DNA from: Mongoliitalea daihaiensis
Lineage (GTDB): Bacteria > Bacteroidota > Bacteroidia > Cytophagales > Cyclobacteriaceae
Length of the DNA stretch: 64,000 nt
Direction of reading: 5' to 3'
NCBI RefSeq assembly: GCF_021596945.1
Contig: NZ_CP063779.1
Location: 1,401,592-1,465,591, forward strand
Notes under the pieces: generated by a model
Databases searched by the model: none
The model's input: the letters and a program-made list of their open reading frames with translations, nothing else
What the model was told of the DNA's origin: nothing
Part shown: in pieces, positions 1-64,000 of the stretch
How the letters are laid out: each line of letters starts with the position of its first letter
Numbering within the stretch: position 1 is the first letter of the stretch
Program-made: the position numbers and the translations under genes

Positions 1-105
1 CAAATAATGCGGGTTTTGATCAGGATTAAACTAATTTAATTAACGAGTCTTCCCCTTGCAGTTTTATTAACCAATCGAAATTCTACTTTTCTTACCAATC
101 AAATC

Positions 106-1302
106 ATGGAAAAGAAATTACCTGTAACCGTACTCAGTGGCTTTTTGGGAGCCGGAAAAACAACCTTGCTAAACCATATTCTTCATAACAAGGAGGGCCT
201 CAAAGTGGCCGTGATTGTCAATGACATGAGTGAAGTCAATGTGGATGCTCAATTGGTGAGAAGTGAAAATACCCTTTCCAGAACAGAGGAAAAGTTGGTA
301 GAAATGAGCAATGGTTGCATTTGTTGTACGCTCCGCGAAGATTTGATGCTGGAAGTAGAGCGTTTGGCCAAGGAAAATCGCTTTGATTATTTGTTGATAG
401 AAAGTACGGGTATATCAGAACCATTGCCTGTTGCTCAGACCTTCAGTTTCGTAGATGAAGAAAAGGGGATTGACCTCTCTAAATTTAGCCGTTTAGACAC
501 TTTAGTGACCGTGGTAGATGCCTTTAATTTTCATAAAGATTTTGGTTCGGCGGATACGGTATATTCCAAAATGCTTAACGATGATCCAGAAGATCAGCGA
601 TCCATCGTAAATCTATTAACAGATCAGATTGAGTTTGCCAATGTGATCATTATCAACAAAGCTGATTTGGTTTCCAAAGAAACCGTGGAGGAATTGGCTG
701 CGATCATTCACAAGTTAAATCCAGGTGCAAAGATCATCAGCACTTCCAATAGTAAAGTAGATCCTAAAGAAATTCTCAATACTGGTTATTTTGATTTTGA
801 GGAGGCTTCCAATTCTGCGGGTTGGCAAGAAGAACTCCAAAAAGACCATCATACGCCAGAAACGGAGGAGTATGGAATTTCTTCCTTTGTTTTCAGAAAC
901 AAGAAACCGTTTCATCCCCAGCGATTTTGGAAGTACATCTCAGAAAACTGGCCTGCCGGAGTCATCAGAAGTAAGGGACTTTTCTACATTGCTTCCAGAA
1001 AAGATCAGGCACTTTCCTGGTCCCAAGCAGGAGGTTCCTTGAAAGCAGAACCTATAGGGGTTTGGTGGGCTAGCATGCCTTTCAAAGAACGAACAAGCTA
1101 TGCTTCCTACATTGAAAATCAGGAATACATTGAATCCAAATGGGATAAGATCTTCGGAGACCGAATGAACGAGCTTGTCTTGATCGGACAGGACTTGGAT
1201 CAGGTGCAGATTATCAAGGAACTAGAAGGATGCCTGTTGAATAATTTGGAACTAGCAGAATACCTTAAGGGTAAAAAGTTTACGGATAATTGGCCGATTT
1301 AA
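106..1302 (+). CDS. COG0523 (CobW/ZagA-type) GTPase, probable zinc metallochaperone
   Basis: A 398-residue cytoplasmic G3E-family GTPase. Visible motifs are the P-loop GFLGAGKTT (residues 12-20), the metal-binding CxCC motif NGCICC (Cys71, 73, 74), the ESTGISEP switch near 100-107, and NKAD for guanine specificity near 186. The last ~120 residues are the CobW C-terminal domain. Family members deliver or sense metals, often zinc under low-zinc control; the exact client cannot be read from sequence. The ATG at 106 leaves a full-length family N terminus. The neighbours (4-Cys mini-protein, a second COG0523 C-terminal fragment, TonB receptor, His-rich protein) support a zinc role, which is an inference. 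The 105 bases upstream hold no gene I can recognise. Confidence 0.92.
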
Positions 1303-1380
1303 GTAGTGTTCGATAATGTATTTGTTTCCAAGGAAAGTTAAATTTTGGAGGTTATTGCTAGCAAGTTTTTATTTAGTTTG

Positions 1381-1398
1381 ATTTCAAATTATTGAAAT
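1381..1398. promoter_or_regulatory. 18-bp perfect inverted repeat, possible operator
   Basis: A 7-bp perfect inverted repeat (ATTTCAA / TTGAAAT) around a 4-base AT centre, 58 bases before the 4-Cys mini-protein start. It is AT-rich, so chance is possible. It differs from the palindrome near 5.67 kb, so a shared regulator is not shown. Confidence 0.25.
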
Positions 1399-1456
1399 TC
1401 AAAACCTTAAGGGCTCTTTTTGTGTATTTGGAGTAGCAACCAAAAACAAAAAAATC

Positions 1457-1684
1457 ATGGAAAATACTTGTTCAAACTGTAATCACTGGGCGCCAAATGC
1501 ACCCGTGGTAGCCAAGAGAGAAAATTATGGCGAATGCAATAAGCTAAGCCATCTTGAGTCAGAAATGGATCCTGACTTTATTATCCCAGTCCTGAATGAT
1601 GGCAAACCATTGGCTTCCAATACCAAATCAATTGAATTTATTACTGGAGCAAGTTTTGGATGCAATCAGTTTGCTAAAGCTTAA
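1457..1684 (+). CDS. Small four-cysteine putative metal-binding protein
   Basis: A 75-residue soluble protein without a signal peptide. It opens with CxxCxH (Cys5, Cys8, His10), has a third Cys in a GEC motif near residue 27 and a fourth in FGCNQF near the C terminus. The spacing suggests one zinc- or iron-binding knuckle related to rubredoxin-like mini-proteins, but I do not recognise a named family. It has its own upstream region (154 bases from the COG0523 gene) and its own terminator, so it is probably a separate transcript. Its position between COG0523 sequences makes zinc the likeliest metal, as inference only. Confidence 0.7.
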   Translation: MENTCSNCNHWAPNAPVVAKRENYGECNKLSHLESEMDPDFIIPVLNDGKPLASNTKSIEFITGASFGCNQFAKA

Positions 1685-1694
1685 TTTTGATTTT

Positions 1695-1730
1695 ACCATG
1701 GCTGTAGAAGGCCATGGTTTTATTTTTATT
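1695..1730 (+). terminator. Rho-independent terminator of the 4-Cys gene
   Basis: Perfect 8-bp stem ACCATGGC/GCCATGGT with an 8-base loop, followed by a T-rich tail. It lies 11 bases past the stop codon. Confidence 0.8.
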
Positions 1731-1756
1731 TTAAACTCCACATAGCTTTTTTGAGC

Positions 1757-1993
1757 TTAAGCAGTCGCTTGAGCTTTATTCGCAATAGTTTTAGCAAGAA
1801 TCCTTTCTAAGCCATTTCTTTCGATCCCTTTTCCAATAAAGACCAGTACATTTGGGCTCTTTTTCTGAGTGTCAAATTTGGAGAAACTCACGGTATTTCC
1901 AGTAGATTGCACAAGGATAGGATGATCTTCTCCAGCTACCTTCACAAATCCTTTGACTCTATACACTTGGTGATAGGAAAGGAAAAGTGTCAT
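1757..1993 (-). pseudogene. Stand-alone or truncated CobW C-terminal domain
   Basis: The 78-residue frame matches only the C-terminal domain of COG0523 proteins: VYRVKGFVKVAGED, then ILVQSTGNTVSF, then LVFIGKGIERNGLERIL. No P-loop, CxCC or NKxD segment exists, and just ~35 bases upstream of the ATG a hairpin ends the neighbouring unit, so the GTPase half is gone. It is probably the 3' remnant of a second COG0523 gene, beside an intact paralogue on the other strand. It could instead be expressed as a free domain: the frame is open and starts with ATG. Deletion of the N-terminal part is the simpler reading. Confidence 0.7.
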
Positions 1994-2027
1994 GGATAAG
2001 GTTGCATATAATTTTTTTCAAATGAGA

Positions 2028-2066
2028 AGAGCCACCCTTAAAATCTCTGGGTGGCTCTTTATTTTT
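2028..2066. terminator. Hairpin terminator, 10-bp stem
   Basis: Perfect 10-bp stem AGAGCCACCC/GGGTGGCTCT. The run of T is better on the + strand, but the hairpin lies directly after the minus-strand lipoprotein gene and probably ends that transcript. Confidence 0.65.
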
Positions 2067-2672
2067 TTATTCCACAATCGTCAAAGGAAATGTGATATCC
2101 CAATCCACATCACCATCTTGAGCAGAAGAGGTGGCTGTTTTTACTCCAGGCTGATGCGCTAACCATACGCGGAAGGTAGCGTTGGTGCGCGGTCCAGCGG
2201 TAGTCCAGCTGGTACGAAGTCCAAGCGGTAAGCCATTTCTATCAAAGTCTAGATAATTGACAGCTCCATTTCTATTTTGGATATTACCGTTTCCTGTTGG
2301 GCTTGAGAACGCATTAGTAGTAAACTCAAAGAATACCTGATGCTCATCATCTTCTTCTGCAATTTCAAGTTGTACATCTTCCACAGGAGTTACCAAGCGG
2401 TTGAGCATCTCGAAAGTCAAGGTATACGTTGTGTTAGCTTTCAAGGTGATTGGCTGTATAGTAAAGGAAGAATTAATTCCTAGACCTCCGGTGGGATCTT
2501 CAGCAAGCGCACGTACCACTGTACCATCTTCTGCAGTGAAGATTAACTCGATATCGGTAAATATTTCTGTTTCATTTTCTTCTTCTGGTGCTTCTGCTTC
2601 TGTGCACGCTGCAAATACGAAGATGGATAGGATCAAAATCCATAGGGGACGAAGTTTGTTTGTTTTGTACAT
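2067..2672 (-). CDS. Lipoprotein partner of the TonB receptor
   Basis: A 201-residue lipoprotein with a hydrophobic signal and lipobox FAAC, so it is probably anchored to the outer membrane. After an acidic linker the mature part is beta-rich, with the stretch NYLDFDRNGLPLGL near residue 145 and HQPG near 174. I believe it belongs to the Bacteroidota group annotated as type 1 periplasmic binding fold superfamily protein, which sits beside TonB receptors; this is recollection, not a search. It begins 5 bases after the receptor stop on the same strand, so the two are co-transcribed and probably act together in uptake of one ligand, plausibly a metal. Confidence 0.7.
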   Translation of the reverse strand: MYKTNKLRPLWILILSIFVFAACTEAEAPEEENETEIFTDIELIFTAEDGTVVRALAEDPTGGLGINSSFTIQPITLKANTTYTLTFEMLNRLVTPVEDVQLEIAEEDDEHQVFFEFTTNAFSSPTGNGNIQNRNGAVNYLDFDRNGLPLGLRTSWTTAGPRTNATFRVWLAHQPGVKTATSSAQDGDVDWDITFPLTIVE

Positions 2673-2677
2673 TTTGA

Positions 2678-5080
2678 TTAGAATTTATAGTGAATTGTTA
2701 ACATAATATTTCTACCTAAATCGTCTGCGAAGAATCGCATGGCGTTCAAATAATCCCTGTATCGGGTATTCAAAGCATTATGAACTTGTAAGCTTAATCC
2801 AAAATCTCCCTTCTCAGCTTTGGCAAAGCCATTCAAAAGGAAGTATCCTGGAGGTGGTGCCAAGAAATCAAAGATTTCAGAATCAAGATCAATGGTTACA
2901 TTACCTTCGATTATATCACGAATTGTTACTTCCCGCGGTGCTTGAAATTGTCTGAAAGTGTACATGGGCTGCAAGGCAAGTTCCAGCCTATCAAAAGGGC
3001 CTACATTTCTTTTGTCGAAGGCTAATTGATAATTTATGTTGATGGGTGGTTGATTGATCAATGGTTCATTTCTTTCTACATTCTGTGACCAAATGTAGCT
3101 TCCACCAATTTTGCTACTCCAATTGGGAGAATGTTCCCATTCGTAAGTGAGATCCAATCCCGTAAAGAAGGCATTGGCTTGGTCAAAAATATAGGTTGGC
3201 ATGGGACCTCTCAAAGTACCGACTACTCCTATTGGTCTCCAGAAAATAAAATTGGCAATGTAGTTGGCATAAAAAGAAGCGCTAAACCTACCTTTGCTTC
3301 CGTTAATTTCGATTTCATTGACCCATTTATAGCTTTGTTCAGCTTCCACTCCGCTTTCTGACATACTTACAACGCGATCATTCTGTAAATTCCCCTCTGC
3401 ATCCTCGTAGTATCGCAGCAATCCAAAGAGTTGTCTAGCCTCATGCTGCCCAAAGCTATATAGTTCAGCCATATTGGGTGGTCTCCAACCGGTGCCAACA
3501 TTACTTCTGAAAGTAGTTTTCTCATTAATCTCATGGACAAAGCCAAGAGCAGCAGTGAAATTGGAAAAAGAAAAAGAATCGGAAAAAGATGCTTGGGTTC
3601 GTTCTCTTCCAGCTACAGAGTTTCGCTCATAATCATAACGGATGCCTAGTTCCCATTCAGAATTTCCTCGCTGAAGGGTTTCTACCAAAAACATACTCGC
3701 TCGAAAACCTTCGTAATTTGGGATAAAAGGAGTAATACCTGTTCCAGGATTATTAGCGTTGGATTGCATAAGTATTTGACCTCCCACAATTCCATGAATT
3801 CGGTCGCTAAGTTTGTGACTGTAATCAGCTTGTATATCTTGCGTTGTGAGATTTAAGTCTATGATTGGCAATTCTGCATTTCTCCGTACATCAAATTCCT
3901 GTCTGCCATTGGATTGAAAGGCATAGCGAAAACTAACATGGTTGTCTGGATCAATACTCCAGTCCAATTTCAAGGAAGCCAAATGATGGCTTACAAACTG
4001 ATTGGGTTCATTGATATCATAGGAAAAATCCCGAATGATAACTGGCCTTTCTGCTTCAAAATTTCGGATTAAAGCAGCTCCACTACTGCCAATGGAAGCT
4101 CGTAGAATCCCTAGATTCTGACGCATAAAACTGTAATTTGCTTTTGCGATCAGGTTATCGCTGATTTTGAATTTTGCTCCGCCAAAGGCGCTGTATTCTC
4201 TTGCACCTGTATTGGTAAGCATATAGTCAGGGGTATGTCGATCGCCGACGATGTTGACATTACCTCCAAGATGCCAGCTAAAGTTTCCATACCCTTCAGA
4301 TAGATTGATACCTGTATTAAAACCACGACCATTGCTCTGAAATCCAGCAACTGCTGAACCATTCAATTCGCTGTTAAAGGGCATGCTGTGGGATTCTGTG
4401 ACTACCGCTCCCCCAAGTGCGTCTGGACCAAAGCGAACTGCGGCAGCACCTTTGATGACAGAGATAGATTCCGCACTTTGAATATCTATCTCAGGTGCGT
4501 GATCAGAACCCCAGTTTTGAAAGCCATGTTTAAACCCATTATTGAGAATAAGAATTCGGTTACCGTATAGTCCATGGATAATCGGAAGTTGAATATTTGA
4601 TCCAAAGGAAGCAAAGGTCACACCTTGAATATTCCCTAATAAAGTCCCAAGAGAGGCTGTTTGATTGCGGCTAATAAGTTCTCGATCAATGCTTTCAATA
4701 CTCAAACTCTTGGTGCCTTCGGTGCGGATTCGATCTCCCCGGATTTCTACCGCCCCCAAGCTTTTTTCATCCGTTTCAAGATTGATAACAGCTTTTTCTC
4801 CTGATTTAACAGTCGTTTGGACTGGTTTAAAACCCACATAGGTTATCCGGATTTCCCCCTTGTCAGCTGCTCCTATGGGCAACACAAATTTTCCTTGTTG
4901 ATCAGTTGCCACTCGGTTAGATTCTTCTCCTACAAGGCTGATGATAGCACCGGCAAGAGGAAATTTACTTTCGGCATCATAAACTGTTCCTTCAATAGTG
5001 TGATCAACCCGCTGAGAGGCGAATGAATTAGACCAAAGAAACAGACTCAATGCCGCAATGAATGCGGTTAGCTTAGTCAT
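2678..5080 (-). CDS. TonB-dependent outer-membrane receptor, probable metal uptake
   Basis: I place the start at 5080, giving 800 residues with signal peptide MTKLTAFIAALSLFLW; the longer frame upstream only adds non-signal sequence. Order: signal (1-20), carboxypeptidase-regulatory-like domain (about 25-110), plug domain with LSIESIDRELISRNQTAS and IHGLYGNRILIL (about 125-240), then a ~550-residue beta-barrel ending in a C-terminal aromatic residue (HYKF). TonB receptors import scarce ligands across the outer membrane using TonB energy. The ligand is not readable from sequence, but His-rich and COG0523 neighbours suggest zinc. It forms an operon with the lipoprotein downstream; the His-rich gene lies 197 bases upstream on the same strand. 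Confidence 0.88.
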   Translation of the reverse strand: MTKLTAFIAALSLFLWSNSFASQRVDHTIEGTVYDAESKFPLAGAIISLVGEESNRVATDQQGKFVLPIGAADKGEIRITYVGFKPVQTTVKSGEKAVINLETDEKSLGAVEIRGDRIRTEGTKSLSIESIDRELISRNQTASLGTLLGNIQGVTFASFGSNIQLPIIHGLYGNRILILNNGFKHGFQNWGSDHAPEIDIQSAESISVIKGAAAVRFGPDALGGAVVTESHSMPFNSELNGSAVAGFQSNGRGFNTGINLSEGYGNFSWHLGGNVNIVGDRHTPDYMLTNTGAREYSAFGGAKFKISDNLIAKANYSFMRQNLGILRASIGSSGAALIRNFEAERPVIIRDFSYDINEPNQFVSHHLASLKLDWSIDPDNHVSFRYAFQSNGRQEFDVRRNAELPIIDLNLTTQDIQADYSHKLSDRIHGIVGGQILMQSNANNPGTGITPFIPNYEGFRASMFLVETLQRGNSEWELGIRYDYERNSVAGRERTQASFSDSFSFSNFTAALGFVHEINEKTTFRSNVGTGWRPPNMAELYSFGQHEARQLFGLLRYYEDAEGNLQNDRVVSMSESGVEAEQSYKWVNEIEINGSKGRFSASFYANYIANFIFWRPIGVVGTLRGPMPTYIFDQANAFFTGLDLTYEWEHSPNWSSKIGGSYIWSQNVERNEPLINQPPININYQLAFDKRNVGPFDRLELALQPMYTFRQFQAPREVTIRDIIEGNVTIDLDSEIFDFLAPPPGYFLLNGFAKAEKGDFGLSLQVHNALNTRYRDYLNAMRFFADDLGRNIMLTIHYKF

Positions 5081-5276
5081 ATGAATAGATTGATGGTTCG
5101 AAACAAGTACTGAAAGGCTTAATCCCTTCACAAAATTTTCATAGAGATGGGTTGCCTTACAGAATTTAGTACGGAATCCTGCTTTCTTGGAAGAATTAAA
5201 ATCAACGTCAGATATCCTGTCTAAGAAAAATAGACCGGTCTCAATGAATGATTTTGTTTTCTGTAAGCAGACAGAC

Positions 5277-5615
5277 TTATGATATAAAAATTGGTGGGCC
5301 CCGAAGGCTTGAAGGAGTTTTATCAATACAGTCAAAAAATGATTCAATGGATATTCCCTTTAATTCAATAAAGGATGTAGCGATGTTATCAGGGATAACA
5401 ACTTCAGTAGCTACTGAATGAAAATGAGCATTTGAAATTATATCCCAAAAGATATATTCTTCCTCTGTATGATCATGGTCAGTCTCCCCATTTTGAAGTG
5501 GGTGCGCATGAACAATCAGGTGGCCATTTTCTGTAAGATGAACATGCTTATTATTAAAGTTATTCCAAAATATCAAACACCATAGACCTAGCATAGCTAT
5601 GGAAAGAGCTTTCAT
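5277..5615 (-). CDS. His-rich small membrane-anchored protein
   Basis: About 112 residues from the ATG at 5615 (an ATG at 5636 adds seven). One N-terminal membrane segment (ALSIAMLGLWCLIFW) is followed by a histidine cluster: HVH, GHL, HAH, DHDH and HFH within ~45 residues, and a tail with a single Cys. Such a cluster on the outer face of the membrane suits loose zinc or copper binding. Similar His-rich proteins precede TonB receptors in other Bacteroidota. It is the first gene of the minus-strand unit leading to the receptor, just downstream of a strong palindrome. Function is inferred. Confidence 0.65.
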   Translation of the reverse strand: MKALSIAMLGLWCLIFWNNFNNKHVHLTENGHLIVHAHPLQNGETDHDHTEEEYIFWDIISNAHFHSVATEVVIPDNIATSFIELKGISIESFFDCIDKTPSSLRGPPIFIS

Positions 5616-5665
5616 ATGTTGGATTTGTGCAAGCATGGGTAAAAATTAACAGAATTTCGTTAGTG

Positions 5666-5687
5666 CATCACTATTGCAATAATGATG
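5666..5687. promoter_or_regulatory. 22-bp palindrome, candidate metal-regulator operator
   Basis: Inverted repeat with 10 of 11 pairs matching, centred on TTGCAA (CATCA.TATTG / CAATA.TGATG). It lies 51 bases before the His-rich gene and 108 before the divergent + strand gene. Size and symmetry suit a dimeric Fur-family repressor such as Zur, but I know no confirmed Bacteroidota consensus to compare. Confidence 0.5.
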
Positions 5688-5794
5688 TAATCTACATGGC
5701 TTAAAACTCTGAAATGGAATATCAGGTTTCATAAATGTTAGTTTTTTTTAAAAAAAGTTTTTACTTTTCTACACTAACCATGAATTCCAATCTA

Positions 5795-6163
5795 ATGAAA
5801 AAACTAATTTCTCTATTTACGATGCTTTGCTTAGCGATGACTATGGCAGTAGCAGAAGGTTCCAACAATCCTGATTATTTTGTGGGTGAGTGGGATCTCA
5901 TGATTGAAGGTACACCTCAAGGGGATGTTCGGGTGATTATGGTACTTGAAAAAGTGGAGGGGAAACTTAAAGGCAAGTTTACAGTAGCTGGAACAGATCA
6001 AGAAACAACGCTTTCTTCTATTTCCGAAGGAACAGATAGTATTAGTTTTTCTTTCTTTGCAGAAGGATACGATCTGTATATGAGTTTGAATGCCAATGGG
6101 GATGATGCAGTTAAGGGCTATTTAGTAGACCAATTCCCTGTTTCTGGAAAGCGCTTGAAATAA
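5795..6163 (+). CDS. Small secreted protein of unknown function
   Basis: 122 residues from the ATG at 5795, chosen because it gives a clean signal peptide (MKKLISLFTMLCLAMTMAVA). The mature part (~100 residues) is a beta-strand pattern opening FVGEWDL and containing GDVRVIMVLEKVEGKLKGKF, then SFSFFAEG, which looks like a small lipocalin-like or barrel fold seen in Bacteroidota periplasmic proteins. No catalytic residues stand out. It is divergent from the His-rich/TonB unit, so the palindrome between them could control both. Confidence 0.7.
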   Translation: MKKLISLFTMLCLAMTMAVAEGSNNPDYFVGEWDLMIEGTPQGDVRVIMVLEKVEGKLKGKFTVAGTDQETTLSSISEGTDSISFSFFAEGYDLYMSLNANGDDAVKGYLVDQFPVSGKRLK

Positions 6164-6172
6164 GAATATCAA

Positions 6173-6199
6173 AGGGGGAGATAGTTCCCCCTCATTTTG
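6173..6199 (+). terminator. Terminator hairpin
   Basis: 7-bp stem AGGGGGA/TCCCCCT with a 6-base loop, 10 bases after the stop codon, followed by a short T-containing tail. Confidence 0.55.
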
Positions 6200-6289
6200 A
6201 TTTCAACGGAATAATTTTTGAGATTATGTGATATTTGACACCATTTCTTGAGTTTAAGTTGGGTGAATTTTGTAAAAAATAACAGATTC

Positions 6290-6973
6290 ATGAAAGCGAT
6301 ATTCTCCAGTTTGATACTAACCTTTTTTATCATAGCCTGTAAGCCAACCCCAGTAGATCAACATTTAGAAGAAGTACCCAAAGAAAATTTATTGGAGATT
6401 TTATTAGAAGGGAATCAACGTTTTGCAGAGGATCATCCCATACATCCCGATCAAACCTTGACCAGGTTAAGAGATCTTGCAAAAGGCCAGCATCCTGTGG
6501 CAGCTATCGTAAGTTGCTCGGACTCCAGAGTTCCACCTGAACTGGTTTTTGATCAAGGCCTAGGGGATTTATTTGTCATCAGAAATGCAGGAAATATAGT
6601 TGGAGATTATGAAATTGGGAGTTTGGAATATGCGATAGAGCATTTGGAAGTTCCACTTGTAATTATCTTGGGACATACCAATTGTGGCGCAATTGGAGCA
6701 TTTGTGGATCATCAGCATGATCATTCGCATCATTATTCAGAGTATATTCAAAAAATTATTGATTTCATAGAATCTGAAGAGGAGGAGCAAGCATTACCCC
6801 GTGATATCCCTGATTTTTACGAAAAAGCCATTGAGGCCAATATCTTGCACGGGGTCCATGCATTGAAAAAAGCCCTACCTTCTGTTGACTCGCTGGTTGC
6901 CGAGAAAAAGCTTCGCATAGTAGGAGCTATCTATGACATGGAGACAGGAAAGGTCAGGGTATTGGAAGATTAG
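6290..6973 (+). CDS. Beta-class carbonic anhydrase, predicted lipoprotein
   Basis: 227 residues from the ATG at 6290; earlier in-frame starts would bury the signal. The N terminus is a lipoprotein signal with lipobox FIIAC (Cys17), so the enzyme should be periplasmic and membrane-anchored. Zinc site and catalytic dyad are complete: CSDSR (Cys76, Asp78, Arg80) and HTNC (His129, Cys132). It interconverts CO2 and bicarbonate. A His/Asp loop (DHQHDHSHHYSEY, about 140-152) is an insertion that could hold extra metal. An exported lipoprotein form is less usual than the cytoplasmic type. It is flanked by terminators, so it is monocistronic. Confidence 0.9.
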   Translation: MKAIFSSLILTFFIIACKPTPVDQHLEEVPKENLLEILLEGNQRFAEDHPIHPDQTLTRLRDLAKGQHPVAAIVSCSDSRVPPELVFDQGLGDLFVIRNAGNIVGDYEIGSLEYAIEHLEVPLVIILGHTNCGAIGAFVDHQHDHSHHYSEYIQKIIDFIESEEEEQALPRDIPDFYEKAIEANILHGVHALKKALPSVDSLVAEKKLRIVGAIYDMETGKVRVLED

Positions 6974-6999
6974 AAATCTGACCTAGAAAACTTACAACT

Positions 7000-7049
7000 A
7001 AAAAACGCTACCATTTCTTTTCAATCATTGAGAAATAGTAGCGTTTTTT
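7000..7049. terminator. Bidirectional terminator between convergent genes
   Basis: A long stem (about AAAAACGCTAC..ATTTCT with AGAAAT.GTAGCGTTTTT) with A and T runs on both sides, between the carbonic anhydrase and the convergent amidase. Confidence 0.85.
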
Positions 7050-7066
7050 GGTATAAACCTTATGAA

Positions 7067-8743
7067 TTAGCGATCAAACAACGGCGGCCTTTTTTTCTGC
7101 CAATCGGTAGCTTCTTGATAGGCTCTCCCAATCATGATAAGCTTTTCTTCATCAAACAAATTCGCTAGGAAGGTGATGGATGTTGGGCTACCATTATCAT
7201 CAAAGCCATTGGGTAAGCACAAGGCCGGATGACCAGTTAGGTTCGTTACCTGTAATTGATTGCCTCCATAACTTGGCGTTACGATTACATCAAACTCTTT
7301 GAAAATTTCATGGACTTCTTCGATTAGAACCGAGCGGAAGCGACTGGCCTGGATATATTCTACTGCTGGAATAAAGCGGGAAGAGCGAAATAGATTTGGC
7401 CATGCATTTTTTCGTTGGTTGACGAGCATATCATCGAAATCCAATCGGGTCATGTCATCAAAAGCTGCCGCACCTTCTACATAAAGTGAAATTAGCATGC
7501 TTGGTACATGTACAGATGTTTTCAATTCTACCGGATGTAATTCTACTCCGAGTGCTTTCAATTCATCTAAAACTTTTCTATCTCGAATATTCCCAGCTCT
7601 TTCCCCTTCAAAATAGCTAGCGAAATAGCCTATTTTCAAGTCTATTAGATTCTTCTTAGCGTCATAATTGAATGCTGCAGGGATGGTGCTTTTATCCTTT
7701 GTATCCAAGCCGTGGATGGCAGCTAATACAATCCCATTGTCTAAGGCTGAGCGTGACATAGGGCCGATTTTATCCATACTCCAACTTAAGGCCATGGCCC
7801 CATGACGACTTACCCGCCCGAAAGTAGGACGAAGACCGGTAACACCATTTCTCGTGGAGGGTGACACAATACTTCCCAAGGTCTCGGTGCCAATGGCAAA
7901 AGGTACTAATCCCGCAGATACGGCCGACCCAGAACCAGCGGAGGAACCACTGGCTCCTTGATTCAAGTTCCAAGGATTTTTGGTTACCCCACCATACCAA
8001 ATATCGCCCATGGCCAAGGCTCCCAAGGTAAATTTACCTACAAGCACGGCGCCTGCTTCAGTCAGTTTTTCGACCAAGGTGGCTGTTTCGTCGATTTCCT
8101 GATCTTTGTAAGGCATGGCGCCCCATGTGGTTTTGGTACCCTTGACAGCCAGCAGATCTTTGATTCCATAGGGAATTCCGTGAAGTGGACCTCTGTATTT
8201 TCCTTGGGCCAGTTCAGCATCCATCGCTTTTGCCTGTGTAAGTGCTTCATCTTCCATCAAGGTAATCAAGCACTGTAAAGTATCTCCATACGTTTTGATC
8301 CGTTCTATATAGATGTTCGTTAGCCGCACGGAACTGATTTGGTTGTTTTTGATAAGCACGGATAATTCAGCTACGCTCAAGTAGGCGATGTCTTTTTCAG
8401 CCTGCGGGAGTTGTACCGAAGCAGGTAGGCCCCAGTTGTATGCTTCCTGTTGTTGATTTGGGATAAACCCATGTGGGAGTGGATTGAATCCTATACTTGG
8501 GCTTACACTGTTAGGAAGAGATTGCTTGCGCATTGCTTCAAAGCTTGCACGGTGACCTTGAAGGTTTTGAATCATGCTGTCCCGTTCGGCTGGTGAAAAC
8601 TCTAATCCTGCCAAGGCTTCAGCACCCATGATGCTTTCATGGTTGATTTCTCCTGTTTGCCTTCCGATGATAAAACCTACGAACAGAAATCCTGCTGCTA
8701 AGAGAAAAATTCCAACCGTCGATCGTTTATTAGAATGCTTCAT
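7067..8743 (-). CDS. Amidase signature family hydrolase, membrane-anchored
   Basis: A 558-residue member of the amidase signature family. The Ser-Ser-Lys triad is visible: Lys in GIPYGIKDLL (near 194), the cis-Ser in GASGSSAGSGSA (near 270) and the nucleophile in GTETLGSIVSPS (near 293). One N-terminal membrane segment (GIFLLAAGFLFVGFIIG, about 11-27) anchors it with the catalytic domain outside the cytoplasm. It is not GatA, whose genes have no such anchor and sit with gatB/gatC. The substrate amide is unknown. The start is divergent from a small membrane protein, with the two 5' regions sharing ~70 bases. Confidence 0.85.
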   Translation of the reverse strand: MKHSNKRSTVGIFLLAAGFLFVGFIIGRQTGEINHESIMGAEALAGLEFSPAERDSMIQNLQGHRASFEAMRKQSLPNSVSPSIGFNPLPHGFIPNQQQEAYNWGLPASVQLPQAEKDIAYLSVAELSVLIKNNQISSVRLTNIYIERIKTYGDTLQCLITLMEDEALTQAKAMDAELAQGKYRGPLHGIPYGIKDLLAVKGTKTTWGAMPYKDQEIDETATLVEKLTEAGAVLVGKFTLGALAMGDIWYGGVTKNPWNLNQGASGSSAGSGSAVSAGLVPFAIGTETLGSIVSPSTRNGVTGLRPTFGRVSRHGAMALSWSMDKIGPMSRSALDNGIVLAAIHGLDTKDKSTIPAAFNYDAKKNLIDLKIGYFASYFEGERAGNIRDRKVLDELKALGVELHPVELKTSVHVPSMLISLYVEGAAAFDDMTRLDFDDMLVNQRKNAWPNLFRSSRFIPAVEYIQASRFRSVLIEEVHEIFKEFDVIVTPSYGGNQLQVTNLTGHPALCLPNGFDDNGSPTSITFLANLFDEEKLIMIGRAYQEATDWQKKRPPLFDR

Positions 8744-8815
8744 GTAGTTTTGTGTTTGGGTGAAAACCTATTTGACAACCTAAAAGTTATCCTTGAAAGA
8801 TACCAAAAAGTAACG

Positions 8816-9256
8816 ATGCAAGAAAATACGCTTACACCAACATTTCCCATGCCCATGCGAGGGCTGCTTTTACTTACAGGAATGTACAGCTTTGCCTGGT
8901 CAGCCTTCTTTCGGTATTTTGGAGAGGACTTATTGAGATGGCTATCCATGGAAGCCACTGCTCCTGATGGGCTAAGTGCACGAGTGTTTGGTACTGTGGG
9001 TATGTTGGTAGGCTTTGTAATTTTTCTATCAGCTTTTTACCCGATTAGTTGGCGCTATCTGATACTTGCTGGAATTGTGGGTAAGCTGGTCATGATTTCC
9101 TGGTTTATACTGGCATTTATACCTGCATTGGATTGGAATAAGCGAACTATTTTCCATGTAGTATTTTCAGAATTGCTGTGGTTGATTCCTTTGACGGTGA
9201 TTTTATTACGGTCTCTAAAAGTTGCCAAATATATCGCAAGTTTGCCGGAGGAGTGA
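8816..9256 (+). CDS. Four-helix integral membrane protein, unknown function
   Basis: 146 residues from the ATG at 8816; the open frame extends upstream but into the amidase promoter. Four hydrophobic segments are visible: around 18-35, 62-80 (VGMLVGFVIFLSAFY), 86-107 (YLILAGIVGKLVMISWFILAF) and 117-137. No known motif. It could be a small DoxX-like or DUF-type membrane protein; I cannot name the family. No terminator is evident, and the next gene on this strand is a broken one. Confidence 0.7.
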   Translation: MQENTLTPTFPMPMRGLLLLTGMYSFAWSAFFRYFGEDLLRWLSMEATAPDGLSARVFGTVGMLVGFVIFLSAFYPISWRYLILAGIVGKLVMISWFILAFIPALDWNKRTIFHVVFSELLWLIPLTVILLRSLKVAKYIASLPEE

Positions 9257-9433
9257 TAATCGGGATTATGCTGAAATGTAGAGATTACATGTTCAAATTC
9301 CTGTTAAATAAAAACCTTTGGTTTTCAATCTTCAATGATGAGGAAAACGTATGGAGTATTGATTCACCTGTTAAAGATATCCACTAGGTTCATTTCTTAA
9401 AATTGTCTGAATCAGAATTTTCACGATTAAAAG

Positions 9434-9846
9434 ATGCTCAGGATGAATAATTACGATAGTATTACATACAAAATAAATGGTTGTGCCATGAAAGTGCACA
9501 ATACATTAGGCAATGGTTTTCAAGAAGTAATTTACCAACGATGCTTGGCCATTGAACTAGAAAGAGCAGGACTTGGCTTTGCCCGAGAATTAGAGCAAGA
9601 TATTTTTTATGATGGTATTCATGTAGAGGTACTCGAAGAGCTGATTTTATTGTTGAAAATGACGTTGTTGTAGAACTTAAAGCGGTCATTAACTTGGAAG
9701 ATGTACACTTAGCCCAAGCAAAAAACTATTTAGTCGCATACAATAAGCCTATTGGACTCTTAATCAATTTTGGTTCAACAAGTTTACAAATCAAAAAAGT
9801 GTTCAATAAGAAGTATCAACTGAATTCTGAAAATCCTAAAATCTAG
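9434..9846 (+). pseudogene. GxxExxY-family protein with a frameshift
   Basis: The first half (ATG at 9434) reads INGCAMKVHNTLGNGFQEVIYQ, the GxxExxY motif being GFQEVIY. Around 9627-9628 the frame breaks. The next frame gives GTRRADFIVENDVVVELKAV, then LEDVHLAQAKNYLVAYN and IGLLINFG, ending at 9846. The two halves together match the ~130-residue GxxExxY family of PDDEXK nuclease-like proteins. A single lost base between 9627 and 9628 explains the break, either a real mutation or an assembly error. The family is sporadic in Bacteroidota and of unclear role. Confidence 0.85.
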
Positions 9847-10071
9847 TAAATCAAGATTCTGACAAATTATTACTTAGACGTACTCGCTTCACTCGCCAAT
9901 TTGAGCATTGACCTACTATTCATACCCTCAAATTCGGTGAATGATATTCTGGATTTGGTACTAGCCAAATTGTGGGGCAATCATAATGACAAGTTTTTAG
10001 ATGCTGTTTCTAAAAGTGGCGTTTTTGCGTGAAACAATAAGATGAACACAAAAAGAATCACCTTACAAAAC

Positions 10072-10109
10072 AAAAAAAATGGCTGCTGGAAAGCAGCCAT
10101 TTTTTTTGT
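10072..10109. terminator. Strong symmetric terminator
   Basis: A-run, GGCTGCT/AGCAGCC stem with a GGAA tetraloop, then a T-run on both strands. It ends the minus-strand small-protein gene. Confidence 0.85.
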
Positions 10110-10125
10110 GTTATTTCAGTATCAA

Positions 10126-10443
10126 TTACAAGAGGATAATCAACAAAAGGATGATGATGATTGCACCTGTTGAAATATAGATTCCACCTCCAGCCATAGA
10201 TTTTGCCTCTTTTTCCAGAGACTTCAATTCAGCTTTCACTGCTTTTTTCTCTGATCTTTCTAGGGAAGAAAAGTCCATTTCCTGAATCTCTGCTACGCGC
10301 TCTTCAATTTCTGAAAGTCTTGCAGTCTCTTCTGCTGTCAGTTCTTTAGGCTCTTTGGCCTTGAAAGGTGATGCCTCTACTGTTTGGCTGCCAAAAAACA
10401 TCATCGTTCCAGCAGCAGCTAAGGTTAATACGTATTTTTTCAT
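10126..10443 (-). CDS. Small secreted coiled-coil protein with C-terminal membrane helix
   Basis: 105 residues. A signal peptide (about 1-24, ending VEAS) is followed by a charged coiled-coil (about 35-80, ETARLSEIEERVAEIQ pattern) and a C-terminal hydrophobic tail STGAIIIILLLIILL. This layout is common in Bacteroidota and similar proteins are sometimes mislabelled seryl-tRNA synthetase because of the coiled coil. Function unknown. It begins 11 bases after the fumC stop on the same strand, so it is the second gene of that transcript. Confidence 0.75.
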   Translation of the reverse strand: MKKYVLTLAAAGTMMFFGSQTVEASPFKAKEPKELTAEETARLSEIEERVAEIQEMDFSSLERSEKKAVKAELKSLEKEAKSMAGGGIYISTGAIIIILLLIILL

Positions 10444-10454
10444 CTGGATTAAAT

Positions 10455-11855
10455 TTATTTTAAACTACCAATCATGTCTTCGGGCTTCACCCATTCGTCA
10501 AACTGCTCATTTGTGAGCAATCCTAATGCCAAAGCTGCTTCTCTCAAGGATGTTCCTTCCTTGTGCGCTTTTTTGGCAATCGCAGCAGCATTTTCATAAC
10601 CAATATGGGGGTTCAAAGCAGTAACCAACATGAGGGAATTTTCTAAATGCCTTTTGATAAATGCTGTATTGGGTTCAATACCAATCGCACAGTTTTCATT
10701 GAAAGATACACAAGCATCGCCAATTAATCTAGCAGATTGCAAGAAATTCGCAATCATCATAGGTTTGAATACATTCAATTCAAAATGACCATTTGATCCA
10801 CCTACGGATATTGCCACGTCATTCCCCATAACCTGCGCAGCGACCATGGTAATCGCTTCCACCTGAGTAGGGTTGACTTTCCCTGGCATGATGGAAGATC
10901 CTGGCTCATTTTCAGGAATCAAAATCTCACCAATTCCGGAACGAGGCCCAGAAGATAGCATCCGGATATCGTTGGCAATCTTCATCAAGCTTACAGCCAA
11001 TTGCTTCAAGGCACCATGGGATTCTACAATCGCATCATGTGCCGCTAAGGCCTCAAATTTGTTGGGAGCAGTGACCAAAGGTTGACCGGAGAACTCAGCT
11101 ATTTTCTTGGCTACTAATTCTGCATACCCTTTCGGCGTATTCAATCCTGTACCAACAGCAGTTCCTCCCAAAGCCAATTCAGAAAGGTGTTCCAAGGTAT
11201 TTTTCAAAGCTTTTAAGCCATGATTCAATTGGGCTACATAACCAGAAAATTCCTGTCCCAACGTCAATGGAGTAGCATCCATGAAGTGTGTTCGACCGAT
11301 TTTTACCACATTCATGAAGGCTTCAGACTTTGCCTGTAGCGTATCTCTCAGCTTTTCCACACCAGGAATGGTAGTTTCTACCACCATTTTGTAAGCAGCA
11401 ATGTGCATAGCGGTAGGAAAGGTGTCATTGGATGATTGGGATTTGTTTACGTCATCATTTGGATGAATAAGCTTTTTGGCGTCTTCTAAAGAACCTCCCA
11501 ACAATACATGCGCACGGTAAGCAATGACTTCATTGGCATTCATATTGGATTGGGTACCCGAACCTGTCTGCCAAATCACCAATGGGAATTGGTCATCGTG
11601 CTGACCTGCTAAGATTTCATCACATACTTGTGCTATGATTGCTGCTTTATCCTGTGCCATCACTCCCAGTTCAGCATTGGTCAAGGCAGCGGATTTCTTT
11701 AATATAGCAAATGCTTTGATGATTTCCAGCGGCATGCGGTTACGTTCACCACCGATTTTAAAGTTATTGATAGAGCGCTGTGTCTGTGCTCCCCAGTACT
11801 TGTCAGCAGGTACCTCTACAGGCCCCATGGTATCTTTTTCGATTCGTATGCTCAT
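10455..11855 (-). CDS. fumC: Class II fumarate hydratase
   Basis: 466 residues, full length for FumC. It reversibly hydrates fumarate to L-malate in the TCA cycle in the cytoplasm. Key segments are [14 protein letters not shown] (near 97-110), [11 protein letters not shown] (near 188-198, catalytic His), and the fumarase/aspartase signature [13 protein letters not shown] (near 318-330) carrying the catalytic Ser loop. No iron-sulphur motif, consistent with the oxygen-stable class. Co-transcribed with the small coiled-coil protein downstream. Confidence 0.96.
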
Positions 11856-11957
11856 GATATGTACAGATGTGTTTTTCAGATTGCTAAATTAATTCTCAAA
11901 TGCTAGATTCCATACGAAATTCTGTTCAAAGGGATGCTTTTCTGCTAAGTTCCATAG

Positions 11958-12449
11958 TTACTTGCTTGGATCACTTGACTCATTGAGCAATTCATAGAAT
12001 AAATTTTGGGAAATCCTGACCTTCCTCTTAAAGTGCGCCCAAGCAAACCAATAATTGAAAGCTCCAATCAAAAATATAGCCGTTGCCAGTTCAGGCTTTG
12101 GAATCAATGAGCTGAAAAGCCCACTTAAAGCCAAGCAGATCACAGACCAAAAAGCCAAAAAAAACACAGATCCCGGAAAAAGGGTATAGTCTAAAAATAG
12201 AATGATCCCTGTTTTAGTACTTTCAATTCTCCCTTTGATTAATGGAAGAAAACTATCTGCTTTTTTAATGATCAATGAAATGGAAAACCCATTTTCCTGG
12301 ATTACCCCATTGAATTTGTAATCGTCTTCTTTCTGTATCTCCATATCCAAGTAATTGACATTTTTAGTGACTTTTTCCAGTCTATACAGTGCTTCTTCTT
12401 TGTCCAAAGAAGAAACCAAGGTCTCAGAAAAATTAGGAAACAGTTGCAT
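11958..12449 (-). CDS. Membrane protein of unknown function
   Basis: 163 residues. The N-terminal ~90 residues are soluble and mixed alpha/beta (KVTKNVNYLDMEIQ, GVIQENGFSISL), and two adjacent membrane helices follow (about 92-112 and 120-140, the latter AIFLIGAFNYWFAWAH). No named domain recognised. It lies upstream of fumC on the same strand but 102 bases away, so it is probably a separate unit. Confidence 0.65.
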   Translation of the reverse strand: MQLFPNFSETLVSSLDKEEALYRLEKVTKNVNYLDMEIQKEDDYKFNGVIQENGFSISLIIKKADSFLPLIKGRIESTKTGIILFLDYTLFPGSVFFLAFWSVICLALSGLFSSLIPKPELATAIFLIGAFNYWFAWAHFKRKVRISQNLFYELLNESSDPSK

Positions 12450-12642
12450 GAGAAATAAACGCTTACACTACCACAAAGTTAAAAAAAGCCCAAACTTTTC
12501 TATTAGCACATTTCAATGTTTACTTTTAATGAATGAAATGCTGGACTTTTTAAATATGATTTAAGAAAAATGTCTGCTAGTCCCTAAAACCTTGGATATA
12601 TATATTAGGTGCTTAACTAATTTAATGCGAAATACCAATTAT

Positions 12643-13806
12643 ATGAGAAAGGGAGTTTCCTTAATCTTTTTATTGTCGATACTCATGTATGCCTGTTCGT
12701 CAAATAAAACAGAGGATACAGTTCGTACAACTGTTTATCCTATGGAGATAAAAGTCGAAGCGAAGTTTTCAGACATTTTTGAAAAAATAAGTTATACCAG
12801 CCTTAAAATCCCTTATCACCTCAATATAACCAAAATTGATAAAGCGATTTTTACAGGAGATCATTATTTAATTGGTGATTATCTCGATGGGTTAAAAATA
12901 TTTATCTTCAACCAACAAGGTGAACTTAAAGGACTAATCAACAATTATGGAGAAGGGCCTGGAGAGTATACAGCAATTTTGAACTTTGTCTTTGATTCAA
13001 TAAACAATCAAATAGAAGTGCTAACCGTTGAGAGAATAATAAAGTTTGATCTTGAGGGAAATTTTTTGGAGGAATTCAAACTCCCAATAAAAATAGAGAA
13101 TTTTATAGTTACAGGTCAAAATGAATATTTAGCGTTTATTCCCCCTTACATTTTTAATGAGTCATTGCCTAATGGTGGAAAAGACTTTGATTTATTCTCA
13201 ATGGATCTCGAGGAAAAAAATATAGATCCCATTGTTCCAGATGTGTTTTCACAGAAAGCTTTTCATTTCATAGAAAAAGGCAACTTATTTGTTAACGGAA
13301 ATGATTCTTATTTTTCAACTACTTCAGTAGATACCATTTACAAAATTGTAAATGCAAAATTGGAACAAAAAATTGTTCTTGATTTTGGGAAGTTCCAATT
13401 GAACCCTAAGGATTTTCATGGATTAAGTTCGCAACAAAAAGCCTTTAAACGCAATCAAGAAGAGTTTATTAACAAGACTTTTTGGCACTATCCACATCTT
13501 AGTACTGATGGCAATACGTTAATCACGACATATTTAAACAGGAAGGGATATAAATTAACCGTGGTTGAGTTAGACCAAGGAAAAGCATGGACTTCCCCTA
13601 GTTGGATCAATGATATCGATGGAGGATTGGAATGGTTCAATTCCCCATTTATTTTTGAAAATTCGATATTCTCTTTTATGTCCAATGAAGTAATTTTGGA
13701 CCATTACAACAAAAAAAATTGGAATGGTTCCACTACTCATTTTACAGAATTGGCGGAAAATTTAAGTGATGAGCTGGTCGTGATAAAACATGAATTGAGA
13801 AAATAA
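12643..13806 (+). CDS. 6-bladed beta-propeller lipoprotein
   Basis: 387 residues from the ATG at 12643, chosen because it gives a lipoprotein signal with lipobox LMYAC. Repeated beta-rich blades contain motifs such as GDYLDGLKIFIFNQQGE, NNYGEGPGEY and FDLEGNFLEEF, typical of Bacteroidota 6-bladed beta-propeller proteins (DUF4934/DUF5128-like). No enzymatic residues. The stretch is more AT-rich than its neighbours, suggesting a variable accessory gene. A shorter relative appears at 37.7 kb. Confidence 0.75.
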   Translation: MRKGVSLIFLLSILMYACSSNKTEDTVRTTVYPMEIKVEAKFSDIFEKISYTSLKIPYHLNITKIDKAIFTGDHYLIGDYLDGLKIFIFNQQGELKGLINNYGEGPGEYTAILNFVFDSINNQIEVLTVERIIKFDLEGNFLEEFKLPIKIENFIVTGQNEYLAFIPPYIFNESLPNGGKDFDLFSMDLEEKNIDPIVPDVFSQKAFHFIEKGNLFVNGNDSYFSTTSVDTIYKIVNAKLEQKIVLDFGKFQLNPKDFHGLSSQQKAFKRNQEEFINKTFWHYPHLSTDGNTLITTYLNRKGYKLTVVELDQGKAWTSPSWINDIDGGLEWFNSPFIFENSIFSFMSNEVILDHYNKKNWNGSTTHFTELAENLSDELVVIKHELRK

Positions 13807-14000
13807 ATTTTCCAATTTTGTCAAATTACACAAACACAGCTCATCACTAAGTCATGTAGACCAGCTGTGATGGCCACGTGGAATTAGCCTTTCCTCCAAC
13901 TTTGGCAATGCAAGTAAACTTCTACTAGCGAAACGGTAAAATTTGTTTAGAAAAGGTCTTATTTTAGGAAATTAAATCAACTGTATGCTCTAAACCCCCA

Positions 14001-14381
14001 TTAATTAACAGCAATACAGGAAATCTCCACATTAACATCTTTCGGTAAGCGACTGACTTCTACGGTTTCTCTTGCGGGAGGATAGCTTTTGAAGTATTGA
14101 CCGTAAGCTTCATTGATGGTGGCAAACTGGCCCATGTCTTTGATAAATATGGTGCATTTGACCACATGTTCAAATCCATAACCTGCTGCACGGAGTACCG
14201 CTTCCAAGTTTTTCATCACTGCGTGAGTTTCTTCCGTAATGTTTTCATTGATCAATTCACCTGTCTCAGCATCTAGGGGAATTTGACCTGATACATACAA
14301 TGTGTTTCCTGCTTTTACTGCCTGACTATAAGGCCCTATGGGTGCCGGTGCCTCAGATGAATAGATAATTTCCTTAGACAT
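14001..14381 (-). CDS. ridA: RidA family enamine/imine deaminase
   Basis: 126 residues, full length. Signature segments are PIGPYSQAVKAGNTLYVSGQ (about 14-33), the PPARETVEV Arg loop (near 104) and RLPKDVNVEISCIA at the C terminus. RidA hydrolyses reactive 2-aminoacrylate-type imines made by PLP enzymes. It sits divergently beside the kynurenine genes, and some RidA-family proteins act as 2-aminomuconate deaminase in that pathway. The sequence looks like ordinary RidA, so that role is only a possibility. The C-terminal EISC replaces the more usual EIEA. Confidence 0.88.
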   Translation of the reverse strand: MSKEIIYSSEAPAPIGPYSQAVKAGNTLYVSGQIPLDAETGELINENITEETHAVMKNLEAVLRAAGYGFEHVVKCTIFIKDMGQFATINEAYGQYFKSYPPARETVEVSRLPKDVNVEISCIAVN

Positions 14382-14460
14382 AGTTTTGTATTTTTTCGCA
14401 AATTACATAATCATGGAATTCTCTTGCCTCGAATTCCCCTTTTTTTCCATCGAAATAGTG

Positions 14461-14468
14461 TATGTTTG
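14461..14468 (+). promoter_or_regulatory. Bacteroidota -7 promoter element of kynU-kmo
   Basis: TATGTTTG matches TAnnTTTG exactly, 59 bases before the kynU start. No clear TTTG -33 partner was seen. Confidence 0.45.
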
Positions 14469-14526
14469 GGGGTTTTATCAAACTTAAAACACACCTTTCC
14501 TGTTCAAGTATAGTCAATACTGAAAT

Positions 14527-15813
14527 ATGAGCACCACCGCATATCAATTTACAGAAGCATTTGCCCGCAGCATGGATGCGCAGGATCCTTTGAGCAATTA
14601 CCGTTCAAACTTCCATTTTCCAAAAGTTGATGGGAAGGAGGCGATCTATTTTTGTGGGAATTCTCTCGGGTTGCAGCCAAAAACAACAGCGTCTTACATA
14701 CAGCAAGAGCTTGAAAATTGGGCAGAAAAGGCAGTGGATGGGCACTTTCATGGAGAAGATGCTTGGTACCATATCCGCAAAAAGTCTAAGCCTGCGCTTG
14801 CGCATATTTTGGGAGCACAGGAGCATGAAGTAGTGGCTATGAATAATCTGAGCACTAATCTACATTTGTTGATGGTGTCCTTTTACAGGCCTACTGTTCA
14901 GAAATTTAAAATTATCACGGAAGCAGGTGCATTTCCTTCCGATATGTACATGTTGGAGACGCAGGTACGATTCCATGGTTTTGATCCTGATGAAGCCATT
15001 ATTGAAATTGGACCAAGAGCAGGTGAGCATACGATTCGCACGGAAGATATTTTAAATGCCATTTATACGCATCAAGAAGAGCTTGCATTAGTGATGATGG
15101 CAGGTTTACAATACTATACTGGCCAGGTTTTTGACATGAAAGCCATTAGTCAAGCGTGTAAGCAAGTGGGAGTGCCCGTGGGATTTGACCTGGCACATGC
15201 TGCTGGAAACGTTCCTTTGCAGTTACACGATTGGGGAGTGGACTTTGCTACTTGGTGTTCGTATAAATATTTGAATTCTGGACCTGGAAATATTTCTGGA
15301 GTATTTGTTCACGAGCGCCATGCAGAAAATCCGACTCTACCACGTTTTGCCGGATGGTGGGGACACGATGAAGGAGAGCGATTTAAGATGGAGAAAGGCT
15401 TTAAGCCCATGTTTGGTGCCGATGGCTGGCAACTGGCAAACTCCAATGTACTGGCATTGGCAGCGCACCAGGCAAGTTTGGATATCTTCCATGAAGTTGG
15501 AATGTTAGAGTTGAGGAAAAAAAGTGAGCAACTGACAGGTTACTTAGAATTTTTGATTCAAGAAATCAGCGGTGATACAGGAGTATTGGAAATTATCACT
15601 CCATCATCGGCCCAAGAACGTGGCTGTCAATTATCTTTGTTGATTCATAAAGGAGGAAAAGCCGTCTTTGATGAGTTTTACAAACATGGTGTAGTCGGGG
15701 ACTGGAGAAATCCGAATGTAATCCGGTTGGCTCCTACGCCACTGTACAACAGTTTCTTGGACGTGTACAGATTTGCCAAAATACTTGAACAATCCCTAAA
15801 GAAATTCGCTTAA
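14527..15813 (+). CDS. kynU: Kynureninase
   Basis: 428 residues, full length. A PLP enzyme that cleaves kynurenine or 3-hydroxykynurenine to (hydroxy)anthranilate and alanine. Seen in sequence: FCGNSLGLQP (43-51), MNNLSTNLHLL (105-115), the PLP-binding Asp region GFDLAHAAGN (219-228), and the Schiff-base Lys247 in CSYKYLNSGPGN. First gene of an operon with kmo 24 bases downstream. Together they take kynurenine to 3-hydroxyanthranilate, for tryptophan breakdown or NAD synthesis; the other pathway genes are outside the window. Confidence 0.96.
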   Translation: MSTTAYQFTEAFARSMDAQDPLSNYRSNFHFPKVDGKEAIYFCGNSLGLQPKTTASYIQQELENWAEKAVDGHFHGEDAWYHIRKKSKPALAHILGAQEHEVVAMNNLSTNLHLLMVSFYRPTVQKFKIITEAGAFPSDMYMLETQVRFHGFDPDEAIIEIGPRAGEHTIRTEDILNAIYTHQEELALVMMAGLQYYTGQVFDMKAISQACKQVGVPVGFDLAHAAGNVPLQLHDWGVDFATWCSYKYLNSGPGNISGVFVHERHAENPTLPRFAGWWGHDEGERFKMEKGFKPMFGADGWQLANSNVLALAAHQASLDIFHEVGMLELRKKSEQLTGYLEFLIQEISGDTGVLEIITPSSAQERGCQLSLLIHKGGKAVFDEFYKHGVVGDWRNPNVIRLAPTPLYNSFLDVYRFAKILEQSLKKFA

Positions 15814-15837
15814 CTAAGGGGTTACAATCTCAAACCT

Positions 15838-17196
15838 ATGAAAAAGAATCAAATCAGTATCCTTGGCTCCGGTCTTATCGGGTCATTGTTGAGTATATAT
15901 CTAAAAAGACGGGGCTTGGATGTAGCGATGTACGAAAAGCGCGCAGACAACCGCAAAGGTCCTTATCGCGAGGAAGGCAGATCCATCAATATGGCACTGT
16001 CAGACAGGGGATGGAGAGCGTTAGAAAAAGCCGGTTTGAAGGAAAAAGTCACACCGTTGACTATACCTATGTACGGAAGAATGGTTCACGACGAACATGG
16101 GAAAACAACTTTTTTGCCTTATGGAAAGGAAAATCAAGCCATTTACTCCATATCAAGAGGTCGATTTAATCAGTTGTTGGTGGATGAAGCCGAAAAGGCT
16201 GGTGTACATGTTTTTTTCGACTCGAAGATAGAAGACGTCGATCTCAAAAATTTTCAGATTCAATTGAGTTCAACGTCTACAGGAGAAAAAGAAACTATAC
16301 AATCGGAGGTAATCATTGGGTCAGATGGAGCCTATTCCAGTTTGAGGAATGCGATGCTAAAACAAATGCGTTTCGATTACAGACAGAAATATATCAGCCA
16401 TGGGTACAAGGAGCTTAGCATCCCTCCAACTAAGGATGGAGAATTTGCCATGGAACCCAATGCCTTGCATATTTGGCCACGAGGCAATTTTATGCTGATT
16501 GCCTTGCCTAATCCCGATAAATCTTTCACCTGTACGCTTTTTCTCCCATTTGAAGGAGACAGAGTTTGTTTTGAAAATATCAATGATGAGCGAGATGTTG
16601 TCGGAGTATTTAAAACCTACTTTGATGACGCCTACGAATTGATGCCGGAATTGACCAAGGAATACTTAGCAAATCCCACATCTTCATTAATTAACATTGA
16701 ATGTTTTCCTTGGATGCTAAAAAACGCACTCTTGATCGGAGACGCTTGTCATGCTATGGTGCCGTTTTACGGGCAAGGAATGAATAGTGGTTTTGAGGAT
16801 TGCTTTGTGCTGGATGAGATTCTTGAAAAGTATGGGACAAATTCTTGGGAGCTGGTTTTTGCAAAATTTCAAAAAGTCCGAAAGCCAAATACTGATGCTA
16901 TCTGTCAGTTGGCCATGGAAAATTTTGAAGAAATGAAAAACGACGTGGCAGATCCTAAGTTTATTTTACGCAAAAAAATCGAAGCAAAACTGCATCAGCT
17001 ATATCCAAAGGATTGGATTCCTTTGTATACCATGGTTACCTTCTCCCATATACCTTACGCGGAAGCATATTATCAAGGTAAGTTACAACAGAAGATCATG
17101 GACCGGGTAATGGCTCATCCGCTGATCACCCAAAATTGGGATAAACTGGATTACGAGGATATTATTAACCAAATGGATAAAGCAAGGGCGGTTTAG
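15838..17196 (+). CDS. kmo: Kynurenine 3-monooxygenase
   Basis: 452 residues, full length. An FAD-dependent aromatic hydroxylase that makes 3-hydroxykynurenine with NADPH and O2. Motifs are the Rossmann GxGxxG-like ILGSGLIGSLLSIYL (8-22), EGRSINMALSDRG (about 47-59) and GDACHAMVPFYGQGMNSGFE (about 301-320). The C terminus (about 385-440) is predicted amphipathic, the region which in the family attaches to membranes. Second gene of the kynU-kmo operon. Confidence 0.95.
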   Translation: MKKNQISILGSGLIGSLLSIYLKRRGLDVAMYEKRADNRKGPYREEGRSINMALSDRGWRALEKAGLKEKVTPLTIPMYGRMVHDEHGKTTFLPYGKENQAIYSISRGRFNQLLVDEAEKAGVHVFFDSKIEDVDLKNFQIQLSSTSTGEKETIQSEVIIGSDGAYSSLRNAMLKQMRFDYRQKYISHGYKELSIPPTKDGEFAMEPNALHIWPRGNFMLIALPNPDKSFTCTLFLPFEGDRVCFENINDERDVVGVFKTYFDDAYELMPELTKEYLANPTSSLINIECFPWMLKNALLIGDACHAMVPFYGQGMNSGFEDCFVLDEILEKYGTNSWELVFAKFQKVRKPNTDAICQLAMENFEEMKNDVADPKFILRKKIEAKLHQLYPKDWIPLYTMVTFSHIPYAEAYYQGKLQQKIMDRVMAHPLITQNWDKLDYEDIINQMDKARAV

Positions 17197-17361
17197 AAAT
17201 GCTATTGTAAGGATGAGGGAAGAAGGTTGAACCAAGTACCAAGTAGGGAATCGTCTAGAAAAAGCGAATCTTTTGACAAGTTCGAAGAAATGAAAAACTA
17301 GAACGTTAGAAAGTTTGCTAGTCTTATTTCTATCTTTTTTATCTATCCTCTAGTTGAGTTT

Positions 17362-17394
17362 AGACCTGGCAGGTTTTTGAAACCTGCCAGGTCT
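17362..17394. repeat. 33-bp dispersed hairpin repeat, copy 1
   Basis: Perfect 15-bp inverted repeat AGACCTGGCAGGTTT / AAACCTGCCAGGTCT with a 3-base loop, lying downstream of kmo. An almost identical copy lies at 42026-42058. It is a REP-like intergenic element; it may act as a terminator or mRNA-stabilising hairpin for kmo. Confidence 0.85.
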
Positions 17395-17510
17395 ATCACC
17401 TCTGTCCACTGACTTCGACTCCGCCCAGCTACCGCTGTACTCACCGATAACCACTTATAGTCAGCTGCTCATTGTACATTGTTCACTTTTCACTGCTCAC
17501 TGTCAACTGC
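17395..17510. repeat. Low-complexity intergenic sequence of degenerate CACT/GTTCACT words
   Basis: Contains irregular copies of TTCACT, CTGCTCACTGT and TGTACATTGTTCACT with no coding frame. The same word style recurs after the 5S gene (34.35, 34.82, 35.27 kb). It looks like decayed repeat sequence typical of Bacteroidota intergenic regions. Confidence 0.5.
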
Positions 17511-17512
17511 TA

Positions 17513-18133
17513 CTACTCCGTTTTCGTCCACTTAATAGTGCAACCAATCGCTTTGGTAGTGGTCAGGGCAATGGATTTACCTCCCATGATTGCGGACATG
17601 GCATCTTCTACATAGCGCTCCGTGACTGCACTAGCGTCTTGGTAGTTATTATCAATGGCACCGATGTATTTGACGATGAAATCATTTCCTTCTTTGTTGA
17701 GTAAATAGACGTGTGGCGTACGAGTACCTCCGTAAGTCTTGATCACTTCCTGTGATTTGTCATAGACATAGGGGAAGGGGAAGTTTTTTTCCTTTGCTCT
17801 TTCCTGCATTTTTTCAAAGCTGTCGCCAGGAGAGACTTTTTCATCGTTGGGGTTGATGGCAATTACTGGATAGCCCATTGCAGCATACTTGTTGTGTAGG
17901 TCTATCATGCGATCTTCATAAGCCACCACATATGGGCAGGTATTACAGGAGAAAATCACGATAGCACCTTTGATATCAGACATTCCCGCTAAAGAAACCA
18001 TGCTTCCATCTACATTTTTTAAACTAAAATCACTGGCTTTGTCTCCAATTTTATAGCCTGCTTCTTGGGCTTGGATTTGAAAGATCACTGCTAATGCCAG
18101 TGTTAGTGAAAATAGAATACGTAACTGTTTCAT
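17513..18133 (-). CDS. Exported redoxin-fold protein (peroxiredoxin/AhpC-TSA-like)
   Basis: 206 residues with a signal peptide (MKQLRILFSLTLALAVIFQI). Thioredoxin fold with CxxC in FSCNTCPYVVAYEDRM (Cys63, Cys66), followed by INPNDEKVSPGD and GGTRTPHVYLL (cis-Pro loop, near 147). The family is annotated as a thioredoxin-family or redoxin-domain protein; substrates are unknown. It begins 5 bases after a TlpA-like gene on the same strand, so the two exported redox proteins form an operon. Confidence 0.85.
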   Translation of the reverse strand: MKQLRILFSLTLALAVIFQIQAQEAGYKIGDKASDFSLKNVDGSMVSLAGMSDIKGAIVIFSCNTCPYVVAYEDRMIDLHNKYAAMGYPVIAINPNDEKVSPGDSFEKMQERAKEKNFPFPYVYDKSQEVIKTYGGTRTPHVYLLNKEGNDFIVKYIGAIDNNYQDASAVTERYVEDAMSAIMGGKSIALTTTKAIGCTIKWTKTE

Positions 18134-18138
18134 AGGTT

Positions 18139-18630
18139 TTACTTGAGTTGTTGTATGATTGTTTTTAATTCTGACTCATCTACTTCTCCTTCATGGAAAT
18201 ATTTACTTCCATCAGATTTAATGAATAAAGTAGCAGGGATGGCGCCTGACCAGCTTGGATCGACTTTATCAATCCACTTGTTATAGTCCACGTCGTTAAG
18301 TAGGTATACAGGTGCTTGTACGTTTCTTCGTTCAATAAAGTTAGTTACTCGCTCTGGTTTCCTCCCGTCATCCATGGAGATAAAGATTAATTCAATGTCA
18401 CTATTTTCTGCCTGAACCTTCTCGAAATAGGGCATCTCTTTTACACAAGGCGCACACCAAGTGGCCCAAAAGTTGAACACCCTGAGTTTAGAGCTTGATT
18501 CTCCCATCATTTTTTCAAAATCTTCGAAGGTGATAATCTCAAAATTAGTAGGATCCTGATTGGTGGGTTGAATCTTGAATCCATCTCCCCATACCCCGAA
18601 AACGAGGAAGAGTGAAAATAGTATTTTCAT
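18139..18630 (-). CDS. TlpA-like periplasmic thiol-disulfide protein
   Basis: 163 residues with a short N-terminal hydrophobic signal. The active site is FWATWCAPC (Cys59, Cys62) and the cis-Pro loop is GAIPATLFI (near 139). TlpA/ResA-type proteins reduce disulfides in the periplasm, for example in cytochrome c maturation. First gene of a two-gene operon with the redoxin protein. Its upstream region is the 440-base gene-free stretch carrying the DnaA-box cluster. Confidence 0.88.
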   Translation of the reverse strand: MKILFSLFLVFGVWGDGFKIQPTNQDPTNFEIITFEDFEKMMGESSSKLRVFNFWATWCAPCVKEMPYFEKVQAENSDIELIFISMDDGRKPERVTNFIERRNVQAPVYLLNDVDYNKWIDKVDPSWSGAIPATLFIKSDGSKYFHEGEVDESELKTIIQQLK

Positions 18631-18865
18631 CGTTAAAATTGTATTTTTTGAATTAACATTTAGATAATATTCTAGCCATAGAAAGCATACTTCAAAAAGC
18701 TACCGACAGAATATGTAAGGTAATAGCGTTCCTCCAAATTTTATTCTTTTTCTGAAATCAAGAAGCAATTAAAAAATAATAACGTATGTAGCCGTAATAA
18801 GTTTGACCGCTCATAAAAAGGCCTTCAAATCGCTGAATTCGAAGGGTGAAAAAAGCAAGAAAAAA

Positions 18866-19024
18866 TTATCCACATTTATCCACAGTTATCCACATAGAAA
18901 ATTTTAGGAGGGTTAACTGCCTGTTAATCAAGTATTAATGTGGTTGAGCTTATGGGCTGTTTTGTGGATATCTTGCTGTAAATGAGATTTTTAAAATTTC
19001 AAAATTCTTTGCGCGAGTGGATAA
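18866..19024. other. Candidate chromosomal origin (oriC): DnaA-box cluster
   Basis: Three perfect DnaA boxes TTATCCACA start at 18866, 18876 and 18886, exactly 10 bp apart in direct orientation. Two 8/9 boxes lie in the reverse orientation (18963-18971 TGTGGATAT and 19016-19024 AGTGGATAA), with AT-rich tracts between (near 18985-19010) and upstream (near 18770-18790). The stretch 18631-19071 has no coding frame. The rRNA operon and most genes to the right are on the + strand, as expected for a leading strand moving right. There is no dnaA or gidA beside it, which is common in Bacteroidota. Not verified by GC skew. Confidence 0.5.
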
Positions 19025-19071
19025 ACTGTCCAATCAAAATTTTATTTGTTTTCGCCATTTCTTGGATAAAT

Positions 19072-19983
19072 CTAAAGTTTTTCATCCATAGAAATCAAGG
19101 TTTTTAAAATCAAATTTACTGCATTCACAAAGAACTCAGGTTGAATGTTTTCAAACGTATCGGTCACTTTGTGATAGTCTTCATGATCGTCTACGCCGAA
19201 ATAAATAAACGGAACTCCTTTTCTATGAAAAGCAGCATGATCAGAGGAAAAAGTCCAGTCTTGCAACCCATCAAGTTCTTTGTTATCATGACCCATTTTT
19301 AGCTGAACAGGCTGATCTTTGGTGAATGGTTCAATAAGTGGTTTTAATTGAGGATACCTATTGGTTCCTACAGCCCATAATACATTGTCATCACTTCGGC
19401 TGACCATATCCATATTGATACAAAGGGCAACTTGTTCCATAGGGAATGGAAAATCTTGGACTAGAGCCTTAGAACCATGATGACCCATTTCCTCTGCATC
19501 CACTAAAGCAAATAACATGGAATGTTGAGGTCTATTGGTCGAAAAGTATTCAGCTAAGGCTAAAACTGCCGCAGTACCGGATGCATTGTCGTCAGCACCG
19601 AGGAATACTTGATCGTTGATTTTCCCTAAATGATCATAATGAGCCATTACTACGATGATTTTTTCACTCAAAGCACCTGGAATAAAACCTATGATATTGG
19701 CAGCACCCTCATAACTAGTCTGAACTCCTCCTCTAGAAGAAACAAAATCAAAAAACTGGGTATAGTCTTCGTATTGAGAGGTCAGTTGTAATTCTTTAAA
19801 TCTGTCCCTTATGAATTCTCTGCTCATCAGACTTCCTTGGGATAAGGGTTTTCTCCCTTCCAGTGTTTCGGAGGCAAGGTATTTCAAATCCGCCAATAAG
19901 CGCTCTGAATCTACTTGTTGACTGTGTACCTCGCCACTCATAAAGAAAAGTACAAATGATAGATATCCGATTATTCTGTACAT
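19072..19983 (-). CDS. M28-family zinc aminopeptidase, secreted
   Basis: 303 residues with signal peptide MYRIIGYLSFVLFFMSGEVHS. The zinc and catalytic residues of M28 are present: AHYDHLG (metal His), GADDNASGTA (bridging Asp), EEMGHHGS (catalytic and metal Glu), NMDMVSR (metal Asp) and SSDHAAFHRKG (metal His). It probably removes N-terminal residues from peptides outside the cytoplasm. Its start abuts the divergent unknown protein; the shared upstream region is short. Confidence 0.9.
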   Translation of the reverse strand: MYRIIGYLSFVLFFMSGEVHSQQVDSERLLADLKYLASETLEGRKPLSQGSLMSREFIRDRFKELQLTSQYEDYTQFFDFVSSRGGVQTSYEGAANIIGFIPGALSEKIIVVMAHYDHLGKINDQVFLGADDNASGTAAVLALAEYFSTNRPQHSMLFALVDAEEMGHHGSKALVQDFPFPMEQVALCINMDMVSRSDDNVLWAVGTNRYPQLKPLIEPFTKDQPVQLKMGHDNKELDGLQDWTFSSDHAAFHRKGVPFIYFGVDDHEDYHKVTDTFENIQPEFFVNAVNLILKTLISMDEKL

Positions 19984-20055
19984 ATGGTTTGTTTGTTTTA
20001 TTCGTTATGTATATTCGTAAAATTACTGACAACTTCTAGTTCTGCATACTTCGCA

Positions 20056-21042
20056 ATGAAATATCTTTTGATAAGTATTTTTCTTTTCGGTTACACTTGC
20101 CAAATTCATGCCCAAGGTACTATTCCTGATGAATTTTTTGCCGGGAAGTCCGTTGTACTTGTTTCCAATGCTCCACAGGCTCGTCCACTAGCAACATGGC
20201 AAGAATTGGCAGAAGCGCTACACCCTGCTTTGATGGATGCAGGAGGGGATCCTGTTGGGTACTATGAACTAGAACAATTGACGCTTTCAGAAGAGACCCA
20301 AGCAGGCTATGCAGCAGCATTTATAAAGCGCCAAATCAATACCGTAATCATTTTGACACGAAAAGCTAACGGGACTTTGCACCTACATATCGGTCCATTT
20401 AGTAATTCCAAACAAATCATACAATCATCTGTTCTGTGGGGCATAGATGCCATTAGCATGGATAATTTAGCCGAACAATTGAGTGCTTTTGGAAAATCTA
20501 CTCGAAGTAAAAATTACCTGGTGCTAGATGTACCAGAATTTTTGGGAGGAGAGCAGGCGGTTGCTTCTTCTACTTCCAGAAGGTTTTTGGCCCGTAATCC
20601 TTTAAACTTAGATGTATTCAAATTGGGTGTTCGATTGGCAAGTGGGACTTCAGAAGCTGTACTATCTAATTTCCGATATGACTTGTTAGGTAAAAGCGAA
20701 GAGCGTATAGCAGCTGAGCAGGCAGAAGAACGAAATAGTCTGGAACAGATTTTTGAAGAATACTATCCGCATCAAGTTGCTTACCTAACAACGGCTAAAA
20801 CAGATCAAGAGCTGATTGCTGATCGAGTGCAATTTCAATTGATCAGGGTCGAAGGTAGAGAGGCTGATTTATTGCAAAGTATGGGGTTACCTATCCAAGA
20901 TCCGGAAAAAAACACCCGTATAGTGGTTAAATTCTACATTAGACTGATTGTAAGAGATGAGTTGTACATTGGACCTACTTGGGACGCGGATCCCAACTGG
21001 CGAATAGCATTGACCAATTTTCTTAAGAATCTAGCTCTTTAA
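20056..21042 (+). CDS. Secreted protein of unknown function
   Basis: 328 residues from the ATG at 20056, which begins the signal peptide MKYLLISIFLFGYTCQIHAQ; the frame upstream runs into the divergent promoter and is rejected. After the signal: FFAGKSVVLVSNAPQARPLATW, then an alpha/beta region to ~190, and a C-terminal half with RVQFQLIRVEGREADLLQSM. No catalytic signature. Unrecognised family. A strong terminator follows. Confidence 0.7.
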   Translation: MKYLLISIFLFGYTCQIHAQGTIPDEFFAGKSVVLVSNAPQARPLATWQELAEALHPALMDAGGDPVGYYELEQLTLSEETQAGYAAAFIKRQINTVIILTRKANGTLHLHIGPFSNSKQIIQSSVLWGIDAISMDNLAEQLSAFGKSTRSKNYLVLDVPEFLGGEQAVASSTSRRFLARNPLNLDVFKLGVRLASGTSEAVLSNFRYDLLGKSEERIAAEQAEERNSLEQIFEEYYPHQVAYLTTAKTDQELIADRVQFQLIRVEGREADLLQSMGLPIQDPEKNTRIVVKFYIRLIVRDELYIGPTWDADPNWRIALTNFLKNLAL

Positions 21043-21048
21043 AAATGA

Positions 21049-21071
21049 AAAAGCCCCTTAGTAGGGGCTTT
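21049..21071 (+). terminator. Terminator hairpin
   Basis: Stem AAAGCCCCT / AGGGGCTTT with a 4-base loop, just after the stop at 21042. Confidence 0.75.
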
Positions 21072-21114
21072 ACAGCTTTCATTGTGTATTAGGGTGACGA
21101 AACAACTTCAGCTT

Positions 21115-21372
21115 TTATTTATCAATAGCTCCTGTAACACGTTTCATGAATGCGTTCAAGGCTTCTTTTTTATCCTGACCTTCTTTGATCATTTGATTAA
21201 CTTCCAAAGACCCATATAAGTTTGAAATAAGTTCACCAATTACCTCCAGTTCTTCATCCTTCAATGATGGACTATCGGCCAAGTGCTCCAATAACTCCAG
21301 TGTTTCGTGTACATAGTCTTCGTCATTGGATTCGACGAAGCCCAAAATATGCTTAATTAGTGGCAATCTCAT
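21115..21372 (-). CDS. Small thioredoxin-linked protein (DUF6952-like)
   Basis: 85 residues from the ATG at 21372: opening MRLPLIKHILGFVESNDEDY, then SLKDEELEVIGELISNLYG and ALNAFMKRVTGAI. All-helical, no signal. I believe it is the conserved Bacteroidota protein called DUF6952, which follows a thioredoxin gene. The start at 21372 overlaps the last 20 bases of the thioredoxin gene in another frame, so translation is probably coupled. Role unknown. Confidence 0.75.
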   Translation of the reverse strand: MRLPLIKHILGFVESNDEDYVHETLELLEHLADSPSLKDEELEVIGELISNLYGSLEVNQMIKEGQDKKEALNAFMKRVTGAIDK

Positions 21373-21667
21373 CGACAAGGCTTTTAAGTACTTCTTCCTT
21401 ATTGGTTTGGTTTTGATTGACCAATGTACCGTTTTTGAATGCAGCAAAGGTAGGCAGATTTGTAACCTGTGCTAGTTTTCTTGACTCAGGAAATTTTTCA
21501 GCGTCTACATATACAAATGTCACGTTGCTGTATTCTCCTGCCAAGCGCTTCATTTTCGGTTTCATGATTCGGCAAGCCCCACACCAAGTAGCTCCATATT
21601 GTACAATCACCTGCTCGTTTTCAGCAATTACTTGCTGCAATGTATCGTTTTCTAATTCTTGTAACAT
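21353..21667 (-). CDS. Thioredoxin-like protein with CGAC active site
   Basis: 104 residues, cytoplasmic thioredoxin fold. The active site is GATWCGAC (Cys29, Cys32), with Ala in place of the usual Pro, which shifts redox potential in the family. The cis-Pro loop is NLPTFAAFK (near 74). First gene of a two-gene unit with the DUF6952-like protein. Thioredoxin family is certain; the physiological partner is unknown. Confidence 0.88.
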   Translation of the reverse strand: MLQELENDTLQQVIAENEQVIVQYGATWCGACRIMKPKMKRLAGEYSNVTFVYVDAEKFPESRKLAQVTNLPTFAAFKNGTLVNQNQTNKEEVLKSLVDEIATN

Positions 21668-21748
21668 CTTCTAATTATTTAATGATGCAAAATTAACTGT
21701 TATGGAAAGGAAAAACCAATTGATAAAATCTATCCTTTATAGTTGGGC

Positions 21749-22321
21749 TTAAGAATAAATATCTGGATTCATAAATGGAATCAATGCCAAAATAACGGCA
21801 GGTGAGTAATAATCTTTACGATCTATCCGCTGTTGTGTAAGAATTCCTACGGCTCCATTCCCAGTTTTTGAACTTTCTCGGTTAAAGAATTGATCATCTG
21901 CATCTCCCAACTCCATTCCTCCTTTAACGAGTGCTACTATGGCTGGTGGAAGAAAGAAAGTAGCTGTTTTGGCTTTTCCAATTTTTCCTGTCTTGTCCAA
22001 AATAACTACCCAAGCAAAGGCCTGCATTTCCTCTCCCATCGTCTCAATGCCTCCCTCTATTCCTACCCAATAATCTGCTTCAGGAAAGACAGTTTTAGAA
22101 TTTTTAGCACGGTTGAGAGCACCTTGGTAGGTCTCTTCATCCCCAATGGGTTGGTTGGATACACCTGAACCTACATTGAGACCTTCTATGAGAAATGCAT
22201 CGTCAAAGGCTTGATGAAATGCGATGTCTGTGCAACTGATCTTGACGGGGTTTTTACTGCCTACAATGATTAAAAACTGCCGTTTATCTGATTGAATATT
22301 TTTCCGTTTGGGAAATGCCAT
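21749..22321 (-). CDS. yjjX: Inosine/xanthosine triphosphatase (YjjX/ITPase)
   Basis: 190 residues. Recognised by VGSKNPVKI (phosphate-binding N terminus), GVSNQPIGDEETYQGALNRA, and YWVGIEGGIE (metal-binding acidic motif). The family removes non-canonical ITP/XTP from the nucleotide pool. The N-terminal ~15 residues are basic and unusual; an internal start is possible but the ATG at 22321 is the only good one. Confidence 0.85.
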   Translation of the reverse strand: MAFPKRKNIQSDKRQFLIIVGSKNPVKISCTDIAFHQAFDDAFLIEGLNVGSGVSNQPIGDEETYQGALNRAKNSKTVFPEADYWVGIEGGIETMGEEMQAFAWVVILDKTGKIGKAKTATFFLPPAIVALVKGGMELGDADDQFFNRESSKTGNGAVGILTQQRIDRKDYYSPAVILALIPFMNPDIYS

Positions 22322-22390
22322 GAGTATAGTGTACTAAAGGATAGTATGAGACATTGGTAGATTTACCTAAGTCATCCATCCAAGTTAAAA

Positions 22391-23098
22391 TTAAGCCATA
22401 TTTGTGAAGACTTGATTGACGTCGTCATCGTCTTCTAGCTTTTCTATCAATTTGTGAATATCTTCTTCTTGTTCTGGAGTTAGCTCTACTGTGGTTGCTG
22501 GAAACCACTGAAAGTCAGCATTGGTGATTTCTATGTTGCGGTCTTCCAAGGCTTTTTGCATTTTCCCGAAATCCTCAAACGCCGTGTAAACAAATATTTC
22601 TCCCTCATTTTCATCAATTTCATCCAGGCCGAAGTCAATTAGGTCTAGTTCCATTTCTTCCAGATCCATTGCTCCTTGCGCAAATCTAAATACTGCTTTT
22701 TTGTCAAACATAAAACTTACCGAACCAGATGTTCCCAAGGATCCATTTGATTTGGTAAAATAGCTTCGGATGTTGGCCACTGTTCGATTGATATTGTCGG
22801 TAGAAGTTTCGATAATCATCGCTATACCATAAGGCCCATAGCCTTCGTACACAATTTCTTCGTAATCCTTTTCATCCTTGTTGGAGGCGCGTTTGATGGC
22901 TGCTTCAATCCTATCTTTAGGCATGGCAGCTCCCTTGGCGTTTTGAATAACAGTCCTCAGCTTGGTATTATTGGCTGGATCCGGCCCGCCTGCTTTGACA
23001 GCCATGACAATTTCCTTTCCCAAGCGGGTAAAAACCTTGGACATTTTACTCCAACGTTTAAACTTTCGTTCTTTTCTGAATTCAAATGCTCTTCCCAT
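22391..23098 (-). CDS. YebC/PmpR-family regulator
   Basis: 235 residues, full length. N-terminal basic segment MGRAFEFRKERKFKRWSKM, then VKAGGPDPANNTKLR, then EIVYEGYGPYGIAMIIE. YebC proteins bind DNA as regulators or assist ribosomes at proline-rich sequence. Which of these applies here cannot be told from sequence. Upstream of yjjX by 69 bases on the same strand. Confidence 0.92.
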   Translation of the reverse strand: MGRAFEFRKERKFKRWSKMSKVFTRLGKEIVMAVKAGGPDPANNTKLRTVIQNAKGAAMPKDRIEAAIKRASNKDEKDYEEIVYEGYGPYGIAMIIETSTDNINRTVANIRSYFTKSNGSLGTSGSVSFMFDKKAVFRFAQGAMDLEEMELDLIDFGLDEIDENEGEIFVYTAFEDFGKMQKALEDRNIEITNADFQWFPATTVELTPEQEEDIHKLIEKLEDDDDVNQVFTNMA

Positions 23099-23242
23099 CG
23101 TGTATATTTTTTTAAAAGCTCGGTAAAATTAAGAAATCTTTTATATTTGTTAAGGAATATCCGCAAATCTACACCTGTCAGTTAAAAAGGCATCATGGTC
23201 CAAGATATTCATTAGCTTATTTTTCTACCATTAAACCGTACC

Positions 23243-24586
23243 ATGATGAGTACTGAACTCCTTCCGATTCCAAATATCAGTAAGCCAAGCCATCAACGTA
23301 TTGTAATTGTGGGAGGTGGTTTTGCAGGATTAAAGTTGGCGCAAAAATTATCTCATACCGACTATCAAGTGGTGCTGTTGGATAAAAATAATTACCATAT
23401 GTTTCAGCCTTTGCTTTATCAGGTCGCAACAGCCGCTCTGCCTCCAGATGCGGTTTCTTTTCCTCTCAGAAGGGCTTTTCATAAAACGCCCAATGTGGTT
23501 TTTAGAATGGCGGTGGTCGAAGAAATTAAAAAAGAAGAAAACCTTTTACTCACAAATCTTGGAACCTTGACCTATGACTATTTGATTTTAGCGCAGGGTG
23601 CCAGTACAAATTATTTTGGTAATCAGAATGTGCACAAATATTCAGCTCCGATGAAATCAACTTCGGAAGCATTGTACATTCGTAATAAAATTATCTCGAA
23701 TTACGAGCGGGCAGTCAATATAGCCGATCCTGAGGAGCGCAAACCTATCATGAATGTGGTCATTGTGGGAGGTGGAGCTACCGGTGTGGAATTGGCGGGT
23801 TCTATCGCTGAATTAAGAAACAAGGTACTACCAAAGGATTACCCACAGCTTAGTTTTAAAAATATGCGGGTTATCTTGATAGAAGCGGGACCTTGTTTGT
23901 TAGCAGGGTTAAAGGAAAAATCCCGGGATAAAGCCTTGGAGTATTTACAAAAATTGGGTGTAGAAGTCATGTTGCATACTATGGTGACAGATTACGACGG
24001 GTTTACAGTTCAGTTGAAAGATAAACCTTGCATCCAAACGGTTACACTTTTATGGGCAGCGGGTATCAAAGCCAATTCATTGATCGGTATTTCTGAGGGG
24101 CAAAAAGCTCCAAATGGCCGTTTGTTAGTCAATGAGTTTAACTTACTCAAAGACATGAAAAACATTTATGTGGTAGGAGACCAATGTGTACAAATGAATG
24201 AAAAATACCCTAAAGGCCATCCACAAGTTGCTCAAGTAGCTATTCAGCAAGCGGCTAACCTTGCCTCCAATTTAAAAGGTGAGTTGAAGAGAAAATCTTG
24301 GAAACCGTTTCAATACAAAGACCTCGGGTCCATGGCCACTGTAGGCAAAAGTATGGCTGTGGTAGATTTGCCTTTTATAAGTTTCAGAGGATTTTTCGCT
24401 TGGTTTGTCTGGTTGTTTGTTCACTTGATGGCTATTTTGGGGGTTCGCAACAAACTTGAAATTTTACTGACTTGGGCATGGAAATACCTGTCCTTTGATC
24501 CAAGTTTACGATTGTTGATCCGACCACGGTATGTCAAGGAATTTAAGCGTAAATGGATGACTGAAGAGCCGGATTATGAAGTGTGA
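23243..24586 (+). CDS. ndh: Type II NADH dehydrogenase
   Basis: 447 residues. Two Rossmann motifs are visible: VIVGGGFAGLKLAQKL (about 22-37, FAD) and VIVGGGATGVELAGSI (about 174-189, NAD(P)H). The C-terminal ~60 residues are amphipathic or hydrophobic (FFAWFVWLFVHLMAIL), the membrane-binding part of NDH-2. It passes electrons from NADH to quinone without pumping protons. Starts at 23243 or 23246 are both possible. Alone on its transcript as far as seen. Confidence 0.92.
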   Translation: MMSTELLPIPNISKPSHQRIVIVGGGFAGLKLAQKLSHTDYQVVLLDKNNYHMFQPLLYQVATAALPPDAVSFPLRRAFHKTPNVVFRMAVVEEIKKEENLLLTNLGTLTYDYLILAQGASTNYFGNQNVHKYSAPMKSTSEALYIRNKIISNYERAVNIADPEERKPIMNVVIVGGGATGVELAGSIAELRNKVLPKDYPQLSFKNMRVILIEAGPCLLAGLKEKSRDKALEYLQKLGVEVMLHTMVTDYDGFTVQLKDKPCIQTVTLLWAAGIKANSLIGISEGQKAPNGRLLVNEFNLLKDMKNIYVVGDQCVQMNEKYPKGHPQVAQVAIQQAANLASNLKGELKRKSWKPFQYKDLGSMATVGKSMAVVDLPFISFRGFFAWFVWLFVHLMAILGVRNKLEILLTWAWKYLSFDPSLRLLIRPRYVKEFKRKWMTEEPDYEV

Positions 24587-24747
24587 TGATATTTACAATT
24601 CAACTGATCGAAAAACATACGAGCGTAAATATTTCAGCATTCTACGAAAAAGTCAGGCATAGATAAAAATTTAAGCTACTGTTTTTCAAACAAGTAGGTC
24701 AATAGTTGGGTTAATATTTTCCCCAATAATTTGGTACACCTTTTATT

Positions 24748-24957
24748 ATGCGTGATTACATCCTTTCCCATCCATTGTATATTCCATTTGTTTTATTAAA
24801 CATCTTCATTATATATCAGGTGATCAAATTGTATGTGTGCGAAGATAAGAGAAACGATGACGATGACGAGGGGGGCTCTTCTTTCAATGATGATCCCATT
24901 TTAGATCTTCCTCCTGGTGTAGGATTACCTACGAAGGAGCCTAGTTTGAAAGATTAA
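24748..24957 (+). CDS. Small single-pass membrane protein
   Basis: 69 residues: N-terminal membrane segment YIPFVLLNIFIIYQVIKLYV (about 11-30), then an acidic tail with EDKRNDDDDEGG. No known family. A real gene is suggested by the ATG start, clean membrane helix and codon style, but evidence is limited. Confidence 0.5.
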   Translation: MRDYILSHPLYIPFVLLNIFIIYQVIKLYVCEDKRNDDDDEGGSSFNDDPILDLPPGVGLPTKEPSLKD

Positions 24958-25041
24958 AAGGTTGTTGTATTAAATTTTTCTTTCTTGAATTTTAGAGGCA
25001 ATAGGGATTTTTTGTAGTTTTCTTCCATAAAACTATCCTAC

Positions 25042-25809
25042 ATGCCATTCTACACCGACCAAATGAAGCGCTCCATCCACATCTCTGCGTATCCTCAGCG
25101 GATTGTTTCGCTTGTGCCATCGCAGACGGAGTTATTAGTGAACTTGGGTTTGGAAGATAGGTTGGTCGGGCTGACCAAGTTTTGTGTGCATCCCCAAGGG
25201 CTCAAAAAGCAAAAAACCATTATTGGAGGGACTAAGAATTTTCATTTCGACAAGATAGCTGCCCTTCAACCTGATTTGATAATTGGAAATAAAGAGGAGA
25301 ATTATCAAGAGGGAATAGAATTTTTAGAAAAGAAGTATCCCGTTTGGATGAGTGATATCTACACCTTGGAGGATGCTTTGGAGATGATGAAGGGAATAGG
25401 AGAAATTACGGGAACAGTTGCTCAGGCTGATAATTTGATACATGAAATCTCTCAAGATATGGCTTCTCTTGCAGCACAAAACAAGGGTACAGCTGTGTAT
25501 CTGATCTGGAAGGATCCGCTCATGGCAGCAGGACTACAAACATTTATCCATGATATGTTGGGTAGAACAGGATTTACCAATTTGGTACAGGAGCCTCGTT
25601 ACCCTGAACTTTCCATGGAGGATTTAAAAAAGCTTTCCCCTGATTTTCTTCTGCTAAGTTCCGAACCTTTTCCCTTTAAGCAAAAACACATCGATGAATT
25701 TGCTGCTCAATTGCCGCAAACGCATGTACAGTTGGTGGATGGGGAAATGTTTTCTTGGTATGGGAGTAGGTTGAGGTGTTTTAAGGAGTATGTGAATAAA
25801 TTCACGTAA
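25042..25809 (+). CDS. BtuF-like helical-backbone binding protein lacking a signal peptide
   Basis: 255 residues. Matches the helical-backbone metal receptor/BtuF fold: RIVSLVPSQTELLVNLG (about 20-36), LVGLTKFCVHP, IIGGTKNFHFDKIAALQPDLII, and YPELSMEDLKKLSPDFLLLS near the C terminus. Family members bind cobalamin, haem or siderophores as ABC partners and are exported. This one starts MPFYTDQMKRS with no hydrophobic signal or lipobox. No ABC permease or ATPase is adjacent. It may be a cytoplasmic variant with a changed role. Confidence 0.82.
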   Translation: MPFYTDQMKRSIHISAYPQRIVSLVPSQTELLVNLGLEDRLVGLTKFCVHPQGLKKQKTIIGGTKNFHFDKIAALQPDLIIGNKEENYQEGIEFLEKKYPVWMSDIYTLEDALEMMKGIGEITGTVAQADNLIHEISQDMASLAAQNKGTAVYLIWKDPLMAAGLQTFIHDMLGRTGFTNLVQEPRYPELSMEDLKKLSPDFLLLSSEPFPFKQKHIDEFAAQLPQTHVQLVDGEMFSWYGSRLRCFKEYVNKFT

Positions 25810-25961
25810 TGAGTGTTGAATTATATTCCTCATAATTTTTTTGAATTCCCATGTAGTTTAAATGAAAACGCTACCGACTGAAAAATTTCTATAATTTAGA
25901 TATTCTTTTATAAAAAATTCGATTAACTTTTACGCTTAATTGCTAATTGATCGAATAATAT

Positions 25962-27311
25962 ATGAAGCAACATCGCCGTCATTTTCTCAAAAAACTAACT
26001 GCCACTAGTGCAATTGCTGCACTAAGCCCCATGGCACTGGAAGCATCCTCACAGGAAAAGTCATTATTAACCAGAAATTTTCCCAAGTCCACTACGGAAC
26101 TCAAGACTATTCGTATTGGCTTGATTGGTGCAGGAGGCATGGGAGTAGAAGATACGCAGACAGCCCTGCAACACTCAACTGTAGAACTTGTAGCGGTATG
26201 CGATTTATATAAAGGTCGGTTGGATGCAGCTAAAAACCGTTGGGGAAGTCAGCTTTTTGTTACTCAAGATTACAAAGAATTACTGAAAAGAAAAGATGTA
26301 GATGCTGTGATTATCGCAACATCCGATCATTGGCATAAACAGATCAGTATAGATGCTTTACATGCTGGCAAGCATGTGTATTGTGAAAAACCAATGGTTC
26401 ACTCGGTCAAAGAGGGTAAGGAAGTAATCGATGCTTGGAAAAAATCCGGAAAGGTGATGATTGTCGGTAGTCAAGGGGTATCTTCCTTAGGCAACGAAAA
26501 AGCCAAAGAATTGCTCGCACAAGGGGCCATTGGGGATATCGTCTATGCAGAAGGATTTTGGGCGCGCATGTCTCCCGAGGGTGCCTGGCAATATGCCTTA
26601 CCCAAGGATGGAAATGAGCAGATGGTGGACTGGAAACGCTATATCTCCAACACCAACCAACTCCCATGGGATCCGATGCGTTTTTTCCGATGGAGAAATT
26701 ACTTGGATTACGGCACAGGCATGTCAGGAGATTTGTTTGTCCACTTATTTTCTAGCTTACATTTTATTACTGACTCTTATGGACCCAACAAGATTTCAGC
26801 CATGGGTGGCCTGAGGTATTGGAAAGATGGCAGGGAAGTACCGGATGTATTATTGGGGAGTTTTGACTATCCCGACACACCACAGCATCCTGGGTTTAAT
26901 CTATCCTTAAGATGTAACTTCGTCGATGGCACCTCAGGCACTACTTATCTGAGAATCGTTGGTACGAAAGGGTCCATGGATGTCAAATGGGAGGAAGTTG
27001 TTGTAAAAATGAATCAATCCCTCGCATCTGATGATCCTTATCTACAAGAACAGGCACGTTTGAGAGGAGAATCCCAAGCGCGTGCCTCCATATTACCCCC
27101 TAAAGAATTGGTGTACACAGCAGAAAGAAATTGGAAAGGGGCGCATTATGATCATTTTGGAAACTGGTTTGAAGCGATCAGAACAGGAGGTTCCGTTGCT
27201 GAAGACCCGGAGTTTGGCTTCCGTGCAGCTGCTCCGGCACTGCTCTGCAATGACAGTTATTTCCAAAACAAATTTATAACTTGGGATCCCGTAACTATGC
27301 AATTGATATGA
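25962..27311 (+). CDS. Tat-exported Gfo/Idh/MocA-family oxidoreductase
   Basis: 449 residues. The N terminus QHRRHFLKKLTATSAIAAL is a twin-arginine signal (RRHFLKK). Then comes a Rossmann domain RIGLIGAGGMGVEDTQTAL (about 50-68) with CEKPMVHSV near 147, and the C-terminal Gfo/Idh/MocA sheet with GDLFVHLFSSLHFITD (about 259-274). The family oxidises or reduces sugars and inositols with NAD(P). It leads a tight operon: the next gene starts inside its stop (ATGA). With two DUF1080 proteins behind it, 3-keto-sugar chemistry is the likely theme. Confidence 0.9.
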   Translation: MKQHRRHFLKKLTATSAIAALSPMALEASSQEKSLLTRNFPKSTTELKTIRIGLIGAGGMGVEDTQTALQHSTVELVAVCDLYKGRLDAAKNRWGSQLFVTQDYKELLKRKDVDAVIIATSDHWHKQISIDALHAGKHVYCEKPMVHSVKEGKEVIDAWKKSGKVMIVGSQGVSSLGNEKAKELLAQGAIGDIVYAEGFWARMSPEGAWQYALPKDGNEQMVDWKRYISNTNQLPWDPMRFFRWRNYLDYGTGMSGDLFVHLFSSLHFITDSYGPNKISAMGGLRYWKDGREVPDVLLGSFDYPDTPQHPGFNLSLRCNFVDGTSGTTYLRIVGTKGSMDVKWEEVVVKMNQSLASDDPYLQEQARLRGESQARASILPPKELVYTAERNWKGAHYDHFGNWFEAIRTGGSVAEDPEFGFRAAAPALLCNDSYFQNKFITWDPVTMQLI

Positions 27312-28072
27312 ATATGAAATGGAATAACTTATGGACGGCCCTCTTGGTTAGTGGCCTTTTGCTAGCTTGTGCATCTGAAAAGGAAGTAGAAACAGAAGCA
27401 ATCGAAGAGGAAGTTATAGTCTTGGAAAATGCCTTGACCGAGGAAGAAAAGGAGGTAGGTTGGATGTTGTTATTTGATGGGGAAGATCCCTTTGGCTGGA
27501 GAGCCTTCAATGGGACGGAGTTTCCTGAAGGATGGACGGTGGAGGATGGAGCATTAAAAGCACTTGGCTTGGGAGGTGATATTGGTGGGGATATTGTATT
27601 TGGTCCGGTAGATTTTGATGAATTTGAGTTGGAGTTTACTTGGAAAATTGCTCCGGGTGGCAATAGTGGTGTATTTTATCATGTGGTAGAAGGGCCTGCA
27701 TACAAAGCTCCATATGAGACAGGGCCTGAGTATCAGGTGATCGATCAGTTGGGTTTCCCTGAAAAGCTAGAAGACTGGCAGTCTTTGGCAGCGGATTATG
27801 GGATGTATCCACCGGATTTGGAAGGAGTAGTCAAAGAGGCTGGAGAATGGAATACTTCCAAAATTATTTATACTAAGAGTGGTGCAAGTTATTGGCTGAA
27901 TGGAAAGCAGACAGTTTCCTTTGTGCCTGGATCAGAGGATTGGACTGCTCGAAGAAACAGTGGCAAATGGGATGCTTTTCCTGATTATGCCAACGTCACT
28001 AAGGGTTTGATCGCCTTACAAGATCATGGAAGTGAGGCGTGGTTTAAAAATATCAAGATTCGCCAATTATGA
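27308..28072 (+). CDS. DUF1080 (3-keto-disaccharide hydrolase-like) lipoprotein
   Basis: 254 residues from the ATG at 27308, which overlaps the previous stop as ATGA; 27314 is the alternative. Signal ends in lipobox LLLACAS. The mature protein is a lectin-like jelly-roll of PF06439: WMLLFDGEDPFGWRAFNG, GNSGVFYHVVEG, and GSEAWFKNIKIRQL at the end. Family members hydrolyse or lyse 3-keto-glycosides, or bind them. Two copies in a row suggest different substrates or a hydrolase-plus-binder pair; catalytic residues cannot be judged here. Confidence 0.88.
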   Translation: MNMKWNNLWTALLVSGLLLACASEKEVETEAIEEEVIVLENALTEEEKEVGWMLLFDGEDPFGWRAFNGTEFPEGWTVEDGALKALGLGGDIGGDIVFGPVDFDEFELEFTWKIAPGGNSGVFYHVVEGPAYKAPYETGPEYQVIDQLGFPEKLEDWQSLAADYGMYPPDLEGVVKEAGEWNTSKIIYTKSGASYWLNGKQTVSFVPGSEDWTARRNSGKWDAFPDYANVTKGLIALQDHGSEAWFKNIKIRQL

Positions 28073-28671
28073 TCAAGCAATTTTTCTTACTTGTACTTTT
28101 ACTTTGCATTGCCAAAGTGACCTATGGACAAGATAGTTTTAATAGCCTCTTTAATGGTAAGGATTTGGAAGGATGGCAGGTTTTCGGAACTGAGCAATGG
28201 TATGTTGAAAATGGACTACTGATTTCCGAAAGTGGTCCGGACAAAGACTATGGTTATCTAGGTACGGTGCAACAGTTCAAGGATTTTGAATTGGAAGCTG
28301 AATTCAAGCAGGAGGCTGATGGGAATAGCGGTATTTTTATTCGATCTACTGTTGATGGCACGAAAGTTTCCGGTTGGCAGGTAGAGGTAGCCCCTCCTGG
28401 GCATGATACAGGAGGAATTTATGAGTCATACGGAAGAGGATGGTTAGTGAAACCAGCTCCAGAAAAAGATGCTGCTTTGCGTTATGGAGATTGGAATCAC
28501 ATGCGCATTGTTGTAAAGGGAGATCGGGTTGTGTCTTATTTGAATGGAGTTGAAATGGTGAATTACGCGGATGAGCAAATTGGAAAAGGTGAAGGAAGTA
28601 TACTCTTGCAGATTCATGATGGAGGGGGGATTAAGATTTATTGGAGGAACATTCGTGTAAAAGAATTGTAA
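28069..28671 (+). CDS. DUF1080 (3-keto-disaccharide hydrolase-like) secreted protein
   Basis: 200 residues with signal peptide MIKQFFLLVLLLCIAKVTYG, so periplasmic rather than lipid-anchored. The PF06439 fold shows LFNGKDLEGWQVFG, GNSGIFIRS, and IHDGGGIKIYWRNIRVKEL at the C terminus. It starts 4 bases inside the previous gene (ATGA overlap), completing a three-gene exported operon with the Tat oxidoreductase. A terminator follows within ~75-115 bases. Confidence 0.88.
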   Translation: MIKQFFLLVLLLCIAKVTYGQDSFNSLFNGKDLEGWQVFGTEQWYVENGLLISESGPDKDYGYLGTVQQFKDFELEAEFKQEADGNSGIFIRSTVDGTKVSGWQVEVAPPGHDTGGIYESYGRGWLVKPAPEKDAALRYGDWNHMRIVVKGDRVVSYLNGVEMVNYADEQIGKGEGSILLQIHDGGGIKIYWRNIRVKEL

Positions 28672-28744
28672 GAATTAAGCAGTAAAGTATTTTGATGGAT
28701 ACGCTGAATACGATTAATTGACCCGCATTACATCTGCTATGTTT

Positions 28745-28788
28745 ATCCCCAATGTTAAGGTTATCGCCAATCATTGGGGATTTTTTTA
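28745..28788 (+). terminator. Terminator of the Gfo/DUF1080 operon
   Basis: 10-bp stem ATCCCCAATG / CATTGGGGAT followed directly by seven T. It separates the sugar operon from the rRNA promoter region. Confidence 0.85.
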
Positions 28789-28980
28789 AATTTTTCTCCT
28801 TGACTTTCAGCTTCTTTAACTGGGTTTCTAAATTATTTTGAGTTGGTATTTTGTGAATGCGAAAAAGAGTTGCACTTTTGCAATCCCAAACGGGGGTAAA
28901 GGATGAAAAGACAGGTACAAACTGTTTTTAAATTGGCATAAAGTAGGGAGGAATCGAAATAAAATTTTTTAAAATTTTGC

Positions 28981-29010
28981 TTTGGATTTAAAATATTCTT
29001 CTTACCTTTG
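28981..29010 (+). promoter_or_regulatory. rRNA operon promoter
   Basis: -33 TTTG at 28981 and -7 TACCTTTG at 29003-29010 (spacing 18), matching the Bacteroidota consensus TTTG-N-TAnnTTTG. A weaker similar element (GCACTTTTGCAATCC) lies near 28874, so tandem promoters are possible. Confidence 0.65.
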
Positions 29011-29096
29011 CAATCCTGTTCGGGAAAACAGAAAAGATTTAAGAGTGCAAGATGAGTGGTGAAGGCTACTTACGAACTATCGAAAGTGATAGAGAA

Positions 29097-29149
29097 GTTC
29101 TTTGAAGTATTGGACGAATGAAAGAAATTTAAACAGCAAAAAACCTGAG
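29097..29149 (+). promoter_or_regulatory. rRNA leader: boxA-like element and 16S processing stem
   Basis: GTTCTTTGA at 29097-29105 recurs at 30800-30808 before the 23S gene, as expected of a Bacteroidota boxA-like antitermination element. The segment 29128-29149 (TTTAAAC..AAAACCTGA) pairs with 30734-30749 (TCAGGTTTTGTTTAAA), forming the RNase III stem around 16S. Confidence 0.55.
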
Positions 29150-29199
29150 ATCTTATAGGAATAAAAATGACTATAGGAATATAAGTCGGAACTAACTTT

Positions 29200-30724
<1,525 letters not shown>

Positions 30725-30872
30725 GGAAGGGTTTCAGGTTTTGTTTAAAAGAGATTGAGTTCGTTCATACTTCACTTTTGAATCCGATGGGGTTCATAAG
30801 TTCTTTGACATGTTGAGTAGAGAATGCAATAGTAATAAGAGAGTTTATAGAGTTTGCAAAAGGGCTCTATAG
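30725..30872 (+). other. Short 16S-23S internal spacer without tRNA
   Basis: About 148 bases with no tRNA-like cloverleaf. It holds the distal half of the 16S processing stem, a second boxA-like GTTCTTTGA (30800-30808), and AGAGAATGCAA (30819-30829), which pairs perfectly with TTGCATTCTCT at 33768-33778 to enclose the 23S rRNA. Confidence 0.75.
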
Positions 30873-33758
<2,886 letters not shown>

Positions 33759-33924
33759 CGAATGCTGTTGCATTCTCTGCGAAACATGATCAACCTAGAG
33801 GCTAGAGTCGAGAACCAAGAGTCAAGACCGGGTTACTCCAGAGAACAAAGATATTACAGATTGAAGACAGAAATACAGGATGGGTTAGTCTCATGTCTAG
33901 TGTCTTATGTCTCACATCTAAAGA
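33759..33924 (+). other. 23S-5S spacer carrying degenerate repeat words
   Basis: The first ~20 bases are the 3' side of the 23S processing stem. The rest includes degenerate words (GAGTCGAGAACCAAGAGTCAAG and GTCTCATGTCTAGTGTCTTATGTCTC, quoted in parts of the spacer) like intergenic low-complexity repeats elsewhere. No gene. Confidence 0.5.
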
Positions 33925-34035
33925 TTAGGCGGCCTAGCGCAGGGGTCCCACCTCTTCCCATCCCGAACAGAGAAGTTAAGCCCTGCAGCGCCGATGGTAC
34001 TGGGGTTACACCCGGGAGAGTAGGTCGCCGCCACA
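33925..34035 (+). rRNA. rrf: 5S ribosomal RNA
   Basis: About 110 bases. Helix I pairs GGCGGC (33928-33933) with GCCGCC (34027-34032). The core CCCATCCCGAACAGAGAAGTTAAG-like loop is present (read in two parts: CCCATCCCGAACAG and AGAAGTTAAGCCC). Ends are estimated. The last 30 bases recur, altered, in two downstream repeats. Confidence 0.93.
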
Positions 34036-34449
34036 TTATTGAACCCTCAGATGAAAATCTGGGGGTTTTGTGTTTGTAGGCTGTTAGGATAGATTTTTAG
34101 GGATAGCAACTGATATATGCTGACGCGATATAAATGGATATATGCCTCCTACCTTTGGTAGGCAGGATCGGCGATATAAAGGGGCAGGAAGTAGAGGAGA
34201 TAGTTTTTTGTGTATTACTTTACATCGTAGCGTGGCGTTCTTTGCGCTTTATCGTTGCGGCCCTTGCGTGAAACTTAGCGGCTTTGCGCCTTTGCGAGAC
34301 ACCCAAAGTTACGGTTTACTGATGTTAGAAAATTTTGAATGATGAACTGGTGGTTCACTGTTCAGTCCCCCTTTATCCTTTCACCTTTACCCTTTTTCCT
34401 ACATCACTCAATCAACCATTTACTCAATTTACCAATCAACTTGAGAAAT
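34004..34449 (+). repeat. Tandem repeat unit 1, beginning in the 5S 3' end
   Basis: 446 bases starting GGTTACACCCGGGAGAG inside the 5S gene, then the terminator, an AT-rich segment with CGATATAAATGGATATATGC, a TTTGCG-word region (TTTGCGCTTTATCGTTGCG) and CACTCAATCAACC words. Small frames inside repeat across copies but have no coding features. Confidence 0.85.
34042..34070 (+). terminator. rRNA operon terminator (first copy)
   Basis: 11-bp stem AACCCTCAGAT / ATCTGGGGGTT with a GAAA loop and one G-T pair, then T-rich tail. This is copied twice downstream. Confidence 0.85.
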
Positions 34450-34915
34450 GGTTACACCCGGGAGAGGAGAGCCTGTCCCGAGGATCGGGATCGCCTCCAC
34501 ATTATTGAACCCTCAGATGAAAATCTGGGGGTTTTGTGTTTGTAGGCTGTTAGGATAGATTTTTAGGGATAGCAACTGATATATGCTTGCGCGATATAAA
34601 TGGATATATGCCTCCTACCTTTGGTAGACAGGATCGGCGATATAAAAGGGCAGGAAGTAGAGGAGATTGTTTTTTGTGTATTACTTTACATCGTAGCGTA
34701 GCGTTCTTTGCGCTTTATCGTTGCGTCCGTTGCGTGAAACTTCGCGGCTTGGCGCCTTTGCGAGACACCCAAAGTTACGGTTTACTGATGTTAGGAAATG
34801 TCGAATGATGAACTGGTGGTTCACCGTTCACTCCCCCTTTATCCTTTCACCTTTACCCTTTCTCCTAAATCACTCAATCAACCATTTACTCAATTTACCA
34901 ATAAACTTAACAAAT
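34450..34915 (+). repeat. Tandem repeat unit 2 with 5S tail fragment
   Basis: 466 bases, roughly 95% like unit 1 by eye. The 5S tail TAGGTCG is replaced by GAGAGCCTGTCCCGAGGATC plus GGGATCG, which contains a 6-bp hairpin TCCCGA-GGA-TCGGGA. The rest follows unit 1. Confidence 0.85.
34508..34534 (+). terminator. Duplicated rRNA terminator (second copy)
   Basis: Same 11-bp stem AACCCTCAGAT / ATCTGGGGGTT as the first copy, unchanged in sequence. Confidence 0.75.
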
Positions 34916-35335
34916 GGTTACACCCGGGAGAGGAGAGCCTGTCCCGAGGATCGGGATCGCTGCCACATTATTGAACCCTCAGGAAAAATCTTGGGGGTTT
35001 TGTGTTTGTAGGCTGTTAGGATAGATTTTTAGGGATAGCAACTGATATATGCTGACGCGATATAAATGGATATATGCTGACGCGATATATTCGGGGGCAG
35101 CAAACAGAGGAGATAGTTTTTTGTGTATTACTTTACATGGTAGCGTGGCGTTCTTTGCGCTTTATCGTTGCGTCCGTTGCGTGAAACTATGCGGCTTGGC
35201 GCCTTTGCGAGACACCCAAAGTTACGGTTTTTCTGATGTTAGAAAATTTTGAATGATGAACTGGTGGTTCACTGTTCACTCTTCCTTTATCCTTTCACCT
35301 TTACCCTTTCTCCTAAATCACTTAATTAACCAATC
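34916..35335 (+). repeat. Tandem repeat unit 3, partly rearranged
   Basis: About 420 bases. It shares the altered 5S tail with unit 2, then a terminator with two changes, then a segment where CGATATAAATGGATATATGC is partly duplicated and the CCTACCTTTGGTAGG hairpin is missing. It fades into CACCAAT repeats before serS. Confidence 0.8.
34974..35001 (+). terminator. Duplicated rRNA terminator (third copy)
   Basis: Stem AACCCTCAG / TTGGGGGTT with two G-T pairs, more diverged loop AAAAATC. It would still fold. Confidence 0.55.
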
Positions 35336-35354
35336 ACCAATCACCAATCACTCA
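35328..35354. repeat. CACCAAT simple tandem repeat
   Basis: Three to four copies of the 7-base word CACCAAT directly upstream of the serS promoter. Confidence 0.7.
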
Positions 35355-35361
35355 CTTTCTG

Positions 35362-35369
35362 TATATTTG
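35362..35369 (+). promoter_or_regulatory. -7 promoter element of serS
   Basis: TATATTTG matches TAnnTTTG exactly, 29 bases before the serS ATG. Confidence 0.55.
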
Positions 35370-35397
35370 CATACTTTAAAAAAAACAGCAAAGAAAT

Positions 35398-36669
35398 ATG
35401 TTACTCGTCAATACGATTAGAGAAAATTTTGAATTGGTGCTGGAAGGTTTGCATAAGCGTAATTTGGCTAATGCAGAGGCTACCTTGCATGAGGTGTTGG
35501 AACTGGATAAGAAAAGGAAAGAAACCCAAACAGAAAGAGACAGTCTTCAAGCCGAATCTAACGCAATCTCTAAACAAATCGGTCTATTGATGAGAGAGGG
35601 CAAAAAAGAAGAAGCAGAGCAAATCAAAACCCGTACAGGAGAGATCAAAGAACAGATTAAAGCACTGGAGGAATCCTATAATACCTATGAAGCGGATTTG
35701 AGGCAATTGCTTTATACCTTGCCTAATGTGCCGCATCACTCTGTACCAAAGGGTAAATCAGCTGACGATAATGAAATCGTACTGACTAACGGAGAAATTC
35801 CTGTCTTGCCAGCAAGTAAAAAACCGCATTGGGACCTTATTAAGGAATATGACATCATTGACTTTGACTTAGGAGTGAAAATTACCGGTGCTGGATTCCC
35901 TGTTTACAAAGGACGAGGGGCCCGACTGCAGCGTGCATTGATTAATTTCTTCCTAGATGAAGCCATGAAGGCAGGCTACATAGAGGTTCAGCCACCTATT
36001 TTAGTGAATGAAGATTCTGGTTATGGTACAGGACAACTTCCAGATAAGGAAGGACAGATGTACGAGGCTACTATGGATAAGTTGTACCTGATTCCTACTG
36101 CGGAAGTTCCAATTACCAATATCTACCGAGATGTAATCTTGGATGAGCGTGCATTCCCTATCAAAAATGTTGGCTATACACCTTGTTTTCGAAGAGAAGC
36201 TGGTAGCTGGGGAGCTCATGTAAGAGGTCTCAACAGACTGCATCAATTTGATAAAGTCGAGATTGTACAGATTGTTCATCCGGACAACTCTTACCAAGCA
36301 CTGGAAGAAATGAGTGCCTATGTTCAGAGCTTATTACAAAAACTGGAATTACCATACCGAGTCCTTAGACTATGTGGTGGAGATATGGGCTTTACTTCTG
36401 CATTGACGTATGATATGGAAGTATTCTCAGCGGCTCAGGAGCGTTGGTTGGAAGTGAGTTCTGTCAGTAACTTCGAAAACTACCAAGCCAATCGCTTGAA
36501 ATTGCGCTACAAAGGAGAAGATAAAAAAACGCAATTGGCGCATACCCTGAATGGAAGTGCCTTGGCATTACCTAGAATAGTGGCATCCATTCTAGAAAAT
36601 AACCAAACGGAAGATGGTATCCGAATGCCACAAGTATTGGTTCCTTACTTGGGATTTGAGTGGATTTAA
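35398..36669 (+). CDS. serS: Seryl-tRNA synthetase
   Basis: 423 residues, full length. N-terminal tRNA-binding coiled coil (about 30-105), then the class II catalytic core: motif 1 near GYIEVQPPILV, motif 2 FRREAGSWGAHVRGL (about 267-281) and motif 3 ALPRIVASILENNQ (about 394-407). It charges tRNA-Ser. It has its own promoter and lies downstream of the rRNA repeats; the adjacency to rRNA has no known functional need. A terminator follows. Confidence 0.97.
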   Translation: MLLVNTIRENFELVLEGLHKRNLANAEATLHEVLELDKKRKETQTERDSLQAESNAISKQIGLLMREGKKEEAEQIKTRTGEIKEQIKALEESYNTYEADLRQLLYTLPNVPHHSVPKGKSADDNEIVLTNGEIPVLPASKKPHWDLIKEYDIIDFDLGVKITGAGFPVYKGRGARLQRALINFFLDEAMKAGYIEVQPPILVNEDSGYGTGQLPDKEGQMYEATMDKLYLIPTAEVPITNIYRDVILDERAFPIKNVGYTPCFRREAGSWGAHVRGLNRLHQFDKVEIVQIVHPDNSYQALEEMSAYVQSLLQKLELPYRVLRLCGGDMGFTSALTYDMEVFSAAQERWLEVSSVSNFENYQANRLKLRYKGEDKKTQLAHTLNGSALALPRIVASILENNQTEDGIRMPQVLVPYLGFEWI

Positions 36670-36698
36670 TGATTTCAATCCAAAAAAATATAAATTTA

Positions 36699-36733
36699 AG
36701 AGGTTGTCCGTAAAAGGCAACCTCTATTTTTTT
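36699..36733. terminator. Terminator between serS and the GDSL gene
   Basis: 8-bp stem AGAGGTTG / CAACCTCT then seven T in the + direction; it overlaps the stop of the convergent GDSL gene. Confidence 0.75.
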
Positions 36734-37365
36734 GTCAAGTAATCGTAAACCGTTTTTGCCATGATGCCCAAACCTTCTTTGTTAGGGTGAACGCCATCGG
36801 GCAATAAATCGCCTCTTCCTTGCAATGGTGTATAAAGATCGATCATTTCTAAGCTAGACTCTTCAATAATCTGCAGCAGGATTGGCCTCATTTCTTCCAC
36901 CATCACAGACTCCCGGATTCCAAAATTATCCTCAGTAACCGGTACAGGAATGAGAATGATAATCCTTCCTGTTTCTGAAAGAGAGCCTTTGAATTCCTTT
37001 ATGAGATCCAAGTAATCTTGTTTGAACTCATCTTTATACTGCCAATTTTGTGGTTTGGAGTCGTTTGTGCCAAGTTTTACCAATAAAATATCGGGTTGGA
37101 AGTCTTTGACCCGCTCCATTTCTGGCTCATTCCAATAAGGGAAATCTCCTTTTTTGAGCAGCGTCCGTCCACTGACTCCGAAATTTTGCACGAGATAGTT
37201 ATCTCCAAGCATGACTTGTAATTGCATTGGATAGCTATCTTCATGCGTTTGTCCTGGACCTTGAGTGATGCTGTTTCCCACACTTGCGATTTTTATAGGT
37301 TGTTGAGCCATAAGCGTAGCACTAACTGAAAAGTAAATGAGTGCAAAGATGATTAGCGGTTTCAT
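36724..37365 (-). CDS. SGNH/GDSL-type hydrolase, secreted
   Basis: 213 residues with signal peptide MKPLIIFALIYFSVSATLMA. The block motifs are SVGNSITQGPG (Ser nucleophile, near 31), NFGVSGRTLL (Gly), LVKLGTNDSKP (Asn) and LPDGVHPNKEG (Asp and His, near 192). The family cleaves ester bonds, often acetyl groups on carbohydrates. Substrate unknown. No partner in an operon. Confidence 0.88.
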   Translation of the reverse strand: MKPLIIFALIYFSVSATLMAQQPIKIASVGNSITQGPGQTHEDSYPMQLQVMLGDNYLVQNFGVSGRTLLKKGDFPYWNEPEMERVKDFQPDILLVKLGTNDSKPQNWQYKDEFKQDYLDLIKEFKGSLSETGRIIILIPVPVTEDNFGIRESVMVEEMRPILLQIIEESSLEMIDLYTPLQGRGDLLPDGVHPNKEGLGIMAKTVYDYLTKK

Positions 37366-37689
37366 AGGTTTGGATTTGTCCTTCCAAACTACTTAAAATT
37401 TCTGTAAAACTTTCCAAGTCGAAAATATATTCTCCTTTCGGGCTAACATCAAATGGAAGAATACTGTGTATTTCTTGAGCAATCCCTTCTTGGTCTAAGA
37501 AAATGTTTTTGCGCAAATGTCATGGTAGTAAAGAACCACCATGGAAGTACAAAAAAGCTACCAAGATGGTTTTAGCTTGAAACGTCATTTTAATGATTAG
37601 TTGCTAAAAATAAGGATGATACATTCAAATCAGTTGTAGCTTTATGCATAAATTGATATTTTTAGAAGAAAAACTTTTATCTATTGGCT

Positions 37690-38850
37690 ATGGTACGACT
37701 AGTTGTTTTGTCATGTTTAATTCTGTTTTTCTCTTGTGCTCAAAAGTCAGAGGAACAAGCAGGCCTAGACTCTCATCTAGAACTAATGGATTCCTTGCGT
37801 GTAGATCATTTAGGTGAAATGATGCTTTTGGATATTAGTCCCAATGGAAAGTATTTGTTGACGGCTGACTATCAAAAAAATCGCTATTATTTAGTGGATG
37901 AAGTGGGTTCAATCAAGCTAACTTATGATAAATCAGGAGACCAACCAGATTCGTTTGGGTTTGCTTATTCCGAAATGGCTTTTTGGGATGATGCATCTGT
38001 TTTTGTGATTGGTTCTAAAGGGTTGAAATGGTACAACCTAGAAGGGCAAGAGGTAAAATTTGCTCCTTTTAACCCTTCTTACCAATTAAAGGGCATTCTG
38101 CGCAACACTGGAGGAGGGCCCATGGTATTGGAAACAGCTGAAGGAAATAAAATCTTGTATCGGGGAGGTGCCAGTGCAGGTAAGCGAATTGAGCGTGGAT
38201 ATTATGAAAAAATCAGAGGTGGTGTATTGATCGACCCTGATGATTTTTCTTTAGAACATCTATTCCCTCTGGATAAGGAATCCCGTTTCTTTGATGGGAA
38301 ACACTATGATGATGGAGATTTATATTCCCGATTGGCAATTGGTCCAGATTATATCTATGTAACCTATGATGCCAATCCTGTTTTATATGCCTATGCGAAA
38401 GAAGCGCCTTATTCACTTCAGTTTAAGAAGCCGTTGGTTTTGAAAGATGTACTGCTAAGTGAGGGAATGCCTGAGGAATTTTTGGACTATGATGTGTATT
38501 TGGATGCCTCAAAAGGTGGTTTGAGAAATTTGCAGACCGATGATCAATATATCTACTTGATGTATTTTGAAGGCATAAGTAAAGAGCGAGTGGCAGAATT
38601 GGATGCTATGTATGAAGTTGACGAGAACAAAGGGGATGCTGCATACGAACAAGAATTGGCTTCAAAGTTTAAACGACTCAAGGTGTTTGATTTACAGGGC
38701 GAAGAGCTAGCAGATATCCTCTTACCATCGTATCTTGATAGCTATTGGGGTTTTATAGCAAGAGACGGGGTTCTATACTTCAATAAATCAGCTAACCTAG
38801 AAATGGAAGAAGACTTTTATACCTTGTACAAGTTGCGGTTAGTTCTATAA
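37690..38850 (+). CDS. Beta-propeller-like lipoprotein
   Basis: 386 residues from the ATG at 37690 (a TTG two codons earlier is weaker). Lipobox FFSC. The blades show LLDISPNGKYLLTADYQ, NGKY/GYYEKI and VFDLQGEELADILLPSYL, similar in style to the propeller lipoprotein at 12.6 kb. No catalytic motif. A binding or structural role at the outer membrane is likely. Nothing is operonic with it on the + strand. Confidence 0.72.
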   Translation: MVRLVVLSCLILFFSCAQKSEEQAGLDSHLELMDSLRVDHLGEMMLLDISPNGKYLLTADYQKNRYYLVDEVGSIKLTYDKSGDQPDSFGFAYSEMAFWDDASVFVIGSKGLKWYNLEGQEVKFAPFNPSYQLKGILRNTGGGPMVLETAEGNKILYRGGASAGKRIERGYYEKIRGGVLIDPDDFSLEHLFPLDKESRFFDGKHYDDGDLYSRLAIGPDYIYVTYDANPVLYAYAKEAPYSLQFKKPLVLKDVLLSEGMPEEFLDYDVYLDASKGGLRNLQTDDQYIYLMYFEGISKERVAELDAMYEVDENKGDAAYEQELASKFKRLKVFDLQGEELADILLPSYLDSYWGFIARDGVLYFNKSANLEMEEDFYTLYKLRLVL

Positions 38851-38941
38851 TTTGGTTCTTACGAGCTTACGTCCTCCGCACACACCTGTGGTTCCTTTGC
38901 GGTTAAGTAGTGCCAGAACACAAGTGAACGCTCCAAACTCT

Positions 38942-39262
38942 TCAATTTTTTTTCCCTACTATCCTCCGAAAAAATTTCTTTTCATGTTCCCAGAAAAACG
39001 AGAACTGTCCAAATACAAATCCCCAAAGCAGCAATACTGCCTGATACAATGGTAGTACAAGAAGCAGGTAAAGGATTGTTTTCCATACACCACCTTTTTC
39101 CATGCTGATTCCTAGGAGATCAAAAATTGGTTGCTTGATGAATAATATGGTGAATCCTGTCAAGGCAAATACTAGCAATACTAACAGCACCTGCTTGATG
39201 CTATTCAGCTGCCATTTGCCTTGAAGTTTTTGGAGAAAATTCTGCTTGTTTGAAGAATCCAT
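38942..39262 (-). CDS. Small two-helix membrane protein (DUF6787-like)
   Basis: 106 residues. Hydrophobic segments at about 24-42 (VLLVLLVFALTGFTILFI) and 63-84 (TILYLLLVLPLYQAVLLLWG), ending GQFSFFWEHEKKFFRRI. I believe it is the Bacteroidota family named DUF6787, based on the YQ..LLLWGFVFGQFSFFW pattern. Function unknown. It lies just downstream of the M14 gene on the same strand, with a 7-base gap, so it is probably co-transcribed with it. Confidence 0.72.
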   Translation of the reverse strand: MDSSNKQNFLQKLQGKWQLNSIKQVLLVLLVFALTGFTILFIKQPIFDLLGISMEKGGVWKTILYLLLVLPLYQAVLLLWGFVFGQFSFFWEHEKKFFRRIVGKKN

Positions 39263-39269
39263 GCTAAGC

Positions 39270-41012
39270 TTATTTTTCTAGACGATAGACAGGGTAACGG
39301 TTATGTGCTTGTTCCTTCCAGGGAGAACGCTCATACACCCACCGGAGTTGGGCTGCGGCATTGTTTCGAAGGTTTTCATCGCTCTCTTTGGCTTCTTCCA
39401 AGACTTTTCTAAGAGATGGGTTTTCCTTCAAGAATTCTGCTGCCAAATCCTCAAAAACATACGCAGAATATCCTTCTTTGGATTGCAAAATGGTATCAAA
39501 GAAATTCCAGTTAAAAAAGGAATCTTCTGATTCAGGTTCAAGCACTTCCATGACGAATTTATTCCGCTCCTGATTCATGGGAATGATGATATCTCCAGCT
39601 CGGAATGAAATAGTCGCAATACTTTTACTGATGCTTGTATTGCTGTGCAGATAATGTCCTTCGAAGGGTCTCTGGGCAGTTTGAAAATCTTGAATATGGT
39701 ATACCGTAACCTCTAGTGTGCTGTCTTTTTCCAGCGTATGTATGCTTACCCCATTTCTTTTCAGGTTTTCGATCACATGGTGCCAGCCTTGAGGGATAAT
39801 ATAAGCGGTCGGTTTGCTAATCTCCAATTTAGCCTCATAGGTTTCGAAAAACTTGACTTCCGTGCTGAATGGTTGATTGCGGTCGTAATATAAGCGCGGC
39901 AAACCTGAAACTTCCGAAGGTTTCTGTGCTGATTGATAGCCATGGAATGGAATCATTCGGTATTTGCTGCGATCCAAAGTGTGTTGAAATGCGAAGGTTT
40001 TTTGTGATTTAACAGCTGCTCTATCCTGTTGATAGGCTTTTACGATAGAGCTTCCATCCTCCCCCATCAGTTGGATAAATATCTTCAACAATTCATAGGT
40101 AGATGCTACTCGATCCTTGTATGGTTTCAACATGTGGGTCTCCGGCATAAAGGATGCTGTACCAAATAAAGAAGCATAGCCACTTGAGTATCTTCCTAAG
40201 TCTTTAAACTGACTCCAACCATCTTCTGGCTTTCCTCCGTAAGCATTGACATAAGGGATCATAGGATATCCGGCAACATCCATCCGCTTATATAGTTCAG
40301 GGTCTAGACGTTCGCGCAGATAATTTCCCATCGCTCCTCCTAATCTGTTGGACTCGGTAGAGATCAAGGTCATAACATGTTGATAGTCTGCTCCATTACT
40401 GACATGGGTATCAACAAATACCTGCGGACTTAACCACTGAAAGATTTGTTGGAATGATCTGCCATTACGGGTATCAGCTTTGATAAAGTCACGATTTAAG
40501 TCATAATTCCGTGCATTCCCACGAAAACCATGTTCCTCTGGACCATTTTGGTTGACTCTACTGAAGGAATTTCTGTTCAAATGCCCTCCGATATTATAGA
40601 CTGGAATGATAGCCAATGCCAACTCCTCGGGATATGGAATTTTTCCTTCCAAAATATCTCTCAACAGCATCATGGAGGCATCGATTCCATCTGGTTCACC
40701 CGGATGAATGCCATTATTGATAAAAAGTATAGGGCGATTACTTTCGTGCCACTGTTTGGGATCAAATATGTGTGCTTTGTCTAATAGAATCACATGAAAA
40801 GGCAGCCCTGCATCCGAAATTCCCATTTCAACCATCTTTACCTCTTCAAAATCGGCGCTTAACTGCTTGAAATAGCTAATCACTTCGTGATATGGAGGGG
40901 TTTGTTTACCTTCTGTCTGTTCAAATAGCATTGGATATTTGGTCTGTGCTAGTAAGGAAAATCCAAAACTTAAACAAAGAAATAGGGTGAATGCAAGTCT
41001 TTTAGCCATCAT
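39270..41012 (-). CDS. M14-family zinc carboxypeptidase, secreted
   Basis: About 580 residues from the ATG at 41012 (41009 also possible), each giving a signal peptide (AKRLAFTLFLCLSFGFSLLAQ). Zinc ligands are in GIHPGEPDG (His, Glu; near 104-112) and VDTHVSNGAD (His). Substrate-binding RNYDLNRDFIK and catalytic Glu in MPETHMLKPYKDR (near 296) are present. It cleaves C-terminal residues, or acts as an amidase on cell-wall peptide in some relatives. The upstream open frame beyond the signal is not coding. Followed by the small membrane gene. Confidence 0.9.
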   Translation of the reverse strand: MMAKRLAFTLFLCLSFGFSLLAQTKYPMLFEQTEGKQTPPYHEVISYFKQLSADFEEVKMVEMGISDAGLPFHVILLDKAHIFDPKQWHESNRPILFINNGIHPGEPDGIDASMMLLRDILEGKIPYPEELALAIIPVYNIGGHLNRNSFSRVNQNGPEEHGFRGNARNYDLNRDFIKADTRNGRSFQQIFQWLSPQVFVDTHVSNGADYQHVMTLISTESNRLGGAMGNYLRERLDPELYKRMDVAGYPMIPYVNAYGGKPEDGWSQFKDLGRYSSGYASLFGTASFMPETHMLKPYKDRVASTYELLKIFIQLMGEDGSSIVKAYQQDRAAVKSQKTFAFQHTLDRSKYRMIPFHGYQSAQKPSEVSGLPRLYYDRNQPFSTEVKFFETYEAKLEISKPTAYIIPQGWHHVIENLKRNGVSIHTLEKDSTLEVTVYHIQDFQTAQRPFEGHYLHSNTSISKSIATISFRAGDIIIPMNQERNKFVMEVLEPESEDSFFNWNFFDTILQSKEGYSAYVFEDLAAEFLKENPSLRKVLEEAKESDENLRNNAAAQLRWVYERSPWKEQAHNRYPVYRLEK

Positions 41013-41078
41013 AGGAAATTTAATACAAGAATAGGCCGAAAGGAGGAGAGATGCAAGAGAAATGAAGGGAGGAAAATA

Positions 41079-41112
41079 GAAGCAAGAAGCAAGAATCAAG
41101 AAGCAAGAGGCT
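41079..41112. repeat. Degenerate AAGCAAGA tandem repeat
   Basis: About four irregular copies of (A/G)AAGCAAGA or AATCAAGA between the M14 gene and the next gene. A similar style occurs in the 23S-5S spacer. Confidence 0.6.
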
Positions 41113-41212
41113 CGCAGAATACACAGAAAGCGCGGAAAAATGAACAGATAAATCTTTTTGGGAGATTTATTCGTCTATATGTTGATTTTTCAACCTAAAA
41201 CTATGGAAGTGG

Positions 41213-41803
41213 ATGAAAAGGATACACCTGATTTTGATTATTTGTGGATTGTTCCATTTTTCTTCTGTTCAAGCCCAAAATTATATAGGAGATTTAACTC
41301 CTTTGATGAAATACGGGGCCTGGGAAGTTGGTTTTCATGGAGTTAACTTGGTATATTATATACCTACTAGTAGTCAGACATTATTAGAGTTAAAATCAGG
41401 CCTTGGGCCCGGCGCACAAATGAGAAGTGATGGTGTTTTTGATTATTCTTGGATATTACCTGAGCTCGCGGGGTTCATCTACGCCACCCAACGGTTTTAC
41501 CTTAAAAGAGGTAATTTGGTAAGGCGTCATGTAAATTCATTTAATAATGCGGGAAATTATATAGGGGTTCGCGGCATTTATTCTCATCCACTGATCAACT
41601 ATAAGGATTTCGGTATGGAGCCATGCGCTATGTTTAATATTCATTATGGCATACACCGTTCTTCTGGCAATGGAAAAGGAGCTTTTACCCTACATGGGGG
41701 AATGGGTTACGGTTATTCCTTAGAGAAAAAATCTGGTGGGACTTATCCAGCAGTAGGATTTACAATGCAATGGAAGTTAAAAGGTCGTTTGGATAAGAGT
41801 TAA
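41213..41803 (+). CDS. Secreted outer-membrane barrel-like protein, unknown
   Basis: 196 residues with signal MKRIHLILIICGLFHFSSVQAQ. The mature part alternates polar and hydrophobic residues (WEVGFHGVNLVYYI, GGMGYGYSLEKK, AVGFTMQWKLKG at the end), which suits a small outer-membrane beta-barrel, and ends with short charged residues. No named family. Alone on its strand. Confidence 0.65.
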   Translation: MKRIHLILIICGLFHFSSVQAQNYIGDLTPLMKYGAWEVGFHGVNLVYYIPTSSQTLLELKSGLGPGAQMRSDGVFDYSWILPELAGFIYATQRFYLKRGNLVRRHVNSFNNAGNYIGVRGIYSHPLINYKDFGMEPCAMFNIHYGIHRSSGNGKGAFTLHGGMGYGYSLEKKSGGTYPAVGFTMQWKLKGRLDKS

Positions 41804-42092
41804 GGTGAAATTTGGTCCAATAGGCATCTCCTTTCCAATAATAAGGCCTCACAGAAACCGAGGATTTAGCAGATGGGACACAGATCAATTTTTTTAGATT
41901 GAATCGCTGGATGTACTGAAACAACTATACCCTAAAGTTGAGCATCTCTAGTTTTCAAATTTACACTCGCTAATCTCCTCATGACTGAATCAACTAATTG
42001 ATTCACGAAGTGTCATGGAAGGTTTAGACCTGGCAGGTTTTAAAAACCTGTCAGGTCTTTCAACCCTATCACCAACCACCAATCACTAAAAA
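41804..42092. other. Gene-free interval with hairpin repeat copy 2
   Basis: 289 bases without a coding frame. It holds REP-like copy 2 (42026-42058, AGACCTGGCAGGTTTT / AAACCTGTCAGGTCT, one G-T pair) and CACCAAT-like words at 42069-42088. Otherwise nothing recognised. Confidence 0.7.
42026..42058. repeat. 33-bp dispersed hairpin repeat, copy 2
   Basis: Same arm as copy 1 at 17362-17394 with one substitution in the right arm (C to T) and an altered loop. Lies near the 3' side of ndk. Confidence 0.85.
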
Positions 42093-42113
42093 AGGCAGCC
42101 TTTTGAGCTGCCT
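42093..42113 (-). terminator. ndk terminator
   Basis: 7-bp stem AGGCAGC / GCTGCCT then a T-run on the minus strand, immediately after ndk. Confidence 0.8.
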
Positions 42114-42120
42114 GAAGATA

Positions 42121-42543
42121 TTATCTGACTCTTTCGAGCTGACTGAAGTAGAAGTTGCCTTCTATTGTTGCATTTTCATCGGAGTCGGAACCGTGCACGG
42201 CATTTGCTTCGATAGAAGTAGCAAAGATTTTACGGATGGTGCCTTCTGCAGCATTTGCAGGATTGGTAGCACCGATCAAGGTACGGAAATCTTCTACTGC
42301 GTTTTCTTTTTCCAAGATTGCGGCGATAATAGGTCCTGAAGACATATACTTGCAAAGATCAGTGTAAAAAGGTCTTTCTTTATGCACCTCATAAAATTTG
42401 CCAGCTAATTCAGGAGTTAGCTGTGTTGCTTTCATTGCTACAATTTTGAAGCCTGCCTCTTCAATCATTTTCAATATTGCACCTGAGTTGCCTGCACCAA
42501 ATGCATCAGGCTTAATCATTGTGAAAGTTCTGTTACCTGCCAT
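42121..42543 (-). CDS. ndk: Nucleoside diphosphate kinase
   Basis: 140 residues, full length. Transfers phosphate from NTPs to NDPs through a phospho-His. The catalytic His117 is in NAVHGSDS; other marks are [10 protein letters not shown] (10-19) and [14 protein letters not shown] (91-104). Its start ATG is at 42543. Divergent from nrnA with a ~190-base shared upstream region. Confidence 0.97.
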
Positions 42544-42685
42544 TTTCTTTTAAATTAAGATGGATTTAAATTCGGGTGCAAAAATACCTTATTTCGGGAG
42601 AAAGTCACATAAAACCTTTAAATATTCCGTTATCTAATTATGAATAAGCCGCTTAGCCTCATTGGGAAAATTCAAAAATATTCCT

Positions 42686-42693
42686 CACCTTTG
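42686..42693 (+). promoter_or_regulatory. Weak -7 promoter element of nrnA operon
   Basis: CACCTTTG, one base off TAnnTTTG, with a TTG 21 bases upstream (42662-42664). It lies 42 bases before the chosen nrnA ATG. Confidence 0.4.
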
Positions 42694-42734
42694 CAGACCG
42701 TGTTAGCTATATGCTATCCGACAAAAGCAATAAA

Positions 42735-43775
42735 ATGCAAGAATTAGAGTCATTAAGAAACCTATTAGCCTCTCCTCAAACAGTAGTCATTACCACTCAT
42801 CATAAGCCTGATGCGGATGCTTTGGGTTCAAGTTTGGGATTGGCTAATTATCTCAAGAAAAAGGGACACGATGTCACTGTGGTCACGCCATCGGATTATC
42901 CGACTTTTCTCCATTGGATGAAAGGTAATGAGGATGTGCTCAATTTTGAAAATGAGAAACAGGCTGTAGTAGCGAAGGAAAAGGTAAAAAAGGCCACTTT
43001 ATTGATTGGCTTAGATTTTTCGTGTCCAAAGCGGATGCAGGATTTCATGCCTTTTTTTATAGAAAGTAAAGCTTTTAAAGTTAATATAGACCACCACCAA
43101 GACCCCAAAGATTTTGTGGATTTCCGCTATTGGAGTACACAAGCAGCGGCCACCTGTGAGCTGATTTTTGAAGTGATTTGTCAACTTGGGGACAAAGACC
43201 TCATTGATAAGGATATTGCAGACTGCTTGTATGCTGGAATTATGACTGATACCGGTGGGTTTAGGCACCCAAATACGACTAAAAATGTTCATTTGATCAC
43301 TGCTGATCTTATTGAATTGGGCGCAGACAATACACGAATATCCAGATTAATTTATGATAATAACTCAGTCAATCGGCTCAAGTTTATTGGCTTTGCCATC
43401 AGTAGAAGGCTAGTTATTTTACAAGATTTAAAAACTGCCTATTTCGCAATTAGCAAAAAGGACCTTAGAAAATACAATTCTCAAACTGGCGATACAGAAG
43501 GATTGGTGAATTATGCACTTTCGTTGGACGGTATCAAGGTAGCAGCCCTCTTTACTGAGCGAGAAGATGGCATAAAAATATCATTCAGATCGGTGGAGGA
43601 AGTAGCGGTCAACAAATTTGCAGCAGAGCACTTCGATGGGGGTGGACATAAGAATGCCTCCGGAGGTAAATCAGCCCTTCCGCTCAAAGAAACAACAGAT
43701 AAATTCGAACAATTAATACAAGAAAATCAACACACCCTTTTCAATCAATTAGAACTCATCCATGAAAAAAATTAA
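42735..43775 (+). CDS. nrnA: DHH-family nanoRNase/PAP phosphatase (NrnA-like)
   Basis: 346 residues from the ATG at 42735; an in-frame ATG at 42711 is possible but gives a non-family N terminus. DHH motifs: HHKPDADALGSS (metal site), NIDHHQDPKDF (DHH), DTGGFRHPNT, and the DHHA1 end GGGHKNASGGKS. It degrades short RNA pieces and the sulfate by-product PAP. First gene of an operon; its last 14 bases overlap the next ATG, so translation is coupled. Confidence 0.9.
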   Translation: MQELESLRNLLASPQTVVITTHHKPDADALGSSLGLANYLKKKGHDVTVVTPSDYPTFLHWMKGNEDVLNFENEKQAVVAKEKVKKATLLIGLDFSCPKRMQDFMPFFIESKAFKVNIDHHQDPKDFVDFRYWSTQAAATCELIFEVICQLGDKDLIDKDIADCLYAGIMTDTGGFRHPNTTKNVHLITADLIELGADNTRISRLIYDNNSVNRLKFIGFAISRRLVILQDLKTAYFAISKKDLRKYNSQTGDTEGLVNYALSLDGIKVAALFTEREDGIKISFRSVEEVAVNKFAAEHFDGGGHKNASGGKSALPLKETTDKFEQLIQENQHTLFNQLELIHEKN

Positions 43776-44697
43776 GAGTACCCTTTTATTAGCTGTTATT
43801 TTGACAGCTTCTTTTGGTTTGATATCATGCAAGAAAACCAAAACAACTTCTGACGGAATTGAGTATACCTACATCAAAGAAGGTAAGCAGTCTCCCAAAA
43901 ACGGCGAATTTATTCTGTACAATCTAATTGTTTCTACAGAAAAGGATTCGGTGTTCATTTCTACTTATGAGCAGGAAATGCCAGGCTATTTGCAGTACAA
44001 CGATTCTATTCCAAGAGAATCAGGTATGGATGAAATCTTCTTGAATTTGAAAAAAGCAGATAGTATCTACATCGAAACTACGGCACAAAAAGTGTTCAGA
44101 GATAATATCCCATTTTTCTTGACTACAGATCAAAAAGTCAAAATTCAGATTGGTGTCATTGATGTACTGGATCAAGAGGGAGTAGAGGCTTACTTTTTAG
44201 CCTTACAGGATGCTCAAGTGAAAAAAATGGCTGAAAGTTCCGCAAAGCAATTGGAAGTAGATGTTCAGTTAATTGAAGAGTACTTAGCTGAAAAAAATAT
44301 TCAGGCGACCAAGACAGAATCGGGTCTCTTTTACGTCCTAGAGAAAGAAGGTACAGGCCCAGCAATTGATTCAGGAGATTTAGCCTTTGTTCATTATGCA
44401 GGATACCTGTTGGATGGTACGCTATTTGATACAAGTATCAAAGAAGTTGCTCAGGCGAATGGCTCTTTCAGTGAGCAAAGAGATGCTGTAGGCGGATACG
44501 CTCCATTTGATGTTATGGTAGGTCAAGGAAGAGTAATTCCAGGATGGGATGAGGGTTTGGCTTTGTTGAAAAAAGGCGATAAGGCGAAGTTATTCATTCC
44601 TTCTCCACTGGCATATGGTGAAAGAGCAGCAGGTGGAGCGATAGGACCAAACTCTATCTTGATTTTCGACGTAGAAATCACAGATGTACAAAAATAA
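43762..44697 (+). CDS. FKBP-type peptidyl-prolyl isomerase lipoprotein
   Basis: 311 residues. Lipobox GLISC. Residues ~30-190 are an unassigned N-terminal domain; the C-terminal FKBP domain (about 195-310) has YAGYLLDGTLFDTS, the intact VIPGWDEGL with its active-site Trp, and PSPLAYGERAAGGAIGPNS. It is the most complete of three FKBP-like lipoproteins in a row. In gliding relatives an FKBP lipoprotein (GldI) helps motility proteins; here that is only a suggestion. Next gene starts 4 bases after. Confidence 0.9.
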   Translation: MKKIKSTLLLAVILTASFGLISCKKTKTTSDGIEYTYIKEGKQSPKNGEFILYNLIVSTEKDSVFISTYEQEMPGYLQYNDSIPRESGMDEIFLNLKKADSIYIETTAQKVFRDNIPFFLTTDQKVKIQIGVIDVLDQEGVEAYFLALQDAQVKKMAESSAKQLEVDVQLIEEYLAEKNIQATKTESGLFYVLEKEGTGPAIDSGDLAFVHYAGYLLDGTLFDTSIKEVAQANGSFSEQRDAVGGYAPFDVMVGQGRVIPGWDEGLALLKKGDKAKLFIPSPLAYGERAAGGAIGPNSILIFDVEITDVQK

Positions 44698-44700
44698 TTT

Positions 44701-45252
44701 ATGAAAAAGTTTAGCTTAGGGATTCTTTTACTTACACTCTTTTTTTCTGCGTGTATTTCTGATTCTGAAAACACGTCAAGTAGATTCGAGAAAGAACTTG
44801 ATAGGATAGAGGAGTTTCTAAGAACGAACGATATTCCTTCGGTCAAAGAACTTTCAAATCCCGATCAGGGAATTTACATGTTCTGGCAGGAACTATCTAA
44901 CTCTGGCTTGCAAACCATCGAAGGAGACTCTGCTTTCGTAGACTATACAGGCCGTCTTTTGGATAAATCAGTCTTTGATACTTCTATTGAACAGGTGGCT
45001 AGGGATAACAATAGGTTTAATCCGAACAGAACGTACGAGCCTTTGGCAGTATGGATGGGTTTTAGGAGGGTAATTCCAGGTTTTGAGTTTGCTATCTCTC
45101 AAATGGAAGAAGGTGACAAGGCAACGATTATCTTTCCTTCTATCTTTGGATATGGAGATGATCCAAGAGCAGGAGAATTAAGAAATGAGCCATTGATCTT
45201 TGAAATTCATTTGATTGAGGTGAGGGGGAATAGAGAAAACGACGATATATGA
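44701..45252 (+). CDS. FKBP-like lipoprotein with altered active site
   Basis: 183 residues; signal MKKFSLGILLLTLFFSACIS with lipobox FSAC. The FKBP domain shows VDYTGRLLDKSVFDTS and VIPGFEFAIS, where the usual Trp of VIPGW is Phe, then FGYGDDPRAGELRNEPLIF. This change weakens isomerase activity in the family, so it may act mainly as a chaperone or binder. Second of three FKBP-like genes; overlaps the next by 4 bases. Confidence 0.85.
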   Translation: MKKFSLGILLLTLFFSACISDSENTSSRFEKELDRIEEFLRTNDIPSVKELSNPDQGIYMFWQELSNSGLQTIEGDSAFVDYTGRLLDKSVFDTSIEQVARDNNRFNPNRTYEPLAVWMGFRRVIPGFEFAISQMEEGDKATIIFPSIFGYGDDPRAGELRNEPLIFEIHLIEVRGNRENDDI

Positions 45253-45794
45253 TCAGAAAATCAACATTTTTGGGATTAGCTTTCCTTGTAATCATCAGTT
45301 TTGCTTGTGAAACCCCTAACCCTTTTGGTCCAGTATATGATGTGGAAGGTAACTTGGCAAGGGACCGTGCATTGATAGATCAGTACTTAGAGACTGCACC
45401 GATTGATAGCTTGTATCGTATTCATGATGCCAATGGAGTCATCATCATCGTTCAGAAAGACGGAACAGGTGCTTTTCCGGTGGATAGAAATCTAGTGTAC
45501 ATGAATTATACAGGGATGCTATTGGACGGCACTGTGTTTGACACCAATCAACAAGATGTAGCAATTGCCAATAACATTTTTGATGAAAACCGAACCTACA
45601 GAATCTTTGATTTTACAATAGGTCAACGCGATGCTATTGAGGGTTTTAGTATTGCTTTTAGAAGAATGAGAAGTGGTACGAAGGCGGTAATTATTATTCC
45701 TTCTCCATGGGCATATCGGGATAATGAAAATCTGGAAAGAATTCCACCCAATTCAATTTTAAAATTTGAGGTTGATTTCCTAGGAATGGATTAA
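45249..45794 (+). CDS. FKBP-like lipoprotein, degenerate active site
   Basis: 181 residues; signal with lipobox ISFAC. The domain has MNYTGMLLDGTVFDTN and AIEGFSIAF where VIPGW would be, so both Pro and Trp are lost, then SPWAYRDNENLERIPPNS. Probably not a prolyl isomerase; maybe a scaffold. Third in the set, sharing the 4-base overlap (ATGA) with the previous gene. A terminator follows directly. Confidence 0.85.
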   Translation: MIRKSTFLGLAFLVIISFACETPNPFGPVYDVEGNLARDRALIDQYLETAPIDSLYRIHDANGVIIIVQKDGTGAFPVDRNLVYMNYTGMLLDGTVFDTNQQDVAIANNIFDENRTYRIFDFTIGQRDAIEGFSIAFRRMRSGTKAVIIIPSPWAYRDNENLERIPPNSILKFEVDFLGMD

Positions 45795-45798
45795 ACTT

Positions 45799-45824
45799 AA
45801 GCCGGCTAATTAGCCGGTTTTTTT
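45799..45824 (+). terminator. Terminator of the nrnA-FKBP operon
   Basis: 7-bp stem CCGGCTA / TAGCCGG then seven T. It overlaps the stop codon of the convergent gene. Confidence 0.85.
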
Positions 45825-46411
45825 ATCCCTGTCGGAATTAATGCTGGCACCTGACGCTTATATGTCAGGTAATCATTGCCAAATACCTGAATTAATTTTT
45901 TCTCTTCGAAATGTATTCCTATTGGCAGATAGAGCATAAGCATAATCATATGAATCAACGAACCCAAAGTGGGGGAAAACAGGAAGTATCCGATAAAAAT
46001 CAAGACCAATCCAGCATAAATAGGATGCCGGATAACCCCATGAATCCCTGATTGGATCAAGGTATCTTTCTGCTCGAGGTCGTCGTGTGGAGTAAGTCCT
46101 GCAAATCGCTTACCACTAAAATTTTTGAAGGATTTTACTAGAATGATTGTTCCAAAAGCCGCTAGCATGTACCCAATGTAAGTAAGTATATCACTCGTTT
46201 GCAAAAGCATTATAGGCTTCAATGTTCCTGCATAAATGAAAATACCTAAAAATAAGGCTCCAGAAATGATGCTATAGGATAATCGATTCCATAAATACGC
46301 CTTTTTTACCAAAGCTTTTATTTTTCTTTTTATATTCAAGCTTGCAAACAGCGTGTGATGCGTATAGAAAATTATCCACAACATAATCAGGTATAGGTAT
46401 GAACCATCCAT
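45806..46411 (-). CDS. Integral membrane methyltransferase-like (ICMT/NnrU-like) protein
   Basis: 201 residues from the ATG at 46411; a longer frame starts with TTG and is less likely. Several membrane helices, then the isoprenylcysteine-methyltransferase-like motif GVIRHPIYAGL (near 130) and EEKKLIQVFGNDYLTYKRQ near the C terminus. Members transfer methyl groups from SAM to membrane substrates or are of unknown role (NnrU). Substrate here unknown. Convergent with the FKBP operon. Confidence 0.8.
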   Translation of the reverse strand: MDGSYLYLIMLWIIFYTHHTLFASLNIKRKIKALVKKAYLWNRLSYSIISGALFLGIFIYAGTLKPIMLLQTSDILTYIGYMLAAFGTIILVKSFKNFSGKRFAGLTPHDDLEQKDTLIQSGIHGVIRHPIYAGLVLIFIGYFLFSPTLGSLIHMIMLMLYLPIGIHFEEKKLIQVFGNDYLTYKRQVPALIPTGIKKPAN

Positions 46412-46501
46412 AGAGCGTATGATTTTAGCTAATAAACACACAAAGTAGAGAGAAAGTCGCAATCAAATCCAATAACCGAATATTTTTTACCCAAACCCAG
46501 T

Positions 46502-47710
46502 ATGAAAATAGGCATTATTAGAGAAGGAAAAATTCCCCCAGATAAAAGAGTTCCACTGACCCCTAAGCAAATAGCGGCCTTACAACAGAGCTTTGTAGGA
46601 AAACTTTCCTTTGAGGTGGAAAGCAGTTCTATCAGGTGTTATCATGATCAAGAGTATGTGGATGCCGGTGTTGCAGTGGTAGACGATATTAGTTCCTGTG
46701 ACTTGCTGATGGGGATTAAAGAAGTGCCTGTTCCACAATTGATCTCCAATAAGCGATATATTTTTTTTTCGCATACCATCAAAAAGCAGGCATCCAACCG
46801 GAAGCTCCTTCAAGCAATACTAGAAAAAGGGATTAGTTTGATGGACTATGAGATTTTGGTAGATGATCAAGGAAACCGTACCGTTGCTTTTGGCAAATGG
46901 GCTGGAATTGTTGGAGCTTACAATGGTTTATGGACCTACGGAAAAAAATCAGGACTCTATGATCTAAAACGTGCGTTTGAGTGCTTTGATGTACAAGAAT
47001 TGCACGAAGAGCTCAAAAAGGTACAACTTCCACCAATTAAAATAGTGGTGACTGGTTCAGGGAAAGTAGGTCAAGGAGTAGTGCAAATTTTGGAGCAGAT
47101 CGGCCTAAGAAAAGTTTCTACTTCTGATTTTCTCCATACCTATTTCGATGAAGCAGTTTATACAGTTTTAGGAACAGCGGATTATAACCGAAGAAAAACA
47201 GATGGAGGATTCGACAGACAAGAGTTTTATGCTCGGCCAGAAATTTATGAAAGTCATTTTTTAAAATATGCTGAGGTGAGTGATATCTTTATAGCTGCTG
47301 CCTATTGGGATAGGCGGGCACCTCGACTATTCGAACTAAAGGACATTCAATCTGAAGATTTTAACATTTCAGTCATAGCAGACATCACCTGCGATGTGGA
47401 TGGGAGTGTTCCCACTACTGTTCATCCAAGCAGCATGGCAGACCCCGTGTATGATATAGATAGGGCTACGTTGGCAGAGATTCCCGCGTTTGGTAAGCAG
47501 ACAAGTATATCCGTTATGGCCATAGATAATTTACCTACAGAATTACCAAGAGATGCCTCCGAGGATTTTGGGAATCAACTCATCCGTCATGTTATTCCTG
47601 AGCTGTTCAAGTCTCCGTCAAAAGTGCTTGACAAAGCTAGTATAACAAAAGAGGGTGACTTGACGATTGAGTACATTTATTTAAAAGATTTTGTAGAAGG
47701 AAATGAATAA
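46502..47710 (+). CDS. Saccharopine dehydrogenase (Lys1-type) family oxidoreductase
   Basis: 402 residues. N-terminal IREGKIPPDKRVPLTPKQ is the alanine-dehydrogenase/PNT/Lys1 opening. Two residues matching the Lys1 acid-base pair appear: Lys in GIKEVPVP and His in FSHTIKKQ. A Rossmann fold follows at VTGSGKVGQGVVQI (about 182-195). Closest in style to saccharopine dehydrogenase forming L-lysine. Role may be lysine breakdown or another amino-acid dehydrogenase; no partner LKR gene is in view. It overlaps or abuts deoC. Confidence 0.82.
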   Translation: MKIGIIREGKIPPDKRVPLTPKQIAALQQSFVGKLSFEVESSSIRCYHDQEYVDAGVAVVDDISSCDLLMGIKEVPVPQLISNKRYIFFSHTIKKQASNRKLLQAILEKGISLMDYEILVDDQGNRTVAFGKWAGIVGAYNGLWTYGKKSGLYDLKRAFECFDVQELHEELKKVQLPPIKIVVTGSGKVGQGVVQILEQIGLRKVSTSDFLHTYFDEAVYTVLGTADYNRRKTDGGFDRQEFYARPEIYESHFLKYAEVSDIFIAAAYWDRRAPRLFELKDIQSEDFNISVIADITCDVDGSVPTTVHPSSMADPVYDIDRATLAEIPAFGKQTSISVMAIDNLPTELPRDASEDFGNQLIRHVIPELFKSPSKVLDKASITKEGDLTIEYIYLKDFVEGNE

Positions 47711-47717
47711 TAAAATT

Positions 47718-48377
47718 ATGAAAAACCTAAACCGATATATAGAGCAAACGGTCTTACGCGCCACACTCGTAGATGCAGACATTGAACAATTGGTAGCCGA
47801 AGCAAAAAAACATGCGTTTGTAGGAATCTGTGTTCCTCCTTTTTGGGTGAAAAAAGCTAAAAGGGAAATTGGAGATGCGCCTATCCAATTAGTAACCGTA
47901 GTTGGATTTCCTTTAGGCTATAATATGACTGAAACCAAGGTTTTCGAAACAGAGCTTGCTATTAAAAATGGAGCAGATGAGATCGACATTGTGTGGTCAT
48001 TAACGGCCTTCAAAGCTGGGATGAATTGGCCAAAAATTGAATTGGCTAAAGTTGCCCAGCTTTGTCATGAACATGAACGGATTTTGAAAGTGATTATTGA
48101 AACGGCCTATTTGAGTGATGAGGAAATTATTCAAGCATGTAAAATTTGTGCGGAAGCTGGTGTTGACTTTGTCAAGACCTCTACAGGTTTTGCACCGGAA
48201 GGGGCTAAGGAAAAGTATATTAAGCTGATGAGAGAAAATCTCCCAAGCAATGTTGGGATCAAGGCTAGCGGCGGTATCAAAACCTATGAACAAGCAGTAA
48301 AATTAATTCAGGCAGGTGCGGATAGAATAGGGACGAGTTCAGGAGTACAGCTTATGGAAGCTGCACAACTGGAATAG
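47718..48377 (+). CDS. deoC: Deoxyribose-phosphate aldolase
   Basis: 219 residues from the ATG at 47718; the ATG at 47703 would overlap the previous gene by 8 bases. Schiff-base Lys in FVKTSTGFAPEGA (near 151) and the proton-relay Lys in GIKASGGIK (near 185) are present, with the DEIDIV Asp region near 87. It splits deoxyribose-5-phosphate to acetaldehyde and glyceraldehyde-3-phosphate in deoxynucleoside breakdown. It shares a 26-base 3' overlap with the convergent transporter. Confidence 0.93.
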   Translation: MKNLNRYIEQTVLRATLVDADIEQLVAEAKKHAFVGICVPPFWVKKAKREIGDAPIQLVTVVGFPLGYNMTETKVFETELAIKNGADEIDIVWSLTAFKAGMNWPKIELAKVAQLCHEHERILKVIIETAYLSDEEIIQACKICAEAGVDFVKTSTGFAPEGAKEKYIKLMRENLPSNVGIKASGGIKTYEQAVKLIQAGADRIGTSSGVQLMEAAQLE

Positions 48378-49557
48378 AAGATTCAGATGTATTTTGCATC
48401 ACCTGCTCTTCTTTGGGTGTATACCAACCCATATTGGTCACGCTTTCATCTTGGTTAAAATAAATCAATAAAAAAGGGATGATAAAAAAGGTAAATAGAA
48501 TGTAAGCAAATCCAATGAATCGCGTCTTTACAGATTCCGTGCCTATGTAAGTTGAAATACGTACCGGAATATTGCGTAAGGGAGTAAAGGGTAAGAATAT
48601 CAATGCTCCAATAATGTTGAATAAAAAGTGCATCATTGCCAATGCAATAGCGGCCTCGTTTTTATAGAGTGCTGCAATTGCTGCAGTGATGGTGGTTCCT
48701 ATATTTGCTCCAATGATAAAAGGGAATGCCTTTAACAGCGACACTTTTCTATTGGCTACTGCCGGCACGATCAAAGAGGTGGTAACTGTGCTTGACTGTA
48801 CCGCAGCAGTGAAGAAAACACCGTAAAAGAAAGCCCAGAAAGGTTGCTTAAAGATAAACTTGCTTACCTTATTGTAGTTTGTTGAAATATAAGATTTGAA
48901 TACAGTGTCGGAGAGAAATTTGATAGCAATGAAAACCAAAACTACGCTGAACAAAAGGGTAAACACTGGAGATCCTATCAATTCTGATAGCCACAAGGAC
49001 AGTGGGCGTGTAAATACCACATTGTAAGCGTAATCAGATGCGTATTTTGTGTTGTTTTCAAATAAAGCATGTGTCAGAAATGATGCTGCCGAACTTAGAA
49101 AGCCAAAATATACTTCTAATGGGAAAAGAATTAAGACAGTCAAAATATTGAAAACATCATGAAGCACACCTGCTGAAAGAGCCTTTTTAAATTCATTCTT
49201 TTTCATAATGTATGAAAAAGCAACCAAGGTACTAGTGATAGTTGTTCCTATGTTTGCACCCATTACCATGGGCACTGCCTGTTGTAAACTAATGCTTCCC
49301 GAGGCTACTACTGCTACAATCATGGCAGTGACGGTGGAGCTGCTTTGGACCATAGCTGTTATCAGCAAGCCCACAAAAAGACCAACAAAAGGATTATTGG
49401 TAGCTTGAAAAATTTCATTCGCTAAGTCAGAATTTAACTTAGTCATGGAAACAGAAAGCATATCGATCGAAAAAATAAAAAGCAATAAGCCTAAAAATAG
49501 GATACCTATTTTAAAAACTTTACTTCGTACAGATTCTGTTCCGACTGAATGGGACAT
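48352..49557 (-). CDS. Na+/phosphate cotransporter family protein (PNaS)
   Basis: About 401 residues from the ATG at 49557 (a frame to 49641 is possible). Ten or so membrane helices with the inverted-repeat signature QSSSTVTAMIVA and QSSTVTTSLIVP, each near GANIGTTITS or GANIGTTITA. Members couple sodium to phosphate uptake or efflux. Its 3' end overlaps deoC on the other strand. Divergent from a second phosphate-family gene. Confidence 0.88.
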   Translation of the reverse strand: MSHSVGTESVRSKVFKIGILFLGLLLFIFSIDMLSVSMTKLNSDLANEIFQATNNPFVGLFVGLLITAMVQSSSTVTAMIVAVVASGSISLQQAVPMVMGANIGTTITSTLVAFSYIMKKNEFKKALSAGVLHDVFNILTVLILFPLEVYFGFLSSAASFLTHALFENNTKYASDYAYNVVFTRPLSLWLSELIGSPVFTLLFSVVLVFIAIKFLSDTVFKSYISTNYNKVSKFIFKQPFWAFFYGVFFTAAVQSSTVTTSLIVPAVANRKVSLLKAFPFIIGANIGTTITAAIAALYKNEAAIALAMMHFLFNIIGALIFLPFTPLRNIPVRISTYIGTESVKTRFIGFAYILFTFFIIPFLLIYFNQDESVTNMGWYTPKEEQVMQNTSESSIPVVQLP

Positions 49558-49826
49558 GTATGTGGTAGGCGCCTTCGCCTCAAGGATGTGTAAATTGAAC
49601 GCAAAATAAATACCTATGGATTTAACAGGCGGACTTTTCATGTGAAGATTTTGTTAACATTAGCGTAGGTACGCCCACTGTATTGGCCAAATTCTTTAGA
49701 ATGAAAGGCTAAATCTTTGATTTTGACCGATTAGAATTCATGGGTTAAACTTTGATTGGAACTGGTCTAGAAAAAGATTATGCATTACTTAACAATAAAT
49801 TAATATGCCTACCAAAGAATCTTCGC

Positions 49827-49834
49827 TAACTTTG
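49827..49834 (+). promoter_or_regulatory. -7 promoter element
   Basis: TAACTTTG matches TAnnTTTG exactly, 30 bases before the PiT-like gene. Confidence 0.5.
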
Positions 49835-49863
49835 CGTCGAAGTGTACCTTCTTAAGCTCAATA

Positions 49864-50997
49864 ATGGCCAAGAAAATCGATCAAAACATTAATCAGGATG
49901 CATTATCTAAAGTGTCCTACTCACTTTTTGATTTTACCAAGCGGGAAAAGACTTTCCTCATTGTTATCTGTATTCTTGTATCTTTTGCAGGAATCATCAC
50001 CCAAAATACATATGTTGCCATGTGGTTTGGATTTGCCTTAGCGGCTTATTCAGCGATTGCAAATGATAGTATTCAAACTATTGGGACGTTTATAGCTTCC
50101 AATCAGCAGCGTAAATGGTATTGGTTGTGGTTGTTTATGGGATTGATTTTTGTAGCCACCGTTACGTATAGTTGGATAGTATTTGACGGAGATGTGTCGT
50201 ATCAGCGTTTGCAAGTTCCGGGATTGGACAAAGCACCTGAAAGCTTTGTGTTTTTGCAATTAGCAGCGCCAATTGTGCTCTTAGTCATGACGCGTATGCG
50301 TATGCCTGTCTCTACCACTTTCTTACTTTTAAATGTATTTACATACAAAGGTGGAACCATCATCGATGTGATGAAAAAAAGCTTTTTGGGATACCTCTTG
50401 GCTTTTGGCATTGCTATCATTGTTTGGTTTATCGTAGAACGATTCGTAAAGAGCTTTCTAAAGGGTGAAGCCAAACCCTTTTGGTACATCCTTCAATGGT
50501 TTACTTCTGGTATTTTGTGGTCTGTATGGATCATGCAGGATGCAGCTAATATTGCGGTTTTTTTACCAAGGCAATTGAATATCTATGAGTTTATTGGCTA
50601 TGCTGGATTTATTTTCATTGGGCTAGGATTCTTATTTTACATGAAGGGGGATAGAATTCAGTCTATTGTCAATGAAAAAACTAGAGTTACAGATGTCCGG
50701 GCTGCTACCTTAGTAGATTTCGTATATGCTATTATCTTATTCTACTTCAAGATGGCAAGCAATATCCCGATGAGTACCACTTGGGTGTTTATAGGTTTGT
50801 TGGGTGGTAGAGAGTTAGCCATTGCTTATGCCAAATCTCCCAAGTTGAAAAAAAGGAAAGCGAGAATCTTCAGAGCGTATACCTTAGCTAGAAAAGATAT
50901 TTTAAAGGCTTCTCTTGGATTGTTGGTATCGTTAATCCTGACACTGATCATCAACGAAGGAGTACGTAAAGAATTTATAGATTTGTTCAGATTTTAA
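49864..50997 (+). CDS. PiT/PHO4-like transporter, divergent
   Basis: 377 residues, about ten membrane helices. PiT marks are retained in altered form: AIANDSIQTIGTFIAS (near 60), VWIMQDAANIAVFLP (near 220) and MSTTWVFIGLLGGRELAIA (near 302), resembling the GANDxANAxG and MPVSTT motifs (PVSTTFLLLNV near 140). The loss of several glycine/asparagine positions makes the ion uncertain: phosphate, sulfate or other. No PhoU-like regulator is adjacent. Divergent from the Na+/phosphate family gene; the pair is unusual. Confidence 0.75.
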   Translation: MAKKIDQNINQDALSKVSYSLFDFTKREKTFLIVICILVSFAGIITQNTYVAMWFGFALAAYSAIANDSIQTIGTFIASNQQRKWYWLWLFMGLIFVATVTYSWIVFDGDVSYQRLQVPGLDKAPESFVFLQLAAPIVLLVMTRMRMPVSTTFLLLNVFTYKGGTIIDVMKKSFLGYLLAFGIAIIVWFIVERFVKSFLKGEAKPFWYILQWFTSGILWSVWIMQDAANIAVFLPRQLNIYEFIGYAGFIFIGLGFLFYMKGDRIQSIVNEKTRVTDVRAATLVDFVYAIILFYFKMASNIPMSTTWVFIGLLGGRELAIAYAKSPKLKKRKARIFRAYTLARKDILKASLGLLVSLILTLIINEGVRKEFIDLFRF

Positions 50998-51010
50998 ATA
51001 AATCATCATC

Positions 51011-51046
51011 AAAAGGCTCTTATATTGACGGGAGCCTTTTCTATTT
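51011..51046 (+). terminator. Terminator after the PiT-like gene
   Basis: Stem AAAAGGCTC / GAGCCTTTT with a 12-base loop, then a T-rich tail; it lies just upstream of tadA. Confidence 0.65.
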
Positions 51047-51052
51047 TTGGGT

Positions 51053-51496
51053 ATGGAATATCAGAGTGATGAGTTTTATATGAATGAAGCTCTCAAGCAA
51101 GCAAAGATTGCTTTTGAGGAAGGAGAGATACCCGTCGGTGCTGTAATTGTATGCAGAAACAAGATCATTGCACGCGCCTACAATCAAACTGAGAAGTTAA
51201 CTGATGTCACTGCCCATGCGGAGGTGTTAGCCATTACAGCGGCCTCCAATGCTTTAGGAGCAAAATACCTTACCGAGTGTAGGTTGTTTGTTACATTAGA
51301 GCCTTGTGTCATGTGTGGAGGGGCGCTTTTTTGGTCACAAATTGGTGAAATTAACTTTGCGGCAACTGACCCTAAACGGGGATATTCTCAACTAGAAAAA
51401 TCCATTTTGCATCCCAAGACAAAGGTAAATTCAGGGATCTTAGCCCAAGAGTCTAAAGATTTATTGGACACTTTTTTCAAAAACTTACGGAAGTAA
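51053..51496 (+). CDS. tadA: tRNA-specific adenosine deaminase
   Basis: 147 residues from the ATG at 51053; a TTG two codons earlier is not needed. Zinc deaminase signature: HAE (His55, catalytic Glu57) and EPCVMC (Cys85, Cys88). It edits A34 to inosine in tRNA-Arg. It is convergent with tenA, sharing a ~46-base spacer. Confidence 0.93.
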   Translation: MEYQSDEFYMNEALKQAKIAFEEGEIPVGAVIVCRNKIIARAYNQTEKLTDVTAHAEVLAITAASNALGAKYLTECRLFVTLEPCVMCGGALFWSQIGEINFAATDPKRGYSQLEKSILHPKTKVNSGILAQESKDLLDTFFKNLRK

Positions 51497-51524
51497 GCGC
51501 TTCTGATTTTTGATAAGCCAAAAA

Positions 51525-51552
51525 TAGTAAAAGAAATGCCGGCTAAACCGGC
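51525..51552 (-). terminator. Terminator of the thiamine salvage operon
   Basis: Stem GCCGG / CCGGC with 5-base loop then T-rich sequence on the minus strand. It overlaps the tenA stop. Confidence 0.5.
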
Positions 51553-52199
51553 CATTCCTCTAAGCGATAAGCACTGTCCCAAAACATCCATTCCAAGCGA
51601 CTAGCCATTTCAAAGGCATTGTACATGTCTTCTTGGGTTTTTGAGCCTACTTCTGATGCCAATTCGTCTGTAATATCAATAGCCTTGTGTACAGATGCTG
51701 CAAATTCTTCACCAGCATACGTATCAATCCAATTTTTGTAAGGGTTATTTTCAATCTCGTATTGTTGATGATAAATATGATCCCCCACTTTTTTATATAT
51801 CCAGAAACAAGGAAGTATAGCGGCGACTGCTACTGCTACATCCGCATACTTTGCCTCTTTTAGTAAGTAATTGGTGTAAAGCAGGCAGCTTGGACTGGGT
51901 TTTATAAGGTCTGGAATGCCAAGGGTTTTGAAATAACTTTCATGAAGTGCTCTTTCTACCACGATGGCCCCAGCTGCAAATTGGGAAAAATCCAAGATAT
52001 GTTCCATTTTCTCCATCCTACCGGCAATAGTGCTCAGTGCTCTCCCAAATTCTCCCAAATAGTAAGCATCCTGCGCCATGTAAAACTTAAACTTTTCAAC
52101 TGGAAGAGTGCCATTCTTCAACTCTTGATTGAAAGGCATTTCCACTATTTTGGTGTAGATGGGTGTTATTCGCTCCCAAGCTTTTTCACTCCATTTCAT
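51543..52199 (-). CDS. tenA: Aminopyrimidine aminohydrolase/thiaminase II
   Basis: 218 residues, all-helical TenA. The TenA_C-type catalytic Cys131 is in ILPCFWIYKKVG; other family marks are KFKFYMAQDAYYLGEFGRAL (37-56). It releases HMP from degraded thiamine for salvage. Last gene of thiM-thiE-thiD-tenA. Its start overlaps the end of thiD by 14 bases. Confidence 0.9.
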   Translation of the reverse strand: MKWSEKAWERITPIYTKIVEMPFNQELKNGTLPVEKFKFYMAQDAYYLGEFGRALSTIAGRMEKMEHILDFSQFAAGAIVVERALHESYFKTLGIPDLIKPSPSCLLYTNYLLKEAKYADVAVAVAAILPCFWIYKKVGDHIYHQQYEIENNPYKNWIDTYAGEEFAASVHKAIDITDELASEVGSKTQEDMYNAFEMASRLEWMFWDSAYRLEEWPV

Positions 52200-53016
52200 G
52201 AATAATCTGTTTTTCAGGGTTATAAAAATGATTTAACGGTCCGTTTCCTTGCCCAGTTTTAACGTCTTTGCCAGCTTCCAAGGCTCCTTGAATATAAACT
52301 CTAGCTTTTTCAACTGCGTTTTGAAGAGAATTGTCTTTTGCTAGTTCAGCTGCTATTGCAGAAGAAAGTGTACATCCTGTACCATGTAGATTATTGGTTT
52401 GGATATAGGTGCTTGTATAAACTTGCTCGGATTTCTGTTGTTGGTAAAGGATATCTTGAATCCTAGGGGTATGGAGATGTCCACCTTTGATCAAAACTGC
52501 ATTACATTGCATAGAAAGGATATCCTTGCCTGCCTGATGCATTTTTTCCACCGAGTCAACCTTGTATCCTGTCAGTACTGCTGCTTCATCTAGGTTTGGA
52601 GTAATTAGCGTTGCCAATGGGAATAGCAATTCTTTGATAAGTGCTACGGTACCCTCGGCGATTAGTCGATCTCCTGAAGTAGCGACCATGACTGGGTCAA
52701 ATACAATGGGAATATGTGGGTATTTTTTCAATGTTTTGGCAAGGATCTCCACAACTTCCGGTTGGTTGACCATGCCTATTTTGATGGCTTTGGGAGGAAT
52801 GTCCTCCAGCACTGCCATCAATTGTGCTTCAATATGTGAAGCTGGAATGGGAAAAATATCCCTCACTCCTTGCGTATTTTGTGCCGTGGTAGCTGTGATG
52901 ACCGTCATGCCATAGCATCCCAAAGCCGCAAAAGTTTTGAGGTCCGCCTGAATACCTGCGCCACCACCACTGTCGGAACCTGCAATGCTGAGAACGGCTA
53001 TGTAATTTTTTACCAT
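52186..53016 (-). CDS. thiD: HMP/HMP-phosphate kinase
   Basis: 276 residues from the ATG at 53016. The open frame runs far upstream into thiE, but only from 53016 does it match: VLSIAGSDSGGGAGIQADLK (8-27), MVATSGDRLI (near 113) and GTGCTLSSAIAA (near 218, catalytic Cys loop). It makes HMP-pyrophosphate for thiamine phosphate. It begins inside the last 7 bases of thiE, so translation is coupled. Confidence 0.95.
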   Translation of the reverse strand: MVKNYIAVLSIAGSDSGGGAGIQADLKTFAALGCYGMTVITATTAQNTQGVRDIFPIPASHIEAQLMAVLEDIPPKAIKIGMVNQPEVVEILAKTLKKYPHIPIVFDPVMVATSGDRLIAEGTVALIKELLFPLATLITPNLDEAAVLTGYKVDSVEKMHQAGKDILSMQCNAVLIKGGHLHTPRIQDILYQQQKSEQVYTSTYIQTNNLHGTGCTLSSAIAAELAKDNSLQNAVEKARVYIQGALEAGKDVKTGQGNGPLNHFYNPEKQIIHEME

Positions 53017-53663
53017 AATTGCTCTTTTAATCCCTCTTCGATTTTTTTTCGATAAGCTTCCGCTGCATGTGCAGGACTTGAAGCACTGCATATTCCCGAG
53101 ACTACAGCTAAGGCATCGGCACCATGGCTGATGATAGTGGAGGCGTTTTCCAGGGTTACTCTGCCTATCGCAACCAATGATTTTGCAGTAGCTTTTCGTA
53201 CATGAGCCAATCCATGTAAACCCCACTCGGTTTTGGTGTCTAACTTGGTAGGTGTGGCATAGATGGGGCTGATGCCATAATACCAAGCCTCTTCACAGTG
53301 TGGGTTCGTTAGATCTTCCATACTTTCCAGAGAAAGTCCCAAGATTTTATTATGGCCTAAGATTGATTTTACTTGGGCTATAGTGGCATCTTCCTGACCT
53401 ATATGAAGCCCTTGTGCATCTACTATCTTCGCTACTTCGACTGAGTCGTTCACGATTAAAGGGACTTGAAATTTATCGCAAATAACCTTTAATTTTTCAG
53501 CTTTTCTTGCGAAGGCCTCTGTTGAAAGTGACTTTTCTCGGATTTGGACTATATCAACCCCACCTTTCAACGCCTCTTCTATTACCCAAAAAAAATCCTT
53601 TCCAAGGCACAATGCTTCATCTGTCACCAAATAGAGTCTATATGGAAATATGGATGTGGTCAT
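53010..53663 (-). CDS. thiE: Thiamine phosphate synthase
   Basis: 217 residues. TIM-barrel family: GVDIVQIREKSLS (about 35-47), LIVNDSVEVAKIVDAQGLHI (about 70-89) and phosphate-binding VSGICSA near the end. It joins HMP-PP with HET-P to make thiamine phosphate. Overlaps thiM by 4 bases (ATGA-type). Confidence 0.93.
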   Translation of the reverse strand: MTTSIFPYRLYLVTDEALCLGKDFFWVIEEALKGGVDIVQIREKSLSTEAFARKAEKLKVICDKFQVPLIVNDSVEVAKIVDAQGLHIGQEDATIAQVKSILGHNKILGLSLESMEDLTNPHCEEAWYYGISPIYATPTKLDTKTEWGLHGLAHVRKATAKSLVAIGRVTLENASTIISHGADALAVVSGICSASSPAHAAEAYRKKIEEGLKEQLW

Positions 53664-54451
53664 CGATATTCCACAATCATTCGTTCCTCAACCATCTCCG
53701 CAGTTAGATTATATAAGGCATCATAAAAATAGAGCTGAAGAGTGCCTGGTCCTTCTGCTTTTTCAGATGCTATATCACCAGCAATTCCCATAAGTACCAT
53801 AGCAGCTGTACTTGCTAAAAAGTAATCCTTCTCAAGGGCAATCATTGCTCCAGTTAACGCTGATGCTGTACAGCCCATTCCAGTTACTTTGGCCATCATA
53901 GGGTTACCGTTTTTGACTTGGGCAATGCGTGTTCCATCGATTATGTAATCAACTTGTCCTGAAATTACCACGACTGCACCCGTTTGTTGGGATAGCTGTA
54001 TACCCGCATCTAACGCTTCATCCGAAGAGTTTGTGCTATCAACACCTTTGCTTTGAATGTTTACACTGGCCAAAGACATGATTTCAGAGGCATTTCCTCT
54101 AATGACATTGGGCTTGTAAGCGAGCAACTCAGTCAATAGCTCATTTCTATAAGGAGTAGCACCCGCGCCAACGGGGTCTAGCACCCAAGGTTTTTGAGTA
54201 GCATGGGCATGTGCTGCAGCCATTAGCATGCTTTCATACCAATACTCATCCAAGGTTCCTATGTTGATTACCAATGCTCCGACAATAGAGAGCATATCCT
54301 TTACCTCGGAGTGGGCATGGGCCATAATTGGGGAAGCTCCCGCAGCTAAAAGCGCATTTGCCGTATTGTTCATTACTACATAATTGGTAATACTCTGAAC
54401 AAGTGGAGATTGGGTTTTTAAGTTGGAGATTAAGGCACTAATTTGTTGCAT
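53660..54451 (-). CDS. thiM: Hydroxyethylthiazole kinase
   Basis: 263 residues. Recognised by VQSITNYVVMNNTANALLAAG (near 17-37, read in parts), VLDPVGAGATPYR (near 93), NASEIMSLA and VTGMGCTASALTGA (near 190-203, catalytic Cys). It phosphorylates the thiazole moiety for salvage. First gene of the operon, 87 bases from the TPP riboswitch core. The set makes thiamine from salvaged parts; no thiC/thiG is in the window. Confidence 0.94.
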   Translation of the reverse strand: MQQISALISNLKTQSPLVQSITNYVVMNNTANALLAAGASPIMAHAHSEVKDMLSIVGALVINIGTLDEYWYESMLMAAAHAHATQKPWVLDPVGAGATPYRNELLTELLAYKPNVIRGNASEIMSLASVNIQSKGVDSTNSSDEALDAGIQLSQQTGAVVVISGQVDYIIDGTRIAQVKNGNPMMAKVTGMGCTASALTGAMIALEKDYFLASTAAMVLMGIAGDIASEKAEGPGTLQLYFYDALYNLTAEMVEERMIVEYR

Positions 54452-54537
54452 GATTTTTTTCTTTTAAAAGTGTATTACTGGGCAGAAACAAAAGGAGCAG
54501 GCAAAAGTCTAGACAGCAACGTGCACTTGTCTTTGGA

Positions 54538-54620
54538 ATTAACTTTTTCCTTCGTCGGTATGATCCGTATCAGGTTCAAAGGGTTTGATCTCAGCCATAG
54601 TGGCACCCCTAAAGTTTCTT
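54538..54620 (-). promoter_or_regulatory. TPP riboswitch
   Basis: On the minus strand the THI-box landmarks appear in order: ACTTTAGGGGTGCC, GGCTGAGATC (54585-54596 region), CCCTTTGAACCTGAT, ATACGGATCATACCGACG and AAGGAAAAAGTTAA. These are the conserved P2-P5 elements of the TPP aptamer, preceding thiM. High thiamine pyrophosphate would turn off the salvage operon. The ~85 bases between the aptamer and the thiM start would form the expression platform. Confidence 0.95.
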
Positions 54621-54822
54621 TGTGTTTTGATAACACCAATTAAAATAAAAATGGTTCAATGGATTGGTATTGGATTGTCGGCTTTTTTAGATCCTTTTGT
54701 AAAGGAATCGAGAAAGTCTACTCTTTTTTGGAGGAAATCGAACTTTTTAAAAGTTTGTTAAGTTGATTGTGTGTAGCTTATATAGCTTTTTAATTCCGTT
54801 TTAACCTAAACTCTACTAATTT

Positions 54823-55425
54823 ATGGCATTTGAACTTCCAAAATTACCGTATGACTTCAATGCGCTTGAGCCGCATATAGATGCAAAGACAATGGAAATC
54901 CACCATGGTAAGCACCACAATGCTTATGTTACCAACTTAAACAATGCAATTGCCGGCACAGATATGGAAGGCAAATCTTTGGAAGAGTTGATGACAGTAG
55001 CTGGATCTAATGCAGCTGTAAGAAACAATGGCGGTGGTCATTTCAACCACACACTTTTTTGGGAAATTCTTTCTCCAACTGGTGGTGGTAATCCTTCTGG
55101 AGACCTAGCAGCTGCTATCGATGCGAAGTTTGGTTCTTTTGATGCTTTCAAAGAAGAATTCAATAAAGCTGCTGCAACAAGGTTCGGTTCAGGCTGGGCT
55201 TGGTTGTCTGTTGCGAATGGAGAATTGGTTGTGAGTTCTACTCCTAATCAAGATAATCCTTTAATGGATGTGGCCGATGTAAAAGGTACGCCAATTCTTG
55301 GATTGGATGTATGGGAGCACGCGTATTATTTGAACTATCAAAACAGAAGACCGGATTACGTAGGTGCTTTCTGGAATCTTGTGAATTGGGAAGAAGTAAG
55401 CAAAAGATTTACTGCTGCTAAATAA
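54823..55425 (+). CDS. sodB: Superoxide dismutase (Fe/Mn family)
   Basis: 200 residues. Metal ligands: His near 27 in [16 protein letters not shown], His near 74 in [10 protein letters not shown], Asp and His in [20 protein letters not shown] (near 160-164). GSGWAWL (near 124) is conserved. It dismutates superoxide in the cytoplasm. The metal (Fe or Mn) cannot be fixed by eye; it has no signal peptide. Monocistronic with terminator. Confidence 0.95.
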
Positions 55426-55445
55426 TCTTCCTTAGAAAGAATTTT

Positions 55446-55478
55446 AAAGCCTTGGTATTCGTATCGAGGCTTTTTTTG
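55446..55478 (+). terminator. sodB terminator
   Basis: 9-bp stem AAAGCCTTG / CGAGGCTTT (one G-T pair) then seven T. Confidence 0.8.
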
Positions 55479-55635
55479 TATCCAAAGCGTACAATATTTT
55501 TGTTCGATTGTGTACAGTTTTTATTGGTACAAGTTTAAAAAAGCTTGTTTTTGGCTCATAAGAGGCGTTTTGGTAGTTTGGCATCCGATTTTCTAATCTG
55601 TTGGTACAAGACAACAATCTAAACCAACAATTATT

Positions 55636-58065
55636 ATGAATGCCTTTCAATCGATTTTCGCCACGCTACTCCTCTTTTTTTTAGGTTTGAGTAACCTAGC
55701 TGCCAGCGAGCTTTCTACCATTACAGGCAAAGTTATAGATGATAAAGGTCAGGCTATTCCTTTTGCCAATGTAGCTTTGGTGGACCATGCCACGGGGTCT
55801 TTACTGACCGGAAACATCACGAAGGATGATGGTACTTTTGAAATAGAGTCGGTCAATGCGGGAAGGATGATTCTGGTGATATCTTCCATAGGTTATGAAA
55901 CATACAGATCTGATGTTTTTGATTTGGATCCAGGTGTTGTCAAGTCCTTCGAGACCATCCAAATAAAGGAAGAGACTGGTACATTGCAGGAAGTAACAGT
56001 AAAAGCCTCGAGGCCTGAAATTCTTATTGAAGCGGACAAGACCACTGTTAATGTAGAAGGTACAGTACTTGCCGAAGGGAATACAGCACTCGATGTGATA
56101 GGCCGTTCCCCAGGTGTCTATATTGATGAAAATAATACCATCAACTTGAATGGAAGACCGGGTGTGACTGTTATGATCAATGATAGACCTACGTACATGT
56201 CTTCCACGGATCTAGCGAATTTTTTGCGCTCTATGCCTGCGGATAATATCAAAAGCATTGAAATCATCAACAACCCATCTGCTCGTTTTGATGCAGAAGG
56301 TACTGCGGGTGTCATCAATATCCGTCTGAAAAAAAATAACATTGACGGGATGTTTGGTAATGTCAATGTGGGTGGCATGTATAATGGATTATATAGCCCC
56401 AATGCTGGCGTATCTGTCAATGTAAAAAAGGGAAAATGGACCAATAATGCCAGCTTTAATCATTCTCAATTCAATTTCGTGAATGAACTCAATATTACCC
56501 GTAACTTTCAATTGGACCAAGGAGTCTCTCGATTTGATCAGGAAAGTTTGATTACCATGCGCAATAAAAGTTACTTTTTCACAGGTGGTTCGGATTATCA
56601 GATCAATGAAAACCATAGCATAGGAGCGAGTGTACAGGCTTCGCAAAACAATGGAAGTAATTTTGGAGACTCATTTACAGCCATTGACAATCCCGGTTCG
56701 GAAGATATGTTCTTTATCCGCTCAGAAAACAATGAAAACTCACAAAACAAACGTCTTTTTGGAAATCTGCACTATGTTGGCATTTTGGATTCTTTGGGAA
56801 CCAAAATTACCTCAGACATTGACTTTACCCGTATGCGTTCCAATTCGGAAGGATTATTAAGTAACTTTAATTGGATCAATGAACCAATTAATCTTTCCAG
56901 AGACTTTATCAGTACTTTGAATGACATGGATTACAGAATTATCACTGCTAAAGTTGATTTCACCAAACCCTTTGGACAAGGCAGGATATTGGAGACCGGG
57001 ATTAAAGGTAGCTGGGTACAGTCGGACAATAAGTTGGCCTTGGCAAAAGCGGTAGAGGAAGAACCATTTACGCCGGACCCTAATAGCAATCAGTTTATTT
57101 ATGAAGAAAATGTATTGGCAGCTTATGCCAATTACAGGAGCAAATTCTCTGAAAAAGTTTCGTTCAATGCTGGCTTGAGAGCGGAGTATTCGGATATTAC
57201 AGGTACCTCTTTAACATTGGATCGAGTGGATAAGCAAAATTACCTCAGCTTATTCCCAAGCGTATCGGTTCAGCAAGCCATCAGCAAAGACTATCAAATC
57301 ATTTACAATGCTAACAGAAGAATAGCAAGACCAAATTATCGACTATTGAATCCTTTTGTGTTCTACATCGATCCATTGACAACAGAACAAGGAAATCCAA
57401 ACCTTCGTCCTCAGTTTGCTCATAACTTGGAAATGAATCATGTAATTAAAAATGCATATCAGTTTACCTTGAGTTATTCTTTGACCAATGATGTGTTTCA
57501 GCAAATCTTTACCCAAGATGAAGAAACAAGAACGACCACTACATTTACGAGCAACTTAGATAAGGCCCAAAACTTCAATTTCCGAACAATGATTCCTGTG
57601 GAAATAGCCAAGTGGTGGAATTCCAACCACATGTTGCAGGTGACTAATTCCCGATGGAAGTCCATGATTGGAGATGCTTTGCTAGACGTAGCACAGACCT
57701 CCCTGACCTTCCGTACCCAACATAACCTCACATTACCAGCTGGTTTTAAAGCAGAGATAGTGGGGATGTATATCAGTCCTGCGCAGTATGGACAAGCAAC
57801 TATCAAAGGTTTTGCTTGGGTGGATGCAGGTATTTCCAAGAATTTCATGAAAGAAAAACTCAGTTTGACTGTCAATGGTACAGACTTGTTTGCCTCACAA
57901 ATAATCCGAGCCAATGTGCAATTTGACAACATTGACACTCAATTTAGACAATACAGACATACCCAAGGCGTGAGATTTACACTTCGATACAAGTTTGCGC
58001 AAGGTGAAAATTTCAGAATCGCCAATCGTTCTGGTAGTTCAGAAGAAAGAAGTAGATTAGATTAA
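55636..58065 (+). CDS. Outer-membrane beta-barrel protein with CarboxypepD-like domain (TonB-receptor-like)
   Basis: 809 residues. Signal at 1-24 (MNAFQSIFATLLLFFLGLSN), then a carboxypeptidase-regulatory domain (about 27-105, ITGKVIDDKGQAIPFANVAL), a plug-like domain (VLAEGNTALDVIGRSPGVYI, GTAGVINIRLKKNN, about 145-235) and a large barrel ending RYKFAQGE. It belongs to the OMP_b-brl_3 group, which lacks a clear TonB box here. Substrate unknown. A serine hydrolase follows 51 bases downstream, so a pair is likely. Confidence 0.85.
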   Translation: MNAFQSIFATLLLFFLGLSNLAASELSTITGKVIDDKGQAIPFANVALVDHATGSLLTGNITKDDGTFEIESVNAGRMILVISSIGYETYRSDVFDLDPGVVKSFETIQIKEETGTLQEVTVKASRPEILIEADKTTVNVEGTVLAEGNTALDVIGRSPGVYIDENNTINLNGRPGVTVMINDRPTYMSSTDLANFLRSMPADNIKSIEIINNPSARFDAEGTAGVINIRLKKNNIDGMFGNVNVGGMYNGLYSPNAGVSVNVKKGKWTNNASFNHSQFNFVNELNITRNFQLDQGVSRFDQESLITMRNKSYFFTGGSDYQINENHSIGASVQASQNNGSNFGDSFTAIDNPGSEDMFFIRSENNENSQNKRLFGNLHYVGILDSLGTKITSDIDFTRMRSNSEGLLSNFNWINEPINLSRDFISTLNDMDYRIITAKVDFTKPFGQGRILETGIKGSWVQSDNKLALAKAVEEEPFTPDPNSNQFIYEENVLAAYANYRSKFSEKVSFNAGLRAEYSDITGTSLTLDRVDKQNYLSLFPSVSVQQAISKDYQIIYNANRRIARPNYRLLNPFVFYIDPLTTEQGNPNLRPQFAHNLEMNHVIKNAYQFTLSYSLTNDVFQQIFTQDEETRTTTTFTSNLDKAQNFNFRTMIPVEIAKWWNSNHMLQVTNSRWKSMIGDALLDVAQTSLTFRTQHNLTLPAGFKAEIVGMYISPAQYGQATIKGFAWVDAGISKNFMKEKLSLTVNGTDLFASQIIRANVQFDNIDTQFRQYRHTQGVRFTLRYKFAQGENFRIANRSGSSEERSRLD

Positions 58066-58073
58066 TGTATATT

Positions 58074-58109
58074 TATACTCCCAGTGGACCTGAATCCAGT
58101 GGGAGTATA
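58074..58109 (+). other. Intercistronic hairpin
   Basis: Stem TATACTCCCA.TGG / CCA.TGGGAGTATA, 13 of 14 pairs, no T-run. It lies in the 51-base gap before the hydrolase, so it may tune relative expression or protect the upstream mRNA. Confidence 0.6.
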
Positions 58110-58116
58110 AAACCTA

Positions 58117-59439
58117 ATGACTATGAAATATTTTGGTTTACTTGTAATGTGTATGGTTTTGACTGTCACATCGTATGGACAGTCGCTAGACCAAGAGAAG
58201 CTCAATAACTATTTTGATGCGTTAGTCAATGCGGAGAAAATGATGGGAGCTGTTATGATGGTACAAGATGGAGATATTCTGTACCAATATGCATTTGGAT
58301 ACGCCGATATGGAATCAGAAATTAAAAATGTGATAGATACAGAGTTTAGAATAGGTTCTATCAGTAAAATGTTTACTGCTGTTCTGATTTTACGTGCAAT
58401 GGAAAATGGATTGCTGGATTTGGACGCGACGATTGATGCCTATTTCCCCGAGGTCGAGAATGCAGCTCAAATCAGCATTCGGCACTTATTGCAGCATAGA
58501 AGTGGGATTCGGAGTTTCACAGAAGGTGGACAGTATCTTACCTGGTATACCACTCCAAAGACCAGATCGGAATTGTACGATATCTTGGTAAATCAAGGCT
58601 CCGAATTTACGCCCAATGCACGTGCAAATTATTCCAATTCCAATTATGTATTATTGACTTGGCTACTAGAGGATATTTATGGAAAAGACTATTCCGAACT
58701 CCTTCAGGAGCAAATTACAGGTCCTTTAGGATTAAAAAGTACCAGAATTGGAGGAAAGATCGATTCGAGTGCAAAGCAAGCAAAATCCTATGTCATGCAT
58801 GTGGATTGGACTTTATCCGAAGAAACAGATATGTCAGTTCCTCTCGGTGCTGGAGCAATTATCAGTAACATGAAAGATCTTACTATCTTTATTCACGCAC
58901 TTTTTGATGGTCAGTTAATTCAGTCAAGTTCATTAGAAAACATGATGACTACCCAAGATAATTTTGGATTAGGAATGCTGAGGATTCCATTCCAAGAGTA
59001 TGTATCCTATGGACATACAGGTGGGATTGATGGCTTTCGTTCGGTTCTTTCCTATTTTCCAGAGGAAAAGTTAGCGGTTGCTTTTGCTAGTAATGGAGCA
59101 GATTATGATACCAATTTAGCTCCGGTTGCTATGCTATCTGCTTACTTCGGGCAGGATTTTAGCATTCCGGAATTTAATCAAGAAAACCTTCCTGAGTCTG
59201 AACTGGAGCGATTGTTAGGTGATTACGCATCTGAGATATTTCCTTTGGAAATCTCACTATGTTTGGAGGGGGGAAAATTAATTGGCAGAGCTACTGGTCA
59301 GCCTTCCTTTCCACTTACCTATGAGGGAGACTACCTTTTCAGCTTTAGTCCTGCGAGTTTAACCCTTCAATTCTCACCTGATTCAGATACGATGATCTTG
59401 AAGCAGGGAGGTATGACCTTTGAATTTAACAAGAAATAA
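58117..59439 (+). CDS. Serine hydrolase of the beta-lactamase/DD-peptidase family
   Basis: 440 residues with signal peptide (about 1-21, ending SYG). Catalytic motifs: SxxK in RIGSISKMF (Ser81, Lys84), YSN in ANYSNSNYVLL (near 168), and HTGG in GHTGGIDGF. C-terminal ~90 residues form an extra beta domain (VIMILKQGGMTFEFN-type end). Class C-like fold; it may be a peptidase or esterase rather than a beta-lactamase. Coupled with the upstream barrel gene. Confidence 0.9.
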   Translation: MTMKYFGLLVMCMVLTVTSYGQSLDQEKLNNYFDALVNAEKMMGAVMMVQDGDILYQYAFGYADMESEIKNVIDTEFRIGSISKMFTAVLILRAMENGLLDLDATIDAYFPEVENAAQISIRHLLQHRSGIRSFTEGGQYLTWYTTPKTRSELYDILVNQGSEFTPNARANYSNSNYVLLTWLLEDIYGKDYSELLQEQITGPLGLKSTRIGGKIDSSAKQAKSYVMHVDWTLSEETDMSVPLGAGAIISNMKDLTIFIHALFDGQLIQSSSLENMMTTQDNFGLGMLRIPFQEYVSYGHTGGIDGFRSVLSYFPEEKLAVAFASNGADYDTNLAPVAMLSAYFGQDFSIPEFNQENLPESELERLLGDYASEIFPLEISLCLEGGKLIGRATGQPSFPLTYEGDYLFSFSPASLTLQFSPDSDTMILKQGGMTFEFNKK

Positions 59440-59443
59440 AAAC

Positions 59444-61153
59444 CTATTTGAGGATATAAGCTAATCCAACTGTGGCTACCCAATTGTTTCTATCCAGGCC
59501 GGGCACAAAATAGCTGTCCGGTTGATTTTCTAAAAACCAGGTATAGTTGAGGGTGTTGACATAGCGTACATGTGTATTGACCAATAAGTTACCAAACCTC
59601 CAATCAGCTACCAATGCCGGCACTAAGTCCACATATTTAATTCTCCAATCTTTGGAAGCTTCAAAGCGGAAGTAGTAGAAGTCATTGTTGTAGACAATCC
59701 GTTCAAACTGAAAAGCTACCCGGTTGAAGTTTTTCACCCAACCCAATTCAATCCAGTTGACATTGGCAGCAGGCCCATAACCCAATCCAAGCACTTGCCC
59801 TTGGTGCGTATATCCGTGTCTTACATGGTCGTGAATATACCAAGTGTCCAAGTTTCGTATGCTTTCGCGAATAGTCTGCCCAGTTTGTGTCATTTCAGCA
59901 CTGATTTGAAGAAAGCTATCTCCTTTCTTCAATGGCATCAGATTGGTGAAGCCTAGTGTAAACCCTCTATTTCGCTCTGGAGTGACGATGAAGTCAGCCA
60001 ATCGACGGCTATTCCCATTGGTACCATACTCTCCATAAAATTCAAAATGCCCCTCTTGACTCAACCAACGAAAAAATCCTGAGCTAAACTGCTGTCTTCT
60101 ATCCCGTATAGGGTTTGGCATATTGCTCAAGCCTTTCTGACCATTGAAAAAAGGAACATGGTCCCCTAGGTTTTCCATATCCTCGGAGTATACATTGTTG
60201 GTCGCAGAGTATCCTAAAAATAATCCCGGAACCCATTTAGGTTGGTAGCTTAAAATGATCCCTGAAAGATTTCTGTTGCCATTTTCCCTTTTTGGACTAA
60301 AAACGTTGGTGTTTTGAATAAATAGGTCCGAATGGGGAGGTAAATGTCCAGATGCTCTCAACTGACCGGCCAAAATCAACTGCCCCTCAAAGCTTCCTAT
60401 CGGCGTTTCTTGAGGTTTGGTCGTATTAAGGGTCAGATGTGTGAATCCTGGAGCATTGTTACTTAAAATGATGGAGTTTTTTCTAGCAGGTCCCCACCAT
60501 ACGTTTTCTGTAGACACTCCCACGGAGAAGCCATGAGTATTGAACCGAATACTGGATTGACCAGGTAATAAACGAGCGATTGGATCTGCTCCCATACGCT
60601 CTGGCATATCAATCCTGTTCAGGTACTCATAATAATACAAAATTGTCGCTTGATGCTCAATGGGAAAACCTAAAAAGTCACGGTTTTGGGCTTGATGAAA
60701 TTCAGGTTGTAATTGCAAGCTGAATTTTCCGTACTGAAAATACATCCCTGCCGAAATCACATGCTGAAATCCTCGGTTGGGAATCATTGCCCCATTGTTT
60801 AATCCAAAAGCATACTCAGAATTAAATTGTGTTCGGGTGGTAATGGGCATGGCGACCAAAATTGCCTGATTTCCATGGTCCATAAATTTTCTATTGAAAA
60901 TGGATGTGTCAAAGTCCTGAAATGTACTATCCAAATCAACTCCTGTATAGCGATCAAAAGCTGAAACAGGAAAGAGCGGGCGAATGGCCATGGATGACTT
61001 GCCATCAATCTTTCCCAAAAGCTGTGCTCTTCTCATGTATTCTTCTAATACAGGCGTATTCAAAGGGACTGTTTGAGCTAGCAATAAGGGGAACTGTGCA
61101 AATCCAATGAACAAAATCAACACCCACAAGATTAAATGACGAAGATTTTTCAT
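59444..61153 (-). CDS. Capsule assembly Wzi-family outer-membrane protein
   Basis: 569 residues from the ATG at 61153 (a TTG 15 bases upstream is weaker). Signal, then MRRAQLLGKIDGKSSMAIRP, and a long beta-rich barrel with GWVKNFNRVAFQFERI. The Bacteroidota proteins of this type are called capsule assembly Wzi family. It probably helps hold or export surface polysaccharide. It starts 4 bases after the lipoprotein gene on the same strand. Confidence 0.82.
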   Translation of the reverse strand: MKNLRHLILWVLILFIGFAQFPLLLAQTVPLNTPVLEEYMRRAQLLGKIDGKSSMAIRPLFPVSAFDRYTGVDLDSTFQDFDTSIFNRKFMDHGNQAILVAMPITTRTQFNSEYAFGLNNGAMIPNRGFQHVISAGMYFQYGKFSLQLQPEFHQAQNRDFLGFPIEHQATILYYYEYLNRIDMPERMGADPIARLLPGQSSIRFNTHGFSVGVSTENVWWGPARKNSIILSNNAPGFTHLTLNTTKPQETPIGSFEGQLILAGQLRASGHLPPHSDLFIQNTNVFSPKRENGNRNLSGIILSYQPKWVPGLFLGYSATNNVYSEDMENLGDHVPFFNGQKGLSNMPNPIRDRRQQFSSGFFRWLSQEGHFEFYGEYGTNGNSRRLADFIVTPERNRGFTLGFTNLMPLKKGDSFLQISAEMTQTGQTIRESIRNLDTWYIHDHVRHGYTHQGQVLGLGYGPAANVNWIELGWVKNFNRVAFQFERIVYNNDFYYFRFEASKDWRIKYVDLVPALVADWRFGNLLVNTHVRYVNTLNYTWFLENQPDSYFVPGLDRNNWVATVGLAYILK

Positions 61154-61157
61154 AGCC

Positions 61158-61826
61158 TTAGATGACAACCATGGTGGTTACTTTGATTCTATTAATGGAC
61201 CAGCTTTCGTCACAAATTGGATTTGGGTTTTCAAATTGAAATAGTTCATCTCCAAATGTGATGGAAATACTATTCCCTGTATGAGGCGCCATCTGTACGA
61301 TTCTGTAACGCGTTGTATAGTTTGGAAATGCCCCAAACAAGCAAAGCCCAGGAAGATTCGTTTGTATAGCTCCGGTCTTTGGGAAATGCTGACGTAAAAA
61401 GTTATCAGGATAGGATTGCCTTACGCAAAATGTGGATTCGCAGGGGGTATTGGAAAATGTGGTCCGGAATACTTCCGTGTCATCTACTTTCATATACCAG
61501 AAATCTGGTCCATTCCACCCATCGTCAATATTACCATCCCAACTATCGTGCGCTAATACTTCGACCTCTATTTTTACTACATTGTGTCCAGGAAGGTCAT
61601 TGAGGGTTAAAATGCTTTCTTCGTTATTAAAAAAGCCCAGCAAGGTATCTCCTTGGAATATAAATAATTTGGCATTCACAATTCCTGCAAGATCCAAGGT
61701 CGAAAAATCGTTGTCATAAACGAGCTCCTGACTTTCCAATCGATCTCCATGGCAAGAGTTCAATAAAACCCCCAAGAGTATCGTAAAAAAGCTGATTTTA
61801 AAAATACTGATAATTCTAAATTTCAT
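61158..61826 (-). CDS. Lipoprotein, unknown, partner of the Wzi-like protein
   Basis: 222 residues from the ATG at 61826; upstream ATGs at 61850 and 61841 are possible. Lipobox LLNSC. The rest is beta-rich with DGNIDDGWNGPDFWYMKVDDTE and two Cys in ESTFCVRQ and CLFGAFP. No family recognised. The 4-base gap makes it an operon with the Wzi-like gene. Confidence 0.68.
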   Translation of the reverse strand: MKFRIISIFKISFFTILLGVLLNSCHGDRLESQELVYDNDFSTLDLAGIVNAKLFIFQGDTLLGFFNNEESILTLNDLPGHNVVKIEVEVLAHDSWDGNIDDGWNGPDFWYMKVDDTEVFRTTFSNTPCESTFCVRQSYPDNFLRQHFPKTGAIQTNLPGLCLFGAFPNYTTRYRIVQMAPHTGNSISITFGDELFQFENPNPICDESWSINRIKVTTMVVI

Positions 61827-62007
61827 TGGTTGGATGTTCATATCCCGCATAAATCCTTTCCGCTCGTGTCAAATGATCGAAATCACTCACAAAGAAACGA
61901 AAATTCTTTTAATTTTAGTGTAAACTAAGGAGATGCTTAATTCATGTTCGGTTGGGTATCGGTGATTTTTATCATTAATTTGCATTCATATTTCATTTTC
62001 AAGAAAC

Positions 62008-63102
62008 ATGATCCAATTAACTTTAGTAGCAGGAGCAAGGCCAAATTTTATGAAAATAGCCCCAATCGTGCATGCTATTCAAGCCAAACAGCAAGCGGGC
62101 TTTCATATATCTTTTCGACTAATTCATACTGGTCAACATTATGATAAAAAGATGTCGGGAGATTTTTTTGAGCAATTGAATATTCCTGAACCTCATGCTA
62201 ACCTTGGTGGTGGTGGAGGTACGCAAGCCGAGCAAACGGCGGCAATTATGGTAGCTTTTGAAAAAGAATTGATTGCCCATAGACCCGATTTAGTGATCGT
62301 AGTAGGTGATGTAACTTCTACTTTGTCTTGCTCTATCGCAGCCAAAAAGTTGGTAATTGACGTGGCCCATGTGGAGGGAGGGATCCGCTCCGGTGACCTT
62401 AGTATGCCAGAGGAAATTAATAGAATGGTTACTGATTCCATCACAGATCATTTTTTTACCACATCAGAAATAGCCAACAACAACCTTCGCAGGTTGGGTT
62501 TCGATGATTCATCTATTCATTTTGTGGGGAATACCATGATCGATACCTTGATCGCTAACATGCCACGATTCAAAAAGCCTGATGGTGAATTGTTTGATCA
62601 GCTTGCAGCAGGTAAATATTTCGTGATGACTATGCATAGACCTGCCAATGTGGACCAAGAAGAAAAGTTGAAGCATATGATAGATGCTATCCTGGATGGA
62701 ACGGGTGATTTACCGATTGTATTTCCAGTACATCCGCGTACGGCCAAAAACCTGGAGCAGTTGGGTATTAGTTCTCCTCGCCTACATATGACAGAACCCC
62801 TTTCGTATTTGGAGTTCAACTACTTGGTGAAAAATGCCAAAGGTGTCATTACCGATTCCGGAGGTATCACAGAGGAAGCTTCGGTCATGAATATCCCTTG
62901 CATTACGCTGCGGGATAATACAGAGAGAGCTGAAACTGTGGAGCTAGGAACCAATGAGTTGGTAGGTACAAATCCTGCAAATCTCGCTCCCTATTTGAAA
63001 AAATTGATGGCGGGTGAATGGAAAAGCTACCAAGGGATCCCGCTTTGGGATGGAAAGACCTCAGAGAGAATTGTATCAAAAATAATTGACCTATACTCAT
63101 GA
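62008..63102 (+). CDS. wecB: UDP-N-acetylglucosamine 2-epimerase (non-hydrolysing)
   Basis: 364 residues. GT-B fold. Key segments: GARPNFMKIAPIVHAI (8-23), HTGQHYDKKMSGDFFEQLNI (about 44-63), HVEGGIRSGD (near 117-127), HRPANVDQEEKL (near 203) and ITDSGGITEEA (near 278-288). It makes UDP-ManNAc for cell-surface polysaccharides. Divergent from the Wzi-like operon, and overlapped by the cupin gene (ATGA). This supports a polysaccharide locus. Confidence 0.95.
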   Translation: MIQLTLVAGARPNFMKIAPIVHAIQAKQQAGFHISFRLIHTGQHYDKKMSGDFFEQLNIPEPHANLGGGGGTQAEQTAAIMVAFEKELIAHRPDLVIVVGDVTSTLSCSIAAKKLVIDVAHVEGGIRSGDLSMPEEINRMVTDSITDHFFTTSEIANNNLRRLGFDDSSIHFVGNTMIDTLIANMPRFKKPDGELFDQLAAGKYFVMTMHRPANVDQEEKLKHMIDAILDGTGDLPIVFPVHPRTAKNLEQLGISSPRLHMTEPLSYLEFNYLVKNAKGVITDSGGITEEASVMNIPCITLRDNTERAETVELGTNELVGTNPANLAPYLKKLMAGEWKSYQGIPLWDGKTSERIVSKIIDLYS

Positions 63103-63578
63103 ATGCTAAAGTGATGCGTTTGGTGACCCAATTAGGGCTAATTCCTCATCCTGAAGGAGGCTTCTACAAGGAAGTATATCGCTCCGAAACAGAGCTTAGC
63201 ACTGCTCATGGTAAAAGGAGTTTAAGTACCAGCATCTACTTTCTCTTAACCTCAGACAACTGCTCCAAATTTCATCAAATCCAAAGTGATGAGCTTTGGT
63301 TTTGGCATGAAGGAGATCCTATTACCATTCATACTTTAGGGGATGATGGTTACCAAACACTATCCTTAGGACCTTCCAAATTCGAGGGGCATCAACCTTT
63401 TCAACTAGTCAAAGGAGGCTTGATTTTTGGGTCAACAGTGGATACTCCGGGAGGCTTTACCTTGGTTTCTTGTGTGGTTTCCCCAGGCTTTGATTTTGCA
63501 GAATTTAAGCTCTTTTCAAAAGAAGAGCTACTCAAAGCATGGCCTCTAGAAGAAAAAATCATTTCAAGACTAACGTAA
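63099..63578 (+). CDS. Cupin_5 (DUF985) family protein
   Basis: 159 residues. Opens MNAKVMRLVTQLGLIPHPEG, then FYKEVYRSE and DNCSKFHQIQSDELWFWHEGDP, the metal-binding cupin motif (His/Glu) of the DUF985 family, and VSPGFDFAEFKLF at the end. Function of the family is not well known; some members may be epimerases. It overlaps wecB by 4 bases and precedes a response regulator by 6 bases. Confidence 0.85.
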   Translation: MNAKVMRLVTQLGLIPHPEGGFYKEVYRSETELSTAHGKRSLSTSIYFLLTSDNCSKFHQIQSDELWFWHEGDPITIHTLGDDGYQTLSLGPSKFEGHQPFQLVKGGLIFGSTVDTPGGFTLVSCVVSPGFDFAEFKLFSKEELLKAWPLEEKIISRLT

Positions 63579-63584
63579 TTACCT

Positions 63585-64000
63585 ATGCCGGCACAGCTAC
63601 TTCTAATCGAAGACGACGAAAGACTTTCTTCCGTAATCAAAAAAAGTTTGGAGGAGGAAGGCTATGAGGTGTTGGCTGCATTTGATGCAGAAATGGGCTT
63701 TCGCCTGTACGAAAGTCAACCATTTGACTGCGTCATTACAGATTTAATCTTGCCAAGAGGTAGTGGATTTGATCTTTGTAAAAAAATTAGGGCAACAGGC
63801 AGTGCAGTTCCCATTATTATGCTTACCGCTTTGGGGAAGACTGATGAGAAACTGGAGGGATTTGATGCAGGTGCAGATGATTACTTAGTAAAGCCTTTTG
63901 ATTTGCGGGAATTGGTGGCACGTATTAAATCGCTTTTGAAGCGTACTACTTATGAGAGAGTAACTCAATCCACCGAATTAGTCTACTCTGAACTTGCCCT
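63585..64000 (+). CDS. OmpR-type response regulator (3' end outside window)
   Basis: Partial; the visible 138 residues run to the window end. Receiver domain: MPAQLLLIEDDERL with acidic pocket, phospho-Asp in CVITDLILPRGSG (Asp near 53), PIIMLTALG and DDYLVKPFD (Lys). The output domain is only just starting. It would be a DNA-binding regulator paired with a histidine kinase beyond the window. Close spacing to the cupin gene suggests co-transcription. Confidence 0.9.
   Translation, partial: MPAQLLLIEDDERLSSVIKKSLEEEGYEVLAAFDAEMGFRLYESQPFDCVITDLILPRGSGFDLCKKIRATGSAVPIIMLTALGKTDEKLEGFDAGADDYLVKPFDLRELVARIKSLLKRTTYERVTQSTELVYSELA

Follow-up and report, generated by a model that had tools for sequence, protein, structure and literature searches.

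The window, by which we mean the whole stretch of 64,000 nucleotides that was analysed, comes from Mongoliitalea daihaiensis, a member of the family Cyclobacteriaceae within the order Cytophagales. The genome is a single contig of 4.82 Mb with four 5S genes and rRNA operons, one of which ends in the window. Between the 5S rRNA gene of this operon and the next gene lies a tandem array with the following features (positions are those of the window):

33925 to 34036, plus strand: genuine 5S rRNA gene (Rfam RF00001, 89.1 bits), whose last ~33 bases are the start of unit 1
34041 to 34068, plus strand: intrinsic terminator 1, a 12-pair stem and then a T tail (terminator scan, fold)
34086 to 34150, plus strand: dispersed ~70-nt repeat of unit 1, found at 24 or more further places in the genome
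34450 to 34499, plus strand: first extra 5S tail, made of GGTTACACCCGGGAGAG, a hairpin insert and TCGCCTCCA
34476 to 34490, plus strand: hairpin TCCCGA-GGA-TCGGGA inserted in the first extra tail
34507 to 34534, plus strand: intrinsic terminator 2 (terminator scan, fold)
34573 to 34644, plus strand: dispersed ~70-nt repeat of unit 2 (genome repeat search)
34659 to 35188, plus strand: tract of 530 bases that recurs without a difference in the array of the 123-kb rRNA operon, there on the minus strand (exact match)
34916 to 34965, plus strand: second extra 5S tail, made of GGTTACACCCGGGAGAG, a hairpin insert and TCGCTGCCA
34942 to 34956, plus strand: hairpin TCCCGA-GGA-TCGGGA inserted in the second extra tail
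34973 to 35000, plus strand: intrinsic terminator 3 (terminator scan, fold)
35025 to 35096, plus strand: dispersed ~70-nt repeat of unit 3 (genome repeat search)
35398 to 36669, plus strand: next gene, named serS (seryl-tRNA synthetase) in the first-pass annotation and 98% identical in Mongoliitalea lutea, which marks the two as near relatives

As the first-pass annotation had reported, exact copies of GGTTACACCCGGGAGAG stand at 34004, 34450 and 34916, at spacings of 446 and 466 bases; these three are the only ones in the whole window, and chance does not account for them, the expected number from 100 shuffles being 0. A block of 121 bases from 34025 in copy 1 has a 98% match in copy 2 and a 94% match in copy 3. 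The units are indeed copies of the 5S end and its terminator, with exact tails and a terminator stem after each. The description as three cassettes was correct for the three tails and terminators and needs one refinement: the start of unit 1 belongs to the intact 5S gene, and the array is therefore one genuine gene end followed by two extra tails, not a set of three free-standing cassettes. The hairpin TCCCGA-GGA-TCGGGA is common to units 2 and 3 and absent from unit 1, as had been noticed. In the extra tails, 24 nt stand where the 5S gene has TAGG, and this insert directly precedes the final nine bases of 5S; these differ from the gene at one position in each extra copy (TCGCCTCCA in the first, TCGCTGCCA in the second).

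Six terminator-like sites were found in 33800-35500 against 1.8 expected, namely the three main terminators and weaker ones at 34229, 34695 and 35142. In the same interval the scan for sigma-70 promoters, which does not cover the promoters of this phylum, gave none against 3.2 expected. The octamer TATATTTG at 35362-35369, directly 3' of the array and 5' of serS, resembles the -7 element of Bacteroidota promoters, and the array of the 123-kb operon has a similar end, CACTCACTTTC-GTATATTTG, ahead of its own next gene. The five internal frames of the array (66-96 aa) had been judged unconvincing as genes, and none of them has a Pfam match at E 0.1; as far as tested, no protein is made from the 5S array. 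The 16S-23S gap of the window operon (30723-30876) has only 154 bases and holds no tRNA gene; the other three operons likewise gave no internal tRNA gene, and one tRNA-Arg lies outside the 123-kb operon.

Comparison of the 3' flanks of the four operons revealed two extra tails in the window, two at 123 kb, one at 2.41 Mb and none at 2.02 Mb, with three, three, two and one terminators, respectively. The 2.02-Mb operon carries three copies of a related ~250-bp repeat, with no extra tail and no extra terminator; the extra tails are thus dispensable there, and the variation in copy number, with terminators down to one at this operon, indicates that the extra copies are not essential. A genome-wide search for GGTTACACCCGGGAGAG with up to two mismatches gave nine matches, which are the four genuine 5S genes and five extra tails; all five stand behind a 5S gene, and none was found elsewhere at this threshold. 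The repeat pieces of the arrays are far less confined, with at least 35 matches in the genome, of which seven lie in the four rRNA arrays and at least 28 outside them (24 of the ~70-nt piece and four of other pieces); these counts are lower bounds, 40 of the 83 first-look candidates having been scored.

The arrays of the window and of the 123-kb operon are related unit by unit. In unit 3 of the window the first two blocks are identical to those of the third unit at 123 kb (60/60 and 111/111) and the last block differs at 11 of 234 positions, while in unit 2 it is the last block that is identical to that of the second unit at 123 kb (276/276) and the first two that differ (10/60 and 19/111). 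The longest exact tract common to both operons has 530 bases, against 91 for the longest self match in the window. This identity suggests that the junction of units 2 and 3 was shaped by exchange between operons, and the earlier view that recombination had shaped the array is borne out to that extent. The proposal of two-step copying, in which an altered copy served as the source for the second step, is not supported if taken as a series of local events, since the tract that spans the junction (34659-35188) is identical to another operon, a pattern for which a purely local two-step copy is insufficient, and since the altered tail predates the species and is shared with other genera.

Indeed, the altered tail was found at the same 5S position in G001, a second Mongoliitalea genome, and in four further genera, which argues that it was not made in this species. 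The first-pass annotation had advised looking for the unit after each rRNA operon and in related genomes, and an altered tail is present at three of the four operons and in five other genomes. In G001 the altered tail lies on two contigs; on one of them the downstream gene looks, by eye, like that of the 123-kb operon, and one contig has a short spacer as in the compact form described below. The pattern of an interrupted 5S tail matched five of 148 family genomes, our own included (G000, G001, G019, G248 and G475), with none in the reversed control; the remaining 143 are without a match to this specific pattern, a point against the reading preferred below, though draft assemblies often end at rRNA genes. 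A sixth genome, G016, has different 5S letters and carries TCCCGATAGCCATCGGGA in the same position of its two extra tails. G475, of another genus, is represented by one 5.04-Mb contig, about a whole genome, and has six, two and one extra tails at three operons, in a compact unit of ~112 bp composed of the tail, the hairpin TCCCGGGAAnCGGGA, the last 5S bases and a terminator. G248 (L278:1-370) and G019 (L152) hold fuller 5S copies in which loops are replaced by other palindromes (TCCGCC..GGCGGA, TACGCC..), with a terminator after each copy, and G002 (L157) has a degenerate 5S copy that was recognised by eye only. A stricter pattern run on 390 genomes of the order matched only G000 and G001; G016, G019 and G475 were outside that draw. 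In a survey for other tail copies, which kept rows with at least 60 downstream bases (nine shorter rows were dropped, and further loci below the 5S score cut gave no row), five of 23 rows from 15 genomes were positive (one in G016, three in G475, one in G248); since G475 and G248 had entered because of their known copies, the figure among genomes drawn as relatives is one in 13 (G016, in one of its two rows).

A stem follows the tail end in all 28 ends examined in our own and four other genomes, and the 44 bases after these ends fold at -17.1 to -20.7 kcal/mol, with stems that differ in sequence. Among five distinct stems of one type, compared within the genus, each of the 60 cells is paired, and at two pairs both sides have changed; this covariation is suggestive only, as 32 of 500 shuffles of these five distinct sequences do as well. 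The stems thus stay paired while their sequences change, which is compatible with a role in termination. The loop of the hairpin in the tails varies as well, being GGA in the window and GGA, GTA, CTGG or GAA among genomes.

The layout of this array recalls the tRNA-linked repeats (TLRs) of Escherichia coli. TLRs have been known since 1978, with a function that was long unknown, and number 22, spread over ten loci in operons of tRNA and rRNA genes; their last 18-19 bases are the end of the upstream RNA gene, three of them, located between T1 and T2 in rRNA operons, give rise to the small RNAs RrA, RrB and RrF, and BLAST homologues of RrB occur in at least 31 species, all Enterobacteriales (PMC8144298). 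As in the window, the 5S-type TLRs (RrA, RrB and RrF, of rrnA, rrnB and rrnD) re-copy the 3' end of the 5S gene behind that gene and are positioned between two terminators, and in rrnB a palindrome stands just 5' of the copied tail. The array also lies where TLRs are expected, directly behind an rRNA gene of the same operon. It differs in that the E. coli copies keep 18-19 unbroken bases (18 in the 5S type), whereas those of the window have 17, then the insert, then nine with one change each, and in that E. coli has one copy per operon, this genome up to two and G475 six. Homology was rejected, since alignments with the rrnB and tyrT stretches of E. coli scored 17-21 against null maxima of 24-38, with nothing above the shuffled scores. 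The array is therefore TLR-like in its layout, and its membership in that class is not established, given the interrupted tail and the lack of homology to these two stretches. The tyrT/tyrV repeats with rttR are a further parallel, being tandem units that end in the tail of the upstream stable RNA; a hairpin core is common to the tyrT repeats and the T1-T2 stretch of rrnB (score 40, null 26), just as TCCCGA..TCGGGA is found in both the 5S arrays and the tRNA arrays of the present genome. The tRNA-type TLRs of E. coli nevertheless have a different hairpin and belong to a different phylum, and the tRNA arrays found here often carry a GIY-YIG ORF. We know of no account of how the E. coli TLRs originated. 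REP/REPIN sequences and the small dispersed repeats of Nostoc are likewise small hairpin elements of bacteria, with short palindromes at several unrelated places as in this genome, and membership in them is not claimed. A literature search for repeats of the tRNA-linked type in Bacteroidota found none, a weak result as most subscription papers were outside its scope; as far as found, a layout like that of the TLRs, known from E. coli, is not described in this bacterial group.

The same hairpin occurs well beyond the 5S tails. The motif TGTCCCGA-n-TCGGGA has 38 sites in the genome against one in the reversed control: two arrays of degenerate tRNA-Asp copies account for 20, the 5S tails for five, a 244-bp array for four and a tRNA-Ala copy for one, and the other eight stand singly, several of these in sequence rich in repeats. 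The 244-bp array (L202:1718-2930, at 1.274 Mb of the genome) consists of five tandem repeats that contain TGTCCCGAGACCTCGGGA and a GCG-rich piece similar to a part of the window units. At L201:3333-8918 (~3225332-3230917 of the genome), two intact tRNA-Asp genes are flanked by arrays of tRNA-Asp copies, six of 78 bp before them and ~14 of 346 bp behind, and all 20 copies have the TCCCGA..TCGGGA hairpin in place of the anticodon arm. In the 346-bp units, a GIY-YIG ORF (Pfam PF01541, 2.9e-19; 14 matches without stops) lies between the tRNA terminator and the next copy. Of the 21 GIY-YIG matches in the genome, 19 are behind tRNA-Asp, -Ala, -Val, -Asn or -Thr. The tRNA-Ala, -Val, -Asn and -Thr loci are at 1.91, 4.69, 1.98 and 3.48 Mb (L225, L226, L227 and L231); the first three have the order tRNA, terminator, GIY-YIG ORF and degenerate tRNA copy, the ORF of tRNA-Val holds a stop and that of tRNA-Thr is a fragment. 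At the Asp, Ala, Val and Asn loci the degenerate copy beyond the GIY-YIG ORF bears a palindrome in the anticodon arm, a position assigned by eye. These tRNA arrays with GIY-YIG ORFs are a more surprising lead than the 5S array itself.

Across the order, tRNA copies bearing the hairpin were matched in 33 of 380 genomes, our own included, and in none of the control, with a pattern that requires the hairpin between the D loop and the variable loop and so cannot show a preference for the anticodon arm. Of 30 loci kept (L232-L261), 28 have a named tRNA nearby (the exceptions are L233 and L244), and in 25 no other tRNA among 70 matches better than the local one, two of these loci being doubtful (in L246 the hairpin copy itself was called a tRNA, and in L252 the best local match is tRNA-Ile); at L243, L247 and L250 the tRNA of another locus scored higher. 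GIY-YIG similarity accompanies 19 of the 30 loci, in one case only as a fragment. The similarity between the window tail and the tRNA-Asp copy is limited to 20 columns (score 25, null maximum 21). A search by tblastn with four tRNA-linked GIY-YIG proteins found nothing in the window and nothing at the further 5S loci searched; on this result and the five frames free of Pfam matches, a GIY-YIG remnant inside the 5S units was rejected.

These observations bear on several readings of the array. An artefact of assembly would be a natural suspicion, since rRNA ends are prone to misassembly, and the first-pass annotation had named it as a danger; it is, however, extremely improbable, as copy numbers and flanks differ at the four operons of a single-contig genome, the tail units on contigs of the sister genome have flanks of their own, and the 5.04-Mb contig of another genus has such arrays too. 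Selection for complete termination, in which the copies are kept to stop rRNA transcription fully before the next promoter, had been offered as the purpose of three terminators in a row, and it is a somewhat unlikely explanation. It is favoured by the strong paired stem in every copy examined despite sequence change and by the precedent of E. coli rrnB, where T1 was measured to stop 87% and T2 100% of the transcripts (PMC8144298). The need for three is weakened by terminator numbers of three, three, two and one across the operons, and the terminator makes up only ~30 of the ~450 bases of each window unit.

A regulatory RNA is the least attractive of the biological alternatives and is quite unlikely. 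According to it, read-through of terminator 1 would yield short hairpin RNAs like RrA, RrB and RrF, an idea consistent with the position between two terminators, with the hairpin ahead of the 5S tail and with the GGA loop in the window. However, the loop differs among genomes, the units have pieces in common with dispersed repeats, and the genome gave no match to CsrA in a search that was positive in three of 14 control genomes, so that titration of CsrA in the manner of RrB was rejected. It is also rather unlikely that the array is the scar of a homing element, in which a GIY-YIG nuclease would have driven tandem copying, the hairpin would mark copies that can no longer be cut, and the nuclease would since have been lost from the 5S arrays. 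The tRNA loci speak for such a history, through the GIY-YIG matches behind tRNA genes, their place between tRNA and palindrome-bearing copy, and their frequency at loci of the tRNA type in the order. So does the phage protein SegB, a GIY-YIG homing endonuclease whose gene lies beside tRNA genes and which amplifies tRNA segments as tandem copies of tRNA and nuclease gene (PMC13096335). This parallel concerns the tRNA arrays; it does not extend to the 5S array, where no such gene was found.

We therefore consider it likely, on balance, that the locus is a TLR-like, 5S-linked array that arose by local re-copying, hairpin insertion and recombination, and whose copies are putative back-up terminators; the presence of the same kind of hairpin in degenerate tRNA copies adjoining their parent tRNA is counted in its favour. 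In this sequence of events, the 5S 3' end and its terminator would have been re-copied just downstream of the gene, and a hairpin element, GCCTG-TCCCGAnnnTCGGGA, would have entered the non-functional copy immediately ahead of the final 5S bases, giving the altered tail that may be the form now spreading. Unequal recombination between the array's own repeats would have produced tandem copies, which may then have been exchanged between rRNA operons, and other repeats would have stretched the units from ~112 to ~450 bp in this species. Transcripts that leak past terminator 1 would meet further terminators before serS, and the extra copies, judging from their predicted stems, probably act as back-up terminators.

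The TLR-like array may also be one face of something larger. By analogy, we raise the tentative possibility that stable-RNA genes are targets in this order of a wider class of selfish repeats, of which the 5S array would be one manifestation: tRNA and 5S genes would perhaps be re-copied with the same class of palindrome placed at a fixed structural spot, the anticodon arm in tRNAs and the position directly before the 3' strand in 5S. The GIY-YIG genes of many tRNA arrays could conceivably drive this copying in the manner of SegB, an idea that rests on the tRNA arrays and on the phage protein as its model, and the TLRs of E. coli might then be a separately evolved counterpart.

Long identical tracts can be common to the ends of rRNA operons, which matters for the treatment of rRNA flanks and for the mapping of transcription stops. 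The present array extends the layout known from E. coli to a new bacterial group, in which it also occurs in tandem and is connected with tRNA arrays. A group whose 5S and tRNA genes show a similar layout without being related to the TLRs, and in which many tRNA arrays carry candidate nuclease genes, would make the origin of such repeats testable, and if the lead from the tRNA arrays proves true, the interest of the 5S array would rise with it.
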